A stretch of 64,000 nt of DNA from Flavobacteriaceae bacterium. Lineage in GTDB: Bacteria; Bacteroidota; Bacteroidia; Flavobacteriales; Flavobacteriaceae. Of this stretch, positions 1-64,000 are shown in pieces (the first letter of the stretch is position 1; each line of letters opens with the position of its first letter). The stretch is taken from assembly GCA_024742935.1 (NCBI GenBank), contig JANSXN010000002.1, forward strand, positions 1-64,000, in the 5' to 3' direction. The notes under the pieces are model-generated. The model was not told where the DNA came from and ran no database searches. It saw only the letters and a program-made list of their open reading frames with translations. A program made the position numbers and the translations under genes.

Positions 1-2
1 AG

Positions 3-140
3 ATTAGTCCCACTGGAGCAGGCTGGGATGGTACATACAACGGCAGGCCGTTACCCTCGAGTGATTACTGGTTTAGAGTGGTCTATCGGGAAGACGACAG
101 AGAAAAGGAATTTAGAGCACATTTTACATTGAAGAGATAA
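3..140 (+). CDS. C-terminal end of a type IX secreted protein (gliding-associated type B sorting domain), partial
   Basis: An open frame enters from the left edge and stops at 138-140. The visible 45 residues include GWDGTYNGRPLPSSDYWF and end in FTLKR. This is the usual end of the gliding motility-associated (CHU_C, type B) sorting domain, which directs large secreted or surface proteins to the type IX secretion system of Bacteroidota. The function of the cargo lies outside the window. The PorP/SprF gene begins 13 bases later, the usual pairing for type B cargo, so the two are probably co-transcribed. The domain call is from motif recognition only. Confidence 0.85.
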   Translation: MSPTGAGWDGTYNGRPLPSSDYWFRVVYREDDREKEFRAHFTLKR

Positions 141-153
141 ATAATATATACCC

Positions 154-1158
154 ATGAACTTGAAACAAAACACCTACATTTTATTTTTAGCATTGATATT
201 TCAGTTTTCAAATGCTCAAGACGGAGTGCCCATATATTCAGATTATTTTGCTGACAACCTCTATTTATTGCACCCTTCAATGGCAGGAGCTGCAAATTCG
301 GGTCAATTAAGACTCACGGCAAGACAGCAATGGTTTGACCAGGACAATGCGCCAAACTTGCAAACCTTGGCAGGAAATCTGCGTCTAGGAGAGCAATCCG
401 GAGTTGGTGCTATTGTTTTTAATGATAAAAACGGATTCCATTCGCAAGTGGGGGGCTATTTAACTTATGCTCATCATTTGAATTTTTCAAGAAGTGATGT
501 CGACTTAAATCAGCTTTCTTTTGGGTTAACAGCCGGTATTGTCCAATCGCGTTTGGATGAAACAAACTTTGACTTAAGTGATTTTGATCCTGTGATTGCA
601 GGTATTTTGCAAAGTACATCTTATTTTAATATAGATGTGGGAGCATCCTATAATTTTATGGATGTTTCGATGCATTTTACGGTAAAAAATCTAATTTTTC
701 AAAACAGAAACTTATTTAGTGAAGAGTTTGAATCTAATAATCAACGTCGATTTTTATTTGCGGGTTCTTATACATTTGGGGGTAAATTTTATTCAGAATG
801 GACTTATGAGCCTTCTTTTCTACTTCAATTTTTTGAAAGGACTAATGAATCTGCCATTGATGTAAACTTTAAAGTATATCGTAAAATGGATTTCGGCAGA
901 CTGTGGGGCGGGATTTCTTATAGAAGAAGTTTTGATGGAGCCGAATTTCAGTCTGGAGCTAGTATATCTTCACAAAAACTTCAGTTTATCTCTCCGGTAA
1001 TAGGAGTTAATTATGATAAATTTATGTTTGCTTATACCTATTCCCAACAAATAGGTGAAGTGCGCTTTACCAATGGAGGATTCCATCAAATCACTTTAGG
1101 GTTTAATTTTATGGACCGTGGAAATGCTTATGATTGTAATTGTCCTGCAATAAATTAA
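154..1158 (+). CDS. PorP/SprF family type IX secretion outer-membrane protein
   Basis: A 334-residue protein with a signal peptide (residues 1 to about 21, ending SNAQ) followed by the conserved start of mature PorP/SprF proteins (YSDYFADNLYLLHPSMAGA). The rest alternates short polar and aromatic strands, as expected for an outer-membrane beta barrel. Family members such as SprF of Flavobacterium are needed for secretion or surface attachment of a specific partner carrying a type B C-terminal domain. The partner here should be the gene ending at 140. The ATG at 154 fits the signal peptide. No terminator is seen before the convergent murI. Confidence 0.9.
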   Translation: MNLKQNTYILFLALIFQFSNAQDGVPIYSDYFADNLYLLHPSMAGAANSGQLRLTARQQWFDQDNAPNLQTLAGNLRLGEQSGVGAIVFNDKNGFHSQVGGYLTYAHHLNFSRSDVDLNQLSFGLTAGIVQSRLDETNFDLSDFDPVIAGILQSTSYFNIDVGASYNFMDVSMHFTVKNLIFQNRNLFSEEFESNNQRRFLFAGSYTFGGKFYSEWTYEPSFLLQFFERTNESAIDVNFKVYRKMDFGRLWGGISYRRSFDGAEFQSGASISSQKLQFISPVIGVNYDKFMFAYTYSQQIGEVRFTNGGFHQITLGFNFMDRGNAYDCNCPAIN

Positions 1159-1184
1159 ACTGATTTATATTCTATCAAACATTT

Positions 1185-1973
1185 TTAAAAAGATAAGTAA
1201 GAAATTGAAATTGTATTTTCATAATCTTTTAAAAGGGCACTTAATGCTGTACTATTTGAATTTGTAAAAAATTTACAATTTGGTTTTTTGATTATATCGT
1301 TTAATAAATTGTTGCTTTCCAATACAGCTTTTGTTTGTCGAGCGACTGCTCTTCCGGAATCTATAATCACGACATTTTCTGGGAGTAATTTTTTAATTTG
1401 AGGGATTAAGTACGGGTAATGGCTACATCCAAGAACCAAATAATCAATATTTGCCTCAATCATTGGTTCCAGAAATTTTTGTAATAGTTTTAAAGTCTCC
1501 GGGTTGTTAACCAAATTATTCTCGACAATGGGAACCAAACCTTCCCCTATCACCTCGATAACATTAATTTGATTTGCATAAAGCTCAGATGTTTTAGTAA
1601 ATAATGAGCTTTGCAATGTCCCTTTTGTCGCAAGAATTCCAATTTGTTTTGTTTTTGTTTTAAGAGCTGCGGGTTTAATAGCAGGCTCAATGCCTATAAA
1701 AGGGATACTATATTTTTTACGTAAATAATCAATAGCATTTGTAGTGGCAGTATTACAGGCAACTACAATAATCTTTGAACCTAAATCGATTAGCTTTTCA
1801 GTATTCTTTACACTTAATAATTGAATTTCATCTTGGGTCTTGTGACCATAAGGGGCGTTTTTACTATCTGCAAGATAGATGGTATCTTCATTAGGGAGAA
1901 GAGAATGTATTTCTTTCCATATAGAAGTTCCTCCTACTCCTGAATCAAAAATACCTATGGGTTGCTTATTCAT
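1185..1973 (-). CDS. murI: glutamate racemase
   Basis: Cofactor-independent racemase making D-glutamate for peptidoglycan. Family motifs are present: GIFDSGVGG at the N-terminus, the first catalytic cysteine in VACNTAT and the second in LGCSHYP. Length from the ATG at 1973 (MNKQPIGIFD) is 262 residues, normal for the family. The track's longer start at 2000 would put the first nine codons inside a strong hairpin (1986-2015), so 1973 is preferred. It is the last gene of the bamA-ompH-ompH-murI row on the minus strand, an arrangement expected in Flavobacteria. The hairpin just upstream may attenuate read-through from ompH. Confidence 0.95.
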   Translation of the reverse strand: MNKQPIGIFDSGVGGTSIWKEIHSLLPNEDTIYLADSKNAPYGHKTQDEIQLLSVKNTEKLIDLGSKIIVVACNTATTNAIDYLRKKYSIPFIGIEPAIKPAALKTKTKQIGILATKGTLQSSLFTKTSELYANQINVIEVIGEGLVPIVENNLVNNPETLKLLQKFLEPMIEANIDYLVLGCSHYPYLIPQIKKLLPENVVIIDSGRAVARQTKAVLESNNLLNDIIKKPNCKFFTNSNSTALSALLKDYENTISISYLSF

Positions 1974-1985
1974 TGTATAAAAATA

Positions 1986-2015
1986 AAAACTGCTCGTCAA
2001 TAAACGAGCAGTTTT
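1986..2015 (-). terminator. strong hairpin between ompH and murI
   Basis: A 12-bp perfect stem (AAAACTGCTCGT / ACGAGCAGTTTT) with a 6-nt loop. Read on the minus strand it is followed by TTTTTATTTTT-like sequence, typical of an intrinsic terminator for the ompH transcript. It ends only about 13 nt before the murI ATG, so it also sits in the murI leader. Confidence 0.7.
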
Positions 2016-2041
2016 AATATTTATTTAAAAAGAATATTTAG

Positions 2042-2548
2042 TTAGATGCCTAATTCTCTTTTTACAGCTGCTAATAAATCTTCACCATCAGCAACGATTA
2101 ATCCACTTCCCGGTGTAGCATCCATAACATATTGGACGCCTTTTTCTTTAGCAACTTTTTCAATGGCTTTTTTAGCTTTATCAAATAGTGGTGAGAATAA
2201 GTCACCTTCTTTTTTTTGCAAATCTGTACTTGCGTTTTGTCTGTATTCACCTATTTTGCGTTCAGCAGATTGCAACTCTTCTGCACGTTTTCTGTTTTCA
2301 TCCTCTGTTTTAGTATTGGCTTCAGATTCATACAAGGTGTATTTAGATTGTAACTCTCTTAACATAGAACTAATTTCTGCCTCATATGTTTTTCTTACGC
2401 GCTCTAATTCATTTTGAGCTGCTTTAGTCTCTGGCATGGCTTCAATTAAGGCTTGTGTGTCAATATGAGCCATTTTTTGTGCATTTACAAAACTAGTAGC
2501 TCCTAAAATAAGTGTTATGGCTACTAATAAAGATTTCATTTTTTTCAT
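2042..2548 (-). CDS. OmpH/Skp family periplasmic chaperone (short paralogue)
   Basis: A 168-residue protein with a signal peptide (cleavage near VNAQK) followed by the OmpH/Skp domain: a short beta segment (MAHIDTQALIEAMPE), a long charged coiled-coil hairpin rich in E, K and A, and a closing GVQYVMDATPGSGLIVADG segment. Skp-like trimers hold unfolded outer-membrane proteins in the periplasm before delivery to the Bam complex. It lies downstream of bamA and a longer paralogue in the same direction, consistent with one envelope-assembly operon. Length is normal for the family. No gene symbol is given because Bacteroidota carry several ompH paralogues. Confidence 0.9.
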   Translation of the reverse strand: MKKMKSLLVAITLILGATSFVNAQKMAHIDTQALIEAMPETKAAQNELERVRKTYEAEISSMLRELQSKYTLYESEANTKTEDENRKRAEELQSAERKIGEYRQNASTDLQKKEGDLFSPLFDKAKKAIEKVAKEKGVQYVMDATPGSGLIVADGEDLLAAVKRELGI

Positions 2549-2592
2549 TGTGGTGTAATTAAGTGTTTAGAAATTGTTTTTAATGATTGTTG

Positions 2593-3618
2593 TTAATTTG
2601 TCCCTCCTCCATCTTCCTCTTCTTCGGGTATTTGAGGGGGTTGATTATTGTTTCTGGCATTTCTGATAGAATCTTGTCTTTGTTTTCTTTCTTCAAGAAG
2701 TTGATTTCTTCTGGCTTCTTGTTCAGCCATTCTTGCAGTTCTTATTGAGTCTTGGACTCTTCGTCTTTCGGCTTGTATTTCCTCTCTAGAAGGTGTGTCT
2801 GTATTGACAACATTTTTTCCATTACTTTCCGGTTCTGTTCCTGTTTCCCCATCCCCATCATTATTTCGGTTTTGAGCATTTTGGCGTCTTGCATCAAATT
2901 CAGCTTGCTTGGCTGCTCTCACAGAGTCTCTTATCCTTTTTCTTTCTTCAAGCAGTGCTTCTCTTTGCGCTTTTCTTTCTTCAAGTGCTTGTTCTCTTTC
3001 ATTAAGACTCTTGTCTTGTTCATCTGATACGGCATCACGTGCCTCAATGTCTCTTTTATCTTGTCTACTCTCTGCTTGTGTTCTTCTTGCTGCTCGGTTT
3101 ATGATTCTTATCACTTGATCACTAATATCATTTCGCTCAGCTGCATAGAGCATAACAACATCTGCAGATTTATCAAAAATGAAATCATACTGCCTATTTC
3201 CGGCGATTTCCTGCACAGCAGTGAAAACCTGATCTTGAATGGGCTGAACGAGTTGACGTTTTTGTATCATCAAATCGCCATTGGGACCGAAGCGGTTTTG
3301 CTGGTATTCAAAAAGCTGATCTTCCTTAATTTTGATGTCCTCTTGACGCTCCTCAACAAGTTCCTTTGTCAATAAAACACGCTCATTACTCAGGTTGAGT
3401 TTAAGGTTGTCAATTTCTTTTTGTTGATCTTCAATGTCTTTTCTCCATCGTTGTACTCTTCCATCAAGTTGTGTTAAAGCTTCTTGGTATTCTGGAACAT
3501 TCTCAAGAATATATTCCATATCAATGTAGCCAATTGTCACGCCTCTCTGCGAGTGGACTTCAAAGCTTGCTGAAGCGAAAAGAATAAAAAAACTGAGTAA
3601 AAATAGTTTGTTCTTCAT
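2593..3618 (-). CDS. OmpH/Skp family chaperone with long charged C-terminal extension
   Basis: Starts at ATG 3618 (MKNKLFLLSFFILF, a clean signal peptide); the track start at 3651 adds 11 unlikely residues. Residues to about 175 form the OmpH/Skp domain (VTIGYIDMEYILENVPEY, then coiled coil). The remaining 160 or so residues are low-complexity: repeated blocks of ERKAQREALLEERKRIRDS type, rich in E, R, Q and D, ending in an acidic glycine tail. Typical OmpH is about 170 residues, so the tail doubles the protein. It sits between bamA and the short ompH. The tail is probably helical or coiled coil; its role is unknown. Confidence 0.88.
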   Translation of the reverse strand: MKNKLFLLSFFILFASASFEVHSQRGVTIGYIDMEYILENVPEYQEALTQLDGRVQRWRKDIEDQQKEIDNLKLNLSNERVLLTKELVEERQEDIKIKEDQLFEYQQNRFGPNGDLMIQKRQLVQPIQDQVFTAVQEIAGNRQYDFIFDKSADVVMLYAAERNDISDQVIRIINRAARRTQAESRQDKRDIEARDAVSDEQDKSLNEREQALEERKAQREALLEERKRIRDSVRAAKQAEFDARRQNAQNRNNDGDGETGTEPESNGKNVVNTDTPSREEIQAERRRVQDSIRTARMAEQEARRNQLLEERKQRQDSIRNARNNNQPPQIPEEEEDGGGTN

Positions 3619-3653
3619 AATCTTGGTTGTTTTAAGAAAATATCGTGCCAAAT

Positions 3654-6233
3654 TTAAAATTGCTGCCCAATAATAAAATGTGTTTCCCAGCCATTTGGTT
3701 GAAAAGTTCCGGGTATGGGATCAAATCCATATCCAAAATCGATTCCTAACAGTCCAAAGGCGGGCATAAATATACGAATTCCTAGGCCGGCAGAACGATT
3801 AATTTGAAACGGATTGTAATTTTTAAAGCTGTCATAAGTGGCACCCCCTTCCACAAATGTCAGCGCATAAATTGATGCCATTTGTTTTAATGTGATGGGG
3901 TATCTTAATTCTAACGAAAACTTATTAAAAATAGTATTTCCGTCTTGCGAAGATAAGGATTGGTTTGGATAACCTCTCAAAGATATGATTTCTCTTCCAT
4001 CAAGGCTAAATGCTCCAAGGCCATCACCACCCATAAAAAATCGCTCAAAAGGAGGTACTCCACGGTCCAGATTATAGGCTCCTAAAAACCCAAATTCTGC
4101 CTGGGGTCTCAACACAAGTTTGTCAACAATTGTTGTGTACCAAGTTCCCTTAAATTTAATTTTATAATATTCAAGCCAGTTAAACTTTTTTTGATCTATT
4201 AAACTTTGATTTGGTGTGCCATCCGGATTTTGAAATTCAGGGTCATTGCCAAGTGTACTGTACTTCACATCATTGAAAAGTGAATAGGGAGGGGTTACTT
4301 TAGCAGTTATACTAAAGGAAGAACCTCCAACAGGGAAAATGGGATTGTTAAAGGTATTATCTCTTGTTAAACCAATAGTATAGGCAAGGTTGTTTGAAAA
4401 CCCATCACCAAAAGTAAATAAACCGGTATTGTAATTTTTAAGATTGTAATGCTGAAAGCTCAACGCATGGGATAAGACAAAGTGATCGTCTGGCCATTGA
4501 AGTCTTTTGGCTAAGCCCACAGAGCCTCCGGTAATTAAAAAGCGTCTGTCACGATCTGCTTCTCTTGCTTGAAAGTCATACAAAAACTGTATGGTATGCG
4601 AAAAAGAAAAGCTAAACTGCACGGGTTTTTTACCTCCCAGCCAGGGTTCAACCAGTGATAGACTATAGGTTTGGTAGAAGCTGCTCGCCTGTGCTCTTAG
4701 AGATAATTTTTGGCCATCTCCCATGGGTAAAGGTCTGTAGGCTTTACCGTTAAAAATATTTCGTAAGGAGAAGTTATTAAATGAAAGTCCTAGTGTTCCC
4801 ACAAAACCTCCACCGCCAAAACCACCTTGCAATTCAATTTGACTGGCGCCGCTTTCTTCAACACTAAATTCCATATCGAGCGTGCCTGAATTAGGGTCTG
4901 CATTTAAGAAATTTGGACTAATGCTTTCCGGGTCAAAGAATCCCATCTGACCAAGTTCCCTGATGGTTCTAATAACATCTCTCTTGCTGTATTTTTGACC
5001 GGGTCTTACACGCAATTCTCTGTATATTACGTGGTCATTGGTTTTGTTGTTTCCAACAACTGTTACGTTATTAAAGTAGGCCTCTCTACCTTCAAATATT
5101 CTTATTTCAAAATCAATGGTATCGTTTTGGACATTAACTTCAACAGGATTGATGCGAGAGAATAAGTAGCCGTTATTTTGATAAGCGTTTGTTAAATCAT
5201 CAGCGTCCGGGTCTGAGTCGTCTGCGATTCTTTTGTCTAGCAGAATTCCATTGTATATATCACCTTTTTTAATTCCAAGAAAGTTTCTGAGTTCTTGATC
5301 TGTATATACACTGTTCCCAATGAAACGAATGTCTCCAAAATAATGTTGTCTGCCTTCTTCTATATTAAGGAATAATTCAATTCTTTTATCATTAACAACA
5401 ACAAGTGAGTCTGAAGTGATTCGCGCATCACGATAACCGTTTTCTTTATATTTATTAATGAGGGAGACGTGATCCTCCAGAAAAGCGTCTTTTGAGTATT
5501 TTGATCGTTTGAAAAGGCGTATTGGGTTTTTTTGTTTCGTGTTTTTCATTGCACGTCGCAGCTTTTTATCACTGAGCGCCTCATTCCCTTGTATATGAAT
5601 TTTAGAAATTTTTACTTTATTGCCTCTATCAATATCAATGTTTAAATTTTGACCAACTTCAGTTCCGGTTGAATCTATTTCGGTTGTTGTTTTTAAAGAG
5701 ACATCAGCAAAGTAAAAACCATCTTTTTTATATTTGTTTGTTATGAAATTTTTGGTGGTTGTTAATAGGTTCTTAGTTATTTTAGTTCCGGAATTAAGCT
5801 TCAATTCTTTTTGTAATTCTTTAGCTTTTCCTTTTCTGATTCCCGTTATGGTAGCCTCGTTTAAAGTGGGGAGCTCTGTAATGTTTATTTCAAGGTCGGC
5901 AGTATTTCCATCAATATTTGTCACATAAATATTTACATCACTAAATAGATTTTCGTCCCAAAGTTTTTTAATTACATTACTTATACGTTCACCGGGAATA
6001 AATATTTCTTCTCCTTTTTTAAGTCCGGAAAATGCAATTACAGTAAGCTCATTAAAGCTTTGAGACCCTGTAACTGTTATTTCGCCAATAGTGTATCTTT
6101 TGCCAGTGTCTAATTGGTTTTGTTGAGAAAAAGCCACAAGTGGCAATAAAACCAGACATAAAAATATAGTATGTAATTTTAATCTTGGTTGGTTTAAGAT
6201 TAAATTAGTTAAGTTGATCACTTGTTTTTCCAA
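3654..6233 (-). CDS. bamA: outer membrane protein assembly factor BamA
   Basis: An 859-residue Omp85 protein that inserts beta-barrel proteins into the outer membrane. It has an N-terminal signal segment (about residues 20-37, ending AFSQQ), a series of POTRA domains (about 45-460; motifs such as IHIQGNEALSDKKLRRAMK and IRFIGNSVYTDQELRNFLG), then a 16-strand-type barrel ending in HFIIGQQF with the terminal phenylalanine typical of barrel signals. The barrel contains the RGYPNQSL segment corresponding to the conserved VRGY/F motif of L6. Its start overlaps the end of uppS by 29 bases, so translation may be coupled. OmpH chaperones follow directly. Confidence 0.96.
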   Translation of the reverse strand: MEKQVINLTNLILNQPRLKLHTIFLCLVLLPLVAFSQQNQLDTGKRYTIGEITVTGSQSFNELTVIAFSGLKKGEEIFIPGERISNVIKKLWDENLFSDVNIYVTNIDGNTADLEINITELPTLNEATITGIRKGKAKELQKELKLNSGTKITKNLLTTTKNFITNKYKKDGFYFADVSLKTTTEIDSTGTEVGQNLNIDIDRGNKVKISKIHIQGNEALSDKKLRRAMKNTKQKNPIRLFKRSKYSKDAFLEDHVSLINKYKENGYRDARITSDSLVVVNDKRIELFLNIEEGRQHYFGDIRFIGNSVYTDQELRNFLGIKKGDIYNGILLDKRIADDSDPDADDLTNAYQNNGYLFSRINPVEVNVQNDTIDFEIRIFEGREAYFNNVTVVGNNKTNDHVIYRELRVRPGQKYSKRDVIRTIRELGQMGFFDPESISPNFLNADPNSGTLDMEFSVEESGASQIELQGGFGGGGFVGTLGLSFNNFSLRNIFNGKAYRPLPMGDGQKLSLRAQASSFYQTYSLSLVEPWLGGKKPVQFSFSFSHTIQFLYDFQAREADRDRRFLITGGSVGLAKRLQWPDDHFVLSHALSFQHYNLKNYNTGLFTFGDGFSNNLAYTIGLTRDNTFNNPIFPVGGSSFSITAKVTPPYSLFNDVKYSTLGNDPEFQNPDGTPNQSLIDQKKFNWLEYYKIKFKGTWYTTIVDKLVLRPQAEFGFLGAYNLDRGVPPFERFFMGGDGLGAFSLDGREIISLRGYPNQSLSSQDGNTIFNKFSLELRYPITLKQMASIYALTFVEGGATYDSFKNYNPFQINRSAGLGIRIFMPAFGLLGIDFGYGFDPIPGTFQPNGWETHFIIGQQF

Positions 6234-6945
6234 ATCTTCTTTCTCTGTTTTGATAATTTATGATTGCTTCAAAAAGATGTTCTTTATTAAAATCGGGCCA
6301 GAGAACTTCAGTAAAATAAAGTTCTGCATATGCAATTTGCCACAATAAAAAATTGCTGATGCGTTGTTCTCCACTGGTCCTTATCAGCAAATCCACATCA
6401 GGTAAATTTCGCGTGTAAAGATGCTCATTTATAACCGTTTCGTCAATGTTTTCTATAGAAATTATATTATTTTTAACTTTAGCACTTATTTCTTTGATAA
6501 TATTGGTTATTTCCTCTCTGGAGCCATAACTCAGAGCTAATGTGAGCATCATTTTATCGTTTTCTTTTGTCTTTTCCATGACCTCCTGAAGTTCTTTATA
6601 AACCTTTGAAGGCAATGATTCTATATTGCCAATTGCATGGAGCCTTATTTTGTTTTTTTGTAATGTATTGATTTCTTTTTTTAGGGAAGAAACTAGAAGA
6701 TTCATAAGGGTTTTTACTTCCATTTTTGGTCTGTTCCAGTTTTCTGTAGAAAAAGCATAGAGTGTAACAAATTTTATGCCCAAATCACCACAACCCTCAA
6801 CTACTTCTTTAACGGCATTGGCACCCTTTTCATGACCTGCAGTGCGAAAGAGACCTTTTAACTTAGCCCAACGACCATTTCCATCCATAATCACTGCAAT
6901 GTGATTGGGTAATCTGGAGGGTATTATTTGATCTTTTAAACTCAT
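6205..6945 (-). CDS. uppS: isoprenyl transferase (undecaprenyl diphosphate synthase)
   Basis: A 246-residue cis-prenyltransferase making the C55 lipid carrier for peptidoglycan and glycan export. Conserved regions are visible in order: HIAVIMDGNGRWAK (catalytic Asp and substrate P-loop), GHEKGANAV, TLYAFSTENW, and the C-terminal DLLIRTSGEQRISNF plus FTEVLWPDF. Length is standard. It lies 3 bases from the DUF6089 gene and overlaps bamA by 29 bases, so these minus-strand genes look like one transcript. Confidence 0.96.
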   Translation of the reverse strand: MSLKDQIIPSRLPNHIAVIMDGNGRWAKLKGLFRTAGHEKGANAVKEVVEGCGDLGIKFVTLYAFSTENWNRPKMEVKTLMNLLVSSLKKEINTLQKNKIRLHAIGNIESLPSKVYKELQEVMEKTKENDKMMLTLALSYGSREEITNIIKEISAKVKNNIISIENIDETVINEHLYTRNLPDVDLLIRTSGEQRISNFLLWQIAYAELYFTEVLWPDFNKEHLFEAIINYQNRERRFGKTSDQLN

Positions 6946-6948
6946 ATT

Positions 6949-7641
6949 TTAAAAAGTGCAAAAACAAGGCTTTCTACCAAACATCACTGTTAAATTGATT
7001 CCGGTGAAAACATACCAGTCATTACCGTTTAGATTTCCAAATTTTAAATCTGGGTCATTTGCTTTTTCACCGGTGGGATTACTGCCGTCCAGGTTGTCTG
7101 TAAAAGTATATCTGGCTCCAATTTCAGCTCCAAAAACGAGATATCTTCCAACAGTCATTTTGTAACCCACAACCATTGGGATAGCAAAATCCCAGTCATT
7201 TCCATATTTTTGGATTTGGTTATTTCGCCCCAAAAATAAGCTTTCATAATTAAAATAAGTAATTCCTGTATATAAATATGGTGAGTTTTGTGGTTTCATG
7301 GCGTGGGTATTGAATTCCCAAAAAGTGAATTCAATACCTAAAGAAGCTTCTAAAACTCTGTTCTTAAATGATAAATCTCGTTGTTGTCTGCGAGTCTCTT
7401 TTGAGTCAGCATCATCAGAATTTAAACGAGCATAGGTTGCTGAAAACCTAAAAGAATGTCGTGGAGTTCTGTTCCATCTAAATAATCCTCCAATTGCTAT
7501 ATCATTTGGGCTAATATAATTTGTGGGTCCAATATCACCAATATAGTTTGCGCCACCAAGAAGCCCACCTATTTCATAAGTCTGGGATTGTGCAATTTGA
7601 AAGGATGTTACTGCTAGTAAAGCGGTGATCAAATACTTCAT
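6949..7641 (-). CDS. DUF6089 family outer-membrane-like protein
   Basis: Predicted 230-residue secreted protein; start at ATG 7641 (MKYLITALLAVTSFQIAQSQ, signal peptide). The track start at 7710 adds an unlikely 23-residue leader. The mature protein opens with TYEIGGLLGGANYIGDIGP and continues in alternating aromatic and glycine strands, resembling the DUF6089 barrel-like proteins found beside uppS-bamA in Flavobacteriia. The C-terminus FGRKPCFCTF contains two cysteines and a terminal Phe. Position between nadK and uppS suggests a role in the envelope, but no function is established. Confidence 0.8.
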   Translation of the reverse strand: MKYLITALLAVTSFQIAQSQTYEIGGLLGGANYIGDIGPTNYISPNDIAIGGLFRWNRTPRHSFRFSATYARLNSDDADSKETRRQQRDLSFKNRVLEASLGIEFTFWEFNTHAMKPQNSPYLYTGITYFNYESLFLGRNNQIQKYGNDWDFAIPMVVGYKMTVGRYLVFGAEIGARYTFTDNLDGSNPTGEKANDPDLKFGNLNGNDWYVFTGINLTVMFGRKPCFCTF

Positions 7642-7741
7642 AAAACCTAAAAAGTTTGCAAATATAACAATTAAGTTTGGGCTGCAATAACTATTGCAGG
7701 ATAGTCTCATTTGATTAACAAACTTTGTGGAAAATTATTGT

Positions 7742-8635
7742 CTAGTTACGCTTGTCTTCTCCCCATAATAACTTTTTTCGGAGCGTTTTTATAAAACTTT
7801 CCTCTTGTAGTTGAATCATTTTTATGGTAAAAGGTGATTTTTTAATAGTTATTACAGATTCATTTTCAAAACTTGCTATTCTGGAGTCTAAAGAGACCAA
7901 ATAGTTATCTTCCCTCCCGGAAACTTTTAATTTTATTTCTGTTGAATCTGGAACAACGATGGGTCTAGCATTGAGATTGTGAGGGGCAATGGGAGTTAAA
8001 ATTAAACTGGAGGAACTGGGCTCAAGAATGGGGCCACCACAACTTAATGAGTATCCTGTAGAGCCTGTGGGTGTAGAGATGATTAAGCCGTCAGACCAGT
8101 ATGAGGTGAGAAACTCATTGTTTAGATAAGTGTCCACTTTTATCATTGATGTAGTGTTTTTTCTAATGACACTTATTTCATTTAAAGCAAAATTTAGGGT
8201 GTGAATATCCTTGTTTTTGGGTGTTACATCAATACTTAATAAGCTGCGTTCTGAAATGTTGTAATTTCCTTCAAGTATTTTCTGAACACTGGTGCTGATT
8301 TCTTCTTTTTGAATACTTGCTAAAAATCCAAGTCGTCCGGTATTAATACCTGCAAGTGGAATGCTTAAATCTTTTATATAGGTTATGGATTTTAATATAG
8401 TACCATCTCCGCCAATACTAAAAAACAAATCAAAACTTTTATCCAATTCCTTGAAAGTGGGGAATTGAAATTTTTTGATTTTGATATTTTGATTTTCAAT
8501 AATAAGATTATGGAAATTTTCTTCAATGTAAATTGAAACCCCGCTTTTATTCAATACATCAAATAACAACTCAATAGATATACTGGAATCTTGATGATAA
8601 AACTGTCCATAAATACCAACTTTCAAAGGCTTCAT
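7742..8635 (-). CDS. nadK: NAD kinase
   Basis: A 297-residue ATP-NAD kinase producing NADP. The signature GGDGT occurs in FFSIGGDGTILKS, followed by the second conserved block INTGRLGFLAS and the C-terminal domain with STPTGSTGYSLSCGGP. Length is typical. It stands between the CBS-domain gene and DUF6089 on the minus strand. About 100 bases separate it from DUF6089 and 148 from the CBS gene. The latter gap is pyrimidine-rich with tandem CTCTACT-like segments, and I see no clear promoter in it. Confidence 0.96.
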   Translation of the reverse strand: MKPLKVGIYGQFYHQDSSISIELLFDVLNKSGVSIYIEENFHNLIIENQNIKIKKFQFPTFKELDKSFDLFFSIGGDGTILKSITYIKDLSIPLAGINTGRLGFLASIQKEEISTSVQKILEGNYNISERSLLSIDVTPKNKDIHTLNFALNEISVIRKNTTSMIKVDTYLNNEFLTSYWSDGLIISTPTGSTGYSLSCGGPILEPSSSSLILTPIAPHNLNARPIVVPDSTEIKLKVSGREDNYLVSLDSRIASFENESVITIKKSPFTIKMIQLQEESFIKTLRKKLLWGEDKRN

Positions 8636-8783
8636 TAGATATCGTTTAGTGTATTATTCAATTTCATTTTTAGATTTGCGTCAATTTATTTAACCTTGAA
8701 CTTCCCTGATTATAGTTGACCGCTTTATCTCTACTCTCTACTCTATTTTCTCTTCTCTTTTTATTTTTGGTTATCGCTCACCA

Positions 8784-9440
8784 CTATATATTAAGGTATT
8801 TATCCAGATATTCAGAGCGCTCTTTCAAGTTGTCTGTCCATTTATCTTCATCGTGACTGGAAATAATGTCATAACCATATCGTCTAAAGGTTTGGGCAAT
8901 CGCACTAATTTCTGTAAAACCTACCTTTAAGGTTGTTTGAGTTTTTTCCCCATTAATTTCTGAAATAAAAACTCCTAAAATCTTGGTGTTATTGGATTCC
9001 ACTATTTGGCAAATCTCACTAAAAGAATACTCTCTTGAACCTTTTTCAACAACCATAATAGCACCGGTTTCATTTAAAAAAGGCGTGTTGTTGAACAAAC
9101 TCATTATGTCAGCAAGTTCAAAGTAGCCCAAATAAATATTAGCATCACTTAAAACCGGCATAATGTTGGTGGCGTGTTTAGCAAAGGCCTCAATAATATC
9201 CAGCCAGTTTGTATTTTCCCTAACATAAAAAGGTTCTATGGCATAGGTATAATCTGATAGGTTTTTTTGAATATCAAAACAATGGGCATCAGTTTCAGAA
9301 ACACAACCCATAAAGATACCATCTCTTGTTACAGGTATGTGAGAATAAGTTAATTGATTAAAAACAGCCTTTACATCAACTAAAGGTGTGTTGATGTCAA
9401 AAGGATCAATATCGCGAATGATGTATAAACGGGTGTCCAA
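8784..9440 (-). CDS. CBS domain-containing protein
   Basis: A 218-residue soluble protein. Residues about 10-125 look like a CBS pair: an IPVTRDGIFMGCVSETDA segment, then a second block with ENTNWLDIIEAFAKHATNIMPVLSDANIYLGYFELADI. The C-terminal 90 residues (MVVEKGSREYSFSEICQIVESNNTKILG) resemble the ACT-like extension seen in the Bacteroidota relatives. CBS pairs bind adenosyl nucleotides and usually regulate a partner. Its conserved place next to nadK and pdxJ hints at a nucleotide- or cofactor-sensing role, which is inference. It is divergent from pdxJ across an 87-bp gap. Confidence 0.8.
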   Translation of the reverse strand: MDTRLYIIRDIDPFDINTPLVDVKAVFNQLTYSHIPVTRDGIFMGCVSETDAHCFDIQKNLSDYTYAIEPFYVRENTNWLDIIEAFAKHATNIMPVLSDANIYLGYFELADIMSLFNNTPFLNETGAIMVVEKGSREYSFSEICQIVESNNTKILGVFISEINGEKTQTTLKVGFTEISAIAQTFRRYGYDIISSHDEDKWTDNLKERSEYLDKYLNI

Positions 9441-9500
9441 AATGTATTAAATTTTATGCAAATTAATTAAAATAGTACAGATGGTCGTCAAGCATCTTTG

Positions 9501-9508
9501 TATTTTTG
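9501..9508 (+). promoter_or_regulatory. -7 element of pdxJ promoter
   Basis: TATTTTTG matches the Bacteroidota TAnnTTTG consensus and lies 19 bases before the ATG at 9528. It starts 3 bases after the alternative TTG start at 9498, which argues for the shorter protein. No good -33 TTG is visible. Confidence 0.5.
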
Positions 9509-9527
9509 TGTCTCAAATGTACGATTT

Positions 9528-10244
9528 ATGACCAAGCTAAGCGTAAATATTAACAAAATTGCAACCTTACGAAATGCCAGAGGAGGCAATATGCCCGATT
9601 TGTTGAAAGCAGCACAAAGAATTCAGGAATTTGGTGCGCAGGGAATAACCATTCATCCCAGACCCGATGAACGCCACATCCGTCATCAAGATGCTTATGA
9701 TCTAAAGCCGGTAGTTTACACAGAATATAATATTGAAGGAAACCCCTTCCGGTCCTTTTTGGATATGGTACTGGAAATAAAACCCACACAAGTTACTTTA
9801 GTTCCTGATGGTGACGATGTACTCACCTCAAATGCCGGCTGGGACACCTTGAAACATAAGGGTTATTTGATTGATGTTATAGCAGAGCTAAAGCAAAACG
9901 ACATACGCACCTCCATTTTTGTGGATCCCGATTTAAAAATGATTGAAGGTGCTAAATCCACAGGTACAGACCGGATTGAACTATACACTGAAGCTTTTGC
10001 ACACCAATATGATTTGGGCAATAAAGACGGTATTAAACCCTATACAGAATGTGCCGTTTTGGCCAATGAACTGGGTCTGGGAATCAACGCCGGTCATGAC
10101 TTGTCACTAGACAACATCGCCTTTTTCAAACAAAACATTCCCGGCTTACTGGAAGTATCCATAGGTCATGCATTAATTTCAGAAGCTTTGTATCTGGGAC
10201 TGGAAAATGTGGTGGGGATGTATTTGCATAATTTGAAAGATTAA
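9528..10244 (+). CDS. pdxJ: pyridoxine 5'-phosphate synthase
   Basis: Condenses 1-deoxyxylulose 5-phosphate with 3-amino-2-oxopropyl phosphate to make PNP, the last ring-forming step of the DXP-dependent B6 pathway. The 238-residue protein from ATG 9528 starts KLSVNINKIATLRNARGG and contains the family blocks ITIHPRPDERHI and GINAGHDLSLDNI, plus EVSIGHALISEAL near the end. The track start (TTG 9498) overlaps the likely promoter and adds an atypical leader. It is followed 39 bases later by an alpha/beta hydrolase gene in the same direction. Confidence 0.95.
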   Translation: MTKLSVNINKIATLRNARGGNMPDLLKAAQRIQEFGAQGITIHPRPDERHIRHQDAYDLKPVVYTEYNIEGNPFRSFLDMVLEIKPTQVTLVPDGDDVLTSNAGWDTLKHKGYLIDVIAELKQNDIRTSIFVDPDLKMIEGAKSTGTDRIELYTEAFAHQYDLGNKDGIKPYTECAVLANELGLGINAGHDLSLDNIAFFKQNIPGLLEVSIGHALISEALYLGLENVVGMYLHNLKD

Positions 10245-10283
10245 TTTTCTTTGAAGTAGAAAAAGTACATAAAATTAAATATA

Positions 10284-11048
10284 ATGAAAATCCTATATTC
10301 AAACATAGAAGGTACTGGAACCCCTTTTTTAATTCTCCATGGATTTTTAGGGATGGGTGACAACTGGAAAACATTGGGAACCCGTTTTGCCGAAAATGGT
10401 TTTGAAGTTCATATGATCGACCAGCGCAACCACGGGCGTAGTTTTCATGCAGATGATTTTAGTTATGAACTCATGGCAGAAGATTTAAAACACTACTGCT
10501 ATGAAAAGAATTTAAAGAATTTCGTTTTACTGGGACACTCCATGGGCGGTAAATCAGCCATGCTGTTTGCAACCAAATATCAGGATTATGTTTCAAAACT
10601 TATTGTTGCAGACATTGCTCCAAAACACTATCCACAGCACCATCAGGATATTTTAATGGGACTATCATCGCTTGACTTTAAAGCGATGGATTCTAGGGGC
10701 GATGCAGATAACCAATTGAAAAAATATATTTCAAATTTTGGAATACGCCAGTTTCTGCTTAAAAATTTATATCGAATTGGGCAAGATGACTTTGCATTAC
10801 GGTTGAATCTTCCGGCTTTAATAGAAAATATTGAAGAGGTAGGCAAAGGGCTTCCCGATGATGCAAAATATGAAGGGGAAACCTTATTTATTAGAGGAGG
10901 ACGATCAGGATACATTGAAGAAATGGATGAAATGCTCATAAAAAAGCATTTTCCAAAAGCTGCTATCGCAACAGTTCCAGATGCGGGTCATTGGCTACAC
11001 GCAGAAAAACCGGACGAATTTTATAAAGAAACGGAACGCTTTTTGTGA
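10284..11048 (+). CDS. alpha/beta fold hydrolase (YbfF-type esterase)
   Basis: A 254-residue hydrolase. The oxyanion-side motif HGFLGMGDNW occurs at about residue 19, the nucleophile elbow GHSMGGK gives the catalytic Ser, and the C-terminal GHWLHAEKP provides the catalytic His. A DQRNHGRS segment matches small esterases of the YbfF group. The substrate cannot be read from the sequence. No signal peptide, so cytoplasmic. Lies 39 bases after pdxJ and probably shares its transcript. Confidence 0.88.
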   Translation: MKILYSNIEGTGTPFLILHGFLGMGDNWKTLGTRFAENGFEVHMIDQRNHGRSFHADDFSYELMAEDLKHYCYEKNLKNFVLLGHSMGGKSAMLFATKYQDYVSKLIVADIAPKHYPQHHQDILMGLSSLDFKAMDSRGDADNQLKKYISNFGIRQFLLKNLYRIGQDDFALRLNLPALIENIEEVGKGLPDDAKYEGETLFIRGGRSGYIEEMDEMLIKKHFPKAAIATVPDAGHWLHAEKPDEFYKETERFL

Positions 11049-11107
11049 ACATTTTGTGAAAACTATATTATAATTAGTTAAATTATTAATACTAAAATAA
11101 TTCTAAT

Positions 11108-11794
11108 ATGAAAAATTTTACTTCATTATGTTTGTCTCTTGTCTATATTGCTTCTGTTTTTTTTCTTAGTTGTTCAAATGATGATGACGGAAAGACACAA
11201 GAAGCTATTGAATATGAATCTGTATTTATTGGAGAGCAAGAGTGGATGCTGGAAAACCTTGATATCGTAACTTACCTTAATGGGGATACCATTCCGCGTT
11301 TACAGGAAGGTCAAAATTGGGCTGAACTAACTACCGGTGCTTGGACTTTAGTTGTCTATGATGGTTTTGACGGTTTGGGATATGGCAAGCTGTATAATTG
11401 GTATGCTGTTAATGACCCCAGAGGTTTAGCTCCTGAAGGATGGAAAATTCCAACCAAAGAAGATTGGGTCGAGTTAAGTAATTTTCTAGGAGGTGATGAT
11501 GTTGCAGGAAGTAAATTAAAATCTACTGGAACCATTGAAGCCGGAGATGGCTTATGGTATAGTCCAAATGAAGGAGCTACAAATGATAGTGGTTTTACAG
11601 GTTTGCCGGCACCTATGCATGATTTAACGATCACTCCTCCCGGGTATCAAGCTAAGTGGTGGGCTTCTGATGAATATGACTCTGAATTAGGGTCGAGTGT
11701 TTGGTTAAACAATACAAATATAAATTTTCTTACAAATTGGGGTAATGCGAAGTATACGGGGATGTCTGTTCGGTGTATCAAAGAATCTGAATAA
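11108..11794 (+). CDS. FISUMP domain lipoprotein
   Basis: A 228-residue predicted lipoprotein: signal peptide with lipobox FFLSC (Cys at about 22), followed by an acidic SNDDDG tether. The rest matches the Fibrobacter succinogenes major paralogous domain: an opening like IGEQEWMLENLD, then GKLYNWYAVNDPRGLAPEGWKIPTKEDW, and the closing MSVRCIKE. These surface or periplasmic domains are common in Bacteroidota but have no proven function. It stands alone between the hydrolase and the holin-like gene, 59 bases from the former. Confidence 0.85.
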   Translation: MKNFTSLCLSLVYIASVFFLSCSNDDDGKTQEAIEYESVFIGEQEWMLENLDIVTYLNGDTIPRLQEGQNWAELTTGAWTLVVYDGFDGLGYGKLYNWYAVNDPRGLAPEGWKIPTKEDWVELSNFLGGDDVAGSKLKSTGTIEAGDGLWYSPNEGATNDSGFTGLPAPMHDLTITPPGYQAKWWASDEYDSELGSSVWLNNTNINFLTNWGNAKYTGMSVRCIKESE

Positions 11795-11936
11795 GTACTT
11801 TCAAGCATTGTAGTGAAAATTATTAAGAAAAGTCTATCATAAGCAAAATTTCAAAACTACTAAGGTTATAAACCTTCAAGGTTTAAAGAGTTTTTTACTA
11901 TCTTAGTGACTACAAACCTAATTAAACTTAAAAAAA

Positions 11937-12278
11937 ATGAAACTAATCTTTCAATTATTATTAACAGCTATAGTGGTTTTGGTTTTAGCAGAAGTGTTAC
12001 CCGGCGTGGGTGTAGACACTTTTACAACTTCAGTTATTGTAGCAGTGGTTTTAGCCTTACTCAATGTGCTGGTTAAGCCTATACTGGTTTTTTTGACACT
12101 TCCGGCGACACTTGTTACATTTGGATTGTTTTTACTCGTGATTAATGCAGTTATCATTCTTCTTGTTGATTATTTGATAAGTGGTTTTACAGTTGATGGT
12201 TTTTGGTGGGCACTCTTGTTCAGTTTCTTGCTAACGTTGGCACAGTCTGTGCTTTTTAAGTTAACCGAGAGGAAATAA
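11937..12278 (+). CDS. phage holin family (4-TM, superfamily IV-like) membrane protein
   Basis: A 113-residue very hydrophobic protein with four predicted membrane segments. Motifs such as LNVLVKPILVFLTLPATLVTFGLFLLVINAVIILL match the small Mycobacterial-type four-TM holin family (PF04020), which is widespread as a chromosomal housekeeping gene. No other phage gene is near, so the name is one of homology only. The 142-bp gap before it contains a small nested repeat (AAGGTT ATA AACCTT CA AGGTTT at about 11862-11883) of unknown role. Confidence 0.85.
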   Translation: MKLIFQLLLTAIVVLVLAEVLPGVGVDTFTTSVIVAVVLALLNVLVKPILVFLTLPATLVTFGLFLLVINAVIILLVDYLISGFTVDGFWWALLFSFLLTLAQSVLFKLTERK

Positions 12279-12308
12279 AATTCAGCTAAAAACCAAAGGG
12301 TTAAACCT

Positions 12309-12339
12309 TTTGTGGTAACCATAAATTATCGTATTTTTG
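12309..12339 (+). promoter_or_regulatory. tig promoter (Bacteroidota -33/-7)
   Basis: TTTG at 12309-12312 and TATTTTTG at 12332-12339, separated by 19 bases, match the Bacteroidota consensus closely. Transcription should start at about 12343, giving a leader of about 70 nt. Confidence 0.75.
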
Positions 12340-12340
12340 C

Positions 12341-12390
12341 ACCCGTTTTTAAATGAGAAATGCAAACTACTTTCTCAGCTAAAAGCGGGT
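12341..12390 (+). promoter_or_regulatory. nested stem-loop in the tig leader
   Basis: ACCCGTTTTT (12341-12350) can pair with AAAAGCGGGT (12381-12390) with one G-U pair, and inside it TGAGAAA (12354-12360) pairs with TTTCTCA (12371-12377). The structure would form almost at the 5' end of the transcript, 23 nt before the ATG. Regulatory meaning is unknown. Confidence 0.5.
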
Positions 12391-12412
12391 TATTCTTTTA
12401 AACATACGATAC

Positions 12413-13732
12413 ATGAACATTACAAAACAAGACATTGACAGTCTAAATGCCATCTTAAAAGTTTATATTTCTAAAGATGATTACGCACCACGTGTAGAAA
12501 AAATTCTTACAGATTACAAAAAAAACGCCAACATCCCCGGTTTTAGAAAAGGACATGTGCCAATGGGAATGATTAAAAAGCAATATGGAAAAGCCGTGCT
12601 ACTTGATGAGGTTAATAAATTGATCCAGGAGTCATTACACAAATACCTTACCGAAGAAAAACTGGATGTACTGGGCAATCCTCTTCCAAAAAATGAGATG
12701 GAAATCGACTGGGATGCAGATGATTTTGTCTTTGAATTTGAATTGGGACTTGCACCAAAATTTGAAATTGACCTTCAAAAGAAAGCCATCACAGATTATA
12801 AAATTGTGGCAGACAAAGAATTTTTGGACAACCAAATCAAAACCATCAGAAAACAATATGGCAAGCTCATTTCCAAAAATGAAGTAGCTAAAGGTGATGA
12901 GATTACCGGTACTTTCAAAAATGAAGATAAAGAAATTGACAATAAAGCCACTTTTTCTTTAGAGAAAATAAAAGGGAAAAAGCAATTAGAGCAGATTGTT
13001 GGCGCCAAAGTGGGTGATACACTTACTTTAAAAACCAAAGGTCTTTTTGAAGACGACCATGACAATCAAACCTTTTTAAAAGTAGATCATGACGATGTAC
13101 ACGGTTTGGATATTGAAGTGACTTTAACCATTGAAGAAGTCAATGCACGTGAAGAAGCTGAAATGAATCAGGATCTTTTTGACAAGCTTTTTGGTAAAGA
13201 TGTAGTAAAGTCTGAAGAAGAAGTGAGAGCAAAAATCAAGGAAGATGCTGAAAATCAATTTCAACAGCAAGCAGACCAGGTATTGCTTAATAATGCGGTA
13301 GAAAGTTTGATTGAAAATACAAAGTTTGATCTTCCGGGAGATTTTCTTACCCGTTGGATACAAAAAAGCGGTGAGCAGGAACTTTCTGAAGACCAAGCTA
13401 AAGCAGAATATGAGCGTTCAGAAAAAGGGCTTCGCTACCAATTAATTGAAGGGAAGTTAATGGCCGACAATAATTTACATGCCAATTTTGATGAATTAAA
13501 AGACTATACGAAGGCGATGGTCGCTTCACAAATGATGCAGTATGGACAAATGAGCCCCGCAGAGGAAGAAATGGATAATATCGCAGCAAGAATTCTTTCA
13601 AACCAAGAAGAGGCTAAACGTCTTGCAGAGCAATTGAACCAACAAAAAATGTTGAAATTCTTTAAGGAAAATGCCAAATTGAAGACTAAAGAAATTTCTT
13701 ATGATAAATTTGTGAAGGAAGCTTATCAGTAA
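12413..13732 (+). CDS. tig: trigger factor
   Basis: Ribosome-associated chaperone of 439 residues. The ribosome-binding signature appears as IPGFRKGHVPMGMIKKQYG at about residue 40. A diverged middle (PPIase-position) domain follows (KGDEITGTFKNEDKEID), then a long helical C-terminal domain. Length is typical. It precedes clpP and clpX in the same direction, the common proteostasis arrangement, but with its own promoter and a likely terminator before clpP. Confidence 0.94.
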   Translation: MNITKQDIDSLNAILKVYISKDDYAPRVEKILTDYKKNANIPGFRKGHVPMGMIKKQYGKAVLLDEVNKLIQESLHKYLTEEKLDVLGNPLPKNEMEIDWDADDFVFEFELGLAPKFEIDLQKKAITDYKIVADKEFLDNQIKTIRKQYGKLISKNEVAKGDEITGTFKNEDKEIDNKATFSLEKIKGKKQLEQIVGAKVGDTLTLKTKGLFEDDHDNQTFLKVDHDDVHGLDIEVTLTIEEVNAREEAEMNQDLFDKLFGKDVVKSEEEVRAKIKEDAENQFQQQADQVLLNNAVESLIENTKFDLPGDFLTRWIQKSGEQELSEDQAKAEYERSEKGLRYQLIEGKLMADNNLHANFDELKDYTKAMVASQMMQYGQMSPAEEEMDNIAARILSNQEEAKRLAEQLNQQKMLKFFKENAKLKTKEISYDKFVKEAYQ

Positions 13733-13757
13733 ATCAACGATAAATTAGTTATATTTA

Positions 13758-13790
13758 GGGCGTTGAATAAGTATTTTTAACGCTTTTTTT
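13758..13790 (+). terminator. intrinsic terminator after tig
   Basis: GCGTT (13760-13764) pairs with AACGC (13779-13783), with additional AATA/TATT pairing inside, followed by seven T. It lies 26 bases after the tig stop and before clpP. Confidence 0.6.
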
Positions 13791-13815
13791 AACTTTAAAC
13801 TGTTCAGTAAAATAT

Positions 13816-14481
13816 ATGGATTACGGAAAAGAATTTGAAAAGTATGCTACCAAACATCATGGTATAAGTAGCACTTATTATAAACAGATTATAAGCAGCA
13901 TGACCCCCTATATCATTGAGGAACGTCAACTTAATGTTGCCCAAATGGATGTGTTCTCAAGGTTGATGATGGATAGAATCATCTTCATGGGAACACAAGT
14001 GAACGATCAGGTTGCAAATATCATTCAGGCACAATTACTCTTTTTAGAGAGCACAGATGCTTCAAAAGATATACAAATTTATATTAATTCTCCCGGAGGA
14101 GGCGTCTATGCCGGTTTAGGTATTTATGACACCATGCAATTTATAAAACCTGATGTAGCAACAATCTGTACTGGAATGGCTGCTTCTATGGGAGCTGTTT
14201 TGCTATGCGCCGGTGAAAAAGGGAAACGTAGCGCACTACCACACTCAAGAATTATGATTCACCAACCTATGGGAGGAGCGCAAGGGCAAGCTAGTGATAT
14301 TGAAATTACTGCTCGTGAGATTATGACTTTGAAAGAAGAGCTTTACAATATTATTGCTAAACACTCAGGGCAAACCTATGACAAAGTTTATGAAGACAGT
14401 GATCGTGATTATTGGATGAAAGCAGACAAAGCACTTGAGTATGGTATGATAGACGAAATTTTAACAAGAGAGAAAAAGTAA
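13816..14481 (+). CDS. clpP: ATP-dependent Clp protease proteolytic subunit
   Basis: A 221-residue serine peptidase forming the tetradecameric chamber used with ClpX. The nucleophile lies in GMAASMGAVLL, the catalytic His in PHSRIMIHQPMGG, and the catalytic Asp in the DRDYWMKADKALEYG region. QIYINSPGGGVYAG is the substrate-binding glycine-rich loop. The N-terminal 25 residues (MDYGKEFEKYATKHHGISSTYYK) are the Bacteroidota-type extension. clpX starts 56 bases downstream. Confidence 0.97.
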   Translation: MDYGKEFEKYATKHHGISSTYYKQIISSMTPYIIEERQLNVAQMDVFSRLMMDRIIFMGTQVNDQVANIIQAQLLFLESTDASKDIQIYINSPGGGVYAGLGIYDTMQFIKPDVATICTGMAASMGAVLLCAGEKGKRSALPHSRIMIHQPMGGAQGQASDIEITAREIMTLKEELYNIIAKHSGQTYDKVYEDSDRDYWMKADKALEYGMIDEILTREKK

Positions 14482-14537
14482 ATTCCTAAACAAAATTTTT
14501 GGAATTTGGAATTTGAATTTTTGGAATTTTAGTAGTT

Positions 14538-15770
14538 ATGGCCAAAGAAAATTTAGAATGTTCCTTTTGTGGACGTAAAAAAGCCGAAACCAATCTTTTG
14601 ATTGCAGGCCTGGACGCACACATTTGTGACCGATGTATAGAGCAAGCCCACGGTATTGTAATTGAAGAAGCAACCCATTCTTCAAAATCGCAATTATCAG
14701 GTGAGTTGATGTTGAAAAAACCCAAAGCCATTAATGATTTCTTAAATGAATACATCATTGGCCAGGAACACACAAAAAAAGTGATGTCTGTGGCCGTCTA
14801 TAACCACTACAAGCGATTGTTGCAGCCTGAAAATGATGATGATATCGAAATTCAAAAGAGCAATATCATTATTGTAGGTCAAACAGGTACCGGAAAAACC
14901 CTCATCGCTAAAACAATAGCCAAAATGCTCAATGTTCCTTTAGCCATTGTTGATGCCACAGTTTTAACTGAAGCCGGTTATGTGGGAGAAGATGTCGAAA
15001 GCATTTTAACCAGATTACTGCAAGCTGCAGATTACGATTTGGAAAAAGCTCAAAATGGTATCGTTTTTATTGACGAAATTGATAAAATTGCCCGCAAAAG
15101 TGACAACCCGTCCATCACGAGAGACGTTTCAGGAGAAGGGGTTCAGCAGGCTTTACTGAAGCTCCTTGAAGGGACCACTGTAAATGTTCCGCCAAAGGGT
15201 GGAAGAAAACACCCTGACCAAAAATTCATCGAGGTTAATACAGAAAATATCCTGTTTATAGCAGGTGGTGCTTTTGACGGTATCGAAAAGAAAATAAAAC
15301 AACGACTCAACTTGCAAGCCGTTGGTTTCAGTGCCTCAAAATCTGATGATGAAATTGAACGGGACAACCTTTTGCAATACATTATTCCAAAAGATTTGAA
15401 AGATTTTGGATTAATCCCTGAAATCATTGGGCGTCTTCCTGTTTTGACCCACATGAACCCATTGGATAAAGAAACCTTGAGAGCCATTTTAACCGAGCCC
15501 AAAAACGCCATTATCAAGCAGTATGAAAAACTGTTTGAAATGGATGGGATCAAATTTACAATTGAAGATAAAGCACTTGATTTTATTGTTGATAAGGCAA
15601 TAGAGTATAAACTGGGAGCAAGAGGTTTAAGATCACTCTGTGAATCTGTTTTAACAGATGCTATGTTTGAAATGCCCGGGACAGAAGAAGATTCATTGGA
15701 AGTCTCAAGAGAATATGCTGAGAAAAAACTCAACAGTTCGGCTATTAAAAAGTTGAAAGCGGTTTCATAA
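14538..15770 (+). CDS. clpX: ATP-dependent Clp protease ATP-binding subunit ClpX
   Basis: A 410-residue AAA+ unfoldase. The N-terminal zinc-binding domain has CSFCGRKK and CDRC. Walker A is GQTGTGKT, Walker B is VFIDEIDKI, the [11 protein letters not shown] pore-region loop is present, and GARGLRS near the C-terminus is sensor 2. Length is normal. The 56-bp gap from clpP is built from TTTGGAATTT-like repeats and shows no promoter. Ends 11 bases from the convergent Fic gene, with no clear terminator between. Confidence 0.97.
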
Positions 15771-15781
15771 AAAAATAAAAA

Positions 15782-16741
15782 TTAAATCTCCCTTTTTCTC
15801 TTTCTGGATTTGATGTAATTTTCAACAGCATCTTTGGTGGTTAACCAGTTTCTTCCTTCTTTATAAGCATCAATCTTGCCTTGTCTTGCGAGCAGGCTGA
15901 TGTATTCCTGGCCATAAGGCAGTTGCTCTTCTTCAACCAAATCTGAAATAATTCTATAATCCAGATCAGCTCCCGGAAGTGACTGCAAATAAATGTTTAA
16001 AGTGCGCTCCAATGCCTGAGACATCAAAAGCATCATCTTGTCATACTTGCCATTGTTTGCGCTATTTAATGCATCGTAGTATTTTCTTCGGTCATTAGTC
16101 AAAATGATAGCGGGCGGAAAACCCTCTTTCATTAAAATCAAATTCATAACCAGCCTTACGGTTCTTCCGTTCCCGTCAAAAAATGGATGTATCCACACAA
16201 ATTTGTGATGAAAGACTGTTGCTAACTCAATAGTGTTTAAATCCAAAGGATTTGAGTTTACAAAGTCAATCAATTCATCGAGTAGTTGAGGAACTTTTAA
16301 AGCATTGGGAGGCACAAAGTTTGCTCCTGAAATTCTTACGCCTCCGGTTCTTAATCGTCCTGCAAATTCATCTTCAATACTTCGAAGTACAAGTTGGTGC
16401 AAGTCAAGAATGTCTTTGCTGTTTAGTTTGTAATCAACAGAAACTAAATCATACAAGTTATTGAGTGCGGTTTCATGATTTTTAGCTTCAAAATGTTCTT
16501 TTAATGATTTTCCTTTTACGGTAATCCCTTCCTGAAGCACAAGTTGTGTTTCTCTTAAACTAAGTGTGTTGCCTTCAATACTATTTGAATTGTAAGTCCA
16601 TTCAATAGAAAGAGCTTCCTTTAGTTTTTTTAAAGCCACTTGAGGTAAGGGTCTGTTTTTTTTTAAAACTAAAAGCTTGTCAAACAACCTGTCAAAAGTA
16701 GTTTGTAGTGTTTCTCTATATGTTAAATCTATTTCCCACAT
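15782..16741 (-). CDS. Fic family protein (probable AMP transferase)
   Basis: From ATG 16741 (MWEIDLTY) the protein has 319 residues; the track start at 16807 adds hydrophobic residues that do not fit the family. The active-site motif is HPFFDGNGR (His about 185). An N-terminal S-x-x-x-E-G inhibitory motif (SNSIEG, about residues 52-57) marks a class II Fic enzyme whose own helix blocks ATP binding. A C-terminal winged-helix-like part (DLVEEEQLPYGQEYISLLARQGKIDAYKEGRNWLT) resembles the DNA-binding-like tail of this group. Such enzymes AMPylate hydroxyl side chains of target proteins; the target is unknown. No antitoxin gene is adjacent. Confidence 0.88.
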   Translation of the reverse strand: MWEIDLTYRETLQTTFDRLFDKLLVLKKNRPLPQVALKKLKEALSIEWTYNSNSIEGNTLSLRETQLVLQEGITVKGKSLKEHFEAKNHETALNNLYDLVSVDYKLNSKDILDLHQLVLRSIEDEFAGRLRTGGVRISGANFVPPNALKVPQLLDELIDFVNSNPLDLNTIELATVFHHKFVWIHPFFDGNGRTVRLVMNLILMKEGFPPAIILTNDRRKYYDALNSANNGKYDKMMLLMSQALERTLNIYLQSLPGADLDYRIISDLVEEEQLPYGQEYISLLARQGKIDAYKEGRNWLTTKDAVENYIKSRKRKREI

Positions 16742-16792
16742 AATATCGTAAACAAATATATAACTTTTATCCGATGTTAAAAAATTACTCAA

Positions 16793-16820
16793 TAAAAAAA
16801 CCCTCAATAAATTTGAAGGC
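16793..16820 (-). terminator. intrinsic terminator after the small lipoprotein gene
   Basis: On the minus strand CCTTCAA pairs with TTGAGGG (one wobble) across a 5-nt loop and is followed by seven T. It would end the transcript of the lipoprotein gene at 16853-17035 before the Fic gene. Confidence 0.6.
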
Positions 16821-16852
16821 TTTCTTATCTTAATATAGGGTTATGCAATATT

Positions 16853-17035
16853 TTAAGGTGCAGCAATAATTGTGCGTTGTTTCTTCACAATTTGTTGCTT
16901 TACGATTTCTTTTTTCTCTTTTAAAGTAAAAGTTACTTCTTTAGTTTCGTTTAAACTGTACTCTTTTGTAACACCACAAGAAAATAGGGCGGTACTAAAA
17001 AGAATGGTTAAAACGATATAAACTACTTTTTTCAT
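16853..17035 (-). CDS. small putative lipoprotein, unknown function
   Basis: A 60-residue ORF with a basic start (MKKVVYIVLTILFSTALFSCG), a lipobox ending at Cys 20, and a short lysine- and glutamate-rich remainder (VTFTLKEKKEIVKQQIVKK). I do not recognise a family. Its own terminator follows. It could be an anchored coiled peptide. The call rests on the signal peptide, start position and terminator. The 193-bp gap upstream of it shows only a 7-bp inverted pair (GCGAATT / AATTCGC at 17036 and 17078). Confidence 0.6.
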   Translation of the reverse strand: MKKVVYIVLTILFSTALFSCGVTKEYSLNETKEVTFTLKEKKEIVKQQIVKKQRTIIAAP

Positions 17036-17228
17036 GCGAATTGTATCTTATTTGGTGGGACAAACTTAATGCGTAAGAATTCGCCTGACAAAACTATTAG
17101 TTGAAGTTCGTAGATATTCGATGAAATGCAGAATTTTGAAGAAGTTAATGTAAATACCGAAATTTCAACAATTTAGAAGATGTTTTTTGTCTAGAAATTA
17201 AGCATTTTGTCGACTTATAATTTTTAGC

Positions 17229-18743
17229 TTATTGGTTTAATTGTATTAATTCTTCGAGAAAATCTCTTGAATTTGACAATCTTGGAACCTTATGTTGCCC
17301 GCCCAGTTTGCCTTCTTTTTTGAGCCAGTCATAAAAAAGGTTTTTTCGCGCAATATTGATTTTAAGTAAATTTAAAGTGGTGTTATTGAAACGCTTCGCT
17401 TCATAGTCGCTGTTTACCTCTTGTAATGCTTTATCAAGTTGATGAGTAAAGTCTTTAATAGAATTTGGTGGGGTCTTAAATTCAATCATCCATTCGTGGG
17501 TACCTTTTTCTCTACCTTCCATAAATACGGGAGCTACTGTATAATCTACAATCTCAGAATGAGTTGCTTTAGTGACTTTTCTGAGTGCTTCTTCGGCATT
17601 TTCGATGATAAGCTCTTCTCCAAAAACATTTATATGATGCTTTGTCCTACCTGTAATTTTGATACGATAAGGAGATACGGAAGTAAATTTTACGGTATCA
17701 CCAATTTTATATCGCCACAAGCCGGCATTGGTGGTAATAATAATTGCATAATTCTTTCCAATTTCAACTTCGTTTAAAGGAATTATTTTTTCTGAAGATG
17801 TGCCATAAGTATCCATTGGGATAAACTCATAAAAAATTCCGTAGTCAAGCATCAACAACAACTCTTTGATGCTATTGCGGTCTTGTATGGCAAAAAAGCC
17901 TTCTGAAGCATTATAAATTTCGTAGTAACGAAAACTATCTTTGGGTAAAATTTTATTATACTGCTCAATATAAGGGTCAAAACTTACACCGCCGTGAAAA
18001 TATACCTCCAGATTGGGCCAAATGTTAAAAAGAGAATCCTCTCCTGTTGTCTCCAATACTTGATTAAGTAAAACCAACATCCACGAAGGAACTCCTGCAA
18101 GACTGGTCACATTTTCCTGAACAGTTTCATTGACAATGGCTTGCATCTTTGTCTCCCAGTCGGCCATTAATGAAACTTCGTTGCTTGGTGTGCTGCTGAA
18201 TTCTGCCCAAAAAGGCATATTAGCAATCAAAATAGCCGATAAATCACCATAAACAGTACCATTGTCTTTGTACAACTCTTTGCTTCCACCGAGCCGCAAT
18301 CCTTTACCAACAAACAATTGCGATTCCGGATTGTTGTTTAAGTACATACACAAAAGATCTTTACTAGCAGCATAATGACAGTCTTCAAGTGACTCTACAC
18401 TCACGGGTATAAATTTACTTTTTCCTGCTGTAGTGCCGCTGGATTTTGCAAACCATTTAATGGGCGTGGGCCAGAATATATTGTTTTCACCCAAACGGGA
18501 ACGCTCAATTATTGGTTCCATATCTTCATAGGTTGAAATAGGAACCCGTTCACAAAAAGTTTTGTAATTGTTTATAGTAGAAAAATCATAGTTAGTGCCA
18601 AACTCAGTATTTTTTGCAGTTTTGATGAGGTTGTTAAGCAACTCCATCTGAACCTCATTGGGATATTTGAGAAACAATTCAATTTGATGAAATCGTTTCT
18701 TCAAAAACCAGGAAGCTATAGAATTGACAATAGGGATTGGCAT
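17229..18743 (-). CDS. GH3 auxin-responsive promoter family protein (acyl acid-amido synthetase-like)
   Basis: A 504-residue protein of the adenylate-forming GH3 superfamily. Family features: KSSGTTAGKSKFIPVS near residue 100 (ATP/phosphate loop), YNASEGFFAIQD in the middle (AMP-binding YxxSEG), and LWRYKIGDTVKFTSVSPYRIKITGRTKHHINVFGEEL (hinge and C-terminal domain). Plant GH3 enzymes conjugate amino acids to jasmonate or auxin. Bacterial homologues have no established substrate, and a cytoplasmic acyl-amino acid ligase is the best guess. It stands alone, divergent from the DUF2797 gene. Confidence 0.85.
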   Translation of the reverse strand: MPIPIVNSIASWFLKKRFHQIELFLKYPNEVQMELLNNLIKTAKNTEFGTNYDFSTINNYKTFCERVPISTYEDMEPIIERSRLGENNIFWPTPIKWFAKSSGTTAGKSKFIPVSVESLEDCHYAASKDLLCMYLNNNPESQLFVGKGLRLGGSKELYKDNGTVYGDLSAILIANMPFWAEFSSTPSNEVSLMADWETKMQAIVNETVQENVTSLAGVPSWMLVLLNQVLETTGEDSLFNIWPNLEVYFHGGVSFDPYIEQYNKILPKDSFRYYEIYNASEGFFAIQDRNSIKELLLMLDYGIFYEFIPMDTYGTSSEKIIPLNEVEIGKNYAIIITTNAGLWRYKIGDTVKFTSVSPYRIKITGRTKHHINVFGEELIIENAEEALRKVTKATHSEIVDYTVAPVFMEGREKGTHEWMIEFKTPPNSIKDFTHQLDKALQEVNSDYEAKRFNNTTLNLLKINIARKNLFYDWLKKEGKLGGQHKVPRLSNSRDFLEELIQLNQ

Positions 18744-18801
18744 AAAAAAAGTATCTTTAGTGCGATAAAATGCTTTGTAAATTTAAACTTAATTTTTTGT
18801 A

Positions 18802-19596
18802 ATGCAATACCACGGCGTCTTAACCAAAATGCAAACAGAGTTCACAAACCCTATTCAATACTATTTAGTGTTTGAAAATGACTTCCTTAACCTCAATCAA
18901 GTCCTGGGAAAAAAAATGAAATTTCAGTTTGCGGGGTATCAGTGTTTGTCCTGTAGGCTTGATAAAAAAATTTTCAGACAGGGTTTTTGCTATGATTGTT
19001 TTTACAGTACACCTGCAGCGGGCGACTGGATTATGAAACCCGAGTTGAGCAAAGCACATCTCGATATAGAAGATCGTGACTTAGATTATGAAAAAAAAGT
19101 GCAATTACAACCCCATATTGTCTATTTGGCAAATTCAAGCAATGTGAAAGTGGGTGTCACCCGAAAAAGCCAAATTCCCACACGATGGATTGACCAAGGG
19201 GCGCACGAAGCCATTGAAATAGTGGAAGTGCCTAACCGCTACCTCGCGGGAATCACAGAAATTGCCTTAAAAGACCACGTTTCTGATAAAACAAATTGGC
19301 GAAAAATGCTTACTAACAATGTGTTGGATCTGGATTTAGTAGAAATAAGAGATTCACTAAAACAATACATTCCTGATGAAGCTCAGGAATATTACATCGC
19401 GTCAAATTCAGAAACCAACATTCATTTCCCGGTACTGCAATACCCCATAAAGTTAACGACCTTAAATCTCGAGAAAACTCCGCATTATGAAGGGATTTTA
19501 AAAGGTATTAAAGGCCAGTATTTACTCTTTGAAAATGATGTGGTGTTTAATGTTAGAAGCAGTGAGGGGGTTGTGGTTGATTTATTAATATTTTAG
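18802..19596 (+). CDS. DUF2797 domain-containing protein
   Basis: A 264-residue protein with a Cys-rich segment (CLSC then CYDC spaced by 16 residues), a likely zinc knuckle, followed by the DUF2797 core (HIVYLANSSNVKVGVTRKSQIPTRWIDQGA), reminiscent of a GIY-YIG-like nuclease fold start. Function is not established. The start at 18802 (MQYHGVLTKM) agrees with the family. An unrecognised gene follows 10 bases later. Confidence 0.8.
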   Translation: MQYHGVLTKMQTEFTNPIQYYLVFENDFLNLNQVLGKKMKFQFAGYQCLSCRLDKKIFRQGFCYDCFYSTPAAGDWIMKPELSKAHLDIEDRDLDYEKKVQLQPHIVYLANSSNVKVGVTRKSQIPTRWIDQGAHEAIEIVEVPNRYLAGITEIALKDHVSDKTNWRKMLTNNVLDLDLVEIRDSLKQYIPDEAQEYYIASNSETNIHFPVLQYPIKLTTLNLEKTPHYEGILKGIKGQYLLFENDVVFNVRSSEGVVVDLLIF

Positions 19597-19606
19597 ATAC
19601 TATTAA

Positions 19607-20029
19607 ATGATAAAAATTTATTGTGAAGATGGAGCAATGACTAAAGAAGTTAAGAAGTTAAAGAATGATTCTTCAATTCTGTTAATTTCTTTTCCATTTG
19701 AAAATTCAAATAAAAAAACTTTTTCATCTAAAAAACCTACTGAGTTATTAGCAAGCTCAGGTTTTACATTGGCTAGTAGTAGCATTCGGCTTTCAGATAC
19801 CATACAATCAGAAAAATATGAAGAAATTAAAAATATAGTGGGCGAAAAGAACTTTAATGATATAAAACACATAGATACTGCCTATAAGGAAAAGTGTAGG
19901 ATATTTATTTCGCCAGATAAAAAGGACATAGTAAATAATGGAGAGGAATTTAATAAAATAACGGGAATAAAGTTTTTTTACTCTGAAGATATAGAGGAAA
20001 TTAAAAAGTATATCTATGAAATAAAGTGA
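19607..20029 (+). CDS. hypothetical protein, possible PIN-like fold
   Basis: A 140-residue ORF that I do not recognise with confidence. It starts 10 bases after the DUF2797 stop, so is probably co-transcribed, and it is more AT-rich than its neighbours. The C-terminal half (NDIKHIDTAYKEKCRIFIS followed by PDKKDI) resembles the second half of PIN-like ribonucleases, where an Asp and a DK/D pair lie around such a strand. The N-terminal half has one cysteine and no signal peptide. The nuclease idea is inference only. Confidence 0.5.
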   Translation: MIKIYCEDGAMTKEVKKLKNDSSILLISFPFENSNKKTFSSKKPTELLASSGFTLASSSIRLSDTIQSEKYEEIKNIVGEKNFNDIKHIDTAYKEKCRIFISPDKKDIVNNGEEFNKITGIKFFYSEDIEEIKKYIYEIK

Positions 20030-20033
20030 TTTT

Positions 20034-21110
20034 TTAGTCAATCAACCTCTTTTCAATATAATTGGAATTCATTACCCCAAGCGCGCCCATATAACTCATT
20101 TTGAAAGTGATAACATCGCCCACTTTGTATTCTTTGGAAGTGTTGGTAACATTAAGCACCAGCATATCTGAGCTGGCGCCTATAAAACTTAGGTCGTTAT
20201 CGATGGGTGTTAAAAATACAACTTTAGAAATATCCAATAGACCTATATCGAGTATCGCTCGTTTTTGAAGTGTTCCAAATTCGCTTTCATCAATTTCAAA
20301 AGTTTCACCGGAGGGATTGGCTTCCATTTCACCATAAGGAATGGCGGGTTTTTCTGTTATTTCAATAATTTCAGAGTGGAGGAGAAAAACATCGTCTTGC
20401 ATACCATCGATAGTCTCATTTTCAAAAAGGTCAATACCAAAAAACAAGGTTTCACCAATTCTGAAATGATTGACACCCTTGGGTACCAGTCCTTTCATTA
20501 ATAAAGGAACCATCACAGAGGACCCTCCTGAAACCCCAATGATTTTCTTTCCAAACTTAGCTTCTATCAACTGTTCATACAAACTCAGTTGAATCAATTT
20601 GTCCTTACTGGGCATCACGCCGCTCAAACAGTTGAGGTTGGAACCAATACCCACCACTTCAATATTGGGCAGTTCAAAAACTTTTTGATAAAAATCAATT
20701 AGGTCTTCACCCATTATTCCTTCCCGCAAATCACCCAATTCAATCATTATGATAACCCGGTGAATTTTATCTTGTTTAACAGCTTCTTTGGACAGCCATT
20801 TGATGGTACTGTATTCGGTATTGAAACTCACATCGGCAAATTTGATAATATCAGGAATTATCTTTTTCGCCGGAGGTTTGATGTAAATGGTTTCCTTTAG
20901 AGGAGCCAGTCTTTTGATTGTTTTTAAATTTCCCAAACGGGCGTCACAAACCTGTTCCGGACCGAGGGTAAGGATGTAGTCGAGGTATTTTTCGTTTCCA
21001 CAAAGCATTTTTAAAACCGGTGCCCACTCGATGTTATTTTCGTCAAATAACTTTTGAAGATATTGATAGTTGTGTTTTAAAGATGATTTGCTTAAGGTGA
21101 CAAATGCCAT
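20034..21110 (-). CDS. PLP-dependent racemase of the ornithine/alanine racemase family
   Basis: A 358-residue fold-type III PLP enzyme. The PLP lysine lies in APVLKMLCGN near residue 33. MIELGDLREGI, GIGSNLNCLSG and VSGGSSVMVPLL are the phosphate- and substrate-side blocks shared with ornithine racemase-like proteins rather than canonical Alr. The C-terminal domain ends with MSYMGALGVMNSNYIEKRL. It likely interconverts L- and D-forms of an amino acid; ornithine or lysine is possible but unproven. It is the last gene of a row with a sodium:solute symporter and a GNAT, with gaps of 25 and 36 bases, suggesting uptake and conversion of one substrate. Confidence 0.82.
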   Translation of the reverse strand: MAFVTLSKSSLKHNYQYLQKLFDENNIEWAPVLKMLCGNEKYLDYILTLGPEQVCDARLGNLKTIKRLAPLKETIYIKPPAKKIIPDIIKFADVSFNTEYSTIKWLSKEAVKQDKIHRVIIMIELGDLREGIMGEDLIDFYQKVFELPNIEVVGIGSNLNCLSGVMPSKDKLIQLSLYEQLIEAKFGKKIIGVSGGSSVMVPLLMKGLVPKGVNHFRIGETLFFGIDLFENETIDGMQDDVFLLHSEIIEITEKPAIPYGEMEANPSGETFEIDESEFGTLQKRAILDIGLLDISKVVFLTPIDNDLSFIGASSDMLVLNVTNTSKEYKVGDVITFKMSYMGALGVMNSNYIEKRLID

Positions 21111-21135
21111 AATTTATAAGTTGTGACCATAAGGT

Positions 21136-22539
21136 CTATTCTTTAATAATAAGATACAAAAATAAGGAAATTAAAACGCCTATAAGAATCGGATCAAATC
21201 CAAAGGGAATCTCAACATCTAAAAAGGTGAGCAACAAGGTTGAAAAGCCGCCTGAAAGCATGGCTGAAAGTGCTGCGATTGGTTTTTTCTTTTTAGACCA
21301 AAGCATGCCCAAAACCGGAACCAGCAATCCTGAAACCATAAAGGCATAAGAAAGCAGCATTAAATCAAGAACGCTGGTCATATAACTGGCGATGAGCACA
21401 GCTGTGATTCCAATAATAAAAGTAATGATTTGCGAAATGCGAATCGCTTTTGGATTGTCTTCTTTTAAGCCCAGTATATCGGTAATAAAATTTCCAGATG
21501 AAGCCAGTAAACAACTATCGGCTGTTGACATGATTGCAGAAAAATAAGCAGCCATCATCAAGCCCATCAATCCGGCAGGGAGAATATTTTTGAGTAATAA
21601 GGGCAAGCCAATTTCAGGATCCATCGAGGCGACTTGAGCAAATCCATCTGCGATAAAAAGGCCTTGTTCTGCACCTACGCGTGCGAGTAAACCAAGAGCA
21701 ATTCCCATAAATGCCATGACGGGCCATTCAAAAAGTCCCGCAATATACCAAGCTTTTTTTGCCGTTTTTTCATCTTTACAGGCATATATGCGTTGATAAA
21801 GTGTCATACCCACAAACCAAATAGGGACGATTGTAATAAACCAGTTAGCAAATTGAACCCAGCTTAGATTTGTTAGCGAAAAGAATTCAACCGGCAATAC
21901 ACTTTGAATGGCTTCCCAGCCACTCAACTTAAAATAAGCGATGGGTATTCCCACAAATATGAGTCCAATCATCAAAATGGCCCATTGAAAAGTATCTGTA
22001 TATATCACGGCTTTGATTCCGCCAAAAACGGTATAAATTACAGCAACGGCCCCCATTATATAGAGGGCATGAAGTAAATCCAATTCCGGGAAGGTGCCCA
22101 CGGCAAGTTTGGCACCGGCTAGTAGTTGTGAGGAGGTAAACCCAAGGTAGCCTATAAATGAGATAATACCGGCAACAAGCGCAACGGTTACACCATAATT
22201 CTCCTTGAGTAACTGAGGAAACGTCAAAAACCTGTATTTGTGTCCTTTATGAATGACCTTAGGAATTAGAAAAACGGCACTCAGCCAGGCTCCTATCAAA
22301 CCGGTAAGAAGCATCCACGAGCCTGAAAGTCCCATGACAAAACCAAGCCCGCCCAGACCAATTGAAAACCCGCCGCCAACATCTGTTGCAACAACAGAAA
22401 GGCCTACGTGAAGGCTTTTCATGTCTCTTCCGCCTACATAATAATCGTTTGTATTTTTATTTTTTCGATAGAAATAGAAACCAATTCCCAGAACGAGAAT
22501 TAGGTAAATGATAAATACAAGAATGTCTAAAAAAGGCAT
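21136..22539 (-). CDS. sodium:solute symporter family transporter
   Basis: A 467-residue inner-membrane protein with about 13 hydrophobic segments and SSS-family signatures: DYYVGGRDMKSLHVGLSVVATDVGG near the N-terminus and the long ILPAGLMGLMMAAYFSAIMSTADSCLLASSGN block in the second half. It imports a solute with sodium. The substrate cannot be read from the sequence; adjacency to a PLP racemase suggests an amino acid. Length is close to the smaller SSS members. Confidence 0.88.
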   Translation of the reverse strand: MPFLDILVFIIYLILVLGIGFYFYRKNKNTNDYYVGGRDMKSLHVGLSVVATDVGGGFSIGLGGLGFVMGLSGSWMLLTGLIGAWLSAVFLIPKVIHKGHKYRFLTFPQLLKENYGVTVALVAGIISFIGYLGFTSSQLLAGAKLAVGTFPELDLLHALYIMGAVAVIYTVFGGIKAVIYTDTFQWAILMIGLIFVGIPIAYFKLSGWEAIQSVLPVEFFSLTNLSWVQFANWFITIVPIWFVGMTLYQRIYACKDEKTAKKAWYIAGLFEWPVMAFMGIALGLLARVGAEQGLFIADGFAQVASMDPEIGLPLLLKNILPAGLMGLMMAAYFSAIMSTADSCLLASSGNFITDILGLKEDNPKAIRISQIITFIIGITAVLIASYMTSVLDLMLLSYAFMVSGLLVPVLGMLWSKKKKPIAALSAMLSGGFSTLLLTFLDVEIPFGFDPILIGVLISLFLYLIIKE

Positions 22540-22559
22540 AACCTATTTTTTTAGCCGCT

Positions 22560-22588
22560 TTGCGCTTTATAGCATCTAGCGACGAAGC
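22560..22588. repeat. dispersed repeat copy A (TTGCGCTTTATAGC...GCGACGAAG)
   Basis: About 25 of 30 bases match the segment at 28992-29020 (TTGCACTTCATAGC...GCGACGAAG). Both have GCNCTT and GACGAAG ends able to pair weakly. This copy overlaps the end of the GNAT gene. Confidence 0.5.
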
Positions 22589-23019
22589 CGCATTTCAAGG
22601 TATTTGTTTGTAAAGCCAAGCTTTTCGTAAAGTCTTTTAGCGGGATTGTCGGGTTCGACGTGCAGGGCAATATCACCTTCAGCAAGGTCGATGGCTTTTT
22701 CCATCAAGGCTTTTCCAATGCCTTTACCACGTGTTTTTTCGTGTACAGCGATATATACAAGTATGTTTTCAGGAATGAAACCGGCCATACCGGTTTTGTT
22801 AATAATAGTGACACCCAGAAGCTCTTCCTTCTCATAAATTGCTAGCGCAAAGCCTCCTTGAGCATTGAGAGATTCCATTGTGGCAAATTCCAAACAATTG
22901 AGAATATGTTCTTTTGGGTCACCATATTCTCCAAGATGATTGAATAAAAAATTTACAATCTCTTGCTTTTCATTTGCATCGGGTTTAATATTATTGTTAT
23001 AAATCTTAAACGAGTGCAT
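22576..23019 (-). CDS. GNAT family N-acetyltransferase
   Basis: A 147-residue acetyltransferase. The acetyl-CoA binding motif A is VYIAVHEKTRGKGIGKALMEKA, and NPAKRLYEKLGFTN is the usual C-terminal motif B. It starts 13 bases after the rpsU stop and precedes the symporter by 36 bases, so the four genes rpsU-GNAT-SSS-racemase may share a transcript. The target is unknown: ribosomal protein acetylation or small-molecule acetylation are both possible. Its last codons overlap a dispersed repeat (see 22560-22588). Confidence 0.86.
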   Translation of the reverse strand: MHSFKIYNNNIKPDANEKQEIVNFLFNHLGEYGDPKEHILNCLEFATMESLNAQGGFALAIYEKEELLGVTIINKTGMAGFIPENILVYIAVHEKTRGKGIGKALMEKAIDLAEGDIALHVEPDNPAKRLYEKLGFTNKYLEMRLRR

Positions 23020-23032
23020 AATGAGGTGTTTT

Positions 23033-23227
23033 TTAATTATCTTCTTTGTCTCTCAAGCCTTGTATGTATGAGGCTTTTTGAATTTCTTTTCTTCTTTTAA
23101 CAGATTTTTTTGTAAAATGCTGATTTTCACGAAGTTTCTGAAGCACTTTTGTGTTTCTGAATTTGTTTTTCATACGCTTCAAAGCGCGTTCAATGTTTTC
23201 TCCGTCTTGTACTTTAATTTTTAACAT
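23033..23227 (-). CDS. rpsU: 30S ribosomal protein S21
   Basis: A 64-residue basic protein with the bS21 pattern: IKVQDGENIERALKRMKNKF, then RENQHFTKKSVKRRKE. In Bacteroidota bS21 helps occlude the anti-Shine-Dalgarno end of 16S rRNA, and rpsU itself is often translationally autoregulated. Here the ATG at 23227 is preceded by AATAATTTTAT, with no Shine-Dalgarno sequence at normal spacing. Its promoter -7 element is about 130 bases upstream, leaving a long leader with several hairpins. Confidence 0.95.
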   Translation of the reverse strand: MLKIKVQDGENIERALKRMKNKFRNTKVLQKLRENQHFTKKSVKRRKEIQKASYIQGLRDKEDN

Positions 23228-23259
23228 ATAAAATTATTAATTCTTAAAAGGCCTTACTC

Positions 23260-23276
23260 TTCAGAACTATTCTGAA
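23260..23276 (-). promoter_or_regulatory. hairpin in the rpsU leader
   Basis: TTCAGAA-TAG-TTCTGAA on the minus strand, a 7-bp perfect stem with 3-nt loop, 32 nt before the rpsU ATG. Two weaker hairpins (AGCC/GGCT and TGATA/TATCA) lie upstream of it in the same leader. Confidence 0.45.
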
Positions 23277-23359
23277 AGGAACCGTTTTTTCAATAAAACT
23301 GATAGGCAATTATCATCAAGCCCGATTGGCTCTAAAAAGTAGCAGCTATTTTGGAGGTG

Positions 23360-23367
23360 CAAATTTA
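23360..23367 (-). promoter_or_regulatory. -7 element of the rpsU promoter
   Basis: TAAATTTG on the minus strand fits TAnnTTTG exactly. It is followed at once by CACCTCC, so the transcript would begin within or just after that sequence. No clear -33 TTG is seen. Confidence 0.5.
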
Positions 23368-23479
23368 CAAAAATAAATCAGAATAACATAGGACACCTAA
23401 TGAGCATTTAAAAAAGAGTGACAATACACGAATAGTTTAAACAAAACAAATATGTTTTTTAGAATTAAACCAAGGTATA

Positions 23480-24241
23480 TTAGCTGAGCTTAAGTTCCTC
23501 GCCAAATTTAAGTCCAAATCTTTTTCTTAATAAATGGGTGCATAGGTACAATAACGGAGTGTCAAGTGCTGCGACAAGTACCTTAAAAAGAAACCCACTA
23601 AGTAAGAGTCCGCCAAACAACCCCCAGTCTAATTTACCAAAGACCGATAAAAGTGCCAGTACAGTAAACGTATCCACAAACTGAGAGGTGAAAGTTGAAA
23701 AATTATTACGTAGCCAAAGCTTTTTTCCTTTGGTTATTTTTTTCCAGAAATGAAACAACTGTATGTCTATATATTGGGCCAAAAGGTAAGCCATCATCGA
23801 GGCAAAAACGGCAATGCCCGTGGCACCAAAAACTTTAGTAAACAAGCTGTCATCAATGGGTGACCACTCGGTTGCGGGCACATAATCTGCAGCCAATACA
23901 ATTAAAAGTGAGAAAAAGGAAGCAAAAATACCGGCAGTAACAATCTGATTTGCCTTCTTTTTTCCATAGACTTCTGAAATAATATCGGTTATAAGAAAAG
24001 TAATGGGATAGGGTAGAATGCCCACCGAAATCTCAAAAGTATAGATGCCAAAAAAATCCCATGAAAAAAACTTTTGGAAGATAAGATTGGAAACCACTAA
24101 AGAGCAAATAAACAAAGCGCCCAAAATCAGGTAAATGTGGTAAGCCTCTCTATAATCTTTTTCTTTCAAGATGGTATTTGTGAATAACAAATTTAGGGAT
24201 ACTGATTTTCTTTTTCTTAATTTGCGTATAATATTTTTCAA
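23480..24241 (-). CDS. queuosine precursor transporter (VUT/YhhQ family)
   Basis: A 253-residue inner-membrane protein with about seven hydrophobic segments. Family blocks: FEISVGILPYPITFLITDIISEVYGKKKA, LLAQYIDIQLFHFWKK, and LRNNFSTFTSQFVDTFTVLAL. YhhQ-type proteins import preQ0 or preQ1 for tRNA queuosine. The N-terminal 30 residues (MKNIIRKLRKRKSVSL) are basic and cytoplasmic. It is divergent from the folK fusion across only 46 bases, too short for a typical preQ1 riboswitch. Confidence 0.9.
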   Translation of the reverse strand: MKNIIRKLRKRKSVSLNLLFTNTILKEKDYREAYHIYLILGALFICSLVVSNLIFQKFFSWDFFGIYTFEISVGILPYPITFLITDIISEVYGKKKANQIVTAGIFASFFSLLIVLAADYVPATEWSPIDDSLFTKVFGATGIAVFASMMAYLLAQYIDIQLFHFWKKITKGKKLWLRNNFSTFTSQFVDTFTVLALLSVFGKLDWGLFGGLLLSGFLFKVLVAALDTPLLYLCTHLLRKRFGLKFGEELKLS

Positions 24242-24287
24242 TACTCCTATTTGGTTCTCTTTGATAAAGAGGCACTTTTAAAACGAT

Positions 24288-25415
24288 ATGAATCTACATC
24301 AAGCATATATTTCATTGGGCAGCAATCAAGGAGACAAGTATTTCTATTTACAGGAAGCTGTGCAAGCAATTTTTACTGAAATTGGAAGTGTTCAAAAAAT
24401 CTCGCCGGTTTATGAAACCACATCCTGGGGCTTTGAAGCAAGTAACTTTTTGAATGCGGTACTACTTGTTCAAACACACCTTTCAGCAGAGCAGCTTTTA
24501 AAAATTTTATTAAAAATTGAAATCAAACTGGGTAGAACCCGAATTAAAAAAGGTAGCTATGAATCCCGAATCATAGACCTTGATATCATTTATTTTGATG
24601 ATGCGGTTATAGCATCAAAAGCCTTGCAGGTACCCCATCTCAATCTTCATAAAAGAAAATTTGTACTTCAACCCCTTTGTGATATTGCTCCAGATTTTGT
24701 TCATCCGTCAACCAGAGAGACCAGTCTTCAAATGCTAAGTTCCTGTGAAGACGATACCAAGATTCAGAAAATGCAACGTTGGTTGAAAAATCCTATTTCA
24801 GATTATAACTTTTTAGACTATAGTTATTTAGCTATAGAAGGGAATATAGGAGCCGGAAAGACCACCTTAGCAGAAACCATCGCCCTTGATTTTAATGCAA
24901 AACTTGTTTTAGAACGCTTTGCAGACAATCCTTTTTTGCCTAAATTTTATGAAGACAAAAGCCGCTATGCTTTTCCACTGGAAATGTCATTTCTGGCCGA
25001 TCGGTACCAGCAAGTACACGATGATTTAAGTCAACTAGACCTCTTTAAAGACTTTGTTGTGGCTGATTATGACATCTACAAATCACTCATATTTGCCAAA
25101 GTCACACTTCAGGAAGAAGAATACAAATTGTACCGCAGGTTGTTTGAGTTGATGTATAAAGACATTAAAAGACCCGAATTGTATGTTTTTCTTTTTCAGT
25201 CGACAGATAAATTGATTGAAAATATCAAGAAAAGGGGTAGGGGGTATGAACAAAACATTGCTCCTGAGTATTTAGAGTCCATCCAAAGGGGCTATCTCGA
25301 TTTTATCAAGTCGCAATCTGAAAGCAAGGTGAGAATCATTGATATCACCGAAATGGATTTTGTAAAAAACCGTAAAGATTACCTTGAGATTTTACAGCAA
25401 ATCACTTTGGAGTAA
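24288..25415 (+). CDS. folK: fusion of HPPK (folK) and deoxynucleoside kinase
   Basis: A 375-residue two-domain protein. Residues 5-140 are 6-hydroxymethyl-7,8-dihydropterin pyrophosphokinase: ISLGSNQGDK at the start, SPVYETTSWGF, and the LGRTR...SRIIDLDII signature. Residues about 178-375 are a deoxynucleoside kinase: P-loop IEGNIGAGKTT, an ERFADNPFL segment and the RGRGYEQNIAPEYLESI lid. The reading frame is continuous across the linker (about 141-177). HPPK serves folate synthesis; the kinase serves deoxynucleotide salvage. The last 14 bases overlap the convergent methyltransferase gene. A separate dNK lies at 54959-55573. Confidence 0.92.
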   Translation: MNLHQAYISLGSNQGDKYFYLQEAVQAIFTEIGSVQKISPVYETTSWGFEASNFLNAVLLVQTHLSAEQLLKILLKIEIKLGRTRIKKGSYESRIIDLDIIYFDDAVIASKALQVPHLNLHKRKFVLQPLCDIAPDFVHPSTRETSLQMLSSCEDDTKIQKMQRWLKNPISDYNFLDYSYLAIEGNIGAGKTTLAETIALDFNAKLVLERFADNPFLPKFYEDKSRYAFPLEMSFLADRYQQVHDDLSQLDLFKDFVVADYDIYKSLIFAKVTLQEEEYKLYRRLFELMYKDIKRPELYVFLFQSTDKLIENIKKRGRGYEQNIAPEYLESIQRGYLDFIKSQSESKVRIIDITEMDFVKNRKDYLEILQQITLE

Positions 25416-25950
25416 AACCCTTCATCTTCGAAAACAAATCCCAAACGACCACACCGGCGCTAACAGAAATATTCAAAGAATGCTTGGTGCCATATTGTGG
25501 TATTTCAATCACCGAGTCTGATGCGTTTACTACTTTTTGATCCACTCCTTTTACTTCATTGCCAAAAATCACAGCATATTTTTGATTTTTGCTTGGGCTG
25601 AAGGTATCAAGCATTACAGCGTCTTCTGCTTGTTCTATGGAGAGAATCGTTGTGTTTTCACTTTTTAGTTTTTCAACCAAATCCAATGTGTTTTCAACAT
25701 ATTCCCAATCAACGGTTTCAGTTGCTCCCAGGGCTGTTTTGTGAATGTCTTTGTGAGGTGGTTTTGCAGTAATGCCGCACAAATAAATTTTTTCAACCAG
25801 AAATGCATCTGCTGTGCGAAATACAGACCCAATATTATTCAAACTCCTGATGTTGTCCAGCACAATAATCAAAGGAGTTTTATCAGCTCCTTTGAATTCG
25901 CTTTCGCTTAAGCGGGGGAGTTCGCTATTTTTTAATTTTCTGTTTGACAT
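25402..25950 (-). CDS. TrmH/SpoU family RNA 2'-O-ribose methyltransferase
   Basis: A 182-residue SPOUT enzyme. Motif 1 is LDNIRSLNNIGSVFRTADAF, motif 2 is YAVIFGNEVKGV, and motif 3 is SLNISVSAGVVVWDLF, together making the knotted SAM site. It has no N-terminal RNA-binding domain, as in the short SpoU proteins of Bacteroidota. The RNA substrate (tRNA or rRNA) is not evident. Its 3' end overlaps the folK fusion by 14 bases on the opposite strand. Confidence 0.9.
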   Translation of the reverse strand: MSNRKLKNSELPRLSESEFKGADKTPLIIVLDNIRSLNNIGSVFRTADAFLVEKIYLCGITAKPPHKDIHKTALGATETVDWEYVENTLDLVEKLKSENTTILSIEQAEDAVMLDTFSPSKNQKYAVIFGNEVKGVDQKVVNASDSVIEIPQYGTKHSLNISVSAGVVVWDLFSKMKGFTPK

Positions 25951-26115
25951 TTTGCAAAATTAAGATTTTAAAACGAAAATCCCACTAAGAGTGAACTCCC
26001 CCTCTACCTGAGAGAGGAGAGTAGATTTTGTTGATAAAATACATATAAAAAGGAGGAAGCGGTTTCAAAAACAAAAGGAGTTTTTTTAACTTAGCCTTTT
26101 ACAGAAAATTTACAA

Positions 26116-28731
26116 ATGGCTAAGAAAGAAACCCCTTTAATGAAGCAATACAATACCATCAAGGCTAAGTATCCTGATGCATTGTTGCTGTTTAGAGTGG
26201 GCGACTTTTATGAAACTTTTGGTGAAGATGCCGTGCGTGCATCCGGTATATTAAATATTACCCTCACCGCCAGAAACAATGGAGGTGACCAAACAGAACT
26301 GGCCGGCTTTCCTCATCACTCGCTCAATACCTATTTACCTAAGCTGGTTAAAGCCGGTTGTCGTGTGGCGATATGTGACCAGTTGGAAGATCCCAAACAA
26401 ACCAAAACAATTGTAAAACGAGGTGTTACTGAGCTGGTAACTCCCGGTGTTGCATTTAGTGATGATATCCTTCAGTCCAAAAGCAATAATTTTTTGGCGG
26501 CACTTCATTTTGGTAAAGACACAATTGGTGTGGCTTTTCTTGATATTTCAACCGGCGAATTTCTAACTTCTGAAGGGGACAGAGAATATATCGACAAACT
26601 ATTACAGAATTTTCAGCCCAGTGAGCTCTTGATTCAAAAGCAAAAAAAGAAACACTTTTTTGAAAACTTTGGAGACGATTTTCACTTGTTTTATCTCGAT
26701 GACTGGGTTTTTCAAAACGATTATGCTTCAGAAACGCTCAACACCCATTTCAAAACCAAAACCCTAAAAGGCTTTGGCGTGGATCATCTTGAAAATGGTA
26801 TTATCGCTTCAGGAGTGGTACTTCATTATTTAAGTGAAACACAGCATCGCAAGCTCGATCACATCTCCCATTTGCAGCGCATTGCAGAGGATGCTTATGT
26901 CTGGATGGATCGGTTTACCATTCGCAATTTAGAATTGTATTATTCAAATGCCCAAAACGCTGTCACTTTATTGCAGGTTATTGATAAAACCATTTCGGCG
27001 ATGGGAGGGCGGTTGCTCAAGCGTTGGCTGGCACTTCCGTTAAAGAACAGTGATAAAATTGTGGAACGCCACGAGGTGGTGAGTTTTCTTTTGGATAACC
27101 CTACACTGCTGCAAAAAATTCAACAACATATCAAACGCATTGGCGATCTGGAACGATTAATCTCTAAAGTGGCCACCGCAAAAGTGAACCCCAGAGAAAT
27201 CATTCAGTTAAAAAACTCGCTGGAGGCGATTGTTCCCATAAAATCCCTTGCTGAAACTTCAGACAATGATGCACTTAAAATTATTGGAGAACAGCTCAAT
27301 TCCTGTGAAAGCTTACGCGAAAAAATCAAAGAAACGCTCAATGAAGATGCTCCTGTCAATATTCTGAAAGGCAATACCATTGCACAAGGATTTTCTGAAA
27401 GTCTGGATGAACTGCGCGCCATCTCAAAAGGTGGTAAACAATACCTTGACCAAATGGTTGAACGTGAAACCAAACGCACAGGAATCACTTCGTTAAAAAT
27501 TGCTTCAAACAATGTTTTTGGGTACTATATTGAGGTGCGCAATACCCACAAAGACAAAGTGCCTGAAGAATGGATTAGAAAACAAACCCTTGTGAGTGCT
27601 GAGCGCTACATCACAGAGGAGCTCAAGGAGTATGAGAATAAAATCCTGGGTGCCGAAGAAAAGATTCTGGCTCTGGAACAGGAATATTTTTCAAAACTGG
27701 TGAGTTGGATTACCGATTATATCAAACAAGTGCAACAAAATGCAGCAGGCATTGCCCAATTGGATTGCTTGTGTTCTTTTGCGCAACATGCTAAAGAACA
27801 AAATTATACCCGCCCATTGCTTGACGAAACTTTTGAAATCGATATCAAAGAGGGTCGTCATCCCGTGATTGAAAAACAGTTACCTCCCGATGAGCCATAC
27901 ATAGCCAATGATGTGTTTCTCGATAGAGATGAGCAGCAAATCATTATGATAACCGGTCCCAATATGAGTGGTAAATCGGCTATATTGAGACAAACGGCGT
28001 TGATTGTTTTGCTGGCTCAAATTGGAAGTTTTGTGCCTGCCAAAGCAGTGCGAATGGGCTGTGTGGACCGTATTTTCACACGTGTGGGCGCCAGTGATAA
28101 CATCTCGATGGGTGAATCCACATTTATGGTGGAAATGAATGAAACAGCGAGTATTCTCAATAATATTTCAGAACGCAGTCTGGTGTTGCTTGATGAGATA
28201 GGAAGAGGAACAAGCACTTATGACGGGATTTCCATTGCCTGGGCCATCAGTGAGTTTTTACACGAGCATCCCGGCAGGCCAAAAACATTGTTTGCAACGC
28301 ATTACCACGAGTTAAACGAAATGGCAGAGACCTTTCACCGGATCAAAAATTACAATGTTTCTGTGAAGGAATTAAAAGACAATGTCCTTTTTCTAAGAAA
28401 ATTAACCCCCGGGGGTTCTGCGCACAGCTTTGGAATACACGTCGCAAAAATGGCCGGAATGCCAAGGCAAGTATTGCATCGCGCTAATAAAATGCTTTCC
28501 AAATTGGAAAAATCGCATTCATCTGAAGCATTGACTGAAAATATCAAACAAGCCGGAAGGGAAGATTTGCAACTTAGTTTTTTCAATTTAGATGATCCTT
28601 TGCTGGAAGAAATCAGGGAGGAAATCCTTGGTTTAGATATAGATACCTTAACTCCGGTAGAGGCCTTAATGAAATTAAATGAAATAAAAAGAATGCTGGT
28701 AAGGAAAGATAATTTGAGGCTGAAGAAATAA
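26116..28731 (+). CDS. mutS: DNA mismatch repair protein MutS
   Basis: An 871-residue mismatch-recognition ATPase. The N-terminal mismatch-binding Phe-x-Glu is in [15 protein letters not shown]. The clamp and lever domains follow, then Walker A in [11 protein letters not shown], Walker B in [14 protein letters not shown] and the [10 protein letters not shown] switch. The C-terminal end has the helix-turn-helix dimer region and a short tail ([17 protein letters not shown]). Length is normal. The 165-bp gap upstream shows no convincing promoter pattern. Confidence 0.97.
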
Positions 28732-28780
28732 AAGAAGTTTTGTGAATTTTTAATTAATTAGGAAGCAAAATAGGAAATTC

Positions 28781-28798
28781 CAAGCACCAAATTCCAAA
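28781..28798. repeat. 18-bp dispersed intergenic repeat, copy 1
   Basis: CAAGCACCAAATTCCAAA is the exact reverse complement of 63013-63030. It lies in the 321-bp mutS-tRNA gap, which otherwise holds the tRNA promoter, a repeat and a hairpin but no gene. Confidence 0.6.
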
Positions 28799-28909
28799 AT
28801 TTCAAGTGAATTTAGTTCATAAAGGAATGACTTGAAATACTTTGACTGAGATTCAAATAGCTGCATAAAAAATACATTTAAAAATACTTTGACTTTTTTT
28901 TGAAAAGCC

Positions 28910-28939
28910 TTTGGTATTGCTAAAAAAGTTTTAAATTTG
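28910..28939 (+). promoter_or_regulatory. promoter of the tRNA-Gly/tRNA-Leu unit
   Basis: TTTG (28910-28913), an 18-bp spacer, and TAAATTTG (28932-28939) fit the Bacteroidota promoter. Transcription should start near 28944, about 110 bases before tRNA-Gly. Confidence 0.65.
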
Positions 28940-28991
28940 CATCCGCTTTAGAGTTTGAAAAAGCGTAATGTTCTGAAATTATATTGACCGC

Positions 28992-29020
28992 CTTGCACTT
29001 CATAGCTTTATGCGACGAAG
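28992..29020. repeat. dispersed repeat copy B
   Basis: CTTGCACTTCATAGC...GCGACGAAG resembles 22560-22588. CACTTC and GAAGTG at its ends can pair. It lies inside the leader of the tRNA transcript. Confidence 0.5.
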
Positions 29021-29025
29021 TGATT

Positions 29026-29043
29026 TTCCCGCCTTCGCGGGAA
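29026..29043 (+). repeat. CCCGC-YTYC-GYGGG hairpin element (copy 1)
   Basis: TTCCCGC-CTTC-GCGGGAA, a 7-bp perfect stem with a CTTC loop, 9 bases before tRNA-Gly. Related hairpins lie before galE (35704-35723) and thyA (43425-43444), each in the direction of the downstream gene. Confidence 0.7.
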
Positions 29044-29052
29044 TTGGTAATT

Positions 29053-29125
29053 GCGAAAATAGCTCAGTTGGTAGAGCGCCACCTTGCCAAGGTGGAGGTC
29101 GCGGGTTCGAATCCCGTTTTTCGCT
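29053..29125 (+). tRNA. tRNA-Gly (GCC)
   Basis: A 73-nt cloverleaf: acceptor GCGAAAA with TTTTCGC, D arm with AGCTCAGTTGGTAGAGC, anticodon arm CCACC-TTGCCAA-GGTGG giving GCC, and T arm GCGGG-TTCGAAT-CCCGT. The CCA end is not encoded. It is followed 36 bases later by tRNA-Leu. Confidence 0.95.
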
Positions 29126-29161
29126 CGACCTAAGTTCCGGATTTATGCGGAATTTTTCCAC

Positions 29162-29245
29162 GCTCGAGTGGTGGAATTGGTAGACACGCCGGACTTAAAA
29201 TCCTGTGGGCATTTGCCCGTGCGGGTTCAAGTCCCGCCTCGAGTA
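29162..29245 (+). tRNA. tRNA-Leu (TAA)
   Basis: An 84-nt class II tRNA: acceptor GCTCGAG with CTCGAGT (first pair G-U), D arm TGGTGGAATTGGTAGACA, anticodon loop CTTAAAA (TAA), a long variable arm around GGGCATTTGCCC, and T arm GCGGG-TTCAAGT-CCCGC. The anticodon stem CCGGA/TCCTG has one C-U mismatch. CCA is not encoded. Confidence 0.95.
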
Positions 29246-29250
29246 CTTTT

Positions 29251-29295
29251 AAAAACCGTAATAGACTATAAATTAGTTTGTTGCGGTTTTTGTGT
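29251..29295 (+). terminator. terminator of the tRNA unit
   Basis: AAAAACCG (29251-29258) pairs with CGGTTTTT (29284-29291), extended by wobble pairs inside (TAATA with TTGTTG), and runs into T-rich sequence. It starts 6 bases after tRNA-Leu. Confidence 0.75.
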
Positions 29296-29339
29296 TTTTA
29301 GATTTTAATGATTGAAATATGGGAGAGGTATTTTAACAT

Positions 29340-29373
29340 AAAAGAGGGTTTCCGTTTTGGTAGCCCTCTCTTT
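29340..29373 (-). terminator. probable terminator of the BspA-like gene
   Basis: On the minus strand AGAGGG and CCCTCT pair around a loop with ACC...GG inner pairs, followed by TTTTAT. It lies about 40 bases after the stop at 29413. Confidence 0.45.
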
Positions 29374-29412
29374 GTAATAGTATTGACAATATTCTTATTT
29401 TGTATAGCTCGA

Positions 29413-30459
29413 TTAGTCTGGGCAAGTTCCCCAGATGGGTTTGTTTTCGGGAGTCAGGGGAGCTCCATATGAAAAAGTAATCGGCTCGGTGGGAAAATTA
29501 ATTACACACCATTCGGATATATTTTGATTGAATTGGGATTCATAAAACATCGACTCCATTAATGACACGTTAGAAACATCCCAATTACCAATAGGTTGAT
29601 TGAATTGAGAACCGTAAAACATCAATTTCATTGTTGTTACATTCCCCACATTCCAATTTCCAATGGCTTGGTTAAATTCAGATTGTGAAAACATTCCAAA
29701 CATATTAGACACATTACTCACGTCCCAGTTTTCAATAGGTTGGTTGAATTTAGAGTCTTTAAACATATTTTCCATATCACTTACATTACTGACATTCCAA
29801 TTACCAATAGGTTGATTGAATTGTGAATTAGAAAACATTTCTTTCATATCATACACATTACTCACATCCCAGTTTTCAATGGGTTGGTTGAAATTAGAAG
29901 CTGAAAACATATTGCTCATCCCCGTCACATTACTGACATTCCAATTTCCAATAGGTTGGTTGAATCCAGATTCTAAAAATACCCCTATCATTTCCGTCAC
30001 ATTGCTCACATCCCAGTTCCCAATGGGTTGGTTGAATTCAGAGGCTACAAACATGCCTGAAATATTAGTCACATTACTTACATCCCAATTTTCAATAGGT
30101 TGATTAAATTGAGATATTGCGAACATATTTAACATATTAGTCACATTACTAACGTCCCAATTTCCAATGGGCTGGTTGAATTGAGATTGGGCAAATAGCC
30201 CATTCATATCTGTAACAAGAGAAGTACAAACTCTGGTTAAATCAGCTCCTTCATTCCTTCTTTGAATCAATAGATCGCTGTCAACTGCTTCATACTCTAC
30301 CCCATTGATGAACCCCTTATCGCCAACGTTGGCATTTTCACATTTACAGGTGATTCCATTTTCAGCTAAATAAAAAATTTGTGAATCTCCTTGAGAATCA
30401 TCATCGGAGGAACATGAAATAATAAATAAGCTGACAAATAAAAAGATAATTTTTTTCAT
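29413..30459 (-). CDS. BspA-like (DUF285) repeat lipoprotein
   Basis: A 348-residue surface lipoprotein: signal peptide with lipobox IISCS and an acidic DDD tether, a short N-terminal region with four cysteines or so (GITCKCENANVG), then ten 24-residue repeats (about residues 91-330) of the form SQFNQPIGNWDVSNVTNM..MF, the DUF285/BspA leucine-rich-like repeat. The last unit is diverged (FNQNISEWCVINFP) and caps the array. Such repeats occur in surface adhesins of Bacteroidota. The neighbouring tRNA genes are on the other strand. The repeat array could vary in copy number by recombination. Confidence 0.88.
   Translation of the reverse strand: MKKIIFLFVSLFIISCSSDDDSQGDSQIFYLAENGITCKCENANVGDKGFINGVEYEAVDSDLLIQRRNEGADLTRVCTSLVTDMNGLFAQSQFNQPIGNWDVSNVTNMLNMFAISQFNQPIENWDVSNVTNISGMFVASEFNQPIGNWDVSNVTEMIGVFLESGFNQPIGNWNVSNVTGMSNMFSASNFNQPIENWDVSNVYDMKEMFSNSQFNQPIGNWNVSNVSDMENMFKDSKFNQPIENWDVSNVSNMFGMFSQSEFNQAIGNWNVGNVTTMKLMFYGSQFNQPIGNWDVSNVSLMESMFYESQFNQNISEWCVINFPTEPITFSYGAPLTPENKPIWGTCPD
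29470..30189 (-). repeat. 72-bp tandem repeats inside the BspA-like gene
   Basis: Ten units of 72 bp, nine close to consensus. Units alternate between IGNW and IENW versions in much of the array, so a 144-bp double unit is also visible. Confidence 0.8.
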
Positions 30460-30595
30460 AATTGGTTTATTTGATTAAACATAAATTAAGAAAGGATAAA
30501 AAAAAATAGGAATCCCGAAAATTTTAAATATTTCTTAACAATAATTGTACCACATCTAGATTTATGTTCAAAAAACAGAGGTATTTTAACCCGCT

Positions 30596-30636
30596 GCGCA
30601 AAGTCCGCCGCTGCACAAAGTCTCATGACTTTGCGC
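30596..30636. repeat. nested inverted repeat
   Basis: GCGCAAAGTC (30596-30605) and GACTTTGCGC (30627-30636) are a perfect 10-bp pair, and a second CAAAGTC before the right arm gives an alternative 7-bp hairpin (CAAAGTC-TCAT-GACTTTG). It lies in the 227-bp gap between the BspA-like gene and the membrane protein gene, downstream of the latter, and could end its transcript. No gene is seen in the gap. Confidence 0.5.
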
Positions 30637-30686
30637 TTTCATGATTACTTTATAAGGTTTTTTTATTTGCTTATTTTGAAATTTAT

Positions 30687-31175
30687 TTAAATTTCGTCAC
30701 TAAACATTTTTTTGATTTCTTCTTCTGCTTCATTATCCAGCGTATTATTTGATTTTCTTACGCTGAGGCGATGTGACAGATACCCCATAAAAAAAAGAAT
30801 GGGTAGTATGAAAGGCAATGCGTCCCAAAAATCATATTCATCCATATACTTGACTTTATAGCTTATCACTCCAGAGAGTTGGAAAAGAAACATAGTGAAG
30901 GGGACCAGTATGGCATACCGCCACCATTTGCTTGAAGTCATAAACCACAATCCGGTTAAAATAACAAATGTAATTTTGGTAAATAAAGCGTGCATGTATG
31001 TCTGAACATTACTAAAGGCACCCGCTTCAAAAGTACCCAAAAAAGTATCCCAACTTGTTTGATCAGCGGGGGCATACTTATATATATAAAATAAAAAGGG
31101 CGTAGAAATCAATACAATTGAAATTACGCCGCCTTTTAATAAATCTTTTTTCCTATCCGTTTGGCGGTATTTCAT
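30687..31175 (-). CDS. small integral membrane protein, unknown function
   Basis: From ATG 31175 (MKYRQTDRKKDLLKGG) the protein has 162 residues with four hydrophobic segments (GGVISIVLISTPFLFYIY; ITFVILTGLWFM; WRYAILVPFTMFLFQLSGVI; FWDALPFILPILFFMGYL) and an acidic C-terminus (EAEEEIKKMF). The track start at 31211 is less likely, because 31175 overlaps the end of a 40-codon lipoprotein gene by 23 bases in the usual coupled fashion. I do not recognise a characterised family. Confidence 0.7.
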   Translation of the reverse strand: MKYRQTDRKKDLLKGGVISIVLISTPFLFYIYKYAPADQTSWDTFLGTFEAGAFSNVQTYMHALFTKITFVILTGLWFMTSSKWWRYAILVPFTMFLFQLSGVISYKVKYMDEYDFWDALPFILPILFFMGYLSHRLSVRKSNNTLDNEAEEEIKKMFSDEI

Positions 31176-31275
31176 ATTTCGCTTTGTCAAGGTTTTGTTC
31201 GTCAGATCCAATAGATTCCGGAGTACAACTAGCTGTTAAAGCAAGAATGCCTAAAATAAACATTAATTTTTTCAT
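31153..31275 (-). CDS. 40-residue lipoprotein (not in ORF track)
   Basis: Found by reading the minus strand: ATG at 31275, stop TAG at 31153. The peptide starts MKKLMFILGILALTASC (signal peptide, lipobox LTASC) and ends KYEIPPNG, with a polar acidic middle (TPESIGSDEQNLDK). It overlaps the next membrane-protein gene by 23 bases. The clean signal peptide, lipobox and overlap support a real gene. I recall similar tiny TPESI...PPNG lipoproteins in other Flavobacteriaceae but cannot verify that here. Confidence 0.7.
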   Translation of the reverse strand: MKKLMFILGILALTASCTPESIGSDEQNLDKAKYEIPPNG

Positions 31276-31650
31276 GGGAATGATTTTTAAGTTAGAATTT
31301 GATGCTAATAAACGATAAAAAATGCATTTAGACGATTATTAGCGCAAAAAGCTATTAACAACTTATCAACAATGTTAAAATTAGGTATAATTTAATTTCT
31401 ACTTAGTCGATGGAAAAGTTTGTAATAGTTAAGAGGTTGAAAGAAAATAAAAGATGATTAAAAAATTCTAGTGGGAGTTATTTTCTTGAAATAGGATTAG
31501 TTTTCTGAGGAGAAAGAGTTGCATCATTATTAGTAAAATAAGAAAAGTATAGAGCAAAAAAAAACTCCAAAAAGGAGTTTTTTGATTCAGAATTTGGTTG
31601 GATATTACTGATTCTGATTTTAATTGAGCGTAATCGGAAGATTCTTATAA
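31276..31650. other. 375-bp gap with hairpins, no gene
   Basis: It contains an 8-bp inverted pair GCTAATAA (31304-31311) / TTATTAGC (31336-31343) in the leader of the 40-residue lipoprotein and the terminator at 31557-31584. The rest is AT-rich with only short ORFs. No convincing promoter was found. Confidence 0.5.
31557..31584 (-). terminator. terminator near the acidic lipoprotein gene
   Basis: AAAACTCC-AAAAA-GGAGTTTT with A-run before and T-run after, so it can work on both strands. On the minus strand it ends the transcript of the gene at 31651-31881. Confidence 0.75.
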
Positions 31651-31881
31651 CTAGTTAGCTGCTTCTTCCATTGCTTCTTCAACATCTTCTGCTGCTTCTT
31701 CCAATGCTTCTTCAGCATCTTCTGCTGCTTCTTCTGTCGCATCAGAAGCTTCTTGTGCAGCTTCTTCAACATTTTCAATAGCGTCTTCCATTGCATCTTC
31801 TGTTTTTTTCTCTGTATCTCTACAAGAAGTAACAGCAAAAGTGAAAACGAGTACAAAAATACTTAGAAATATTTTTTTCAT
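31651..31881 (-). CDS. small Ala/Glu-rich acidic lipoprotein
   Basis: A 76-residue ORF: signal peptide and lipobox (FTFAVTSCRD), then about 55 residues made almost only of E, A, D and T in a repeating EEAAEDAEEALEEAA pattern, which predicts one long acidic helix. The same DNA is open in another frame (31620-31856, lysine-rich), which I take as a shadow because only this frame has a signal peptide. A -7 box lies at 31911-31918. It is divergent from the CI-like regulator, with a palindrome between them. Confidence 0.75.
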   Translation of the reverse strand: MKKIFLSIFVLVFTFAVTSCRDTEKKTEDAMEDAIENVEEAAQEASDATEEAAEDAEEALEEAAEDVEEAMEEAAN

Positions 31882-31910
31882 TTTTAAAAGTTTAAATGGT
31901 TATTAAGGCA

Positions 31911-31918
31911 CAAAGTTA
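31911..31918 (-). promoter_or_regulatory. -7 element of the acidic lipoprotein gene
   Basis: TAACTTTG on the minus strand fits TAnnTTTG and would give a leader of about 25 nt before the ATG at 31881. No -33 match at ideal spacing. Confidence 0.45.
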
Positions 31919-31984
31919 TTATTTTTTTTCAAACCTTTAACATTTCTTTTTGTTTTCTCACCCCTTTTTTGAGTATCATCAACT

Positions 31985-32008
31985 ATATTCCATAAATAAA
32001 TGGAATAT
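31985..32008. promoter_or_regulatory. palindromic operator candidate
   Basis: ATATTCCAT-AAATAA-ATGGAATAT, 9-bp perfect arms with a 6-bp spacer, in the 166-bp divergent region between the acidic lipoprotein gene and the CI-like regulator, 39 bases before the regulator ATG. Size and symmetry suit a dimeric HTH repressor; binding is inferred. Confidence 0.6.
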
Positions 32009-32047
32009 GTCCAAAATATTTTTTATTTTTAAGGAAAAATAAGATTT

Positions 32048-32815
32048 ATGAGTTCAGAACTTTCCATAGATGCTAAACGATTTAAATTAATTAGAGAAGA
32101 GTTTCGATATACACAACAAGCTTTTGCTGACTTATTGGGGATTCCCTCATCAACTGCTGATATTGAAAGGGGAAAAACAAAAATTGCCGGTTTTGTACTT
32201 GTTGCTTTAATGAAGCATTTTCAGATAAATCCTTTGTGGATTTTTGGTGAGAGCCAGGAAAAATTCATCAAAAAATCAAGTGAGCATTCCATTTTACCCA
32301 AGGTAATTACCCTCAACTCTCAAAACACTGAAAATATTTTATTGGTCAATGAAAAAGCCGCCGCCGGGTATCCACATAATCTTCAGGACCCTCAGTGGTA
32401 TGAACGCTTGCCGGCTTTTGATTTGCCTTTGCCACAATTTAGGAATGCCTCTTATAGAGGGTTTCAGGTAGAGGGTGATAGTATGCTGCCAAATATCAAG
32501 CCGGGAGAGTGGGTGATTGGCAGAGCTATGAGTAGCTTTAGTGATCTCATAAATAACCGGGTTTATGTGGTGGTACTTTCAGACTCTGTTTTAGTTAAAA
32601 AAGTGGAGAAGCTTACAGAGAAAAACAAAATTAAACTCATTTCTTTTAATGAGGGTTATTTGCCTGTAGAAATTCATTTTAGTGAAGTGCAGGAGTTGTG
32701 GCTGGTAAACAGTAAGTTATCGTTTGGAATTGATGAAATGGTTGAAAGTAATTTACTTAGGGAGTTGAAAGCTTCAATGAAAGAATTAGAAAATCAACTT
32801 AAAAAAATAAACTAG
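32048..32815 (+). CDS. XRE-family regulator with S24 (LexA/CI-like) peptidase domain
   Basis: A 255-residue protein. Residues about 8-65 are a helix-turn-helix (KLIREEFRYTQQAFADLLGI, where a Cro/CI-type HTH begins). Residues about 98-225 are an S24 domain: AAAG near 104-107 in the cleavage-site position, the catalytic Ser in VEGDSMLPNIKPGEW (about 145), and the Lys in SVLVKKVEK (about 184). A short coiled coil closes the protein. Such repressors lose activity through self-cleavage on DNA damage. A palindrome upstream could be its operator. No phage genes surround it, so it probably controls itself and perhaps the divergent lipoprotein. Confidence 0.85.
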   Translation: MSSELSIDAKRFKLIREEFRYTQQAFADLLGIPSSTADIERGKTKIAGFVLVALMKHFQINPLWIFGESQEKFIKKSSEHSILPKVITLNSQNTENILLVNEKAAAGYPHNLQDPQWYERLPAFDLPLPQFRNASYRGFQVEGDSMLPNIKPGEWVIGRAMSSFSDLINNRVYVVVLSDSVLVKKVEKLTEKNKIKLISFNEGYLPVEIHFSEVQELWLVNSKLSFGIDEMVESNLLRELKASMKELENQLKKIN

Positions 32816-32840
32816 TGCAAACTTAAGCCTGCACTAGTTT
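32809..32840 (+). terminator. hairpin overlapping the regulator stop codon
   Basis: AAACTAGTGCA (32809-32819) and TGCACTAGTTT (32830-32840), an 11-bp perfect stem around a 10-nt loop. The stop TAG is inside the left arm. There is only a short T-run, so termination may be weak or bidirectional. Confidence 0.5.
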
Positions 32841-32871
32841 AAAACTACATTTATTAATAAATTAGATACAA

Positions 32872-33084
32872 TTAATTATCATCTCCAATTTTGTCAATCG
32901 CTTTGTCAATTTCTTTATTGACTTCTTCATCTGCTTTTTCTGCAGCACGTTCAAGAGCTCCTTTTGATTCTTCTTTTTCAACTTCAACCTCTTTTATCAC
33001 TTCTTTTGTTGTAGTCTCTCTGCATGATGTAAAAGCAGTAAGAGTTATAGTTAAAATACTTAACATTAGAACAATTCGTTTCAT
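32872..33084 (-). CDS. small charged lipoprotein
   Basis: A 70-residue ORF with signal peptide and lipobox (LTAFTSCRE), then a charged helical stretch (TKEVIKEVEVEKEESKGALERAAEKADEEVNK) ending in IGDDN. It resembles in plan the acidic lipoprotein at 31651-31881 on the other side of the regulator, including the Cys-Arg start of the mature part. No characterised family is recognised. Confidence 0.72.
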   Translation of the reverse strand: MKRIVLMLSILTITLTAFTSCRETTTKEVIKEVEVEKEESKGALERAAEKADEEVNKEIDKAIDKIGDDN

Positions 33085-33139
33085 AATTTAATTTATTTGA
33101 TTAGAGTGTAAAATTAAACAATTAAACTTCTAAAAATTA

Positions 33140-34384
33140 TTAATTATTCACAAAATTAGTTAAATAATTTAAAATAGTATTAGTCGCTCCCGTGTTGTTC
33201 TGAACAAAATGCCCGTTGATCATTCCGGTTTTTTCCCTAAAACGTGTATTCTCAATCAATTTATCCAGAATGGTCTCAAGTTCATTTTTGGTTGTCACCG
33301 AAAACAATCCGGCACGACTTTGCAGTGCTTTGGCCTCGGGGAAATCATCAAAGTTTTTTCCAATTACAACTGGCACTCCAAAAGTCGCTGCCTCCAGAAT
33401 ATTGTGCAATCCTGTAGTTCCCATACCACCACCTACATAGGCAACATCAGCATAGCTGTACACTTTTTTTAAAAGCCCTATGGTGTCAAGAATAAATACA
33501 TTAAAGTCACTTAAATGCTTTCCACCCATTTCAGAAAACCGAACTGTTTTTTTGATGAGACGCTTTTCAAAAGTATCAATCTGGTCTTTTTTCAGGTTGT
33601 GAGGGGCTATTATAAATTTGATATTTTTTGGAGACTGATTGATATAATCAATAAGAATTTCTTCATCTTCCGGCCAGGTGCTTCCGGCGACGATGCAAAG
33701 CGAATTTCCTATAAATAGTTCGATAAAATCGAGATTGTTATCTTCCTCAATTTGTTTAGAAACCCTGTCATATCTGGTGTCTCCGCTCACTGTAACTTGT
33801 TTTATGGAAATGGATTCCAGGAGTTGTTTTGACTTTTCGTCTTGAACGAAAATATGGGTAAACGATTTTAAAACGGTTCGCAGCCAGAAGCCGTGTGGTT
33901 TAAAAAATACCTGTTTTTTTCTGAATAAGGCTGAAATGAGAAGGGTTGGTATTTTTCGCTTATGCAATTCCAACAAGTAATTGGGCCAGAATTCATATTT
34001 TACAAATACTGCGATTTCGGGCTTTATCAGATTTAGAAACCGCTTTACGTTTCCTTTAGTGTCCAACGGCAAATACACCGTCACATCTCCAATTGAGTTG
34101 TTTCTCTTGTTTTCATAGCCTGAAGGCGAAAAGAAGGAAACCACCAGTTTGTGCTTTGGGTATCTCTTTTTCACTGCCTCCATCACGGGGAGGCCTTGTT
34201 CATATTCTCCCAGAGAAGCGCAATGAAACCAGATGGCTTTATCGCTATCTGATAGTTGTGATTTCAAAGTTTGAAACACCGTTTTTCTTCCGTTGATAAA
34301 CAGTTTCATCTTGGCCGAAAACAAGCCGCTTACAGGCAACACCTTTTCAAAAACGGTCGTCAATGTGGAATATAGGAATCGCAT
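33140..34384 (-). CDS. waaA: 3-deoxy-D-manno-octulosonic acid transferase (Kdo transferase)
   Basis: A 414-residue inner-membrane-associated GT-B glycosyltransferase adding Kdo to lipid IVA in LPS synthesis. The N-terminal domain has WFHCASLGEYEQGLPVMEAV with the catalytic Glu, LPLDTKGNVKRFLNLIKPEIAVFVKYEFWPN follows, and the C-terminal donor domain has AGSTWPEDEEIL and VGGGMGTTGLHNILEAATFGVPVVIG. Length is normal. Divergent from the aminotransferase gene; shared promoter region of about 98 bp. Confidence 0.94.
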   Translation of the reverse strand: MRFLYSTLTTVFEKVLPVSGLFSAKMKLFINGRKTVFQTLKSQLSDSDKAIWFHCASLGEYEQGLPVMEAVKKRYPKHKLVVSFFSPSGYENKRNNSIGDVTVYLPLDTKGNVKRFLNLIKPEIAVFVKYEFWPNYLLELHKRKIPTLLISALFRKKQVFFKPHGFWLRTVLKSFTHIFVQDEKSKQLLESISIKQVTVSGDTRYDRVSKQIEEDNNLDFIELFIGNSLCIVAGSTWPEDEEILIDYINQSPKNIKFIIAPHNLKKDQIDTFEKRLIKKTVRFSEMGGKHLSDFNVFILDTIGLLKKVYSYADVAYVGGGMGTTGLHNILEAATFGVPVVIGKNFDDFPEAKALQSRAGLFSVTTKNELETILDKLIENTRFREKTGMINGHFVQNNTGATNTILNYLTNFVNN

Positions 34385-34428
34385 ACAATTATTTCTAGTG
34401 CTAAAATACGTTACTTTATAAAATTACA

Positions 34429-34459
34429 TTGTTTCCCGATGTGAAAATTCCTATTTTTG
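34429..34459 (+). promoter_or_regulatory. promoter of the sugar aminotransferase gene
   Basis: TTG (34429-34431), 20-bp spacer, TATTTTTG (34452-34459). It ends 23 bases before the ATG at 34483, which shows that the longer track start at 34429 is not used. Confidence 0.7.
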
Positions 34460-34482
34460 TTGTCCTACCTTATTTTAATTCT

Positions 34483-35649
34483 ATGAAAAAACTACAAATG
34501 GTTGACCTGAAGGGTCAATATGAAGGAATAAAAGAACAAGTCAATCAATCCATTACCGAAGTCCTTGAAAGTAATGCTTATATTAATGGCCCTCAGGTGC
34601 ATAGTTTCCAAAAAGAACTGGAAGACTATCTAGGTGTTAAACACGTGATTCCTTGTGCAAACGGGACCGACGCGCTTCAAATCGCAATGATGGGTCTCGA
34701 TTTAAAACCCGGCGATGAGGTTATCACAGCCGATTTTACTTTTGCCGCCACTGTTGAGGTGATTGCCTTGTTGCAATTAACGCCGGTTCTGGTTGATGTC
34801 TATCCTGATACGTTTAATATCAATATCGAAGCCCTGGAAAATGCCATCACCCCAAAAACAAAAGCCATTGTACCGGTTCATCTCTTTGGACAGTCGGCCA
34901 ATATGGATGCGATTATGGCTGTCGCCGAAAAGCACAACTTATATGTCATTGAGGACAATGCCCAAGCCATTGGCGCCAATTATACCTTTAAAAACGGAAG
35001 CAAAAAGAAAGCCGGAACCATTGGTCATGTGGGAGCCACCTCCTTTTTTCCTTCAAAAAACCTGGGCTGCTATGGTGATGGCGGCGCCATTTTTACCAAT
35101 GATGATGACCTGGCACATACCCTGCGAGGAATTGTCAATCATGGAATGTATGAGCGTTATTACCACGATGTCGTGGGAGTGAACTCACGTTTGGATTCCA
35201 TTCAGGCGGGCGTTTTGAGAGCCAAATTACCCAATCTAAATACATACAACAAAGCCCGTCAGGAAGCGGCCAGAAAATACACGGCAGCACTTAAAGACCA
35301 CCCGGCCATTGAAACCCCGGTGACCAAAACCAATGTGGATTGCTCTAAAATCAATGGTATTTGTGACACCTGTGACTGTCATGTTTTTCATCAATACACC
35401 CTAAAAATCACCAACGGAAAGCGTGATGCACTCGCCAAACATTTGCAGGAAAATGGAATCCCCCACGGGATTTATTATCCCATTCCTTTGCACAGCCAGA
35501 AAGCGTATAAAGATGACCGTTACAATGAAGCCGATTTCCCGGTGACCAATCAATTGGTCAAAGAAGTGATTTCCTTGCCGATGCATACCGAGTTGGATGA
35601 TGAGCAGATTGGGTTTATTACAAATACGATTTTGGAATTCCTGGGATGA
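34483..35649 (+). CDS. DegT/DnrJ/EryC1/StrS family sugar aminotransferase
   Basis: From ATG 34483 (MKKLQMVDLKGQYEG) the protein has 388 residues. It is a fold-type I PLP enzyme: IPCANGTDALQIAM binds the cofactor phosphate, the PLP lysine is in SFFPSKNLGCYGDGG, and HQYTLKI plus a substrate-side GIPHGIYYPIPLHSQKAY follow. Members aminate keto-sugar nucleotides for surface polysaccharides. Residues 287-299 hold an unusual cysteine cluster (C-x6-C-x2-C-x-C) before HVFHQYT. galE follows 80 bases downstream. The exact sugar is not known. Confidence 0.9.
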   Translation: MKKLQMVDLKGQYEGIKEQVNQSITEVLESNAYINGPQVHSFQKELEDYLGVKHVIPCANGTDALQIAMMGLDLKPGDEVITADFTFAATVEVIALLQLTPVLVDVYPDTFNINIEALENAITPKTKAIVPVHLFGQSANMDAIMAVAEKHNLYVIEDNAQAIGANYTFKNGSKKKAGTIGHVGATSFFPSKNLGCYGDGGAIFTNDDDLAHTLRGIVNHGMYERYYHDVVGVNSRLDSIQAGVLRAKLPNLNTYNKARQEAARKYTAALKDHPAIETPVTKTNVDCSKINGICDTCDCHVFHQYTLKITNGKRDALAKHLQENGIPHGIYYPIPLHSQKAYKDDRYNEADFPVTNQLVKEVISLPMHTELDDEQIGFITNTILEFLG

Positions 35650-35703
35650 TAGGAATCTCAGAAGTTTGAGTTACAATTAAAGTTTAAACATTTAATTTAC
35701 GAG

Positions 35704-35723
35704 ACCCCCGCCTCCGTGGGGGT
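35704..35723 (+). repeat. CCCGC-YTYC-GYGGG hairpin element (copy 2)
   Basis: ACCCCCGC-CTCC-GTGGGGGT, an 8-bp stem (one G-U pair) with a CTCC loop, ending 6 bases before the galE ATG. Same plan and orientation as 29026-29043 and 43425-43444. Confidence 0.7.
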
Positions 35724-35729
35724 GTGGAT

Positions 35730-36749
35730 ATGAAAATACTAGTTACAGGAGGTTTAGGATACATTGGTTCACACACGGCAGTCGCATTGCAACAAGCCGG
35801 GTTTGAGGTGTTGATCGTGGACAATATGTCCAATTCTTCCATCGATGTTTTGGAAGGGATTGCGCATATCACAGGCACTACTCCACAGTTTAAATACCTG
35901 GACTTGCGTGAAAAAGAAGAAGTGCATCACTACTTCAAAACCCATAAAGACATTGATGGGATTATTCATTTTGCCGCTTCCAAAGCGGTGGGGGAGAGTG
36001 TGGAAAACCCTTTGTTGTATTACGAAAATAACATCAATACCTTGGTCTATTTGCTTCAGGAATGCCATGCTCACAAAATCCAAAACCTTATTTTCAGTTC
36101 GTCCTGCACTGTGTATGGTGAACCCGACAGTTTGCCCATCACCGAAAATGCTCCTATCAAAGTTGCCAATTCGCCTTACGGAAATACCAAACAAATTAGT
36201 GAGGAAATCATTTTTGATACCACCAAAGTTTCCGATATCAAAGCCATTGCTTTACGTTATTTCAATCCAATAGGCGCTCACGAATCTACCGAAATTGGCG
36301 AGTTGCCACTGGGAGTTCCTCAAAACCTGGTGCCTTTTATTACGCAAACTGCTATTGGGTTGCGCGAGCAACTTTCCGTTTTTGGAAATGATTATCCCAC
36401 TGAAGATGGCAGTTGCATACGGGATTACATTCACGTGATGGACCTGGCTGAAGCTCATGTGGTAGCACTGCAACGCCTGCTTGAAAACAAAAACAAAGAG
36501 GCCTTTGAAGTTTTTAATGTGGGTACCGGTAAAGGGTCTTCAGTGTTTGAAGTAATTAAGGCTTTTGAAAAAGTGAGCGGTACCTCTTTAAACTACAAAG
36601 TGGTTGACCGCCGTCCCGGGGATGTGATTGCCGTTTATGCCGACACGACCCGGGCTAATAAGGAGTTGGGCTGGAAAGCTAAGCGTGATTTGGAGGAGGC
36701 TTTGCGTTCTGCGTGGAAGTGGGAGGAGAAGGTTAGAAGGGAGAGTTAA
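35730..36749 (+). CDS. galE: UDP-glucose 4-epimerase
   Basis: A 339-residue extended short-chain dehydrogenase; start ATG 35730 (MKILVTGGLGYIGSHTA) rather than the GTG at 35724. Rossmann motif GGLGYIGS, the SSSCTVYG Ser and the YxxxK in SPYGNTK are present, with RYFNPIGAH and the C-terminal RRPGDVIAVYAD typical of GalE. It interconverts UDP-glucose and UDP-galactose for glycans. A hairpin sits immediately before its start codon. Confidence 0.94.
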   Translation: MKILVTGGLGYIGSHTAVALQQAGFEVLIVDNMSNSSIDVLEGIAHITGTTPQFKYLDLREKEEVHHYFKTHKDIDGIIHFAASKAVGESVENPLLYYENNINTLVYLLQECHAHKIQNLIFSSSCTVYGEPDSLPITENAPIKVANSPYGNTKQISEEIIFDTTKVSDIKAIALRYFNPIGAHESTEIGELPLGVPQNLVPFITQTAIGLREQLSVFGNDYPTEDGSCIRDYIHVMDLAEAHVVALQRLLENKNKEAFEVFNVGTGKGSSVFEVIKAFEKVSGTSLNYKVVDRRPGDVIAVYADTTRANKELGWKAKRDLEEALRSAWKWEEKVRRES

Positions 36750-36983
36750 AAAGTTAGAAGTTAGTAGAAGTGCTAAATTTGAAATTAATAGCACTCATCC
36801 TTCGCCACTTATGGTGGCTTAGGGTGGCTAGGCAAATCCCAAATCCCCTTTGCAAGAGGATTGGCTTCACTTGTGTTTTGAAATAAATTAAGGGAGTTAG
36901 GAATGATAGAATATTTCATACCTATCCAAAAAAACCTTACTTTTATAACTTCGATAAAAATGATTGCCAAAACCAAAATAAAT

Positions 36984-38261
36984 ATGAAAAAACTAATCAC
37001 CCTCAGCCTAATCATCTTTACTACAGTTGTCATTTCTCAAAACACATACATCCACTGCGGCAAACTCATTGATACCCAAAACGGAAGGGTGCTTACTGAA
37101 AAGACCATCGTAGTCTCCGGGAATACCATCACCGCTCTTCAGGACGGATACACAAACCCAACAAATGCTACAGACAAAGTCATTGACTTAAAGACCCAAA
37201 CCGTGATGCCCGGTTGGATTGATATGCATGTGCATATTGAAGGCGATCCGGGACCTACTAAATATTTAGAGGCCTTTACCCTTAATGAGGCAGATGTGGC
37301 CTATAACGCTCAAGATATTGCCCATCGCACTTTGATGGCGGGCTTTACCACCGTGAGAGATCTGGGGGGTAGCGGAGTAAATGTGTCATTACGAAACGCC
37401 ATAAACAAAGGAACAGTGACCGGTCCGCGTATTTTTACTGTAGAAAAATCACTGGCCACCACAGGCGGTCATGCTGACCCAACCAATGGAAGAAAAAGTG
37501 AGTTGATGGGAGATCCGGGTCCTAAAGAAGGAGTGGTGAATAGCATCGAAGATGCCCGTAAAGCGGTGCGTCAACGTTATAAAAACGGTGCCGACTGGAT
37601 TAAAATCACTGCAACCGGCGGGGTGTTGAGTATGGCTAAAAGTGGATCGAATCCGCAGTTTTATGAGGAAGAAATCGCCGCTATCGTTGAAGTTGCCAAA
37701 GATTATGGTATGAAAGTAGCTGCTCACGCTCACGGAGACGAGGGGATGCAACGTGCCATCAAAGCCGGAGTCAAAACCATCGAACACGGTACCGAGATGA
37801 GTGCTGAAACCATGGAATTGATGAAAAAACACAACGCCTTTTATGTTCCCACGATTTCGGCAGGGAAATTTGTCGCTGAAAAAGCAAAACTTGAAAATTA
37901 TTTTCCGGCCATTATAGTGCCAAAAGCTTTGGCTATCGGTCCTCAAATACAAGATACTTTTGGGAAAGCTTATAAAGCGGGTGTTTCCATCGCTTTTGGT
38001 ACCGACGCCGGGGTATTTCCTCACGGTGAAAACGCTAAGGAGTTTATTTATATGACCGAAGCCGGTATGCCGGTGATGAAAGCAATCCAATCGGCTACAG
38101 TGACCAATGCTGATTTATTGGATATGAAGGGCAAATTAGGTGTTTTGGAGGCCGGTTATATTGCTGATATTATTGCCACCAACGAGGATCCCACACAAAA
38201 TATCAATACTGTTGAAAATGTGGTGTTTGTGATGAAGGATGGGGTGGTGTATAAGGATTAG
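36984..38261 (+). CDS. secreted metal-dependent amidohydrolase (imidazolonepropionase/prolidase-like)
   Basis: From ATG 36984 (MKKLITLSLIIFTTVVISQ, signal peptide) a 425-residue protein. Amidohydrolase signs: MPGWIDMHVHIEGD (metal-binding HxH), a central WIKITATGG (probable carboxylated Lys), HAHGDEGMQRAIKAGVKTIEHGT, and GTDAGVFPHG (metal Asp). These match the Xaa-Pro dipeptidase-like amidohydrolases of Bacteroidota, probably periplasmic peptidases or lactonases; the substrate is unknown. The track start at 36903 precedes the signal peptide by 27 unsuitable residues. The 234-bp gap from galE contains short repeats but no gene. Confidence 0.87.
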   Translation: MKKLITLSLIIFTTVVISQNTYIHCGKLIDTQNGRVLTEKTIVVSGNTITALQDGYTNPTNATDKVIDLKTQTVMPGWIDMHVHIEGDPGPTKYLEAFTLNEADVAYNAQDIAHRTLMAGFTTVRDLGGSGVNVSLRNAINKGTVTGPRIFTVEKSLATTGGHADPTNGRKSELMGDPGPKEGVVNSIEDARKAVRQRYKNGADWIKITATGGVLSMAKSGSNPQFYEEEIAAIVEVAKDYGMKVAAHAHGDEGMQRAIKAGVKTIEHGTEMSAETMELMKKHNAFYVPTISAGKFVAEKAKLENYFPAIIVPKALAIGPQIQDTFGKAYKAGVSIAFGTDAGVFPHGENAKEFIYMTEAGMPVMKAIQSATVTNADLLDMKGKLGVLEAGYIADIIATNEDPTQNINTVENVVFVMKDGVVYKD

Positions 38262-38300
38262 ATGTTAGATTTTAGACTTGAGATTTAAGACATCAGATTA

Positions 38301-38344
38301 AACCCTCTTAGTCACGATACTTCGTTATAAAACCTGAGAGGGTT
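38301..38344. terminator. convergent inverted repeat between amidohydrolase and fabD
   Basis: AACCCTCT (38301-38308) and AGAGGGTT (38337-38344), 8-bp perfect arms with a long loop, between convergent genes. T-runs are weak, so termination is only likely. Confidence 0.4.
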
Positions 38345-38352
38345 GATTATTT

Positions 38353-39237
38353 CTATTCAAATTTGGCAGCATCTGTCACTGCGTCTTTATGAATTTTTTT
38401 GACAAGTCCTTGTAGCACATTTCCGGGGCCTACTTCGATGAATTTGGTAGCACCGTCGCTGACCATGTTTTGGACGCTTTGGGTCCATTTTACGGGGGCT
38501 GTTAGTTGGAAGATGAGGTTTTCCTTGATTTTATCGGGTTCTGTTACGGCAAAGGTGCTGACGTTTTGATAGACCGGGCACATAGGGGTGGCAAAGGGTG
38601 TGTTTTCAATGGCTTTGGCGAGTTCTTCACGGGCGGGTTCCATTAAAGGCGAGTGGAAAGCACCACCTACAGGAAGCAACAAGGCACGTCGTGCACCGCG
38701 TTCTTTTAGACGTTCACAGGCTTCTTCCACCGCTTTTACTTCGCCGGAAATGACCAATTGCCCGGGGCAGTTGTAATTTGCCGCCACAACAATTCCATCC
38801 ACATCTGCACAAACAGCTTCTACCACCTGATCTTCCAAGCCGAGTACAGCTGCCATTGTGGAGGGTTGCATTTCGCAGGCTTTTTGCATGGCTTGGGCGC
38901 GTTTGGAAACCAACAATAAGGCATCCTCAAACTTCAGGCATTTGTTCGCTACCAGTGCTGAGAATTCGCCCAGCGAGTGTCCTGCCACCATATCAGGTTT
39001 GAAGCTGTCGCCCAATACTTCGGCTAATATGACCGAGTGTAAAAAAATAGCCGGTTGGGTTACTTTGGTTTCTTTGAGTTCGTCAGCCGTGCCTTCAAAC
39101 ATGATTTTGGTGATGTCAAAGCCCAGAATTTTATTGGCTTGCTGAAAGCGTTTTTTTGCTATTTCTGAGTGGTCGTACAGGTCTTTGCCCATTCCGGTGA
39201 ATTGGGCGCCTTGGCCGGGGAAGATGTATGCGTTCAT
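38353..39237 (-). CDS. fabD: malonyl CoA-acyl carrier protein transacylase
   Basis: A 294-residue enzyme loading malonyl units onto ACP for fatty acid synthesis. FPGQGAQFTGMG is the N-terminal signature, the nucleophile is in VAGHSLGEFSAL, and the catalytic His is in GGAFHSPLM. QNVSTFAVTEPDKIKENLIFQLTAPVKW is the usual end region. Length is standard. A 105-bp heptanucleotide repeat begins 37 bases upstream of the ATG. Confidence 0.96.
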   Translation of the reverse strand: MNAYIFPGQGAQFTGMGKDLYDHSEIAKKRFQQANKILGFDITKIMFEGTADELKETKVTQPAIFLHSVILAEVLGDSFKPDMVAGHSLGEFSALVANKCLKFEDALLLVSKRAQAMQKACEMQPSTMAAVLGLEDQVVEAVCADVDGIVVAANYNCPGQLVISGEVKAVEEACERLKERGARRALLLPVGGAFHSPLMEPAREELAKAIENTPFATPMCPVYQNVSTFAVTEPDKIKENLIFQLTAPVKWTQSVQNMVSDGATKFIEVGPGNVLQGLVKKIHKDAVTDAAKFE

Positions 39238-39273
39238 GGTTTTTGGTTAATTGTTAATGGTGTAATGGTTTTG

Positions 39274-39378
39274 AGTGTTCAGTGTTCAGTGTTCAGTGTT
39301 CAGTGTTCAGTGTTCAGTGTTCAGTGTTCAGTGTTCAGTGTTCAGTGTTCAGTGTTCAGTGTTCAGTGTTCAGTGTTC
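39274..39378. repeat. heptanucleotide tandem repeat, 15 x AGTGTTC
   Basis: Exactly 105 bases of the 7-bp unit AGTGTTC without interruption, between the fructosamine kinase stop and the fabD start. Reading as protein gives SVQCSVF repeats, but no supported gene runs through it. On the fabD strand the unit reads GAACACT. Confidence 0.97.
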
Positions 39379-39417
39379 AAAAATGGTTTATAAAGATACT
39401 GCAAAATTAAAAATAAT

Positions 39418-40263
39418 TTAGGAATACTTCTTTATGATGGTGTTTACCTGATTGTAGTAGCCGCTTCCAAAGAGGTTGAGGTGCACGAGCAGGTAATAGA
39501 GTTGCCATAGGTCGAGGCGGTTTTTCCAGTTGTTTTCTAGGGGAAAGTTATTGTTGTAGATAGTAAAGACCTTTTCCGGAAAACCACCAAAGAGCTGCAT
39601 CATTGCAAGGTCCATTTCGCGTGAAGCGAAACATACCGCGGGATCAATTAAACAAGGATTTCCGGTTTTGTCCACCAGATAATTGCCGTTCCATAAATCG
39701 CCGTGAATAAGTGCGGGCGGTTCATTGGGGATTTCATTGGCGCAGTTTTTATAAAAGGAAGACAGGTTTTTGAACGTAAATCCTTTTTTTGTTGCCCATT
39801 CAAGTTGTGGCTCCAGACGTTTTTCAATATAGAATTGAGCTGCGTTTTGTATGTTACACCCGTTGTATTGTTCCAAGCTGCCGATGTAATTGTCGTGGTC
39901 AAGGCCAAAAAAAGGGGCTGTGTTTTGGTGCAATCGTGCCAGTTGATCACCAAATGTTTCCCAAAAAAGGGTTGATTTTTCGCCCGGCGAAATGTACTCT
40001 AAAAGCAAATAGGAATGGTTGTCAATTTCGCCTTGAGCAATTGTATCAGGAATTTTAAATGTGTGTGTTTTTGCTAAAAGCCGGAGTCCGTTAGCTTCTT
40101 TTTCAAACATCGCAGGAAACCGATTTGCAAGGTTGCGTTTTAAAACGAAAAGGCCTTTGTCTGTTTCAAGGTAAAACACCTCGTTGATGTCACCGCCGTG
40201 AAGGGGTTTTTGATTTAGGAGTTTTAGGTTTTCCTGTTCGAGGATGTTATTCAGGGATTCCAT
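39418..40263 (-). CDS. fructosamine kinase family protein
   Basis: A 281-residue aminoglycoside-phosphotransferase-fold kinase. LIHGDLWNGNYLVD holds the catalytic HGD, CLIDPAVCFASREMDLAMM the metal-binding D, and FFGLDHDNYIGSLEQ the family block near residue 117. FN3K-type enzymes phosphorylate ketosamines on glycated proteins or free sugars as repair or salvage. It lies between the DHFR fusion and fabD on the minus strand, separated from the former by a cruciform-like repeat. Confidence 0.88.
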   Translation of the reverse strand: MESLNNILEQENLKLLNQKPLHGGDINEVFYLETDKGLFVLKRNLANRFPAMFEKEANGLRLLAKTHTFKIPDTIAQGEIDNHSYLLLEYISPGEKSTLFWETFGDQLARLHQNTAPFFGLDHDNYIGSLEQYNGCNIQNAAQFYIEKRLEPQLEWATKKGFTFKNLSSFYKNCANEIPNEPPALIHGDLWNGNYLVDKTGNPCLIDPAVCFASREMDLAMMQLFGGFPEKVFTIYNNNFPLENNWKNRLDLWQLYYLLVHLNLFGSGYYNQVNTIIKKYS

Positions 40264-40271
40264 TGATAAAC

Positions 40272-40309
40272 CCTTTCAGGGTTCATCCCGAAGTGTCGGG
40301 ACTGAAAGG
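40272..40309. repeat. cruciform-like palindromic element
   Basis: CCTTTCAG...CTGAAAGG (8-bp arms) enclosing TCCCGA-AGTG-TCGGGA (6-bp arms). It lies between the DHFR fusion and fructosamine kinase genes, resembling REP-type elements. Confidence 0.65.
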
Positions 40310-40328
40310 ATTGGTTTCGTTTTTTTAA

Positions 40329-41222
40329 TTACTTACGGATATACGTTAAATACGTAAAAGCAAACTCGTGTTTGTCGTCTTTGGGGTGGTGTTCTTCATT
40401 GATAAGTTCCCACTTGCTTTCATCGATATGAGGGAAAAAGGTGTCTGCCGGAAACTCAGAGTGAACGCGCGTGAGTTCAATTTTATCTGCATATTCCAGG
40501 CTTTGTTTGTAGATTTCGCCACCTCCTATGATAAAGGGTTGGTCATCTTGTTTTGCAAGTTCAAGTGCCTCATTGATGGAGTGAACCACGATAGCACCAA
40601 ATTTTTTATAGGTTTTGTCTCTTGTGATGACTACGTGAATTCTATTTGGCAAAGGCTCAGGGAAGGTTTCAAACGTTTTGCGGCCCATAATAATGTGGTG
40701 GCCTGTGGTAAGTTTTTTAAAGCGCTTGAAATCATCGGGTAAATGCCACACCAGATCATTGTCTTTTCCCAAAGCATCATTTTCAGAAGCGGCTGCAATG
40801 AGTGTGATTGTTTGGTTTTTAGCTTGCTTTGTGGCTTTGACGGGAACAGGTTTATTTGGCAAAGGCATTTCTTTATCAACTCTTTTTTGGAGTTCTGTTA
40901 TGCGTTTTTGTTGTTTGGCTTTGAGCTTGTCCAGTTGTTCATTCTCCCATTTTTTACCCATAAATCGATTGGTAAAAAAGACATTAAATGCGTGTATCAA
41001 AAAAAAGAATGTCCAGATGAGTATTGCCCAAACATACCAGTTTTCAATAGGCAGGTTTTTACCAACTCCCATTAGCTGGTCGAGAATAATGATAAAAGCA
41101 GAACCAATAAGAAAAACAACAAAGTGCTGATTGAGTCTTTTTTTCTGGCGAATGCGGTCTTGAGCATATAGAAATTGCTCGCGGTCTTCGTTTTTTTGAA
41201 TCTCGTTGTTTTTTGAAGACAT
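40329..41222 (-). CDS. folA: membrane-anchored dihydrofolate reductase (2TM-DHFR fusion)
   Basis: From ATG 41222 (MSSKNNEIQK) a 297-residue protein; the track start at 41333 is upstream of the family start. Residues about 29-90 form a 2TM domain (FVVFLIGSAFIIILDQLMG and WYVWAILIWTFFFLIHAF), followed by a basic coiled linker. Residues about 138-297 are a complete DHFR (ITLIAAASENDALGKDNDLVWHLPDDFKRFK with the active-site Asp, IIMGRKTFETF, FIIGGGEIYKQ). The frame is continuous. It lies downstream of thyA and two TonB-like genes, so makes tetrahydrofolate next to thymidylate synthase. Free DHFR is about 160 residues, so the anchor is the oddity. Confidence 0.92.
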   Translation of the reverse strand: MSSKNNEIQKNEDREQFLYAQDRIRQKKRLNQHFVVFLIGSAFIIILDQLMGVGKNLPIENWYVWAILIWTFFFLIHAFNVFFTNRFMGKKWENEQLDKLKAKQQKRITELQKRVDKEMPLPNKPVPVKATKQAKNQTITLIAAASENDALGKDNDLVWHLPDDFKRFKKLTTGHHIIMGRKTFETFPEPLPNRIHVVITRDKTYKKFGAIVVHSINEALELAKQDDQPFIIGGGEIYKQSLEYADKIELTRVHSEFPADTFFPHIDESKWELINEEHHPKDDKHEFAFTYLTYIRK

Positions 41223-41253
41223 AACTAAAGCGTTTAAGTGGGTAATAAAGGTA

Positions 41254-42111
41254 CTATTGTTTTTTTGTTTTGGTATTGTTTTCAACCTGAAAAATAATGG
41301 GTAAAGAATATGAAACAGTAACATTTTTACCATTCACTTGGCCTGGAACCATTTTAGGTAGTGAATTGATAACTCTAACGGCTTCAAACTCTAAGAGTCT
41401 ATTTGGGCCTTTAGCAATAAAATCAGAAACTTCACCTTTCGTATTAATTTTGAATGAAATGTCAATTTTTACAATACCACTTAGGGTAGGCATAAAATCT
41501 ACAATTTCAGTATTATAATTTTCCACAACGAATTTATCAATTTTAGAGGCCATACATTTCTTTCTTTTTTCAAAGTCTTTAAATTTACAACCGGGATAAA
41601 TGGGAGGTGAAAGTGATTTTGAATTATTTTTTTCTAACAATTCTTCCTGCTCTTTTCATGATTCAAATTCATATATTGTTTTACCTGAATTATTTACAGC
41701 AATAATATTTCCATTATTTAAAGAGCTAAATGTCAGATTTACTTGAATTTTTTGATTGGTCAAATTAAGCGGGTATTCATTTATTTTTTCTGCTTCCTTT
41801 GAAGTAAATAAAACGACTCTTTTTAATGCCGTAAGTAAAGTTAAATTTGATGTGTGATAATCTTCTAACAAAAAAATACCATCATCGTTTGAAGAAATTG
41901 TGGCGGTTAAATTTTCTTGGTGATCACTTAATTTAAGAATATTTAGATCATTGTTTATTTCATAGCATATTAAAAGCATAAAACAATTTTCTAAACAATC
42001 TAAGGTGTCCGAAATAGTTTCTTTTTCCATGCATTCATTAAAAATCTTACTTTCTTGAGCATTACTCGGAAAAGAGAAAAATAGCATTAAAAAAAGAAAT
42101 ACCCTTAACAT
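41254..42111 (-). pseudogene. TonB-like protein interrupted by an in-frame TGA
   Basis: Two track ORFs (41656-42111, 151 aa; 41254-41640, 128 aa) lie in the same frame. Read through one TGA at 41656-41658 they make a single protein of about 285 codons: signal peptide (MLRVFLFLMLFFSFPSNAQ), a diverged middle with three cysteines or so (CLENCFMLLICYE), then the TonB C-terminal-like region (YPGCKFKDFEKRKKCMASKID ... GIVKIDISFKINTKGEVSDF ... LPKMVPGQVNGKNVTVSYSLPI). The second half has no start or signal peptide of its own except TTG. A nonsense mutation is most likely; programmed read-through or sequencing error are alternatives. It follows a complete TonB-like paralogue. Confidence 0.7.
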
Positions 42112-42116
42112 AACAT

Positions 42117-42548
42117 CTACTTCCCGGTCTTAAAATTAAAGGGTACTGCATAAGAGATGGCTCTGGGTTTACCGGCGAGCATACCCGGCTTCATTTTTGG
42201 AATGGCGAGAATGTTTCTTTTGGCTTCTTCAACGAGTTCTTTGTTTTTTCCTTCTACCTTAGTGATTTCGACTTCGCCACTGGCATTGATTACAAAATGG
42301 ACCACAATGCGTTCCTGCACATTGTTTTTCCAAGCATTTACAGGGTACTTAAAGTTTTTTCTAACGTGTTCGTTAAGTTTTTGGTCAAAACAGGCATCTG
42401 TTTTTGAGGTGTCGTTGCTTTCACAGCCGGGCCAAACCGGAGCAATTTCTTTCATAGTAACCTTGTTTTTGTCAACATCTCCCCATTTTTCTTGAGCCAA
42501 AGCTGGTAAAGAAATTAAAAGTACAAGTAAAAGCGCTAATTTTTTCAT
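42117..42548 (-). CDS. energy transducer TonB C-terminal domain protein
   Basis: A 143-residue secreted protein: signal peptide to about residue 19 (LPALAQ), then a TonB C-terminal-like domain (VWPGCESNDTSKTDACFDQKLNEHVRKNFKYP, VQERIVVHFVINASGEVEITKV, IPKMKPGMLAGKPRAISYAVPFNFK). There is no membrane anchor or proline-rich linker, so it is not a classical TonB but one of the small periplasmic homologues common in Flavobacteria. It stands 18 bases after thyA and 5 bases before the interrupted paralogue. Confidence 0.87.
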   Translation of the reverse strand: MKKLALLLVLLISLPALAQEKWGDVDKNKVTMKEIAPVWPGCESNDTSKTDACFDQKLNEHVRKNFKYPVNAWKNNVQERIVVHFVINASGEVEITKVEGKNKELVEEAKRNILAIPKMKPGMLAGKPRAISYAVPFNFKTGK

Positions 42549-42566
42549 AGATATTTGGGTTAAAAT

Positions 42567-43424
42567 TTAAACTGCTACCGCTCCTTTGATATGTGGATGC
42601 GGATTGTAATCGACTAAGGTAAAGTCTTCAAACGTAAAATCAAAGATATTTTTTACATCCGGGTTGATAATCATTTTGGGAAGGGGCCTCAGGTCTCTTG
42701 ATAGCTGTAATTCCAGTTGTTCAAAATGGTTTGAATAAATGTGTGCATCCCCAAAAGTATGGACAAAGTCACCCGCTTCCAGGTCACATACCTGGGCAAT
42801 CATAAGCGTTAACAGGGCATAAGATGCAATGTTAAAGGGCACACCCAGAAAAATATCAGCACTGCGCTGGTAAAGTTGGCAGGATAGTTTTCCTTTGGTT
42901 TCTCCTTTTGCCTCATCAGGTGGAGCCACATAAAACTGAAAAAATGCATGACAGGGTGGGAGTGCTGCTTTGCCGTTTGCTACGTTTTCACTAAATGGTA
43001 GTGAAGTGTCAGGCAGCACACTGGGATTCCAGGCAGAGATGAGCATCCTGCGGCTGTTGGGATTTGTTTTAATGGTATGGATGAGTTCGCTGATTTGATC
43101 GATTTGTTCACTATTCCAGTTGCGCCATTGGTGGCCATAAACAGGCCCCAAATCTCCATTTTCATCGGCCCAGTCGTTCCAGATTTTCACACCGTTTTCC
43201 TGCAGGTAGCCAATGTTTGTATCGCCTTTCAGGAACCACAAGAGTTCGTAGATGATGGATTTTAAGTGTAGTTTTTTGGTAGTGACCATTGGGAAGCCTT
43301 CACTGAGGTCAAAGCGCATTTGGTAACCAAACACACTTTTGGTACCGGTGCCGGTGCGATCGCCTTTGAAGGTACCGTTTTCGAGTACGTGTTTTACTAG
43401 GTCGTGGTATTGTTGCATAGTCAT
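42567..43424 (-). CDS. thyA: thymidylate synthase
   Basis: A 285-residue dTMP synthase. The N-terminal [11 protein letters not shown] folate/dUMP loop, the catalytic Cys in [12 protein letters not shown], and [26 protein letters not shown] are all present. The segment [14 protein letters not shown] before LSCQ is a short insertion typical of Bacteroidota. Two ATG codons (43424 and 43418) are possible; a hairpin ends exactly at the first. The 235-bp gap upstream holds that hairpin and a large inverted repeat but no gene. DHFR is encoded downstream. Confidence 0.96.
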
Positions 43425-43444
43425 ATTCCCGCGAAAGCGGGAAT
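43425..43444 (-). repeat. CCCGC-YTYC-GYGGG hairpin element (copy 3), abutting thyA
   Basis: On the minus strand ATTCCCGC-TTTC-GCGGGAAT, an 8-bp perfect stem with a TTTC loop, directly followed by the first thyA ATG. Related to 29026-29043 and 35704-35723. Confidence 0.75.
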
Positions 43445-43575
43445 CTCATTAAATTAATTAAAAACTTATTTAGCTATTTAGAATTTCGAAATTAAAAAAA
43501 AGCTTTTGAATGTGTTTGGAAAGATAAAAAATTCTATTAAAAGTTATTAACTAAATTTGGAGTTTTAATCACGAG

Positions 43576-43655
43576 ATGCCCGCCTTACTACTTCGCTGTA
43601 CTCTTTTGCTGAAGCTGCATAGACGAAAAGCTTCGTAGTACAAAGCCGCGGGCAT
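43576..43655. repeat. 80-bp imperfect inverted repeat
   Basis: ATGCCCGC (43576-43583) pairs with GCGGGCAT (43648-43655), and TACTAC (43586-43591) with GTAGTA (43635-43640). It begins 4 bases after the nupC stop and could end that transcript or be a REP-type remnant. Confidence 0.6.
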
Positions 43656-43659
43656 GGGT

Positions 43660-45357
43660 TTACCCAATAATCATCCCCGCAATAGTTGCCGAAAGTAAGG
43701 ACGCTAGTGTACCACCAATCAATGCTTTCATTCCAAATTCAGAAAGGGTTTTGCGTTGCCCAGGTGCGAGGGAGCCAATTCCTCCAATCTGGATTCCGAT
43801 GGAGGCAAAATTGGCAAATCCGCATAGCATATAAGTCGCCATAATCACCGATTTCTCATAGTTAAAACTGATGAGGTTCGCGGTGTTCTTTAAATCTGCC
43901 AGCTGGATGTAGCCTACAAATTCGCTGGCTACCAGTTTGATTCCTAATAGTTGCCCCATCAACGCCATGTCTTCCTGAGCCACGCCTATGAGCCACATCA
44001 GTGGGGCAAAGAGATAGCCCAAAATAAACTCCAAAGAAAATTTATCGTAAGGTGTACTGGAGGCAACCCAGCTGTTGAGTGCCGTAATATCGCCCAGTTT
44101 TCCAAACCCGTAATTAATCATCGCAATAAAGGCGATAAAGACCAAAAGCATAGCGCCTACATTGGCGGCAAGTTTTAGACCTTCTGTGGTTCCGTTTGCG
44201 ATGGCGTCGAGGATATTAGAGCCGATTTTATCTTCAGAAACCGCTACTTCATTGGTTATTTTTTGAGTTTCAGGATAGAGCATTTTTGCAATGACGATTG
44301 CGCCGGGTGCCGCCATAACGGAAGCGGTTAACAGGTGTTTGGCATAAAATATTTTCATGACTTCATCCTCACCACCTAAAAATCCAATGTAAGCTGCCAA
44401 TACACCACCTGCTACTGTGGCCATACCGCCTACCATCACGAGCAGCATTTCAGATTTGCTCATTTTTTCAAGATAGGCTTTGATCATGAGCGGAGCCTCG
44501 GTTTGGCCTAAGAAAATGTTTCCGGCAACTGATAAACTCTCGGCGCCAGAAATACCCATCAAGCGGGTCAATACCCAGGCGAGTCCTTTAACAACCACTT
44601 GTATAAATCCTAAGTAAAACAAGACCGAGGTCAATGCCGAAAAGAAAACGATTGTTGGCAACACCTGAAATAAAAAGATAAACCCAAAACTTTCCACATT
44701 CATCATTCCACCGAGGAGAAATTCACTTCCTGCCTGCGTGAAATCCAGTATTTTGACAAATATTTTTCCAACAAATTCAAAAGCGCTTTGGATAAATGTG
44801 ACTTTTAAAACACCAATAGCAAGGAGAAGTTGGGCAGAGAGTCCAATACCAACTGTTTTCCATCGAATGGCTTTTTTATTACTGCTAAAAAGAAAAGCCA
44901 GAAGCAATAAGGCAAGCATTCCCATAACACCTCTCCAGAGTGTGTCTGCAGAGAAACCTTCACTGGGAATCATTTCTTTTTGGATGACATCATCAAGTGA
45001 AGCTTCTCTTTCTGAAAAACTATAGACAACATCGTTTTCTTTAAAAGTAAGAGTTGTGTCTGTTAGTTCTGTTATGTGGTATCTTCTTAAGGTATCATTG
45101 GGTTGAGAATAGAACAAAACGAGCAGGTTGTTCTGAAGTATATAATCTCCCGAGGCTTCAAGACTGTCTTTTGCTGTTAGATAGTATTGAAACTTACCCT
45201 TGTCAAAAACAAGGGAGTCACTTTCGGGATTGATTTCAAAAAGTGGTTGATTTTCCTGATTGGTGATGGTTGAAAAAGACCAGGATTTTTCAATTGTTTG
45301 TGCGATGTGCAGCTGAGAAAATAACAAAAATACACCTAGGAGTAAAAATCTAATCAT
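43660..45357 (-). CDS. nupC: NupC-type nucleoside transporter with secreted N-terminal domain
   Basis: A 565-residue protein. Residues 1-20 are a signal peptide. About 20-120 form a beta-rich, lipocalin-like domain (WSFSTITNQENQPLFEI ... TLTFKENDVVYSF). From about 135 on, the concentrative nucleoside transporter core has GMLALLLLAFLFSSNKKAIRWKT, NIFLGQTEAPLMIKAYL, GGMATVAGGVLAAY and a C-terminal GGIGSLAPGQRKTLSEFGMKALIGG. It imports nucleosides with H+ or Na+. The extra N-terminal domain is common in Flavobacteria. It is flanked by the bifunctional nuclease and thyA. Confidence 0.9.
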   Translation of the reverse strand: MIRFLLLGVFLLFSQLHIAQTIEKSWSFSTITNQENQPLFEINPESDSLVFDKGKFQYYLTAKDSLEASGDYILQNNLLVLFYSQPNDTLRRYHITELTDTTLTFKENDVVYSFSEREASLDDVIQKEMIPSEGFSADTLWRGVMGMLALLLLAFLFSSNKKAIRWKTVGIGLSAQLLLAIGVLKVTFIQSAFEFVGKIFVKILDFTQAGSEFLLGGMMNVESFGFIFLFQVLPTIVFFSALTSVLFYLGFIQVVVKGLAWVLTRLMGISGAESLSVAGNIFLGQTEAPLMIKAYLEKMSKSEMLLVMVGGMATVAGGVLAAYIGFLGGEDEVMKIFYAKHLLTASVMAAPGAIVIAKMLYPETQKITNEVAVSEDKIGSNILDAIANGTTEGLKLAANVGAMLLVFIAFIAMINYGFGKLGDITALNSWVASSTPYDKFSLEFILGYLFAPLMWLIGVAQEDMALMGQLLGIKLVASEFVGYIQLADLKNTANLISFNYEKSVIMATYMLCGFANFASIGIQIGGIGSLAPGQRKTLSEFGMKALIGGTLASLLSATIAGMIIG

Positions 45358-45371
45358 GTTTTTTTTTATGG

Positions 45372-45995
45372 TTATTTTTCCCGTTTGGAAATTTCGTCTC
45401 TTATGAGTGCTGCTTTTTCGTAATCTTCATTATCCACCGCTTTGTCAAGCATATCGTTTAATTCTTTGAGGGAATAGGTTTTATAACTTTTGGAAGTTTT
45501 CTTTTTAGACTCAGTGTCGTCTGTCATCAATTGTTCAAGTATGGCCTGCTCTTCTTCCGGAGATTCTTTTTTCTTGGGACTTGCCTTGAGAAAGATTCCT
45601 GCTTTTTCCAGTATGTTTTTATAAGTAAAAATAGGCGCATTGAACCGTAAGGCAAGTGCTATGGCATCACTGGTTCTGGCATCGATGATTTCTTCAATTT
45701 TATCCCTTTCACAGATGATACTTGAAAAGAAAACACCATCCACCAGTTTGTGAATAATTACCTGTTTTACCTGGATTTCAAAGCGGTCTGCAAAGTTTTT
45801 AAACAAGTCGTGGGTGAGGGGTCTTGGGGGTTTGATTTCTTTTTCCAAAGCAATTGCTATGGACTGAGCTTCAAATGCTCCAATGACAATGGGGAGTTTT
45901 CGCTCACCGTCAACCTCGCTCAAAATCAAGGCGTAAGCACCATTCTGAGTTTGACTGTAAGAAATTCCTTTTATATTAAGTCGTACTAGGCTCAT
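45372..45995 (-). CDS. bifunctional nuclease family protein with UVR motif
   Basis: A 207-residue protein: residues 1-130 match the DUF151 bifunctional nuclease domain (VRLNIKGISYSQTQNGAYALILSEVDGERKLPIVIG, DARTSDAIALALRFNAPIF), then a charged linker, and a C-terminal UVR-like helix hairpin (SLKELNDMLDKAVDNEDYEKAALIRDEISKRE) as in UvrB/ClpC. The nuclease activity is reported for a plant homologue; bacterial function is unclear. nupC follows 14 bases downstream, so the two are likely one transcript. Confidence 0.88.
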   Translation of the reverse strand: MSLVRLNIKGISYSQTQNGAYALILSEVDGERKLPIVIGAFEAQSIAIALEKEIKPPRPLTHDLFKNFADRFEIQVKQVIIHKLVDGVFFSSIICERDKIEEIIDARTSDAIALALRFNAPIFTYKNILEKAGIFLKASPKKKESPEEEQAILEQLMTDDTESKKKTSKSYKTYSLKELNDMLDKAVDNEDYEKAALIRDEISKREK

Positions 45996-46013
45996 AAGTT
46001 GAAAAAACCAAAA

Positions 46014-46050
46014 GGCTGTTTAAACAGGGCATTGCCTTACTTAAACAGCC
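46014..46050 (-). terminator. terminator of the etf operon
   Basis: GGCTGTTTAA (46014-46023) and TTAAACAGCC (46041-46050) form a 10-bp perfect stem with a 17-nt loop that can itself pair. On the minus strand it is followed by TTTTGGTTTTTT. It lies between etfA and the nuclease gene. Confidence 0.7.
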
Positions 46051-46078
46051 CTTGAATAAAGGCACAATTTATAAAAAA

Positions 46079-47047
46079 TTATGCGTTATTGGCTTTAAAT
46101 TCCTTTAATTTTTCAATGAGTTTTGGCACTACTTCAAAAGCATCTCCAACTATCCCATAATCAGCTGCTTTAAAGAAAGGAGCTTCGGGATCGTTATTAA
46201 TGACTACTTTCACTTTTGAAGAGTTGATACCGGCAAGATGTTGAATGGCGCCTGAAATTCCAACTGCGATATATAAATTTGTAGCAACGGGTTTTCCGGT
46301 TTGCCCCACGTGTTCGCTGTGCGGTCTCCATCCCATGTCACTTACGGGTTTTGAACAGGCTGTTGCTGCCCCTAAAACTTCGGCTAGGTCTTCAATCAAA
46401 TGCCAATTTTCAGGCCCTTTGAGTCCGCGACCTCCGGAGACAACTACTTCTGCATCTGCAATAGTAGCTTTACCGGTCACTTTATCGACAGAATCTACTT
46501 TTACGGAGAAATCGGCTTCGTTTAATGAGGGTGAAAAAGCTTCAGTTGCTGCTGTTGTAGGGTTTTCTTTTAAGCCGTACGCATTTTTTGAAAGTCCGAT
46601 AAGCTTGGTGTCTGATTTTAATTCAGTTTTCGCGAAGGCTTTATTGGTAAATGCATTTGATTTAACCACAAAAGGGGAAGTGCCCTCAGGTAAAGCAACC
46701 ACATTGGGTGCATAAGAGGCATTTAACTGAACCGCAAGCAGGGGTGCCAAAAATTTAGCGTTTGCGCTTGAGCTGATAATCACCACTTTTGCGTTTTCAT
46801 TTTGCGCCGCCTGAGCGATCGCATCAGCATATGCCTTAGCGTTGAATTGCTCGAGTTTGCTGTCTGAAACCTGAAGCACTTTTGAGGCACCATGTGTTCC
46901 CAATTCTGTTGCATCACCACCATTGATGGAGATTGCAGTTAGTGTGGTACCCAGCATGTCTGCAACACCTTTTGCATAAGAAGTGGCTTCCAATGCTATT
47001 TTTTTAAATTTTCCTTGATCTGATTCTGTATAGACTAAAACTGACAT
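46079..47047 (-). CDS. etfA: electron transfer flavoprotein subunit alpha
   Basis: A 322-residue FAD-binding subunit. The C-terminal FAD-binding region has VVSGGRGLKGPENW, ATACSKPVSDMGWRPHSEHVGQTGKPV and YIAVGISGAIQHLAG. The heterodimer with EtfB carries electrons from acyl-CoA and other dehydrogenases to the quinone pool. It follows etfB by 54 bases and ends in a strong terminator. Confidence 0.96.
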   Translation of the reverse strand: MSVLVYTESDQGKFKKIALEATSYAKGVADMLGTTLTAISINGGDATELGTHGASKVLQVSDSKLEQFNAKAYADAIAQAAQNENAKVVIISSSANAKFLAPLLAVQLNASYAPNVVALPEGTSPFVVKSNAFTNKAFAKTELKSDTKLIGLSKNAYGLKENPTTAATEAFSPSLNEADFSVKVDSVDKVTGKATIADAEVVVSGGRGLKGPENWHLIEDLAEVLGAATACSKPVSDMGWRPHSEHVGQTGKPVATNLYIAVGISGAIQHLAGINSSKVKVVINNDPEAPFFKAADYGIVGDAFEVVPKLIEKLKEFKANNA

Positions 47048-47101
47048 TTGTTATTAGTTATTCGTTAATAGTAAATTGTTTTTGGTAAATGGTTTTTTAA
47101 A

Positions 47102-47848
47102 TTAGATGACTTTTGCTTCGTTGTGAAGTAAGTTTACTAATTCTTCCACGTTTTCTGCATCTACCATTTTAACGGCACCTTTTGGGGCCGGCTTTTCATA
47201 TGTTGTCACTTGAGTAGCATTTTCTGCAGAAGCAGCTTCAACCACTTTTAATGGTTTTTGGCGGGCCTGCATAATCCCTCTCATATTTGGAATGCGCAGG
47301 TCGCTTTCTTCCACGAGTCCTTTTTGGCCGCCAATCACGAGCGGAAGGGTGGTGCTTAAGGTTTCTTTTCCTCCATCGATTTCCCTAATGGCTTTTGCAT
47401 TGTTACCGTCAACTTCAAGGCTGATACAGGTATTCACAAAGTTTGCGCCTGTGATAGATGCGAGCATACCGGGAACCATACCGCCGTTATAGTCGATGGA
47501 TTCTCTTCCGGCAATGACAAGGTCATAATTGCCTTCCTGCATGACGGCAGCCAGTTGTTTAGCAACAAAAAAACCGTCTGTGGGATTTGAGTTTACTCTT
47601 ATAGCTTCATCAGCACCAATGGCAAGCGCTTTTCTAAGAGTGGGTTCCGTTTCGGGCCCACCCACATTTACAACGTGAACTGTAGCGCCTTGCTTTTCTT
47701 TAAACCACATAGCTCGGGTCAATCCAAATTCATCATTTGGGTTAATCACAAATTGCACTCCGTTTGTGTCAAATTGAGTATCATTATTTGTGAAATTGAT
47801 TTTTGAAGTTGTGTCAGGTACGTGACTGATACAGACTAATATTTTCAT
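47102..47848 (-). CDS. etfB: electron transfer flavoprotein subunit beta
   Basis: A 248-residue AMP-binding subunit of ETF. It starts KILVCISHVPDTTSKINF, has NPNDEFGLTRAMWFKEK and the conserved VIAGRESIDYNGGMVPGMLAS, and the signature REIDGGKETLSTTLPLVIGG. Length is normal. The 307-bp divergent gap to pdhB contains a large stem-loop 33 bases upstream of this ATG and a -7 box for pdhB, but no gene. Confidence 0.96.
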   Translation of the reverse strand: MKILVCISHVPDTTSKINFTNNDTQFDTNGVQFVINPNDEFGLTRAMWFKEKQGATVHVVNVGGPETEPTLRKALAIGADEAIRVNSNPTDGFFVAKQLAAVMQEGNYDLVIAGRESIDYNGGMVPGMLASITGANFVNTCISLEVDGNNAKAIREIDGGKETLSTTLPLVIGGQKGLVEESDLRIPNMRGIMQARQKPLKVVEAASAENATQVTTYEKPAPKGAVKMVDAENVEELVNLLHNEAKVI

Positions 47849-47880
47849 ATGTTTTTAATATTTTTTTTAAATAGCTCATA

Positions 47881-47937
47881 TGAAACATCCAAGAAAATTC
47901 TAACGTTTGCGAGTTAAATTTTGTCGTGGATGTTTCA
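47881..47937. promoter_or_regulatory. large stem-loop upstream of etfB
   Basis: TGAAACATCCA (47881-47891) and TGGATGTTTCA (47927-47937), 11-bp perfect arms, with inner pairing AAAATTcTAAC / GTTAaATTTT. On the plus strand it is followed by T6, like a terminator; on the minus strand it lies in the etfB leader. Confidence 0.6.
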
Positions 47938-48094
47938 TTTTTTAACTATATAAATAGGATTTCTAAATATTCACTGACAGACGTCAGATTTTATGCCACG
48001 AAGGTACTAATCTATTTTCAATTTTATACTATGCACGCATAATAAAATTCAGTTAAAAGTTGCATTTTTATCGCACATAAAGTGGAAATAATAG

Positions 48095-48102
48095 TATTTT
48101 TG
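48095..48102 (+). promoter_or_regulatory. -7 element upstream of pdhB
   Basis: TATTTTTG fits TAnnTTTG, 53 bases before the pdhB ATG. No -33 TTG at the proper distance. Confidence 0.4.
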
Positions 48103-48155
48103 CCTACCTGAAAATTAATTTTTAGAAGAACCAAGATTTTAAATATCCAGAATTT

Positions 48156-49133
48156 ATGAAGACAATACAATTTAGAGAAGCCATAGCCGAAGCGATGAGT
48201 GAAGAAATGCGTCGTGATGAAACTATTTATTTGATGGGTGAGGAAGTTGCAGAATACAATGGAGCTTACAAAGCCTCAAAAGGGATGCTGGACGAGTTTG
48301 GCGATAAACGAGTCATCGACACCCCCATTTCTGAGCTTGGTTTTTCTGGTATTGCGATTGGCTCTGCAATGAACGGAAACCGACCCATAGTTGAGTTTAT
48401 GACGTTTAACTTTTCACTGGTGGGCATTGATCAAATTATCAACAATGCTGCAAAAATGCGTCAAATGAGTGGCGGTCAGTTTGATATTCCTATTGTTTTT
48501 AGAGGGCCAACAGCTTCTGCCGGTCAATTGGCAGCGACACATTCACAAGCCTTTGAGAGCTGGTATGCAAACTGTCCCGGATTGAAAGTGATTGTTCCTT
48601 CAAATCCTAAAGATGCAAAAGGACTTTTAAAATCGGCCATTAGAGATAACGATCCTGTTATTTTCATGGAAAGTGAACAAATGTATGGAGACAAAGGAGA
48701 AGTGCCTGAAGGTGAATATGTAATTCCTATTGGTGTTGCAGAAATCAAAAGAGCGGGTAATGATGTGACCATCGTTTCTTTTGGAAAAATCATTAAAGAG
48801 GCCTACAAAGCTGCAGAAGAGCTTGAAAAAGAAAACATAAGTTGTGAGATTATCGACTTGCGCACCATACGACCAATGGATCATAAAACAATTATCGATT
48901 CGGTTAAGAAAACAAACAGGTTAGTTATTCTTGAAGAGGCCTGGCCCTTTGGGAATATTGCAACAGAGATTACTTATCAAGTGCAAGAGCAGGCATTTGA
49001 TTATCTGGATGCACCCATCATAAAAATAAATACAGCAGATACCCCGGCACCCTACTCACCAAATCTTTTAAAAGAATGGTTGCCCAATAGCGATGATGTT
49101 ATTAAAGCTGTTAAAAAGGTGTTATATAAATAA
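48156..49133 (+). CDS. pdhB: pyruvate dehydrogenase E1 component subunit beta
   Basis: A 325-residue transketolase-like subunit. REAIAEAMSEEMRRDETIYLMGEEV begins the protein, with the conserved Glu of cofactor activation; FMTFNFSLVGIDQIINNAAKMRQMSGG and the C-terminal transketolase domain (CEIIDLRTIRPMDHKTI, EEAWPFGNIATEI) follow. It pairs with an alpha subunit encoded elsewhere; a lone pdhB is usual in Flavobacteria. Branched-chain E1 beta is the alternative but less likely. It is followed by a terminator. Confidence 0.9.
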   Translation: MKTIQFREAIAEAMSEEMRRDETIYLMGEEVAEYNGAYKASKGMLDEFGDKRVIDTPISELGFSGIAIGSAMNGNRPIVEFMTFNFSLVGIDQIINNAAKMRQMSGGQFDIPIVFRGPTASAGQLAATHSQAFESWYANCPGLKVIVPSNPKDAKGLLKSAIRDNDPVIFMESEQMYGDKGEVPEGEYVIPIGVAEIKRAGNDVTIVSFGKIIKEAYKAAEELEKENISCEIIDLRTIRPMDHKTIIDSVKKTNRLVILEEAWPFGNIATEITYQVQEQAFDYLDAPIIKINTADTPAPYSPNLLKEWLPNSDDVIKAVKKVLYK

Positions 49134-49155
49134 CAAATCTTGCAATATTTCACTT

Positions 49156-49185
49156 AACTTCGTCACTTTTGTTGGCGAAGTTTTT
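49156..49185 (+). terminator. terminator after pdhB
   Basis: AACTTCG (49156-49162) pairs with CGAAGTT (49176-49182), followed by TTTTATTTT. It starts 22 bases after the pdhB stop. Confidence 0.7.
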
Positions 49186-49254
49186 ATTTTAAAAGCCTCA
49201 GCAATTTTGCCAGAAAGTCAATTGTCATTAAAAGAGCTAAACTTTTTAAGCTAA

Positions 49255-51735
49255 ATGAAATTAAAGTTAACCTACATAATTTTCTTATTAGTTATTTTTA
49301 ATTCTTTTTCTCAAACCAAAGTGGGAGGGAGGGTATTTGATACTTTTGAGGTAGCTGTACCCTTTGCCAATGTCTTATTTAAAAACTCAAACAAAGGAAC
49401 CATTACCGATGAAAATGGAAGGTTTTATCTAGAGTCTGATGAAAACTATGATACTCTTGTCATATCTTTTGTGGGATACCAAACCAAAGAAATCACCCTC
49501 GATAAAAGAACAACTTATGAAATGCGTATTGAACTCGAAGAGGAATCATCAGAGCTCAATGAAATTGTCTTACTAAGTGGAAAACTTTCTAAAAAAAACA
49601 ATCCGGCGATAGATATTCTCCGAAAAATCTGGGAGAACAGAAGAGAAAACGGCGTCAAAAAGTTCAAACAGTACAGCTACGACAAATATGAAAAGCTGGA
49701 ATTTGATTTAAACACAATTGACAGTGCCTTGATTAATAGCAGATTGTTCAAAGGAATGGAGTTTGTTTTTGATTATTCAGACACTTCCAAAGTCACCGGA
49801 AAAACCTATCTGCCCATTTTTATTAATGAAGCCATCTATAAAGTCTATGGTGACAATCTAATGAATTTGGAAAAAGAGATACTCGAGGGAAATAAAAATT
49901 CGGGTTTTAGTAACAACCAAGCGATGATTGAATTTGTAAAGGAGTTGTATGCAGACTATGACATCTATGACAATTACCTCAAATTTTTTGACAAAGCCTT
50001 TACAAGTCCGCTTTCAAAAACAGGAATTGATGTGTATAACTACTCGCTTCTCGACAGTGCTTATCGCGACAACAAATGGTGTTACAACATTGTTTTTTAT
50101 CCAAGGCGAAAGGGTGAACTCACGTTTAGAGGAGATTTTTGGGTGAATGATACCACCTGGGCAATCAAGGAAATCAATATGCATCTCAACAAAAGTGCTA
50201 ATATAAACTGGGTAAAAGAAGTTTATATTGAGCAGGAATTTGATGTATTGAATGATTCTATATTTCTGTTAAAACGAGACCATTTCATGTCAGATTTTAG
50301 CTTTTCTAAAAAAGAGGAAGCAAGAGGCGTTTATGGTAAACGCACCACTCTTTACGAAAACCATGTTTTTGATCAGGAAAAAGATCGTAATTTTTACAGA
50401 AAACAAGTTGACCCTTATCAATGGGAAATTTATAACAGGCCTGACAATTTTTGGGAAGAAAACAGAATGGAAAAGCTCAATAAAGACGAGCGGCAAATCT
50501 ATGAGATGCTCGACACTTTACAGACCGTAAGGCGTTTTCAGCGATTGTACAGTCTGGGAACCGTTTTAGCTTCCGGGTATTATGAGTTGCCAAATTTTGA
50601 TCTGGGACCCGTTTTTTCCATATTTGGATTTAATGAATCTGAAGGTATGCGAATCAGAGCCGGGGGTCGCACTTATTTTAGTCAGAATGACCTGTGGCGA
50701 CTGGAAGGTTTTTTAGCGTATGGTTTTAAAGACGATAAATTCAAATATGGCATTTCCGGGAAGTGGTTGCTGGATAGAAATTCTCGATTGATTGTTTTTG
50801 GTGGAAACCGAAGAGATGTTGAACAAACCGGTGCCAGTTTAACCACTTCAAATGATGTATTGGGCCGCAATCTGGCATCATCATCTCTTATAACCGTTGG
50901 TTCAAATGACCGTTTGACTAATATCAATTTAAGCACCTTTGGTCTTCAACTTGAACCCATAAAAAACCTAACGTTTAGATCAACATTATCATACAGAACC
51001 TTAAAATCTGCCACAGACACCTTTAGTATTGATTATTTTGATGATGAAGGGAATATACAGTCTAAAGTCAGCCAAACTGAAATTGAAATGGCATTGGGTT
51101 ATACCCCGGGGATTCGCACATCCGGATTTGGAGTGGAGCGCACTGTTATCAATGAAGGAAAATTTCCTCAATTTTATTTTGGGTATACCCAAGGTTTAAA
51201 AGACATATTTGAAAGTGATTTTGAATACCAAAAAGCCCAATTGCTCTATACACAACCATGGAACCTGGGAGGAATTGGCAGGTTATACAGCACCATTGAA
51301 GCAGGTAAGATTTTTGGTGAAGTTCCTCTTTCATTATTAAGCCCAGTGCCCGGAAATCAAACACTTTTTAGTATTTACAATACCTTTACATTGCTCGATT
51401 ATTATGAGTTTGTGAGTGATACATACACTTCTCTGCACTTGGAACACAATTTAGGCGGAAGGCTTTTTTCAAGAATTGGCTTTTTGAGAAATTTGAACCT
51501 TCGTGAAATTATTGGCTTTAGAGCAATTTATGGTGAAATATCAGAAGAAAATATTGCCATTAACGCTTCAAACATCATTTATCAAGCTCCAGAAGATATC
51601 TACTATGAGTACAGTTTTGGAGTAGGAAATATTTTTAAAATATTCAGAATTGATTTTAACTTCAGGGGGAATTATTTTGAAAATGAGGGTGCCAGATCTT
51701 TTGGAGTTACCGGCTCATTTGGGTTTCAGTTTTAG
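49255..51735 (+). CDS. DUF5686 / carboxypeptidase-regulatory-like outer membrane protein
   Basis: An 826-residue protein: signal peptide (ends NSFSQ), residues about 22-105 a carboxypeptidase-regulatory-like fold (GGRVFDTFEVAVPFANVLF, GTITDENGRFYLE, ISFVGYQTKEITL), then the DUF5686 region (NNPAIDILRKIWENR, YSYDKYEKLEFDLN, FPYP-like FYPRRKGELTFRGDFWVND), and a C-terminal barrel ending GVTGSFGFQF with terminal Phe. This large family is common in Bacteroidota outer membranes; no function is proven. It stands alone between pdhB and ppa. Confidence 0.87.
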   Translation: MKLKLTYIIFLLVIFNSFSQTKVGGRVFDTFEVAVPFANVLFKNSNKGTITDENGRFYLESDENYDTLVISFVGYQTKEITLDKRTTYEMRIELEEESSELNEIVLLSGKLSKKNNPAIDILRKIWENRRENGVKKFKQYSYDKYEKLEFDLNTIDSALINSRLFKGMEFVFDYSDTSKVTGKTYLPIFINEAIYKVYGDNLMNLEKEILEGNKNSGFSNNQAMIEFVKELYADYDIYDNYLKFFDKAFTSPLSKTGIDVYNYSLLDSAYRDNKWCYNIVFYPRRKGELTFRGDFWVNDTTWAIKEINMHLNKSANINWVKEVYIEQEFDVLNDSIFLLKRDHFMSDFSFSKKEEARGVYGKRTTLYENHVFDQEKDRNFYRKQVDPYQWEIYNRPDNFWEENRMEKLNKDERQIYEMLDTLQTVRRFQRLYSLGTVLASGYYELPNFDLGPVFSIFGFNESEGMRIRAGGRTYFSQNDLWRLEGFLAYGFKDDKFKYGISGKWLLDRNSRLIVFGGNRRDVEQTGASLTTSNDVLGRNLASSSLITVGSNDRLTNINLSTFGLQLEPIKNLTFRSTLSYRTLKSATDTFSIDYFDDEGNIQSKVSQTEIEMALGYTPGIRTSGFGVERTVINEGKFPQFYFGYTQGLKDIFESDFEYQKAQLLYTQPWNLGGIGRLYSTIEAGKIFGEVPLSLLSPVPGNQTLFSIYNTFTLLDYYEFVSDTYTSLHLEHNLGGRLFSRIGFLRNLNLREIIGFRAIYGEISEENIAINASNIIYQAPEDIYYEYSFGVGNIFKIFRIDFNFRGNYFENEGARSFGVTGSFGFQF

Positions 51736-51770
51736 ACATAAAACAGGTTAAAATTCTTCATCAATATTCC

Positions 51771-51802
51771 TTGTTTTATACTTCTTTTTAGTTGTATTTT
51801 TG
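51771..51802 (+). promoter_or_regulatory. ppa promoter
   Basis: TTG (51771-51773), 21-bp spacer, TATTTTTG (51795-51802), 17 bases before the first ppa ATG. A close Bacteroidota match. Confidence 0.6.
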
Positions 51803-51819
51803 CAGCCCGTTAAAAGAGC

Positions 51820-52359
51820 ATGATTATGAGCGCAGCAAAACTGAAAAAATTTGATGTTTTAGTCGAGATTCCAAAAGGAAGCAGAAACAAGTATGAGTTT
51901 GATTTTGAATTAAAAAAAATCAGGTATGACCGTATGTTGTTCTCCTCGATGATGTATCCTGCAGATTATGGCTTTATTCCTGAAACTTTTGCGCTTGATG
52001 GCGACCCGCTCGATGTTTTGGTACTGGTTACAGAACCCACTTTTCCCGGGTGTCTTATTGAGGTAAAGCCCATTGGGGTATTTCATATGGCAGATGAAAA
52101 GGGGCCTGATGAAAAGATTATTTGTGTGCCTATCAGTGACCCAAATGGTGACAAAATCAATGATATTTCAGATATTAATCCGCATTTAATTAAAGAAATT
52201 GAACACTTCTTTCAGGTGTACAAAGATTTAGAGCATAAAAAAGTAGATGTTGAAGGATGGGGGAATGTAGAGGAAGCTTTGGATATTATTGACAAATGTA
52301 CAGACCGGTTTAGCAGTTTGGAAGCCAGTAAGAAAGAATTTTACAATATCTATAATTAG
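51820..52359 (+). CDS. ppa: inorganic pyrophosphatase (family I, soluble)
   Basis: A 179-residue cytoplasmic enzyme hydrolysing PPi. Core residues: EIPKGSRNKYEFD, YPADYGFIPET, and the metal-binding D-x-D-P-x-D in LDGDPLDVLVL. ATG at 51820 or 51826 (MSAAKLKKFDV) are both possible. It has its own promoter and a strong terminator, and is followed directly by the membrane pyrophosphatase gene, so both PPi-consuming enzymes sit together but are transcribed separately. Confidence 0.95.
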   Translation: MIMSAAKLKKFDVLVEIPKGSRNKYEFDFELKKIRYDRMLFSSMMYPADYGFIPETFALDGDPLDVLVLVTEPTFPGCLIEVKPIGVFHMADEKGPDEKIICVPISDPNGDKINDISDINPHLIKEIEHFFQVYKDLEHKKVDVEGWGNVEEALDIIDKCTDRFSSLEASKKEFYNIYN

Positions 52360-52404
52360 TGATTTATTAAAGTAAGTTTTTAAGTTAAGTTTATGGTTAA
52401 GTGA

Positions 52405-52438
52405 AAAAGCAATACTATTATAGTGTTGCTTTTTTTTG
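52405..52438 (+). terminator. terminator after ppa
   Basis: AAGCAATACTA-TTA-TAGTGTTGCTT, 11-bp stem with one wobble, flanked by A-run and T8. Strong intrinsic terminator. Confidence 0.8.
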
Positions 52439-52454
52439 TTCTATTGTAATTTCT

Positions 52455-52462
52455 TACTTTTG
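52455..52462 (+). promoter_or_regulatory. -7 element of the hppA promoter
   Basis: TACTTTTG fits TAnnTTTG, 32 bases before the ATG at 52495. The closest upstream TTTG gives a short 16-bp spacer. Confidence 0.45.
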
Positions 52463-52494
52463 CGCAGCTTAAACTAAAAATCAAATTATACTAT

Positions 52495-54867
52495 ATGGAA
52501 TCCAATGTTATTTATTTGCCGATAGCACTTTCAGTTCTTGGGCTATTATTTATGCTTTACAAGATGAACTGGGTAAAGAAACAGTCGCCCGGTAGTGACC
52601 GCATGCAGTTTATTTCAAAAAGTGTAAAAGAGGGCGCCCTCGCCTTTTTGCATGCAGAGTATCGCTTACTTGCCATTTTTGTTGTGATTGCTTCTATCGC
52701 GTTGTTTTATATCTCCACTTTGGTTGAATTAACAAGTTGGATGATTGTCCCCGCATTTATAGTTGGTGCTTTTTTCTCAGCACTTGCCGGAAACATTGGG
52801 ATGCGTATTGCTACTGATGCCAATACCCGAACTGCAGAAGCTGCCAAAACCAGTTTGCCACAAGCATTAAAGGTTTCTTTTGGTGGTGGTACCGTAATGG
52901 GTCTGGGTGTTGCAGGTCTTGCTGTTTTGGGAATGAGCTTACTTTTCTTGTTCTTCCTTGGCCAGTTTATGGGCTTAGCTGAGTATGATTTTTATACAAA
53001 AATGACGATGGTTCTTGAGGCCCTAGCCGGTTTTTCATTGGGTGCAGAATCCATTGCTTTATTTGCACGTGTGGGAGGTGGTATCTACACCAAAGCAGCC
53101 GATGTGGGTGCAGACCTTGTGGGCAAAGTAGAAGCCGGTATTCCTGAGGACGACCCAAGAAACCCTGCTACCATTGCTGATAACGTGGGTGATAACGTGG
53201 GTGACGTTGCCGGTATGGGAGCTGACCTTTTCGGAAGTTATGTAGCGACTGTTCTTGCCGCAATGGTGCTTGGAAACTATGTGATTAGAGATATGTCTGA
53301 AACCATTCAGCATACAGATGCCTTTAATAATATGGGACCCATTTTACTTCCATTGGCGATTGCCGGAGTGGGTGTTTTGGCCTCTATATTAGGAACCTTT
53401 TTAGTAAAAATTAAAAACAATAATGCAAAAGAATCCCAGGTTCAAAAAGCATTGGATATAGGAAACTGGTCTGCAATTATACTTACATTGATTGCCAGTT
53501 TCTTCTTAATTGACTGGATGTTGCCAGAGACGATGCAAATGCGATTTTTTGGCGAAGATGCTGCGAAGATGATTCCATCAATGAATGTTTTCTATGCCGC
53601 TTGTATTGGTCTTGCGGTAGGCGCTTTGATTTCATTTGTAACGGCTTATTACACCAGTTTAGGTAAAAAACCGGTCATGGATATCGTTCAAAACAGTTCA
53701 ACAGGTGCTGCAACAAACATCATTGCAGGTCTTGCCGTGGGTATGAAATCTACGTTCTGGTCTGTTTTATTATTTGCTGCTGCTATTTATGGTTCGTATG
53801 AACTCGCAGGATTTTATGGAGTAGCACTTGCTGCTTCAGCAATGATGGCTACTACCGGAATGCAGCTTGCTATTGATGCTTTTGGACCTATTGCTGATAA
53901 TGCGGGGGGTATTGCTGAAATGAGTGATTTACCAAAAGAAGTAAGAACCCGTACAGATATTTTAGACTCTGTGGGGAACACTACAGCAGCCACCGGAAAA
54001 GGATTTGCAATTGCATCAGCAGCCTTGACAGCATTAGCTCTTTTTGCAGCTTATGTAACTTTTACAGGAATTGATGGTATCAACATCTTTAAAGCAGATG
54101 TTTTGGCTATGTTATTTGTAGGAGGAATGATACCCGTTATTTTTTCAGCACTTGCTATGGAGTCTGTAGGTAAAGCAGCTATGGAGATGGTACAGGAAGT
54201 GCGTCGCCAGTTTAGGGAAATACCCGGAATTATGGAAGGGACCGCTACCCCGGAATATGCAAAATGTGTGGAAATTTCTACCAACGCAGCTTTAAAACAA
54301 ATGATTTTACCCGGATTAATTACGATCATAACACCCATTTTAATAGGATTCTTTTTTGGTGCTGAACCTCTTGGAGGCTATATGGCCGGAGTTTGTGTGA
54401 GTGGTGTGATGTGGGCTATTTTTCAAAACAATGCGGGTGGTGCCTGGGACAATGCTAAAAAATCGTTTGAAGCCGGTGTCATGATTAACGGTGAGATGTC
54501 TTATAAAGGTTCAGACGCGCACAAAGCGGCTGTTACCGGCGATACTGTGGGTGATCCATTTAAAGATACTTCCGGTCCTTCGATGAATATTTTGATTAAA
54601 TTAACCTGTCTGGTTGGCTTGGTAATAGCACCCATTTTAGGAAATCACGGTGCTTCTACTGCTGTGGCTGAAAATAATGTGCAGGTTGAAATGACAGTCG
54701 AAAACGATATGGCTACGGCTACTGTTAATTATACCACAATTGAAAATGGTGTGGAACAAACCAATGTTCAAACTTTTAAAGGAACTGAAGCTGAGGTAAA
54801 AGCTGCTATTGCTGCTTTTGAAACAAAAGTTTCAGTCAAAAAAGAAAAGAAGGTGATTCAAAATTAA
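52495..54867 (+). CDS. hppA: membrane-bound ion-translocating pyrophosphatase
   Basis: A 790-residue polytopic protein (about 16 membrane segments) using PPi to pump H+ or Na+. The PPi/metal site has [43 protein letters not shown] and, near the C-terminus, [18 protein letters not shown]. An Ala at the K+-dependence position ([10 protein letters not shown]) indicates the K+-dependent class. The last 70 residues or so (after PILGNHGAS) form a soluble tail with beta-like and acidic parts ([18 protein letters not shown] ... KKEKKVIQN) that typical family members lack. Confidence 0.94.
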
Positions 54868-54903
54868 AGTATAAATCACTTCAGTAACTGTTTTTCTTAT
54901 TAC

Positions 54904-54938
54904 AAAAAAAAGCCTCGATTTAAATTGAGGCTTTTTTT
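54904..54938 (+). terminator. bidirectional terminator between hppA and the dNK gene
   Basis: AAAGCCTC and GAGGCTTT around a 10-nt loop (GATTTAAATT), with A-run before and T-run after, between convergent genes. Confidence 0.85.
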
Positions 54939-54958
54939 ATTTAAGGAATCTTCTAAAA

Positions 54959-55573
54959 TCAAAACAATCCGTGGATTTCTGCGTCAATGCGGTTAATCAC
55001 ATTTCCAAGATCTTCCGGATTGTCTACAAAATTGAGGTTGTCAACATCAATGATTAACAGTTTGCCTTTATTGTAATTGTGAACCCAGGCTTCATAACGT
55101 TCATTTAAGCGGCTTAGGTATTCAATGCTTATGCTGTTTTCATATTCACGACCGCGTTTGTGGATTTGAGCAACTAAGTTGGGTATAGAACTGCGCAGGT
55201 AGATAATCAAATCCGGACTTTCTGTAACTTCTTCCATCAAATCAAAGAGTGACTTGTAGTTTTCAAAATCACGGTTTGTCATTAGGCCCATTGCATGCAA
55301 GTTGGGTGCAAAAATATAAGCATCTTCATAAATGGTTCTGTCCTGAATCACATTTTTACCGCTGTTGCGAATATCAAGTATTTGGCGAAAGCGACTGTTC
55401 AAAAAGTATATCTGAAGATTGAAGGACCAGCGTTCCATCTGGTTGTAGAAATCATCAAGATAAGGATTGTCGTCCACCTCTTCATAGTGTGCTTGCCATT
55501 TGTAATGTTTAGATAAAAGGCGTGTAAGTGTTGTTTTTCCGGAACCAATGTTTCCTGCGATGGCGACGTGCAT
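54959..55573 (-). CDS. deoxynucleoside kinase
   Basis: A 204-residue dNK-family salvage kinase. P-loop IAGNIGSGKTT, EEVDDNPYLDDFY, the catalytic-site QDRTIYEDAYIFA and the lid KRGREYENSISIEYL are visible. It phosphorylates deoxynucleosides; whether purine or pyrimidine cannot be told. A second homologous domain is fused to folK at 24288. A secreted protein gene lies 3 bases upstream on the same strand. Confidence 0.92.
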   Translation of the reverse strand: MHVAIAGNIGSGKTTLTRLLSKHYKWQAHYEEVDDNPYLDDFYNQMERWSFNLQIYFLNSRFRQILDIRNSGKNVIQDRTIYEDAYIFAPNLHAMGLMTNRDFENYKSLFDLMEEVTESPDLIIYLRSSIPNLVAQIHKRGREYENSISIEYLSRLNERYEAWVHNYNKGKLLIIDVDNLNFVDNPEDLGNVINRIDAEIHGLF

Positions 55574-55576
55574 GTG

Positions 55577-56362
55577 TTATTTTTTTGTTTGAGTTAGCTT
55601 CATTTTGTGAATCATTTCACCATCGTAAATATACAGGAATTCATCAGATAGATACAAATCTTTTACGGGTAAATCAGGCATTTTTATAGATTCTTCTTTC
55701 GAGAGATTTTCAGATAAAAGAACCAATGAATTGTTTCTCAAAGCCATCACTTTGTCGTTTGAAAGTGACATCTTTTGAATTCCTTCAGCAGACATGCTAC
55801 TCAATAGACTCCCGTAAATATTGAAAAGACGTAGGTTTTTGTCTGTGAGTAAATAGCAAAAGTTAAAATTGCTTTTGTGTGTGTTGTATGTTTCTGCAAG
55901 AGGTCTTGATAACTGTTGGTTTGTTTTTTCCCGGTAATTGTAAAGTTCGAGTTGCTGATTATCTTCATTAAAGGTCCAAAGCCGGTTGTCATTTGCGGTG
56001 GTGGCATTTTTGATATTTAAAAATGGCGGTTCCATAGCAAACGAAATGCGGTTTACTTCGTTGAGTTTATTGTCGAGAATCACGGCAGTTTGATAATCTG
56101 GAAAAAAAACAGTTATTTTTAAGGGGTTTAGCAAATCAACGCTTCCAACCGTACCCAATTGAAAATCTTTAAATTGAAACGTTTCGGTTTTGGTTTGTTT
56201 AAAAAGGGTTCTGTTTTTAATGTAATAGAGGTCTCCATAGTTATCAATCCCAACAAAACGTTCCACTTTAAGTGGAATTTTTTCAAGTGTGTAGGGAAGT
56301 ATTTCGCTTTGAGCGAAAGCACTAAAAGTGCATAAAATGGTTAAGAAAACAATACATCTCAT
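55577..56362 (-). CDS. secreted beta-propeller-like protein, unknown function
   Basis: From ATG 56362 (MRCIVFLTILCTFSAFAQ, signal peptide) 261 residues of alternating beta segments such as LKVERFVGIDNYGDLYYIKNRTLFK, NDNRLWTFNEDNQQLELYN and LSNDKVMALRNNSLVLL, suggesting a small propeller. I do not recognise a named family. It is adjacent to the dNK gene, 3 bases apart. Its start region overlaps the track's longer GLPGLI ORF start, which is not used. Confidence 0.7.
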   Translation of the reverse strand: MRCIVFLTILCTFSAFAQSEILPYTLEKIPLKVERFVGIDNYGDLYYIKNRTLFKQTKTETFQFKDFQLGTVGSVDLLNPLKITVFFPDYQTAVILDNKLNEVNRISFAMEPPFLNIKNATTANDNRLWTFNEDNQQLELYNYREKTNQQLSRPLAETYNTHKSNFNFCYLLTDKNLRLFNIYGSLLSSMSAEGIQKMSLSNDKVMALRNNSLVLLSENLSKEESIKMPDLPVKDLYLSDEFLYIYDGEMIHKMKLTQTKK

Positions 56363-56450
56363 AGAATTGACCAATGTACAAAAAAATGAGTTTAAAAGGT
56401 AAAGTGTTAAACCCTGTGTTAAAATTAGAGTCTAAATGTAACATTTACTT

Positions 56451-56458
56451 TAGATTTG
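56451..56458 (+). promoter_or_regulatory. -7 element of the GLPGLI gene
   Basis: TAGATTTG fits TAnnTTTG, 29 bases before ATG 56488 and downstream of the track start at 56374, supporting the shorter protein. No -33 match is seen. Confidence 0.4.
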
Positions 56459-56487
56459 ATTCAAACTTTAAACCAATTGCAGTATCT

Positions 56488-57366
56488 ATGAAAAAATTAT
56501 TCACAATTTCCTGTCTTTTATTTTCTGTTTTATTGACAGCGCAAAACTTTTCCGGTCAAGCCACATATCAGTCTAAAACCAATGTAGATATGGATTTTGG
56601 AGGTCGTGAGATGACAGATCAAATGCGAAAGCAAATTGCAGATATGATGAAAAGTGCTCTTGAAAAAACATATATATTGAATTTCAACAAAGAGGAGTCT
56701 TCCTTTAAAGAAGAAGAAAAGCTGGCAGCACCGGGTGCCGGTGGCGGAATGATGATGATGATGGGGAATTTTACAGCCGGAACACAATATAAAAACACCA
56801 AAGAAAATATTTATTTGCAAGAGCAAGAGTTTTTTGGAAAACAGTTTTTAATCTCAGACACGCTTCCCAAGCTGGAGTGGACACTCGTCAATGAATCCAA
56901 ACAAATTGGTCAATATGTTGCTTTTAAGGCAACTGCCATCAAAAAACTCGATGATACAGACTGGCAATCGATGCGGAGAAGAAACAGGAATACAGACGAT
57001 GAGAAAAAAGATGCTGAGGTAAAAAATGATTCAACGGAGGTTGATATTATGGACGAAATTGAAATTCCCAAAGAAATTGAAATTGTTGCCTGGTACACCC
57101 CTCAAATTCCCGTATCTCAAGGACCGGGGGAATATTTTGGACTACCCGGTTTGATTTTGGAAATTCAAGCGGACCGCACATCCATATTATGTTCAAAAAT
57201 TGTTTTAAACCCTAAAGAAACCATTGTAATTAACAAACCTACTAAAGGTCAAAAGGTATCTCAGGAAGAATACAAAAAAATTGTCAAGGAGAAAGTAGAA
57301 GAAATGCAAGATATGTATGGAGGTCAGCGAAGAGGTGGCCGAGGAAGTTTCCGTATAGGAGGCTAA
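56488..57366 (+). CDS. GLPGLI family protein
   Basis: From ATG 56488 (MKKLFTISCLLFSVLLTAQ) a 292-residue secreted protein. The family signature FGLPGLILEI occurs near the C-terminal third, and the start (GQATYQSKTNVDMDFG) and a met- and gly-rich loop (GAGGGMMMMMGN) are also seen. Residues about 170-200 form a charged linker. GLPGLI proteins are found beside TonB-dependent receptors of Bacteroidota and may assist them. The receptor-like gene follows after 57 bases, so one transcript is likely. Confidence 0.9.
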   Translation: MKKLFTISCLLFSVLLTAQNFSGQATYQSKTNVDMDFGGREMTDQMRKQIADMMKSALEKTYILNFNKEESSFKEEEKLAAPGAGGGMMMMMGNFTAGTQYKNTKENIYLQEQEFFGKQFLISDTLPKLEWTLVNESKQIGQYVAFKATAIKKLDDTDWQSMRRRNRNTDDEKKDAEVKNDSTEVDIMDEIEIPKEIEIVAWYTPQIPVSQGPGEYFGLPGLILEIQADRTSILCSKIVLNPKETIVINKPTKGQKVSQEEYKKIVKEKVEEMQDMYGGQRRGGRGSFRIGG

Positions 57367-57423
57367 TAACAAACCCTTTTTCGATCTTTTACAAGTCATT
57401 TATGTAAAACTAATTTCTTATTA

Positions 57424-60153
57424 ATGAAAAACTTTTCCTTACTGTTCAGTTGTTTTGCCTTCATTTTCTCACTACAAATACATGCTCAAAGCGTAAAGCT
57501 CACAGGAACTGTAAAAGACAGTGTGGGCAATCCGTTGGAAATGGCCAGCATCATTGCCAAAGTAAAAGAAACAGCGGCGATTGAAAGTTATGCCATTACC
57601 AACGATGCAGGAAAATACCAACTCTTTTTACCTGTAAATGAAACTTACACATTGGAGACCGGTTATTTGGGTTTTGAAACACAATCTTTTGAAGTAACTG
57701 TTGGAGAAGACCGAGCAGATATCATTAGAGACATCACGCTAAAATCTGCTGCAGATGAACTCGCAGGTGTCGAAATTGTTTATGAAATGCCTGTAACCAT
57801 TAAAGGAGACACCATAGTTTATAATACCGATGCTTTTGTGACCGGAAATGAAAAAAAATTGGGCGATATAATCAAAGCACTTCCGGGTCTTGAACTTAAT
57901 GAAGATGGCGAAATTGAAGTTGATGGTAAAGTAGTTCAAAAAGTGATGGTAGAGGGTAAAGACTTTTTTGACGGCGATTCAAAACTCGCCACAAAAAATA
58001 TCCCTGCAGATGCGGTGAGTAAAGTGGAAGTGTTACGCAATTACAATGAAGTGGGGCAGTTGAGGGGAGTGACTAATACTCAGGACCAGGTGGCTATTAA
58101 CATTCGGTTGAAAGAGGGGAAAACCAATTTTTGGTTTGGCGAGGTCACTGCAGGATCGGGCTATGGTGAAGAGTTCAGGTATCTTGCAAACCCCAAATTA
58201 TTTTACTACAGCCCTGACTACAGTATCAACATCATCACAAATTTCAACAATACCGGTGATGTGCCTTTCACATTCAGGGACTATTTCAATTTCACCGGAG
58301 GCTTCAGAAATTTCAACCAAGGCGGCGGAACTCGATTTAACATAAACGACAGCGGTCTTGGTTTTGCCGTTACCCAAAACAACAGAGCCAATGATATTGA
58401 AGCTGAGTTTGTAGCCGGAAACTTTAGTTATAAGGCTTCAGAAAAATTGGACATCAGTGGTTTTGCGATTCTTTCAGACAATCGCACCAACTTTGTGACC
58501 AATACCGTAAGAAGTTTTGTAACCACCGGTGAGGTAGAAAATTCTTCCAGCGTTAGTGACCAAAGAAACCAACTGGGAATGTTGAAATTGAGTTCGGTTT
58601 ACAAACCCAATTTGCGCTTTCAACTCGATTATGATGTGTTGGCAAAGCTTTCCAAGCAAACTGAGTTCTCCAATCAACTTTCCAGTTTTGGAGGCATTGA
58701 TAACAATATAATTGAAGACAAAGAGAACAATCCGTTTTCGATTAATCAAAATGTGAACGCCTATTATACCTTGAACGACAAGAATATTTTTGCCAGTCAA
58801 ATGCAACATTTGTGGCAGGATGAAGACCCGTTTTACAATGCGGTGCTTGATTTTTTACCGTTTTCGGGAATTTTGGATGCCGATGAAAATCAAAGTAATT
58901 TTGATATCAACCAAGACAAAAGGGTTAAGACCAACAAACTGGACGCCAAAGTTGACCATTATTACATTCTCAATAATAAAAGCAACCTCAATTTTACTTT
59001 AGGAACAACACAAAGTCGCCAGCGATTCAACTCATCTATTTTTCAGATTCTTGACAATGGCACCAATCTTAACTTTGATGAAAGCCCCGAAATTGATGGC
59101 GAAATTTTCCCATTAGGTAATGATGTGACCTACCATTTTAGTGATATATTCTTGGGAGCAAAATACAAATTCATCACCGGGAAATTTACCTTCACTCCCG
59201 GAGTTACGCTTCACAATTATGACCTGAAAACAGAACAGTTGGGAAGCATAACCAGTCAAAACGAATGGCGGGTATTGCCCGATTTTTTTGCTATTGCACA
59301 GTTGAAACGCAGTGAAAGCATTCGCTTTAATTATGCGATGACCGCAGAATATACAGATGTGAACAACTATGCCGAAGGCTTTGTTTTTAACAACTACAAC
59401 CGCTTGTTTAGAGGAAACAGAAATCTTGAAAACTCACTGGCAAACAGTTTTAATTTGACTTATTTTAGTTTTAATATGTTCAATTATACCAATGTAACCG
59501 GTAGCTTGAATTACACACGAAGAATTGAAGGTATTAAAAACAACACTCAAATTGTAGCTATCAACCAAGTTTCTTCGCCCATTAATATAGATAGTAATTT
59601 TGCAGATGAAACCTTTTCTGCTTTCGGAAGTTTTAGTAAACGCATAAAAAAAATGCAGTACAGTTTAAACGGAAACTTTAGCTGGAGCAGTTTTAATAAC
59701 ATTGTCAATGAAAACGTGACTAACTCTGAAAGTTTTACCCAAAATTACCGCACCAGCGCCCGAAGTAACTTTAAAGAATTCCCCAATTTTGAAGTGGGTT
59801 ATAATTTAATCATCAATGAGTATGACAATGGGGGAGTTAGCTCACAGTTTTTTACCCACAGGCCTTTTGCAAATATTGAGTTTAATTTTTTGAAAGACTT
59901 CACTTTTAAGGCAGACTGGAGTTATTATGATTACAGCAACAAGGACAACACCATACAAAACAACTACTCCTTTTTATCTGCCGATTTGTACTATCAGAAA
60001 AAGGACAGCAAATGGGAATACAGGATTCAAGCCACTAACTTGCTGGATGTACAAACCATCAACCAAGACAGTTTTAATGAAACCTTTAGTACCACTTCGT
60101 TTTACAGTGTGATGCCGAGGATAGTTATGTTGACGGTTAAGTATGATTTGTAG
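57424..60153 (+). CDS. TonB-dependent-receptor-like outer membrane beta-barrel protein
   Basis: A 909-residue protein: signal peptide (ends HAQS), residues about 24-110 a carboxypeptidase-regulatory-like domain (LTGTVKDSVGNPLEMASI, TNDAGKYQLFLPV), then a plug-like region (DIIKALPGLELNEDGEIEVDGKVVQKVMVEGKDFFDGD) and a long barrel ending in PRIVMLTVKYDL. It matches the outer membrane beta-barrel family of Bacteroidota that often lacks a classical TonB box. Coupled to the GLPGLI gene upstream. The substrate is unknown. Confidence 0.88.
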   Translation: MKNFSLLFSCFAFIFSLQIHAQSVKLTGTVKDSVGNPLEMASIIAKVKETAAIESYAITNDAGKYQLFLPVNETYTLETGYLGFETQSFEVTVGEDRADIIRDITLKSAADELAGVEIVYEMPVTIKGDTIVYNTDAFVTGNEKKLGDIIKALPGLELNEDGEIEVDGKVVQKVMVEGKDFFDGDSKLATKNIPADAVSKVEVLRNYNEVGQLRGVTNTQDQVAINIRLKEGKTNFWFGEVTAGSGYGEEFRYLANPKLFYYSPDYSINIITNFNNTGDVPFTFRDYFNFTGGFRNFNQGGGTRFNINDSGLGFAVTQNNRANDIEAEFVAGNFSYKASEKLDISGFAILSDNRTNFVTNTVRSFVTTGEVENSSSVSDQRNQLGMLKLSSVYKPNLRFQLDYDVLAKLSKQTEFSNQLSSFGGIDNNIIEDKENNPFSINQNVNAYYTLNDKNIFASQMQHLWQDEDPFYNAVLDFLPFSGILDADENQSNFDINQDKRVKTNKLDAKVDHYYILNNKSNLNFTLGTTQSRQRFNSSIFQILDNGTNLNFDESPEIDGEIFPLGNDVTYHFSDIFLGAKYKFITGKFTFTPGVTLHNYDLKTEQLGSITSQNEWRVLPDFFAIAQLKRSESIRFNYAMTAEYTDVNNYAEGFVFNNYNRLFRGNRNLENSLANSFNLTYFSFNMFNYTNVTGSLNYTRRIEGIKNNTQIVAINQVSSPINIDSNFADETFSAFGSFSKRIKKMQYSLNGNFSWSSFNNIVNENVTNSESFTQNYRTSARSNFKEFPNFEVGYNLIINEYDNGGVSSQFFTHRPFANIEFNFLKDFTFKADWSYYDYSNKDNTIQNNYSFLSADLYYQKKDSKWEYRIQATNLLDVQTINQDSFNETFSTTSFYSVMPRIVMLTVKYDL

Positions 60154-60268
60154 TAAGTATAGTTAAGAGGGAAGCGGTGAGTTTTTGAGTAACCAATAAA
60201 AGCTTATTCTACGGGATAAAATGTTATAATTTCTAAATCCGTTTTAATGTTACAATTTGTGTTGATTA

Positions 60269-61522
60269 TTAAAACCCAAACGCCTCTCTCACCTGTTCCA
60301 CCATATCCAGTTTTTCCCAAGTAAAGAGTTCAACTTCCATTTCTTTTCTGCCGGAATAGGGGCTTTCAAATACTTTAGTGATGGTTTGTGGCTCGCGTCC
60401 CATATGCCCATAAGCAGCTGTTTCGCTATAAATGGGGTTGCGCAGTTTTAATCTTGATTCTATTGCGGCCGGTCGCATATCAAAAAGTTGCATAACTTTT
60501 TCTGCTATTTCGCCATCGGTTAGGTTGAGCGTTGATGAGCCATAGGTATTCACATAAATAGAAGTGGGTTCAACCACACCAATGGCATAACTCACTTGCA
60601 CTAAAACTTCTTCAGCAATACCGGCAGCAACCAGATTTTTAGCAACGTGTCTGGCAGCATAAGCGGCACTGCGGTCTACTTTGCTGGGGTCTTTTCCTGA
60701 AAAAGCACCGCCACCGTGAGCGCCTTTACCGCCATAGGTATCCACAATGATTTTTCTTCCGGTTAAACCGGTATCCCCGTGAGGGCCACCAATTACAAAT
60801 TTTCCGGTGGGGTTGATGTGGTAAACAATTTCATCATTAAACAACTCCTGAACATAGTCAGGCAACTGTGCTTTCACACGTGGGATTAAAATATTGATGA
60901 TGTCGCTTTTGATTTTGGCGAGCATTTTTTCGTCCTCATCAAAATCATCGTGTTGTGTGGAAACAACAATCGCTACAATTTTTTGAGGCACGTTGTCATC
61001 ACTGTATTCAATGGTTACCTGACTTTTGGAATCGGGTCGCAAGTAAGGAATTTCTTTTTCTTCACGGCGCAAAGCTGCGAGTTCAATAAGGATTTTATGA
61101 GAAATGTCCAGTGCCAGTGGCATATAATTGGCTGTTTCGCTAGTGGCATACCCAAACATCATCCCTTGGTCACCGGCACCTTGCTCTTCTTTGTTTTCAC
61201 GGTCCACACCTTGATTGATGTCTTGTGATTGCTCGTGAATTAAAGAAATCACCCCGCAGGAATCACCACTAAATTGATAAGCACCTTTAGTATAACCAAT
61301 TTTATTCACCACATCACGGGCAATTTGCTGTACATCAAGGTAAGTATTGCTTTTTACTTCACCTGCAAGAACTACTTGCCCGGTAGTAACGAGTGTTTCA
61401 CAAGCTACTTTTGAGGAAGGGTCAAAAGCCAAAAAGTTATCTAAAAGAGCATCACTGATTTGATCTGCCACTTTATCGGGGTGACCTTCAGAAACACTTT
61501 CTGAGGTAAATAAATAAGCCAT
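60269..61522 (-). CDS. metK: S-adenosylmethionine synthetase
   Basis: A 417-residue enzyme making SAM from Met and [23 protein letters not shown] binds [29 protein letters not shown] gives the second catalytic block, and [10 protein letters not shown] the hexapeptide-like motif. Length is typical. It is transcribed alone. The 357-bp region upstream has repeat-like hairpins but no recognisable SAM riboswitch. Confidence 0.97.
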
Positions 61523-61879
61523 ATTTTGGTTTTAAAAGTTATTAAAAGTAAGAAAAATATTTGACGTAAAAAGCAGGGCAGACATACACTGTTTTAGCAT
61601 TTTATACCAAACTTGATTTCGTTTGATCAGGTTCTGAAATTGTTTCAGATCAACCCTCAAACAAGCTCAGGGGAATGAGGTTGCAATCAGTCAAATTTTT
61701 CCTCAAATTTCTCAACAAAAGTAAGTATTAAAAAACAATAATAAAATTGCTGAGATTTATTTTATGAAAGAACTTTTTAAAACTATTAATTCTCTTATTT
61801 TTACCTTCAAAAATATCCATATAAGTTACACGCTATCAGGAAAGAATTTAAAATAACAAGTGTCACACAAATTTATAAT
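61523..61879. other. 357-bp gap upstream of metK and the PagL-like gene
   Basis: No gene seen. It holds CTGAAA-TTG-TTTCAG (61634-61648) inside a TTGATC...ATCAA pair, and CCTCAAACAAGCTCAGGGG (61656-61674), both like Bacteroidota REP-type sequences. I find no clear -33/-7 pair on either strand. Confidence 0.45.
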
Positions 61880-62980
61880 TTGATAAAGCCAAATTTTATC
61901 TTTTTTATAGCGATTATTTCTTCTACTGTTTTTGCTCAAGAAGACAAACACATAACTCTTGAAGCCGATTACTTTTACGGAACCATTCTGGAGCACAATC
62001 CCGATATTGGTCATTTAATCACACACCACCCTGAAGGTTTTGTATTGCAGTATAACATTAAAACCTTTGGTGAGAAAGAATGGGAGCGAAGGCACAATTA
62101 TCCCGATTGGGGCTTTACCTTTGCTTTTCAAAATATGAAAAACCCAACCCTGGGTGAACTTTATGGACTTTACAGTCATATAAGCTGGTATTTTTTAAAT
62201 CGAAATTTAAGACTTACCGTAAGTCAGGGAATCGCTTATGCAACCAATCCCTATGACAGTGAAACCAACTTTAGAAACAATGCCTTTGGAACTTCGTTAT
62301 TGAGTGCTACCGTTTTAAAAATCAATTATCACCGCCCAAATATTTGGAAAGGTTTTGGCCTTCAAAGTGGTATTTCTTTATTTCATTATTCTAACGGAAA
62401 TTTCAAAGCGCCCAATACCAGTACCAATACCTTTGCACTTAATTTGGGGCTAAACTACCAACTTGATACTGAATTTGAACCCGAATATATCCCCCGAAGC
62501 GAAAGAGAAAAATTCACGGAGCCCATAAGGTTCAATCTCGCTCTTAGAACCGGAATTAATGAAAGTGATGTGATTGGCTTGGGGCAGCATCCTTTTTTTG
62601 TCATTTCAGTGTTTGCAGATAAACGATTGAGTAAAAGCAGTAGTGTAATTTTGGGGTCTGAACTTTTCGTATCTTACTTTTTAAAAGATTTAATTGAATA
62701 CCGGGCCATTGCATTTCCAGAATTTGATTACTCGGGTGATGAAGACTTTAAGCGTGTGGGTCTTTTTGTGGGATATGAATTGCGCATCAATAAGTTAGCT
62801 CCCTTTGTAAATTTAGGACATTATATATATTATCCATATGATTTTGAGGGAAGAACCTACAACAGGTTGGGGATTAAAAGGTATTTTGGGGAGAATGAAC
62901 AACTCTTTGGAATTATAAGTGTTAAATCACACGCCGCAAAAGCCGAAGCGATTGAATTTGGAATGGGGTTTAGGTTTTAA
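61880..62980 (+). CDS. acyloxyacyl hydrolase / lipid A deacylase (PagL-like)
   Basis: A 366-residue outer-membrane protein. The signal peptide is IKPNFIFFIAIISSTVFAQ. The motif FHYSNGN (about residues 172-178) fits the His-x-Ser-Asn active site of PagL-type lipid A 3-O-deacylases. The rest is a barrel ending in GFRF with terminal Phe. Bacteroidota homologues are longer than enterobacterial PagL. The track start is TTG (61880); the frame is open upstream but has no ATG, so a TTG start or an unrecognised start is implied. Confidence 0.8.
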   Translation: MIKPNFIFFIAIISSTVFAQEDKHITLEADYFYGTILEHNPDIGHLITHHPEGFVLQYNIKTFGEKEWERRHNYPDWGFTFAFQNMKNPTLGELYGLYSHISWYFLNRNLRLTVSQGIAYATNPYDSETNFRNNAFGTSLLSATVLKINYHRPNIWKGFGLQSGISLFHYSNGNFKAPNTSTNTFALNLGLNYQLDTEFEPEYIPRSEREKFTEPIRFNLALRTGINESDVIGLGQHPFFVISVFADKRLSKSSSVILGSELFVSYFLKDLIEYRAIAFPEFDYSGDEDFKRVGLFVGYELRINKLAPFVNLGHYIYYPYDFEGRTYNRLGIKRYFGENEQLFGIISVKSHAAKAEAIEFGMGFRF

Positions 62981-63012
62981 TTAGGAAGTCTTAGGTTGGA
63001 GTTGCTTTGGAA

Positions 63013-63030
63013 TTTGGAATTTGGTGCTTG
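63013..63030. repeat. 18-bp dispersed intergenic repeat, copy 2
   Basis: TTTGGAATTTGGTGCTTG, exact reverse complement of 28781-28798. TTTGGAATTT runs also occur at about 14502-14530 before clpX. Confidence 0.6.
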
Positions 63031-63046
63031 AGTATTTTTATTTTAT

Positions 63047-63799
63047 ATGAAAACTGTTTTTAGATATTTGATTTTGTTTTTTGTGTTCACAGCTTGTGAT
63101 TCAGACTCGGCGTGGGATTGTGTCAAAGCTGCGGGGGCGATTACTCAGGAAGAAATTGTGCTGGAAAGTTTTGAAAAGCTCGATGTGCGACATCGTGTGC
63201 AACTCATAGTTAAACATGGGGAGGAGCAAAAAGTGGTTTTAGAAACCGGTGAGAATTTGAGAGGAAAGATCACCCTGAAAGTAACAAATGGTGAATTGCG
63301 CATAGAAAATGATGCTAGTTGCAATTTGGTGCGCGATTATGGGATTACTAAAGTGTTTGTGACCTCGCCAAACATCAATCAAATTAGAAATGGCTCCGGC
63401 TTGTCGGTTTTGAGTGAGGGTGTTTTGGGGTTTCCCTCACTCACTTTACTTTCAGAAGATACAGGTGTAGAAGGTGATATACACACAGTGGGTGATTTTG
63501 AAATGCAACTGGATGTTGAGAGCCTCAATATTGTTACAAACGGCAAGTCCAATTTTTTTATTTCCGGTCAAGCCGAAACGGCTTCAATTGGTTTTTATGG
63601 GGGTGATGGACGTTTTGAAGGACAAAATTTAATCATTCAAAATTTGACAATCTTTCATCGCAGCAGTAATAAAATGATTGTAAATCCACAAGAGTCTATT
63701 TCAGGCGAAATTCGCGGTGTGGGGGATGTGATTTCACTGAATGAGCCGCCAGTGGTGGAGGTGGAGGAGTTTTATACAGGGAGGTTAATTTTTCAATAA
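63047..63799 (+). CDS. DUF2807 (head GIN domain) lipoprotein
   Basis: A 250-residue lipoprotein: lipobox FVFTAC (Cys about 17), a WDCVKAAG segment, then the DUF2807 beta-helix-like repeat domain (FEKLDVRHRVQLIVKHGEEQKVVLETGENL, ENDASCNLVRDYGITKVFVTSPNINQIRNGSG, and ending EEFYTGRLIFQ). Such domains are common in Bacteroidota with no known function. It is convergent with groL, separated by a strong terminator. Confidence 0.88.
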   Translation: MKTVFRYLILFFVFTACDSDSAWDCVKAAGAITQEEIVLESFEKLDVRHRVQLIVKHGEEQKVVLETGENLRGKITLKVTNGELRIENDASCNLVRDYGITKVFVTSPNINQIRNGSGLSVLSEGVLGFPSLTLLSEDTGVEGDIHTVGDFEMQLDVESLNIVTNGKSNFFISGQAETASIGFYGGDGRFEGQNLIIQNLTIFHRSSNKMIVNPQESISGEIRGVGDVISLNEPPVVEVEEFYTGRLIFQ

Positions 63800-63835
63800 G
63801 TATATATAAAATCGTTAAAAGAATATTATCAAAAC

Positions 63836-63871
63836 ACAAAAAACGCCTTTTCTTTTGAAAAGGCGTTTTTG
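63836..63871. terminator. bidirectional terminator between DUF2807 gene and groL
   Basis: AAACGCCTTTTC-TTTT-GAAAAGGCGTTT, a 12-bp perfect stem with A-run and T-run, between convergent genes. Confidence 0.85.
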
Positions 63872-63911
63872 CAATATGATTTTATACTCCCCCTCTTTTG
63901 AAGGGGGTTGG

Positions 63912-63939
63912 GTCACTTGCGCTTCAAAGCTTCAGTGAC
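63912..63939. repeat. inverted repeat downstream of groL
   Basis: GTCACT (63912-63917) and AGTGAC (63934-63939), with partial inner pairing, next to CCCCCTCTTTTGAAGGGGG (63884-63902-like hairpin). REP-type sequence 15 bases after the groL stop. Confidence 0.4.
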
Positions 63940-63953
63940 AGATTAAGGAGAAC

Positions 63954-64000
63954 TTACATCATCCCCGGCATACCGCCGCCCATTCCTGGAGGCATGCCTC
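63954..64000 (-). CDS. groL: chaperonin GroEL, C-terminal end (partial)
   Basis: The last 15 codons before TAA at 63954 read GMPPGMGGGMPGMM, the Gly-Gly-Met tail that GroEL projects into the chamber cavity. The rest lies beyond the right edge. The terminator at 63836 and a REP-like repeat follow on its strand. Identification rests only on this tail, which is distinctive. Confidence 0.85.
   Translation of the reverse strand, partial: GMPPGMGGGMPGMM

Follow-up and report, generated by a model that had tools for sequence, protein, structure and literature searches.

The locus and its reading frames

The window analysed is a stretch of 64,000 nucleotides from a draft flavobacterial genome of 2.63 Mb in 130 contigs (99.4% complete). 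One frame on its minus strand extends from an ATG at 42111 to a TAG at 41256-41254 and contains a sole in-frame TGA at 41658-41656. The sequence-only reading had described two ORFs in the same frame, 15 bases apart and split by this TGA; coordinates, frame and distance were all confirmed. The features of the locus are as follows.

42567..43424, minus strand: thyA-like gene, the conserved upstream neighbour
42117..42548, minus strand: intact 143-aa TonB_C paralogue directly upstream of the split gene (PF03544, 43.6 bits)
42111..41656, minus strand: upstream ORF, 151 aa, ATG start
41659..42111, minus strand: upstream half of the split gene, signal-peptide-like start and N-terminal domain, 151 codons
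41656..41658, minus strand: in-frame TGA, located in the interdomain linker, which is variable (alignment of six orthologues)
41254..41655, minus strand: downstream half, comprising the remaining linker, the TonB_C domain (PF03544 over cut-off) and the natural stop TAG
41640..41254, minus strand: downstream ORF, 128 aa, TTG start, same frame as the upstream ORF
40329..41222, minus strand: dihydrofolate reductase-like gene, the downstream neighbour

The thyA-like gene, so named from its sequence, the 143-aa paralogue, the split gene and the dihydrofolate reductase-like gene follow one another in this order on one strand with short gaps, and probably form a single operon. In the last of these the dihydrofolate reductase domain begins only at about residue 139 and is preceded by hydrophobic segments, an arrangement resembling that in congeners G003 and G004. 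Elsewhere in the window, a perfect tandem array of 15 copies of the 7-mer AGTGTTC lies between two genes at 39274-39379, and 72-bp tandem repeats (8.5 copies, 71% alike) occupy 29576-30186 within ORF 29413-30459. A match to the SAM-II riboswitch (46.2 bits; cut-off 44) was obtained on the minus strand at 61584-61710, upstream of ORF 60269-61522.

The TTG of the downstream ORF, 15 bases from the TGA, is merely the first permitted start, the frame being open directly past the stop. A run of 133 open codons follows the TGA, for which the chance expectation at the local base composition is 8e-6. GC contents at codon positions 1, 2 and 3 were 32.5, 26.5 and 19.2% in the upstream half and 39.6, 28.4 and 21.6% in the downstream half; in both halves this is the composition of coding DNA.

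Read through the stop, the frame specifies a protein whose N-terminus, MLRVFLFLMLFFSFPSNAQ, is signal-peptide-like and resembles a cleavable signal (SFPSNAQ), in each case as judged by eye. The downstream half scored 26.5 bits against PF03544 (TonB_C) and the read-through protein 24.9, the Pfam gathering cut-off being 24.6; intact orthologues scored 27.8-40.4 bits. The signal peptide and TonB-like C-terminal domain proposed from the sequence-only reading were thereby borne out, the former by eye and the latter by the 26.5 bits of the downstream half. No other domain of the two-domain protein was matched in the family libraries searched, and NCBIfam assigned neither the gene nor its orthologues to a family. 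Weak Pfam matches to HEAT_MROH2B and RP853 fell below the cut-off and were rejected. The N-terminal domain may be a second, degenerate TonB_C domain: its predicted topology is alike at modest confidence (pLDDT 62), and a profile comparison, although it kept the register, was weak (E 0.024, probability 2%). The best fold matches, which do not distinguish the matching half, were the C-terminal domains of TonB and TolA, at E 0.004 or worse. As predicted from its sequence, the intact protein is probably exported. Judged from the domain it carries, its original role was most likely that of a periplasmic accessory protein meeting TonB-dependent receptors or TonB partners.

Distribution of the gene and constraint on the window copy

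Five intact orthologues of 257-295 aa, each a single ORF, were found at the equivalent position, behind thyA and the 143-aa paralogue. They belong to congener G001 (295 aa, 33% identical to the window copy over the whole length), G261 (288 aa), G141 (294 aa), G437 (257 aa) and G435 (257 aa), the last four having been located with profiles of the N-terminal half. The upstream half of the split gene is supported by the whole-length match to the G001 orthologue, to which the downstream half is 44% identical. No relative ends at the position of the TGA with a separate gene downstream. Such an arrangement, named in the sequence-only reading as the one that would speak against a broken gene, was looked for, and the five orthologues run through as single ORFs.

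Two further copies are themselves disrupted. That of G282, a single-contig genome, has a frameshift within the first domain, and that of G440, a fragmented assembly, has one in the linker; these may be real or assembly errors. The frameshifted copies (L081:1498-2272 and L130:31-797), from two flavobacteria, are broken at different sites and keep the TonB_C frame open. In a genome of another genus (L072) a shorter relative without the N-terminal domain, consisting of TonB_C with its own signal peptide, stands at the same place.

Among 400 sampled genomes of the family, five, the source genome of the window included, matched the N-terminal half strongly at this locus. Congeners G002, G003 and G004 lack the gene altogether, and all three keep the paralogue; in G003 and G004 the paralogue and the gene after it are only about 15-20 bases apart. 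Gene remnants in G002 were considered and rejected: what the spacer there matches is confined to the intergenic sequence downstream of the gene in G001. By its distribution among relatives the gene predates the genus, is rare and has been lost often. It is also dispensable in the genus, since three congeners keep the paralogue yet lack the gene. The paralogue, a signal-peptide-plus-TonB_C protein, was found in five of five genomes of the genus. The suggestion that this intact paralogue could buffer loss of the split gene is a weak one, as the resemblance amounts to 33% over about 107 aa, in the C-terminal half only, and three congeners with the paralogue do without the gene.

In relative-rate tests against four outgroups, the window copy had 29-46 unique changes and that of G001 15-22 (chi2 4.5-12.7). 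For the control genes, thyA and the paralogue, the window was slower than G001. Much of the excess falls in the N-terminal domain: of its 23 residues that do not vary among the outgroups, the window copy retains three and G001 12 (Fisher p 0.011). Beyond the stop the corresponding figures are 30 of 44 and 34 of 44 (p 0.47), so that the signal of relaxed constraint is weak or absent in the C-terminal half. At 27.9%, the GC content of the window copy is near that of intergenic DNA (about 30%), and none of the 46 long ORFs measured in the window is as low (mean 38.9, sd 3.4; lowest value 32.9). The intact orthologues of G437 and G435 are likewise AT-rich. The low GC content and the fast N-terminal domain may be older than the stop, and relaxed constraint seems, from these comparisons, to have come before it.

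No second stop or frameshift was found past the TGA in the window copy. A simple simulation that left out indels gave a neutral version of this sequence a probability of 0.77 of acquiring no further stop when 1% of change per site had built up; the value fell to 0.26 for 5% and to 0.07 for 10%, in line with a recent stop.

Origin of the in-frame stop

The sequence-only reading had left the gene as freshly broken, recoded or misread. A fresh break fits best; a misread base is possible, and no positive finding speaks for recoding. The split gene is probably a recent nonsense pseudogene; the exported TonB_C protein concerned is dispensable and lineage-restricted. The ancestral gene, directly after thyA and the paralogue, would have encoded an exported protein of two domains, with the N-terminal domain joined by the linker to a C-terminal TonB_C domain. 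The TGA in the linker would stop translation after 151 residues, with loss of the TonB_C domain. The upstream half could still yield the signal peptide and N-terminal domain, the downstream half would be left without an export signal, and about 430 untranslated bases would precede the dihydrofolate reductase gene, whose expression they might lower. The loss would be one of repeated losses of the gene in this group. Since the C-terminal domain past the TGA has kept its sequence well, the stop would be recent (or an assembly error), and for the window copy both loss of function and recency of the break are probable. That preservation is at the same time what counts against a pseudogene, the TonB_C half being conserved to about the same degree as in the intact copy of G001; a very recent break would explain it, and so, equally well, would an assembly error or continued production of the full-length protein.

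The most probable alternative is a gene that is really whole, its TGA a mistake of sequencing or assembly or else the less common allele in a mixed population. One wrong base would suffice, the genome is a draft in 130 contigs, and all sequence past the stop is in frame and well kept. Against it, relaxed constraint is indicated independently in the window copy, and other relatives too have the gene broken or lack it. No other break was found in the window over about 50 genes shared with the close relative G004, which led us to reject a generally error-rich assembly and also argues against this alternative. The cases flagged in that comparison came down to differing start sites, to an antisense ORF or to breaks in G004 itself; at about 75818-75827 of G004:C3 the orthologue of window ORF 12413-13732 is split in two frames, likely by a frameshift or assembly error there. 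We consider a consensus error unlikely on this balance. A division into two functional genes, one for an exported N-domain protein and the other for a separately started TonB_C protein, would agree with both frames being open and with the shorter TonB_C-only version, with its own signal peptide, in another genus. Against it, the downstream half here lacks a signal peptide and has only a TTG start, and the two parts are joined in all intact relatives. Translational coupling at the ATGA overlapping the stop was rejected, the ATG being out of frame and reaching the end after 11 codons. Two genes are very improbable.

Recoding of the TGA, or regulated readthrough giving a short and a long product, would account for a domain past the stop that is better preserved than the domain before it, as well as being in frame. 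Its machinery and signals did not emerge. Model searches of the 99.4% complete genome for SelB and tRNA-Sec gave sub-threshold matches only; the best SelB-type match was a 399-aa frame of elongation-factor size (that of EF-Tu-sized proteins), and the best tRNA-Sec matches were tRNA-Ser genes (ARAGORN). RF2 is present, encoded by prfB at G000:C13:17763-18806 (L126). The match contains one internal TGA, presumably that expected from the well-known frameshift autoregulation. TGA serves as the terminator of three of the 46 long ORFs of the window, and the RNA past the TGA of the split gene folds no better than shuffled sequence (z 0.66). The linker that holds the TGA is conserved in neither sequence nor length, and the five orthologues have no stop or Cys at the aligned position. 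Selenocysteine insertion and suppression were rejected, with no machinery over the cut-off and no downstream structure. Recoding is therefore highly implausible, and it is just as hard to credit that readthrough at a useful rate yields two products, one short and exported, the other long and carrying TonB_C.

For annotation, the locus is best recorded as one probable pseudogene, neither as two genes nor as a recoded gene. Given the repeated loss, it illustrates on a small scale how a dispensable gene can sit next to essential ones; beyond annotation the finding matters little. Searches of the literature on the genus and on such pseudogenes returned nothing relevant.

Comparison with known systems

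Proteins with a TonB_C domain (PF03544) and a signal peptide but no membrane anchor resemble the split gene product, which passes the Pfam cut-off, has a signal-peptide-like start and lies beside an intact paralogue. It differs from them in an extra N-terminal domain found in few relatives. A likeness to the TonB energy transducer, the partner of ExbB-ExbD, is seen in the C-terminal domain, which is about 42-53% identical to two TonB genes on contig C124 of the same genome; these are closer relatives within the genome than the 143-aa paralogue. Unlike such transducers, the read-through protein contains no proline run and so no proline-rich linker, which one of the C124 TonB genes has. Its N-terminus, judged by eye, may be a cleavable signal in place of a membrane anchor.

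With bacterial pseudogenes produced by a single nonsense change, the window copy shares intact orthologues in place, one inactivating change, a raised rate, drift towards AT and absence from sister species. It departs from them in that the part past the stop is well preserved, which points to a young break or an error.
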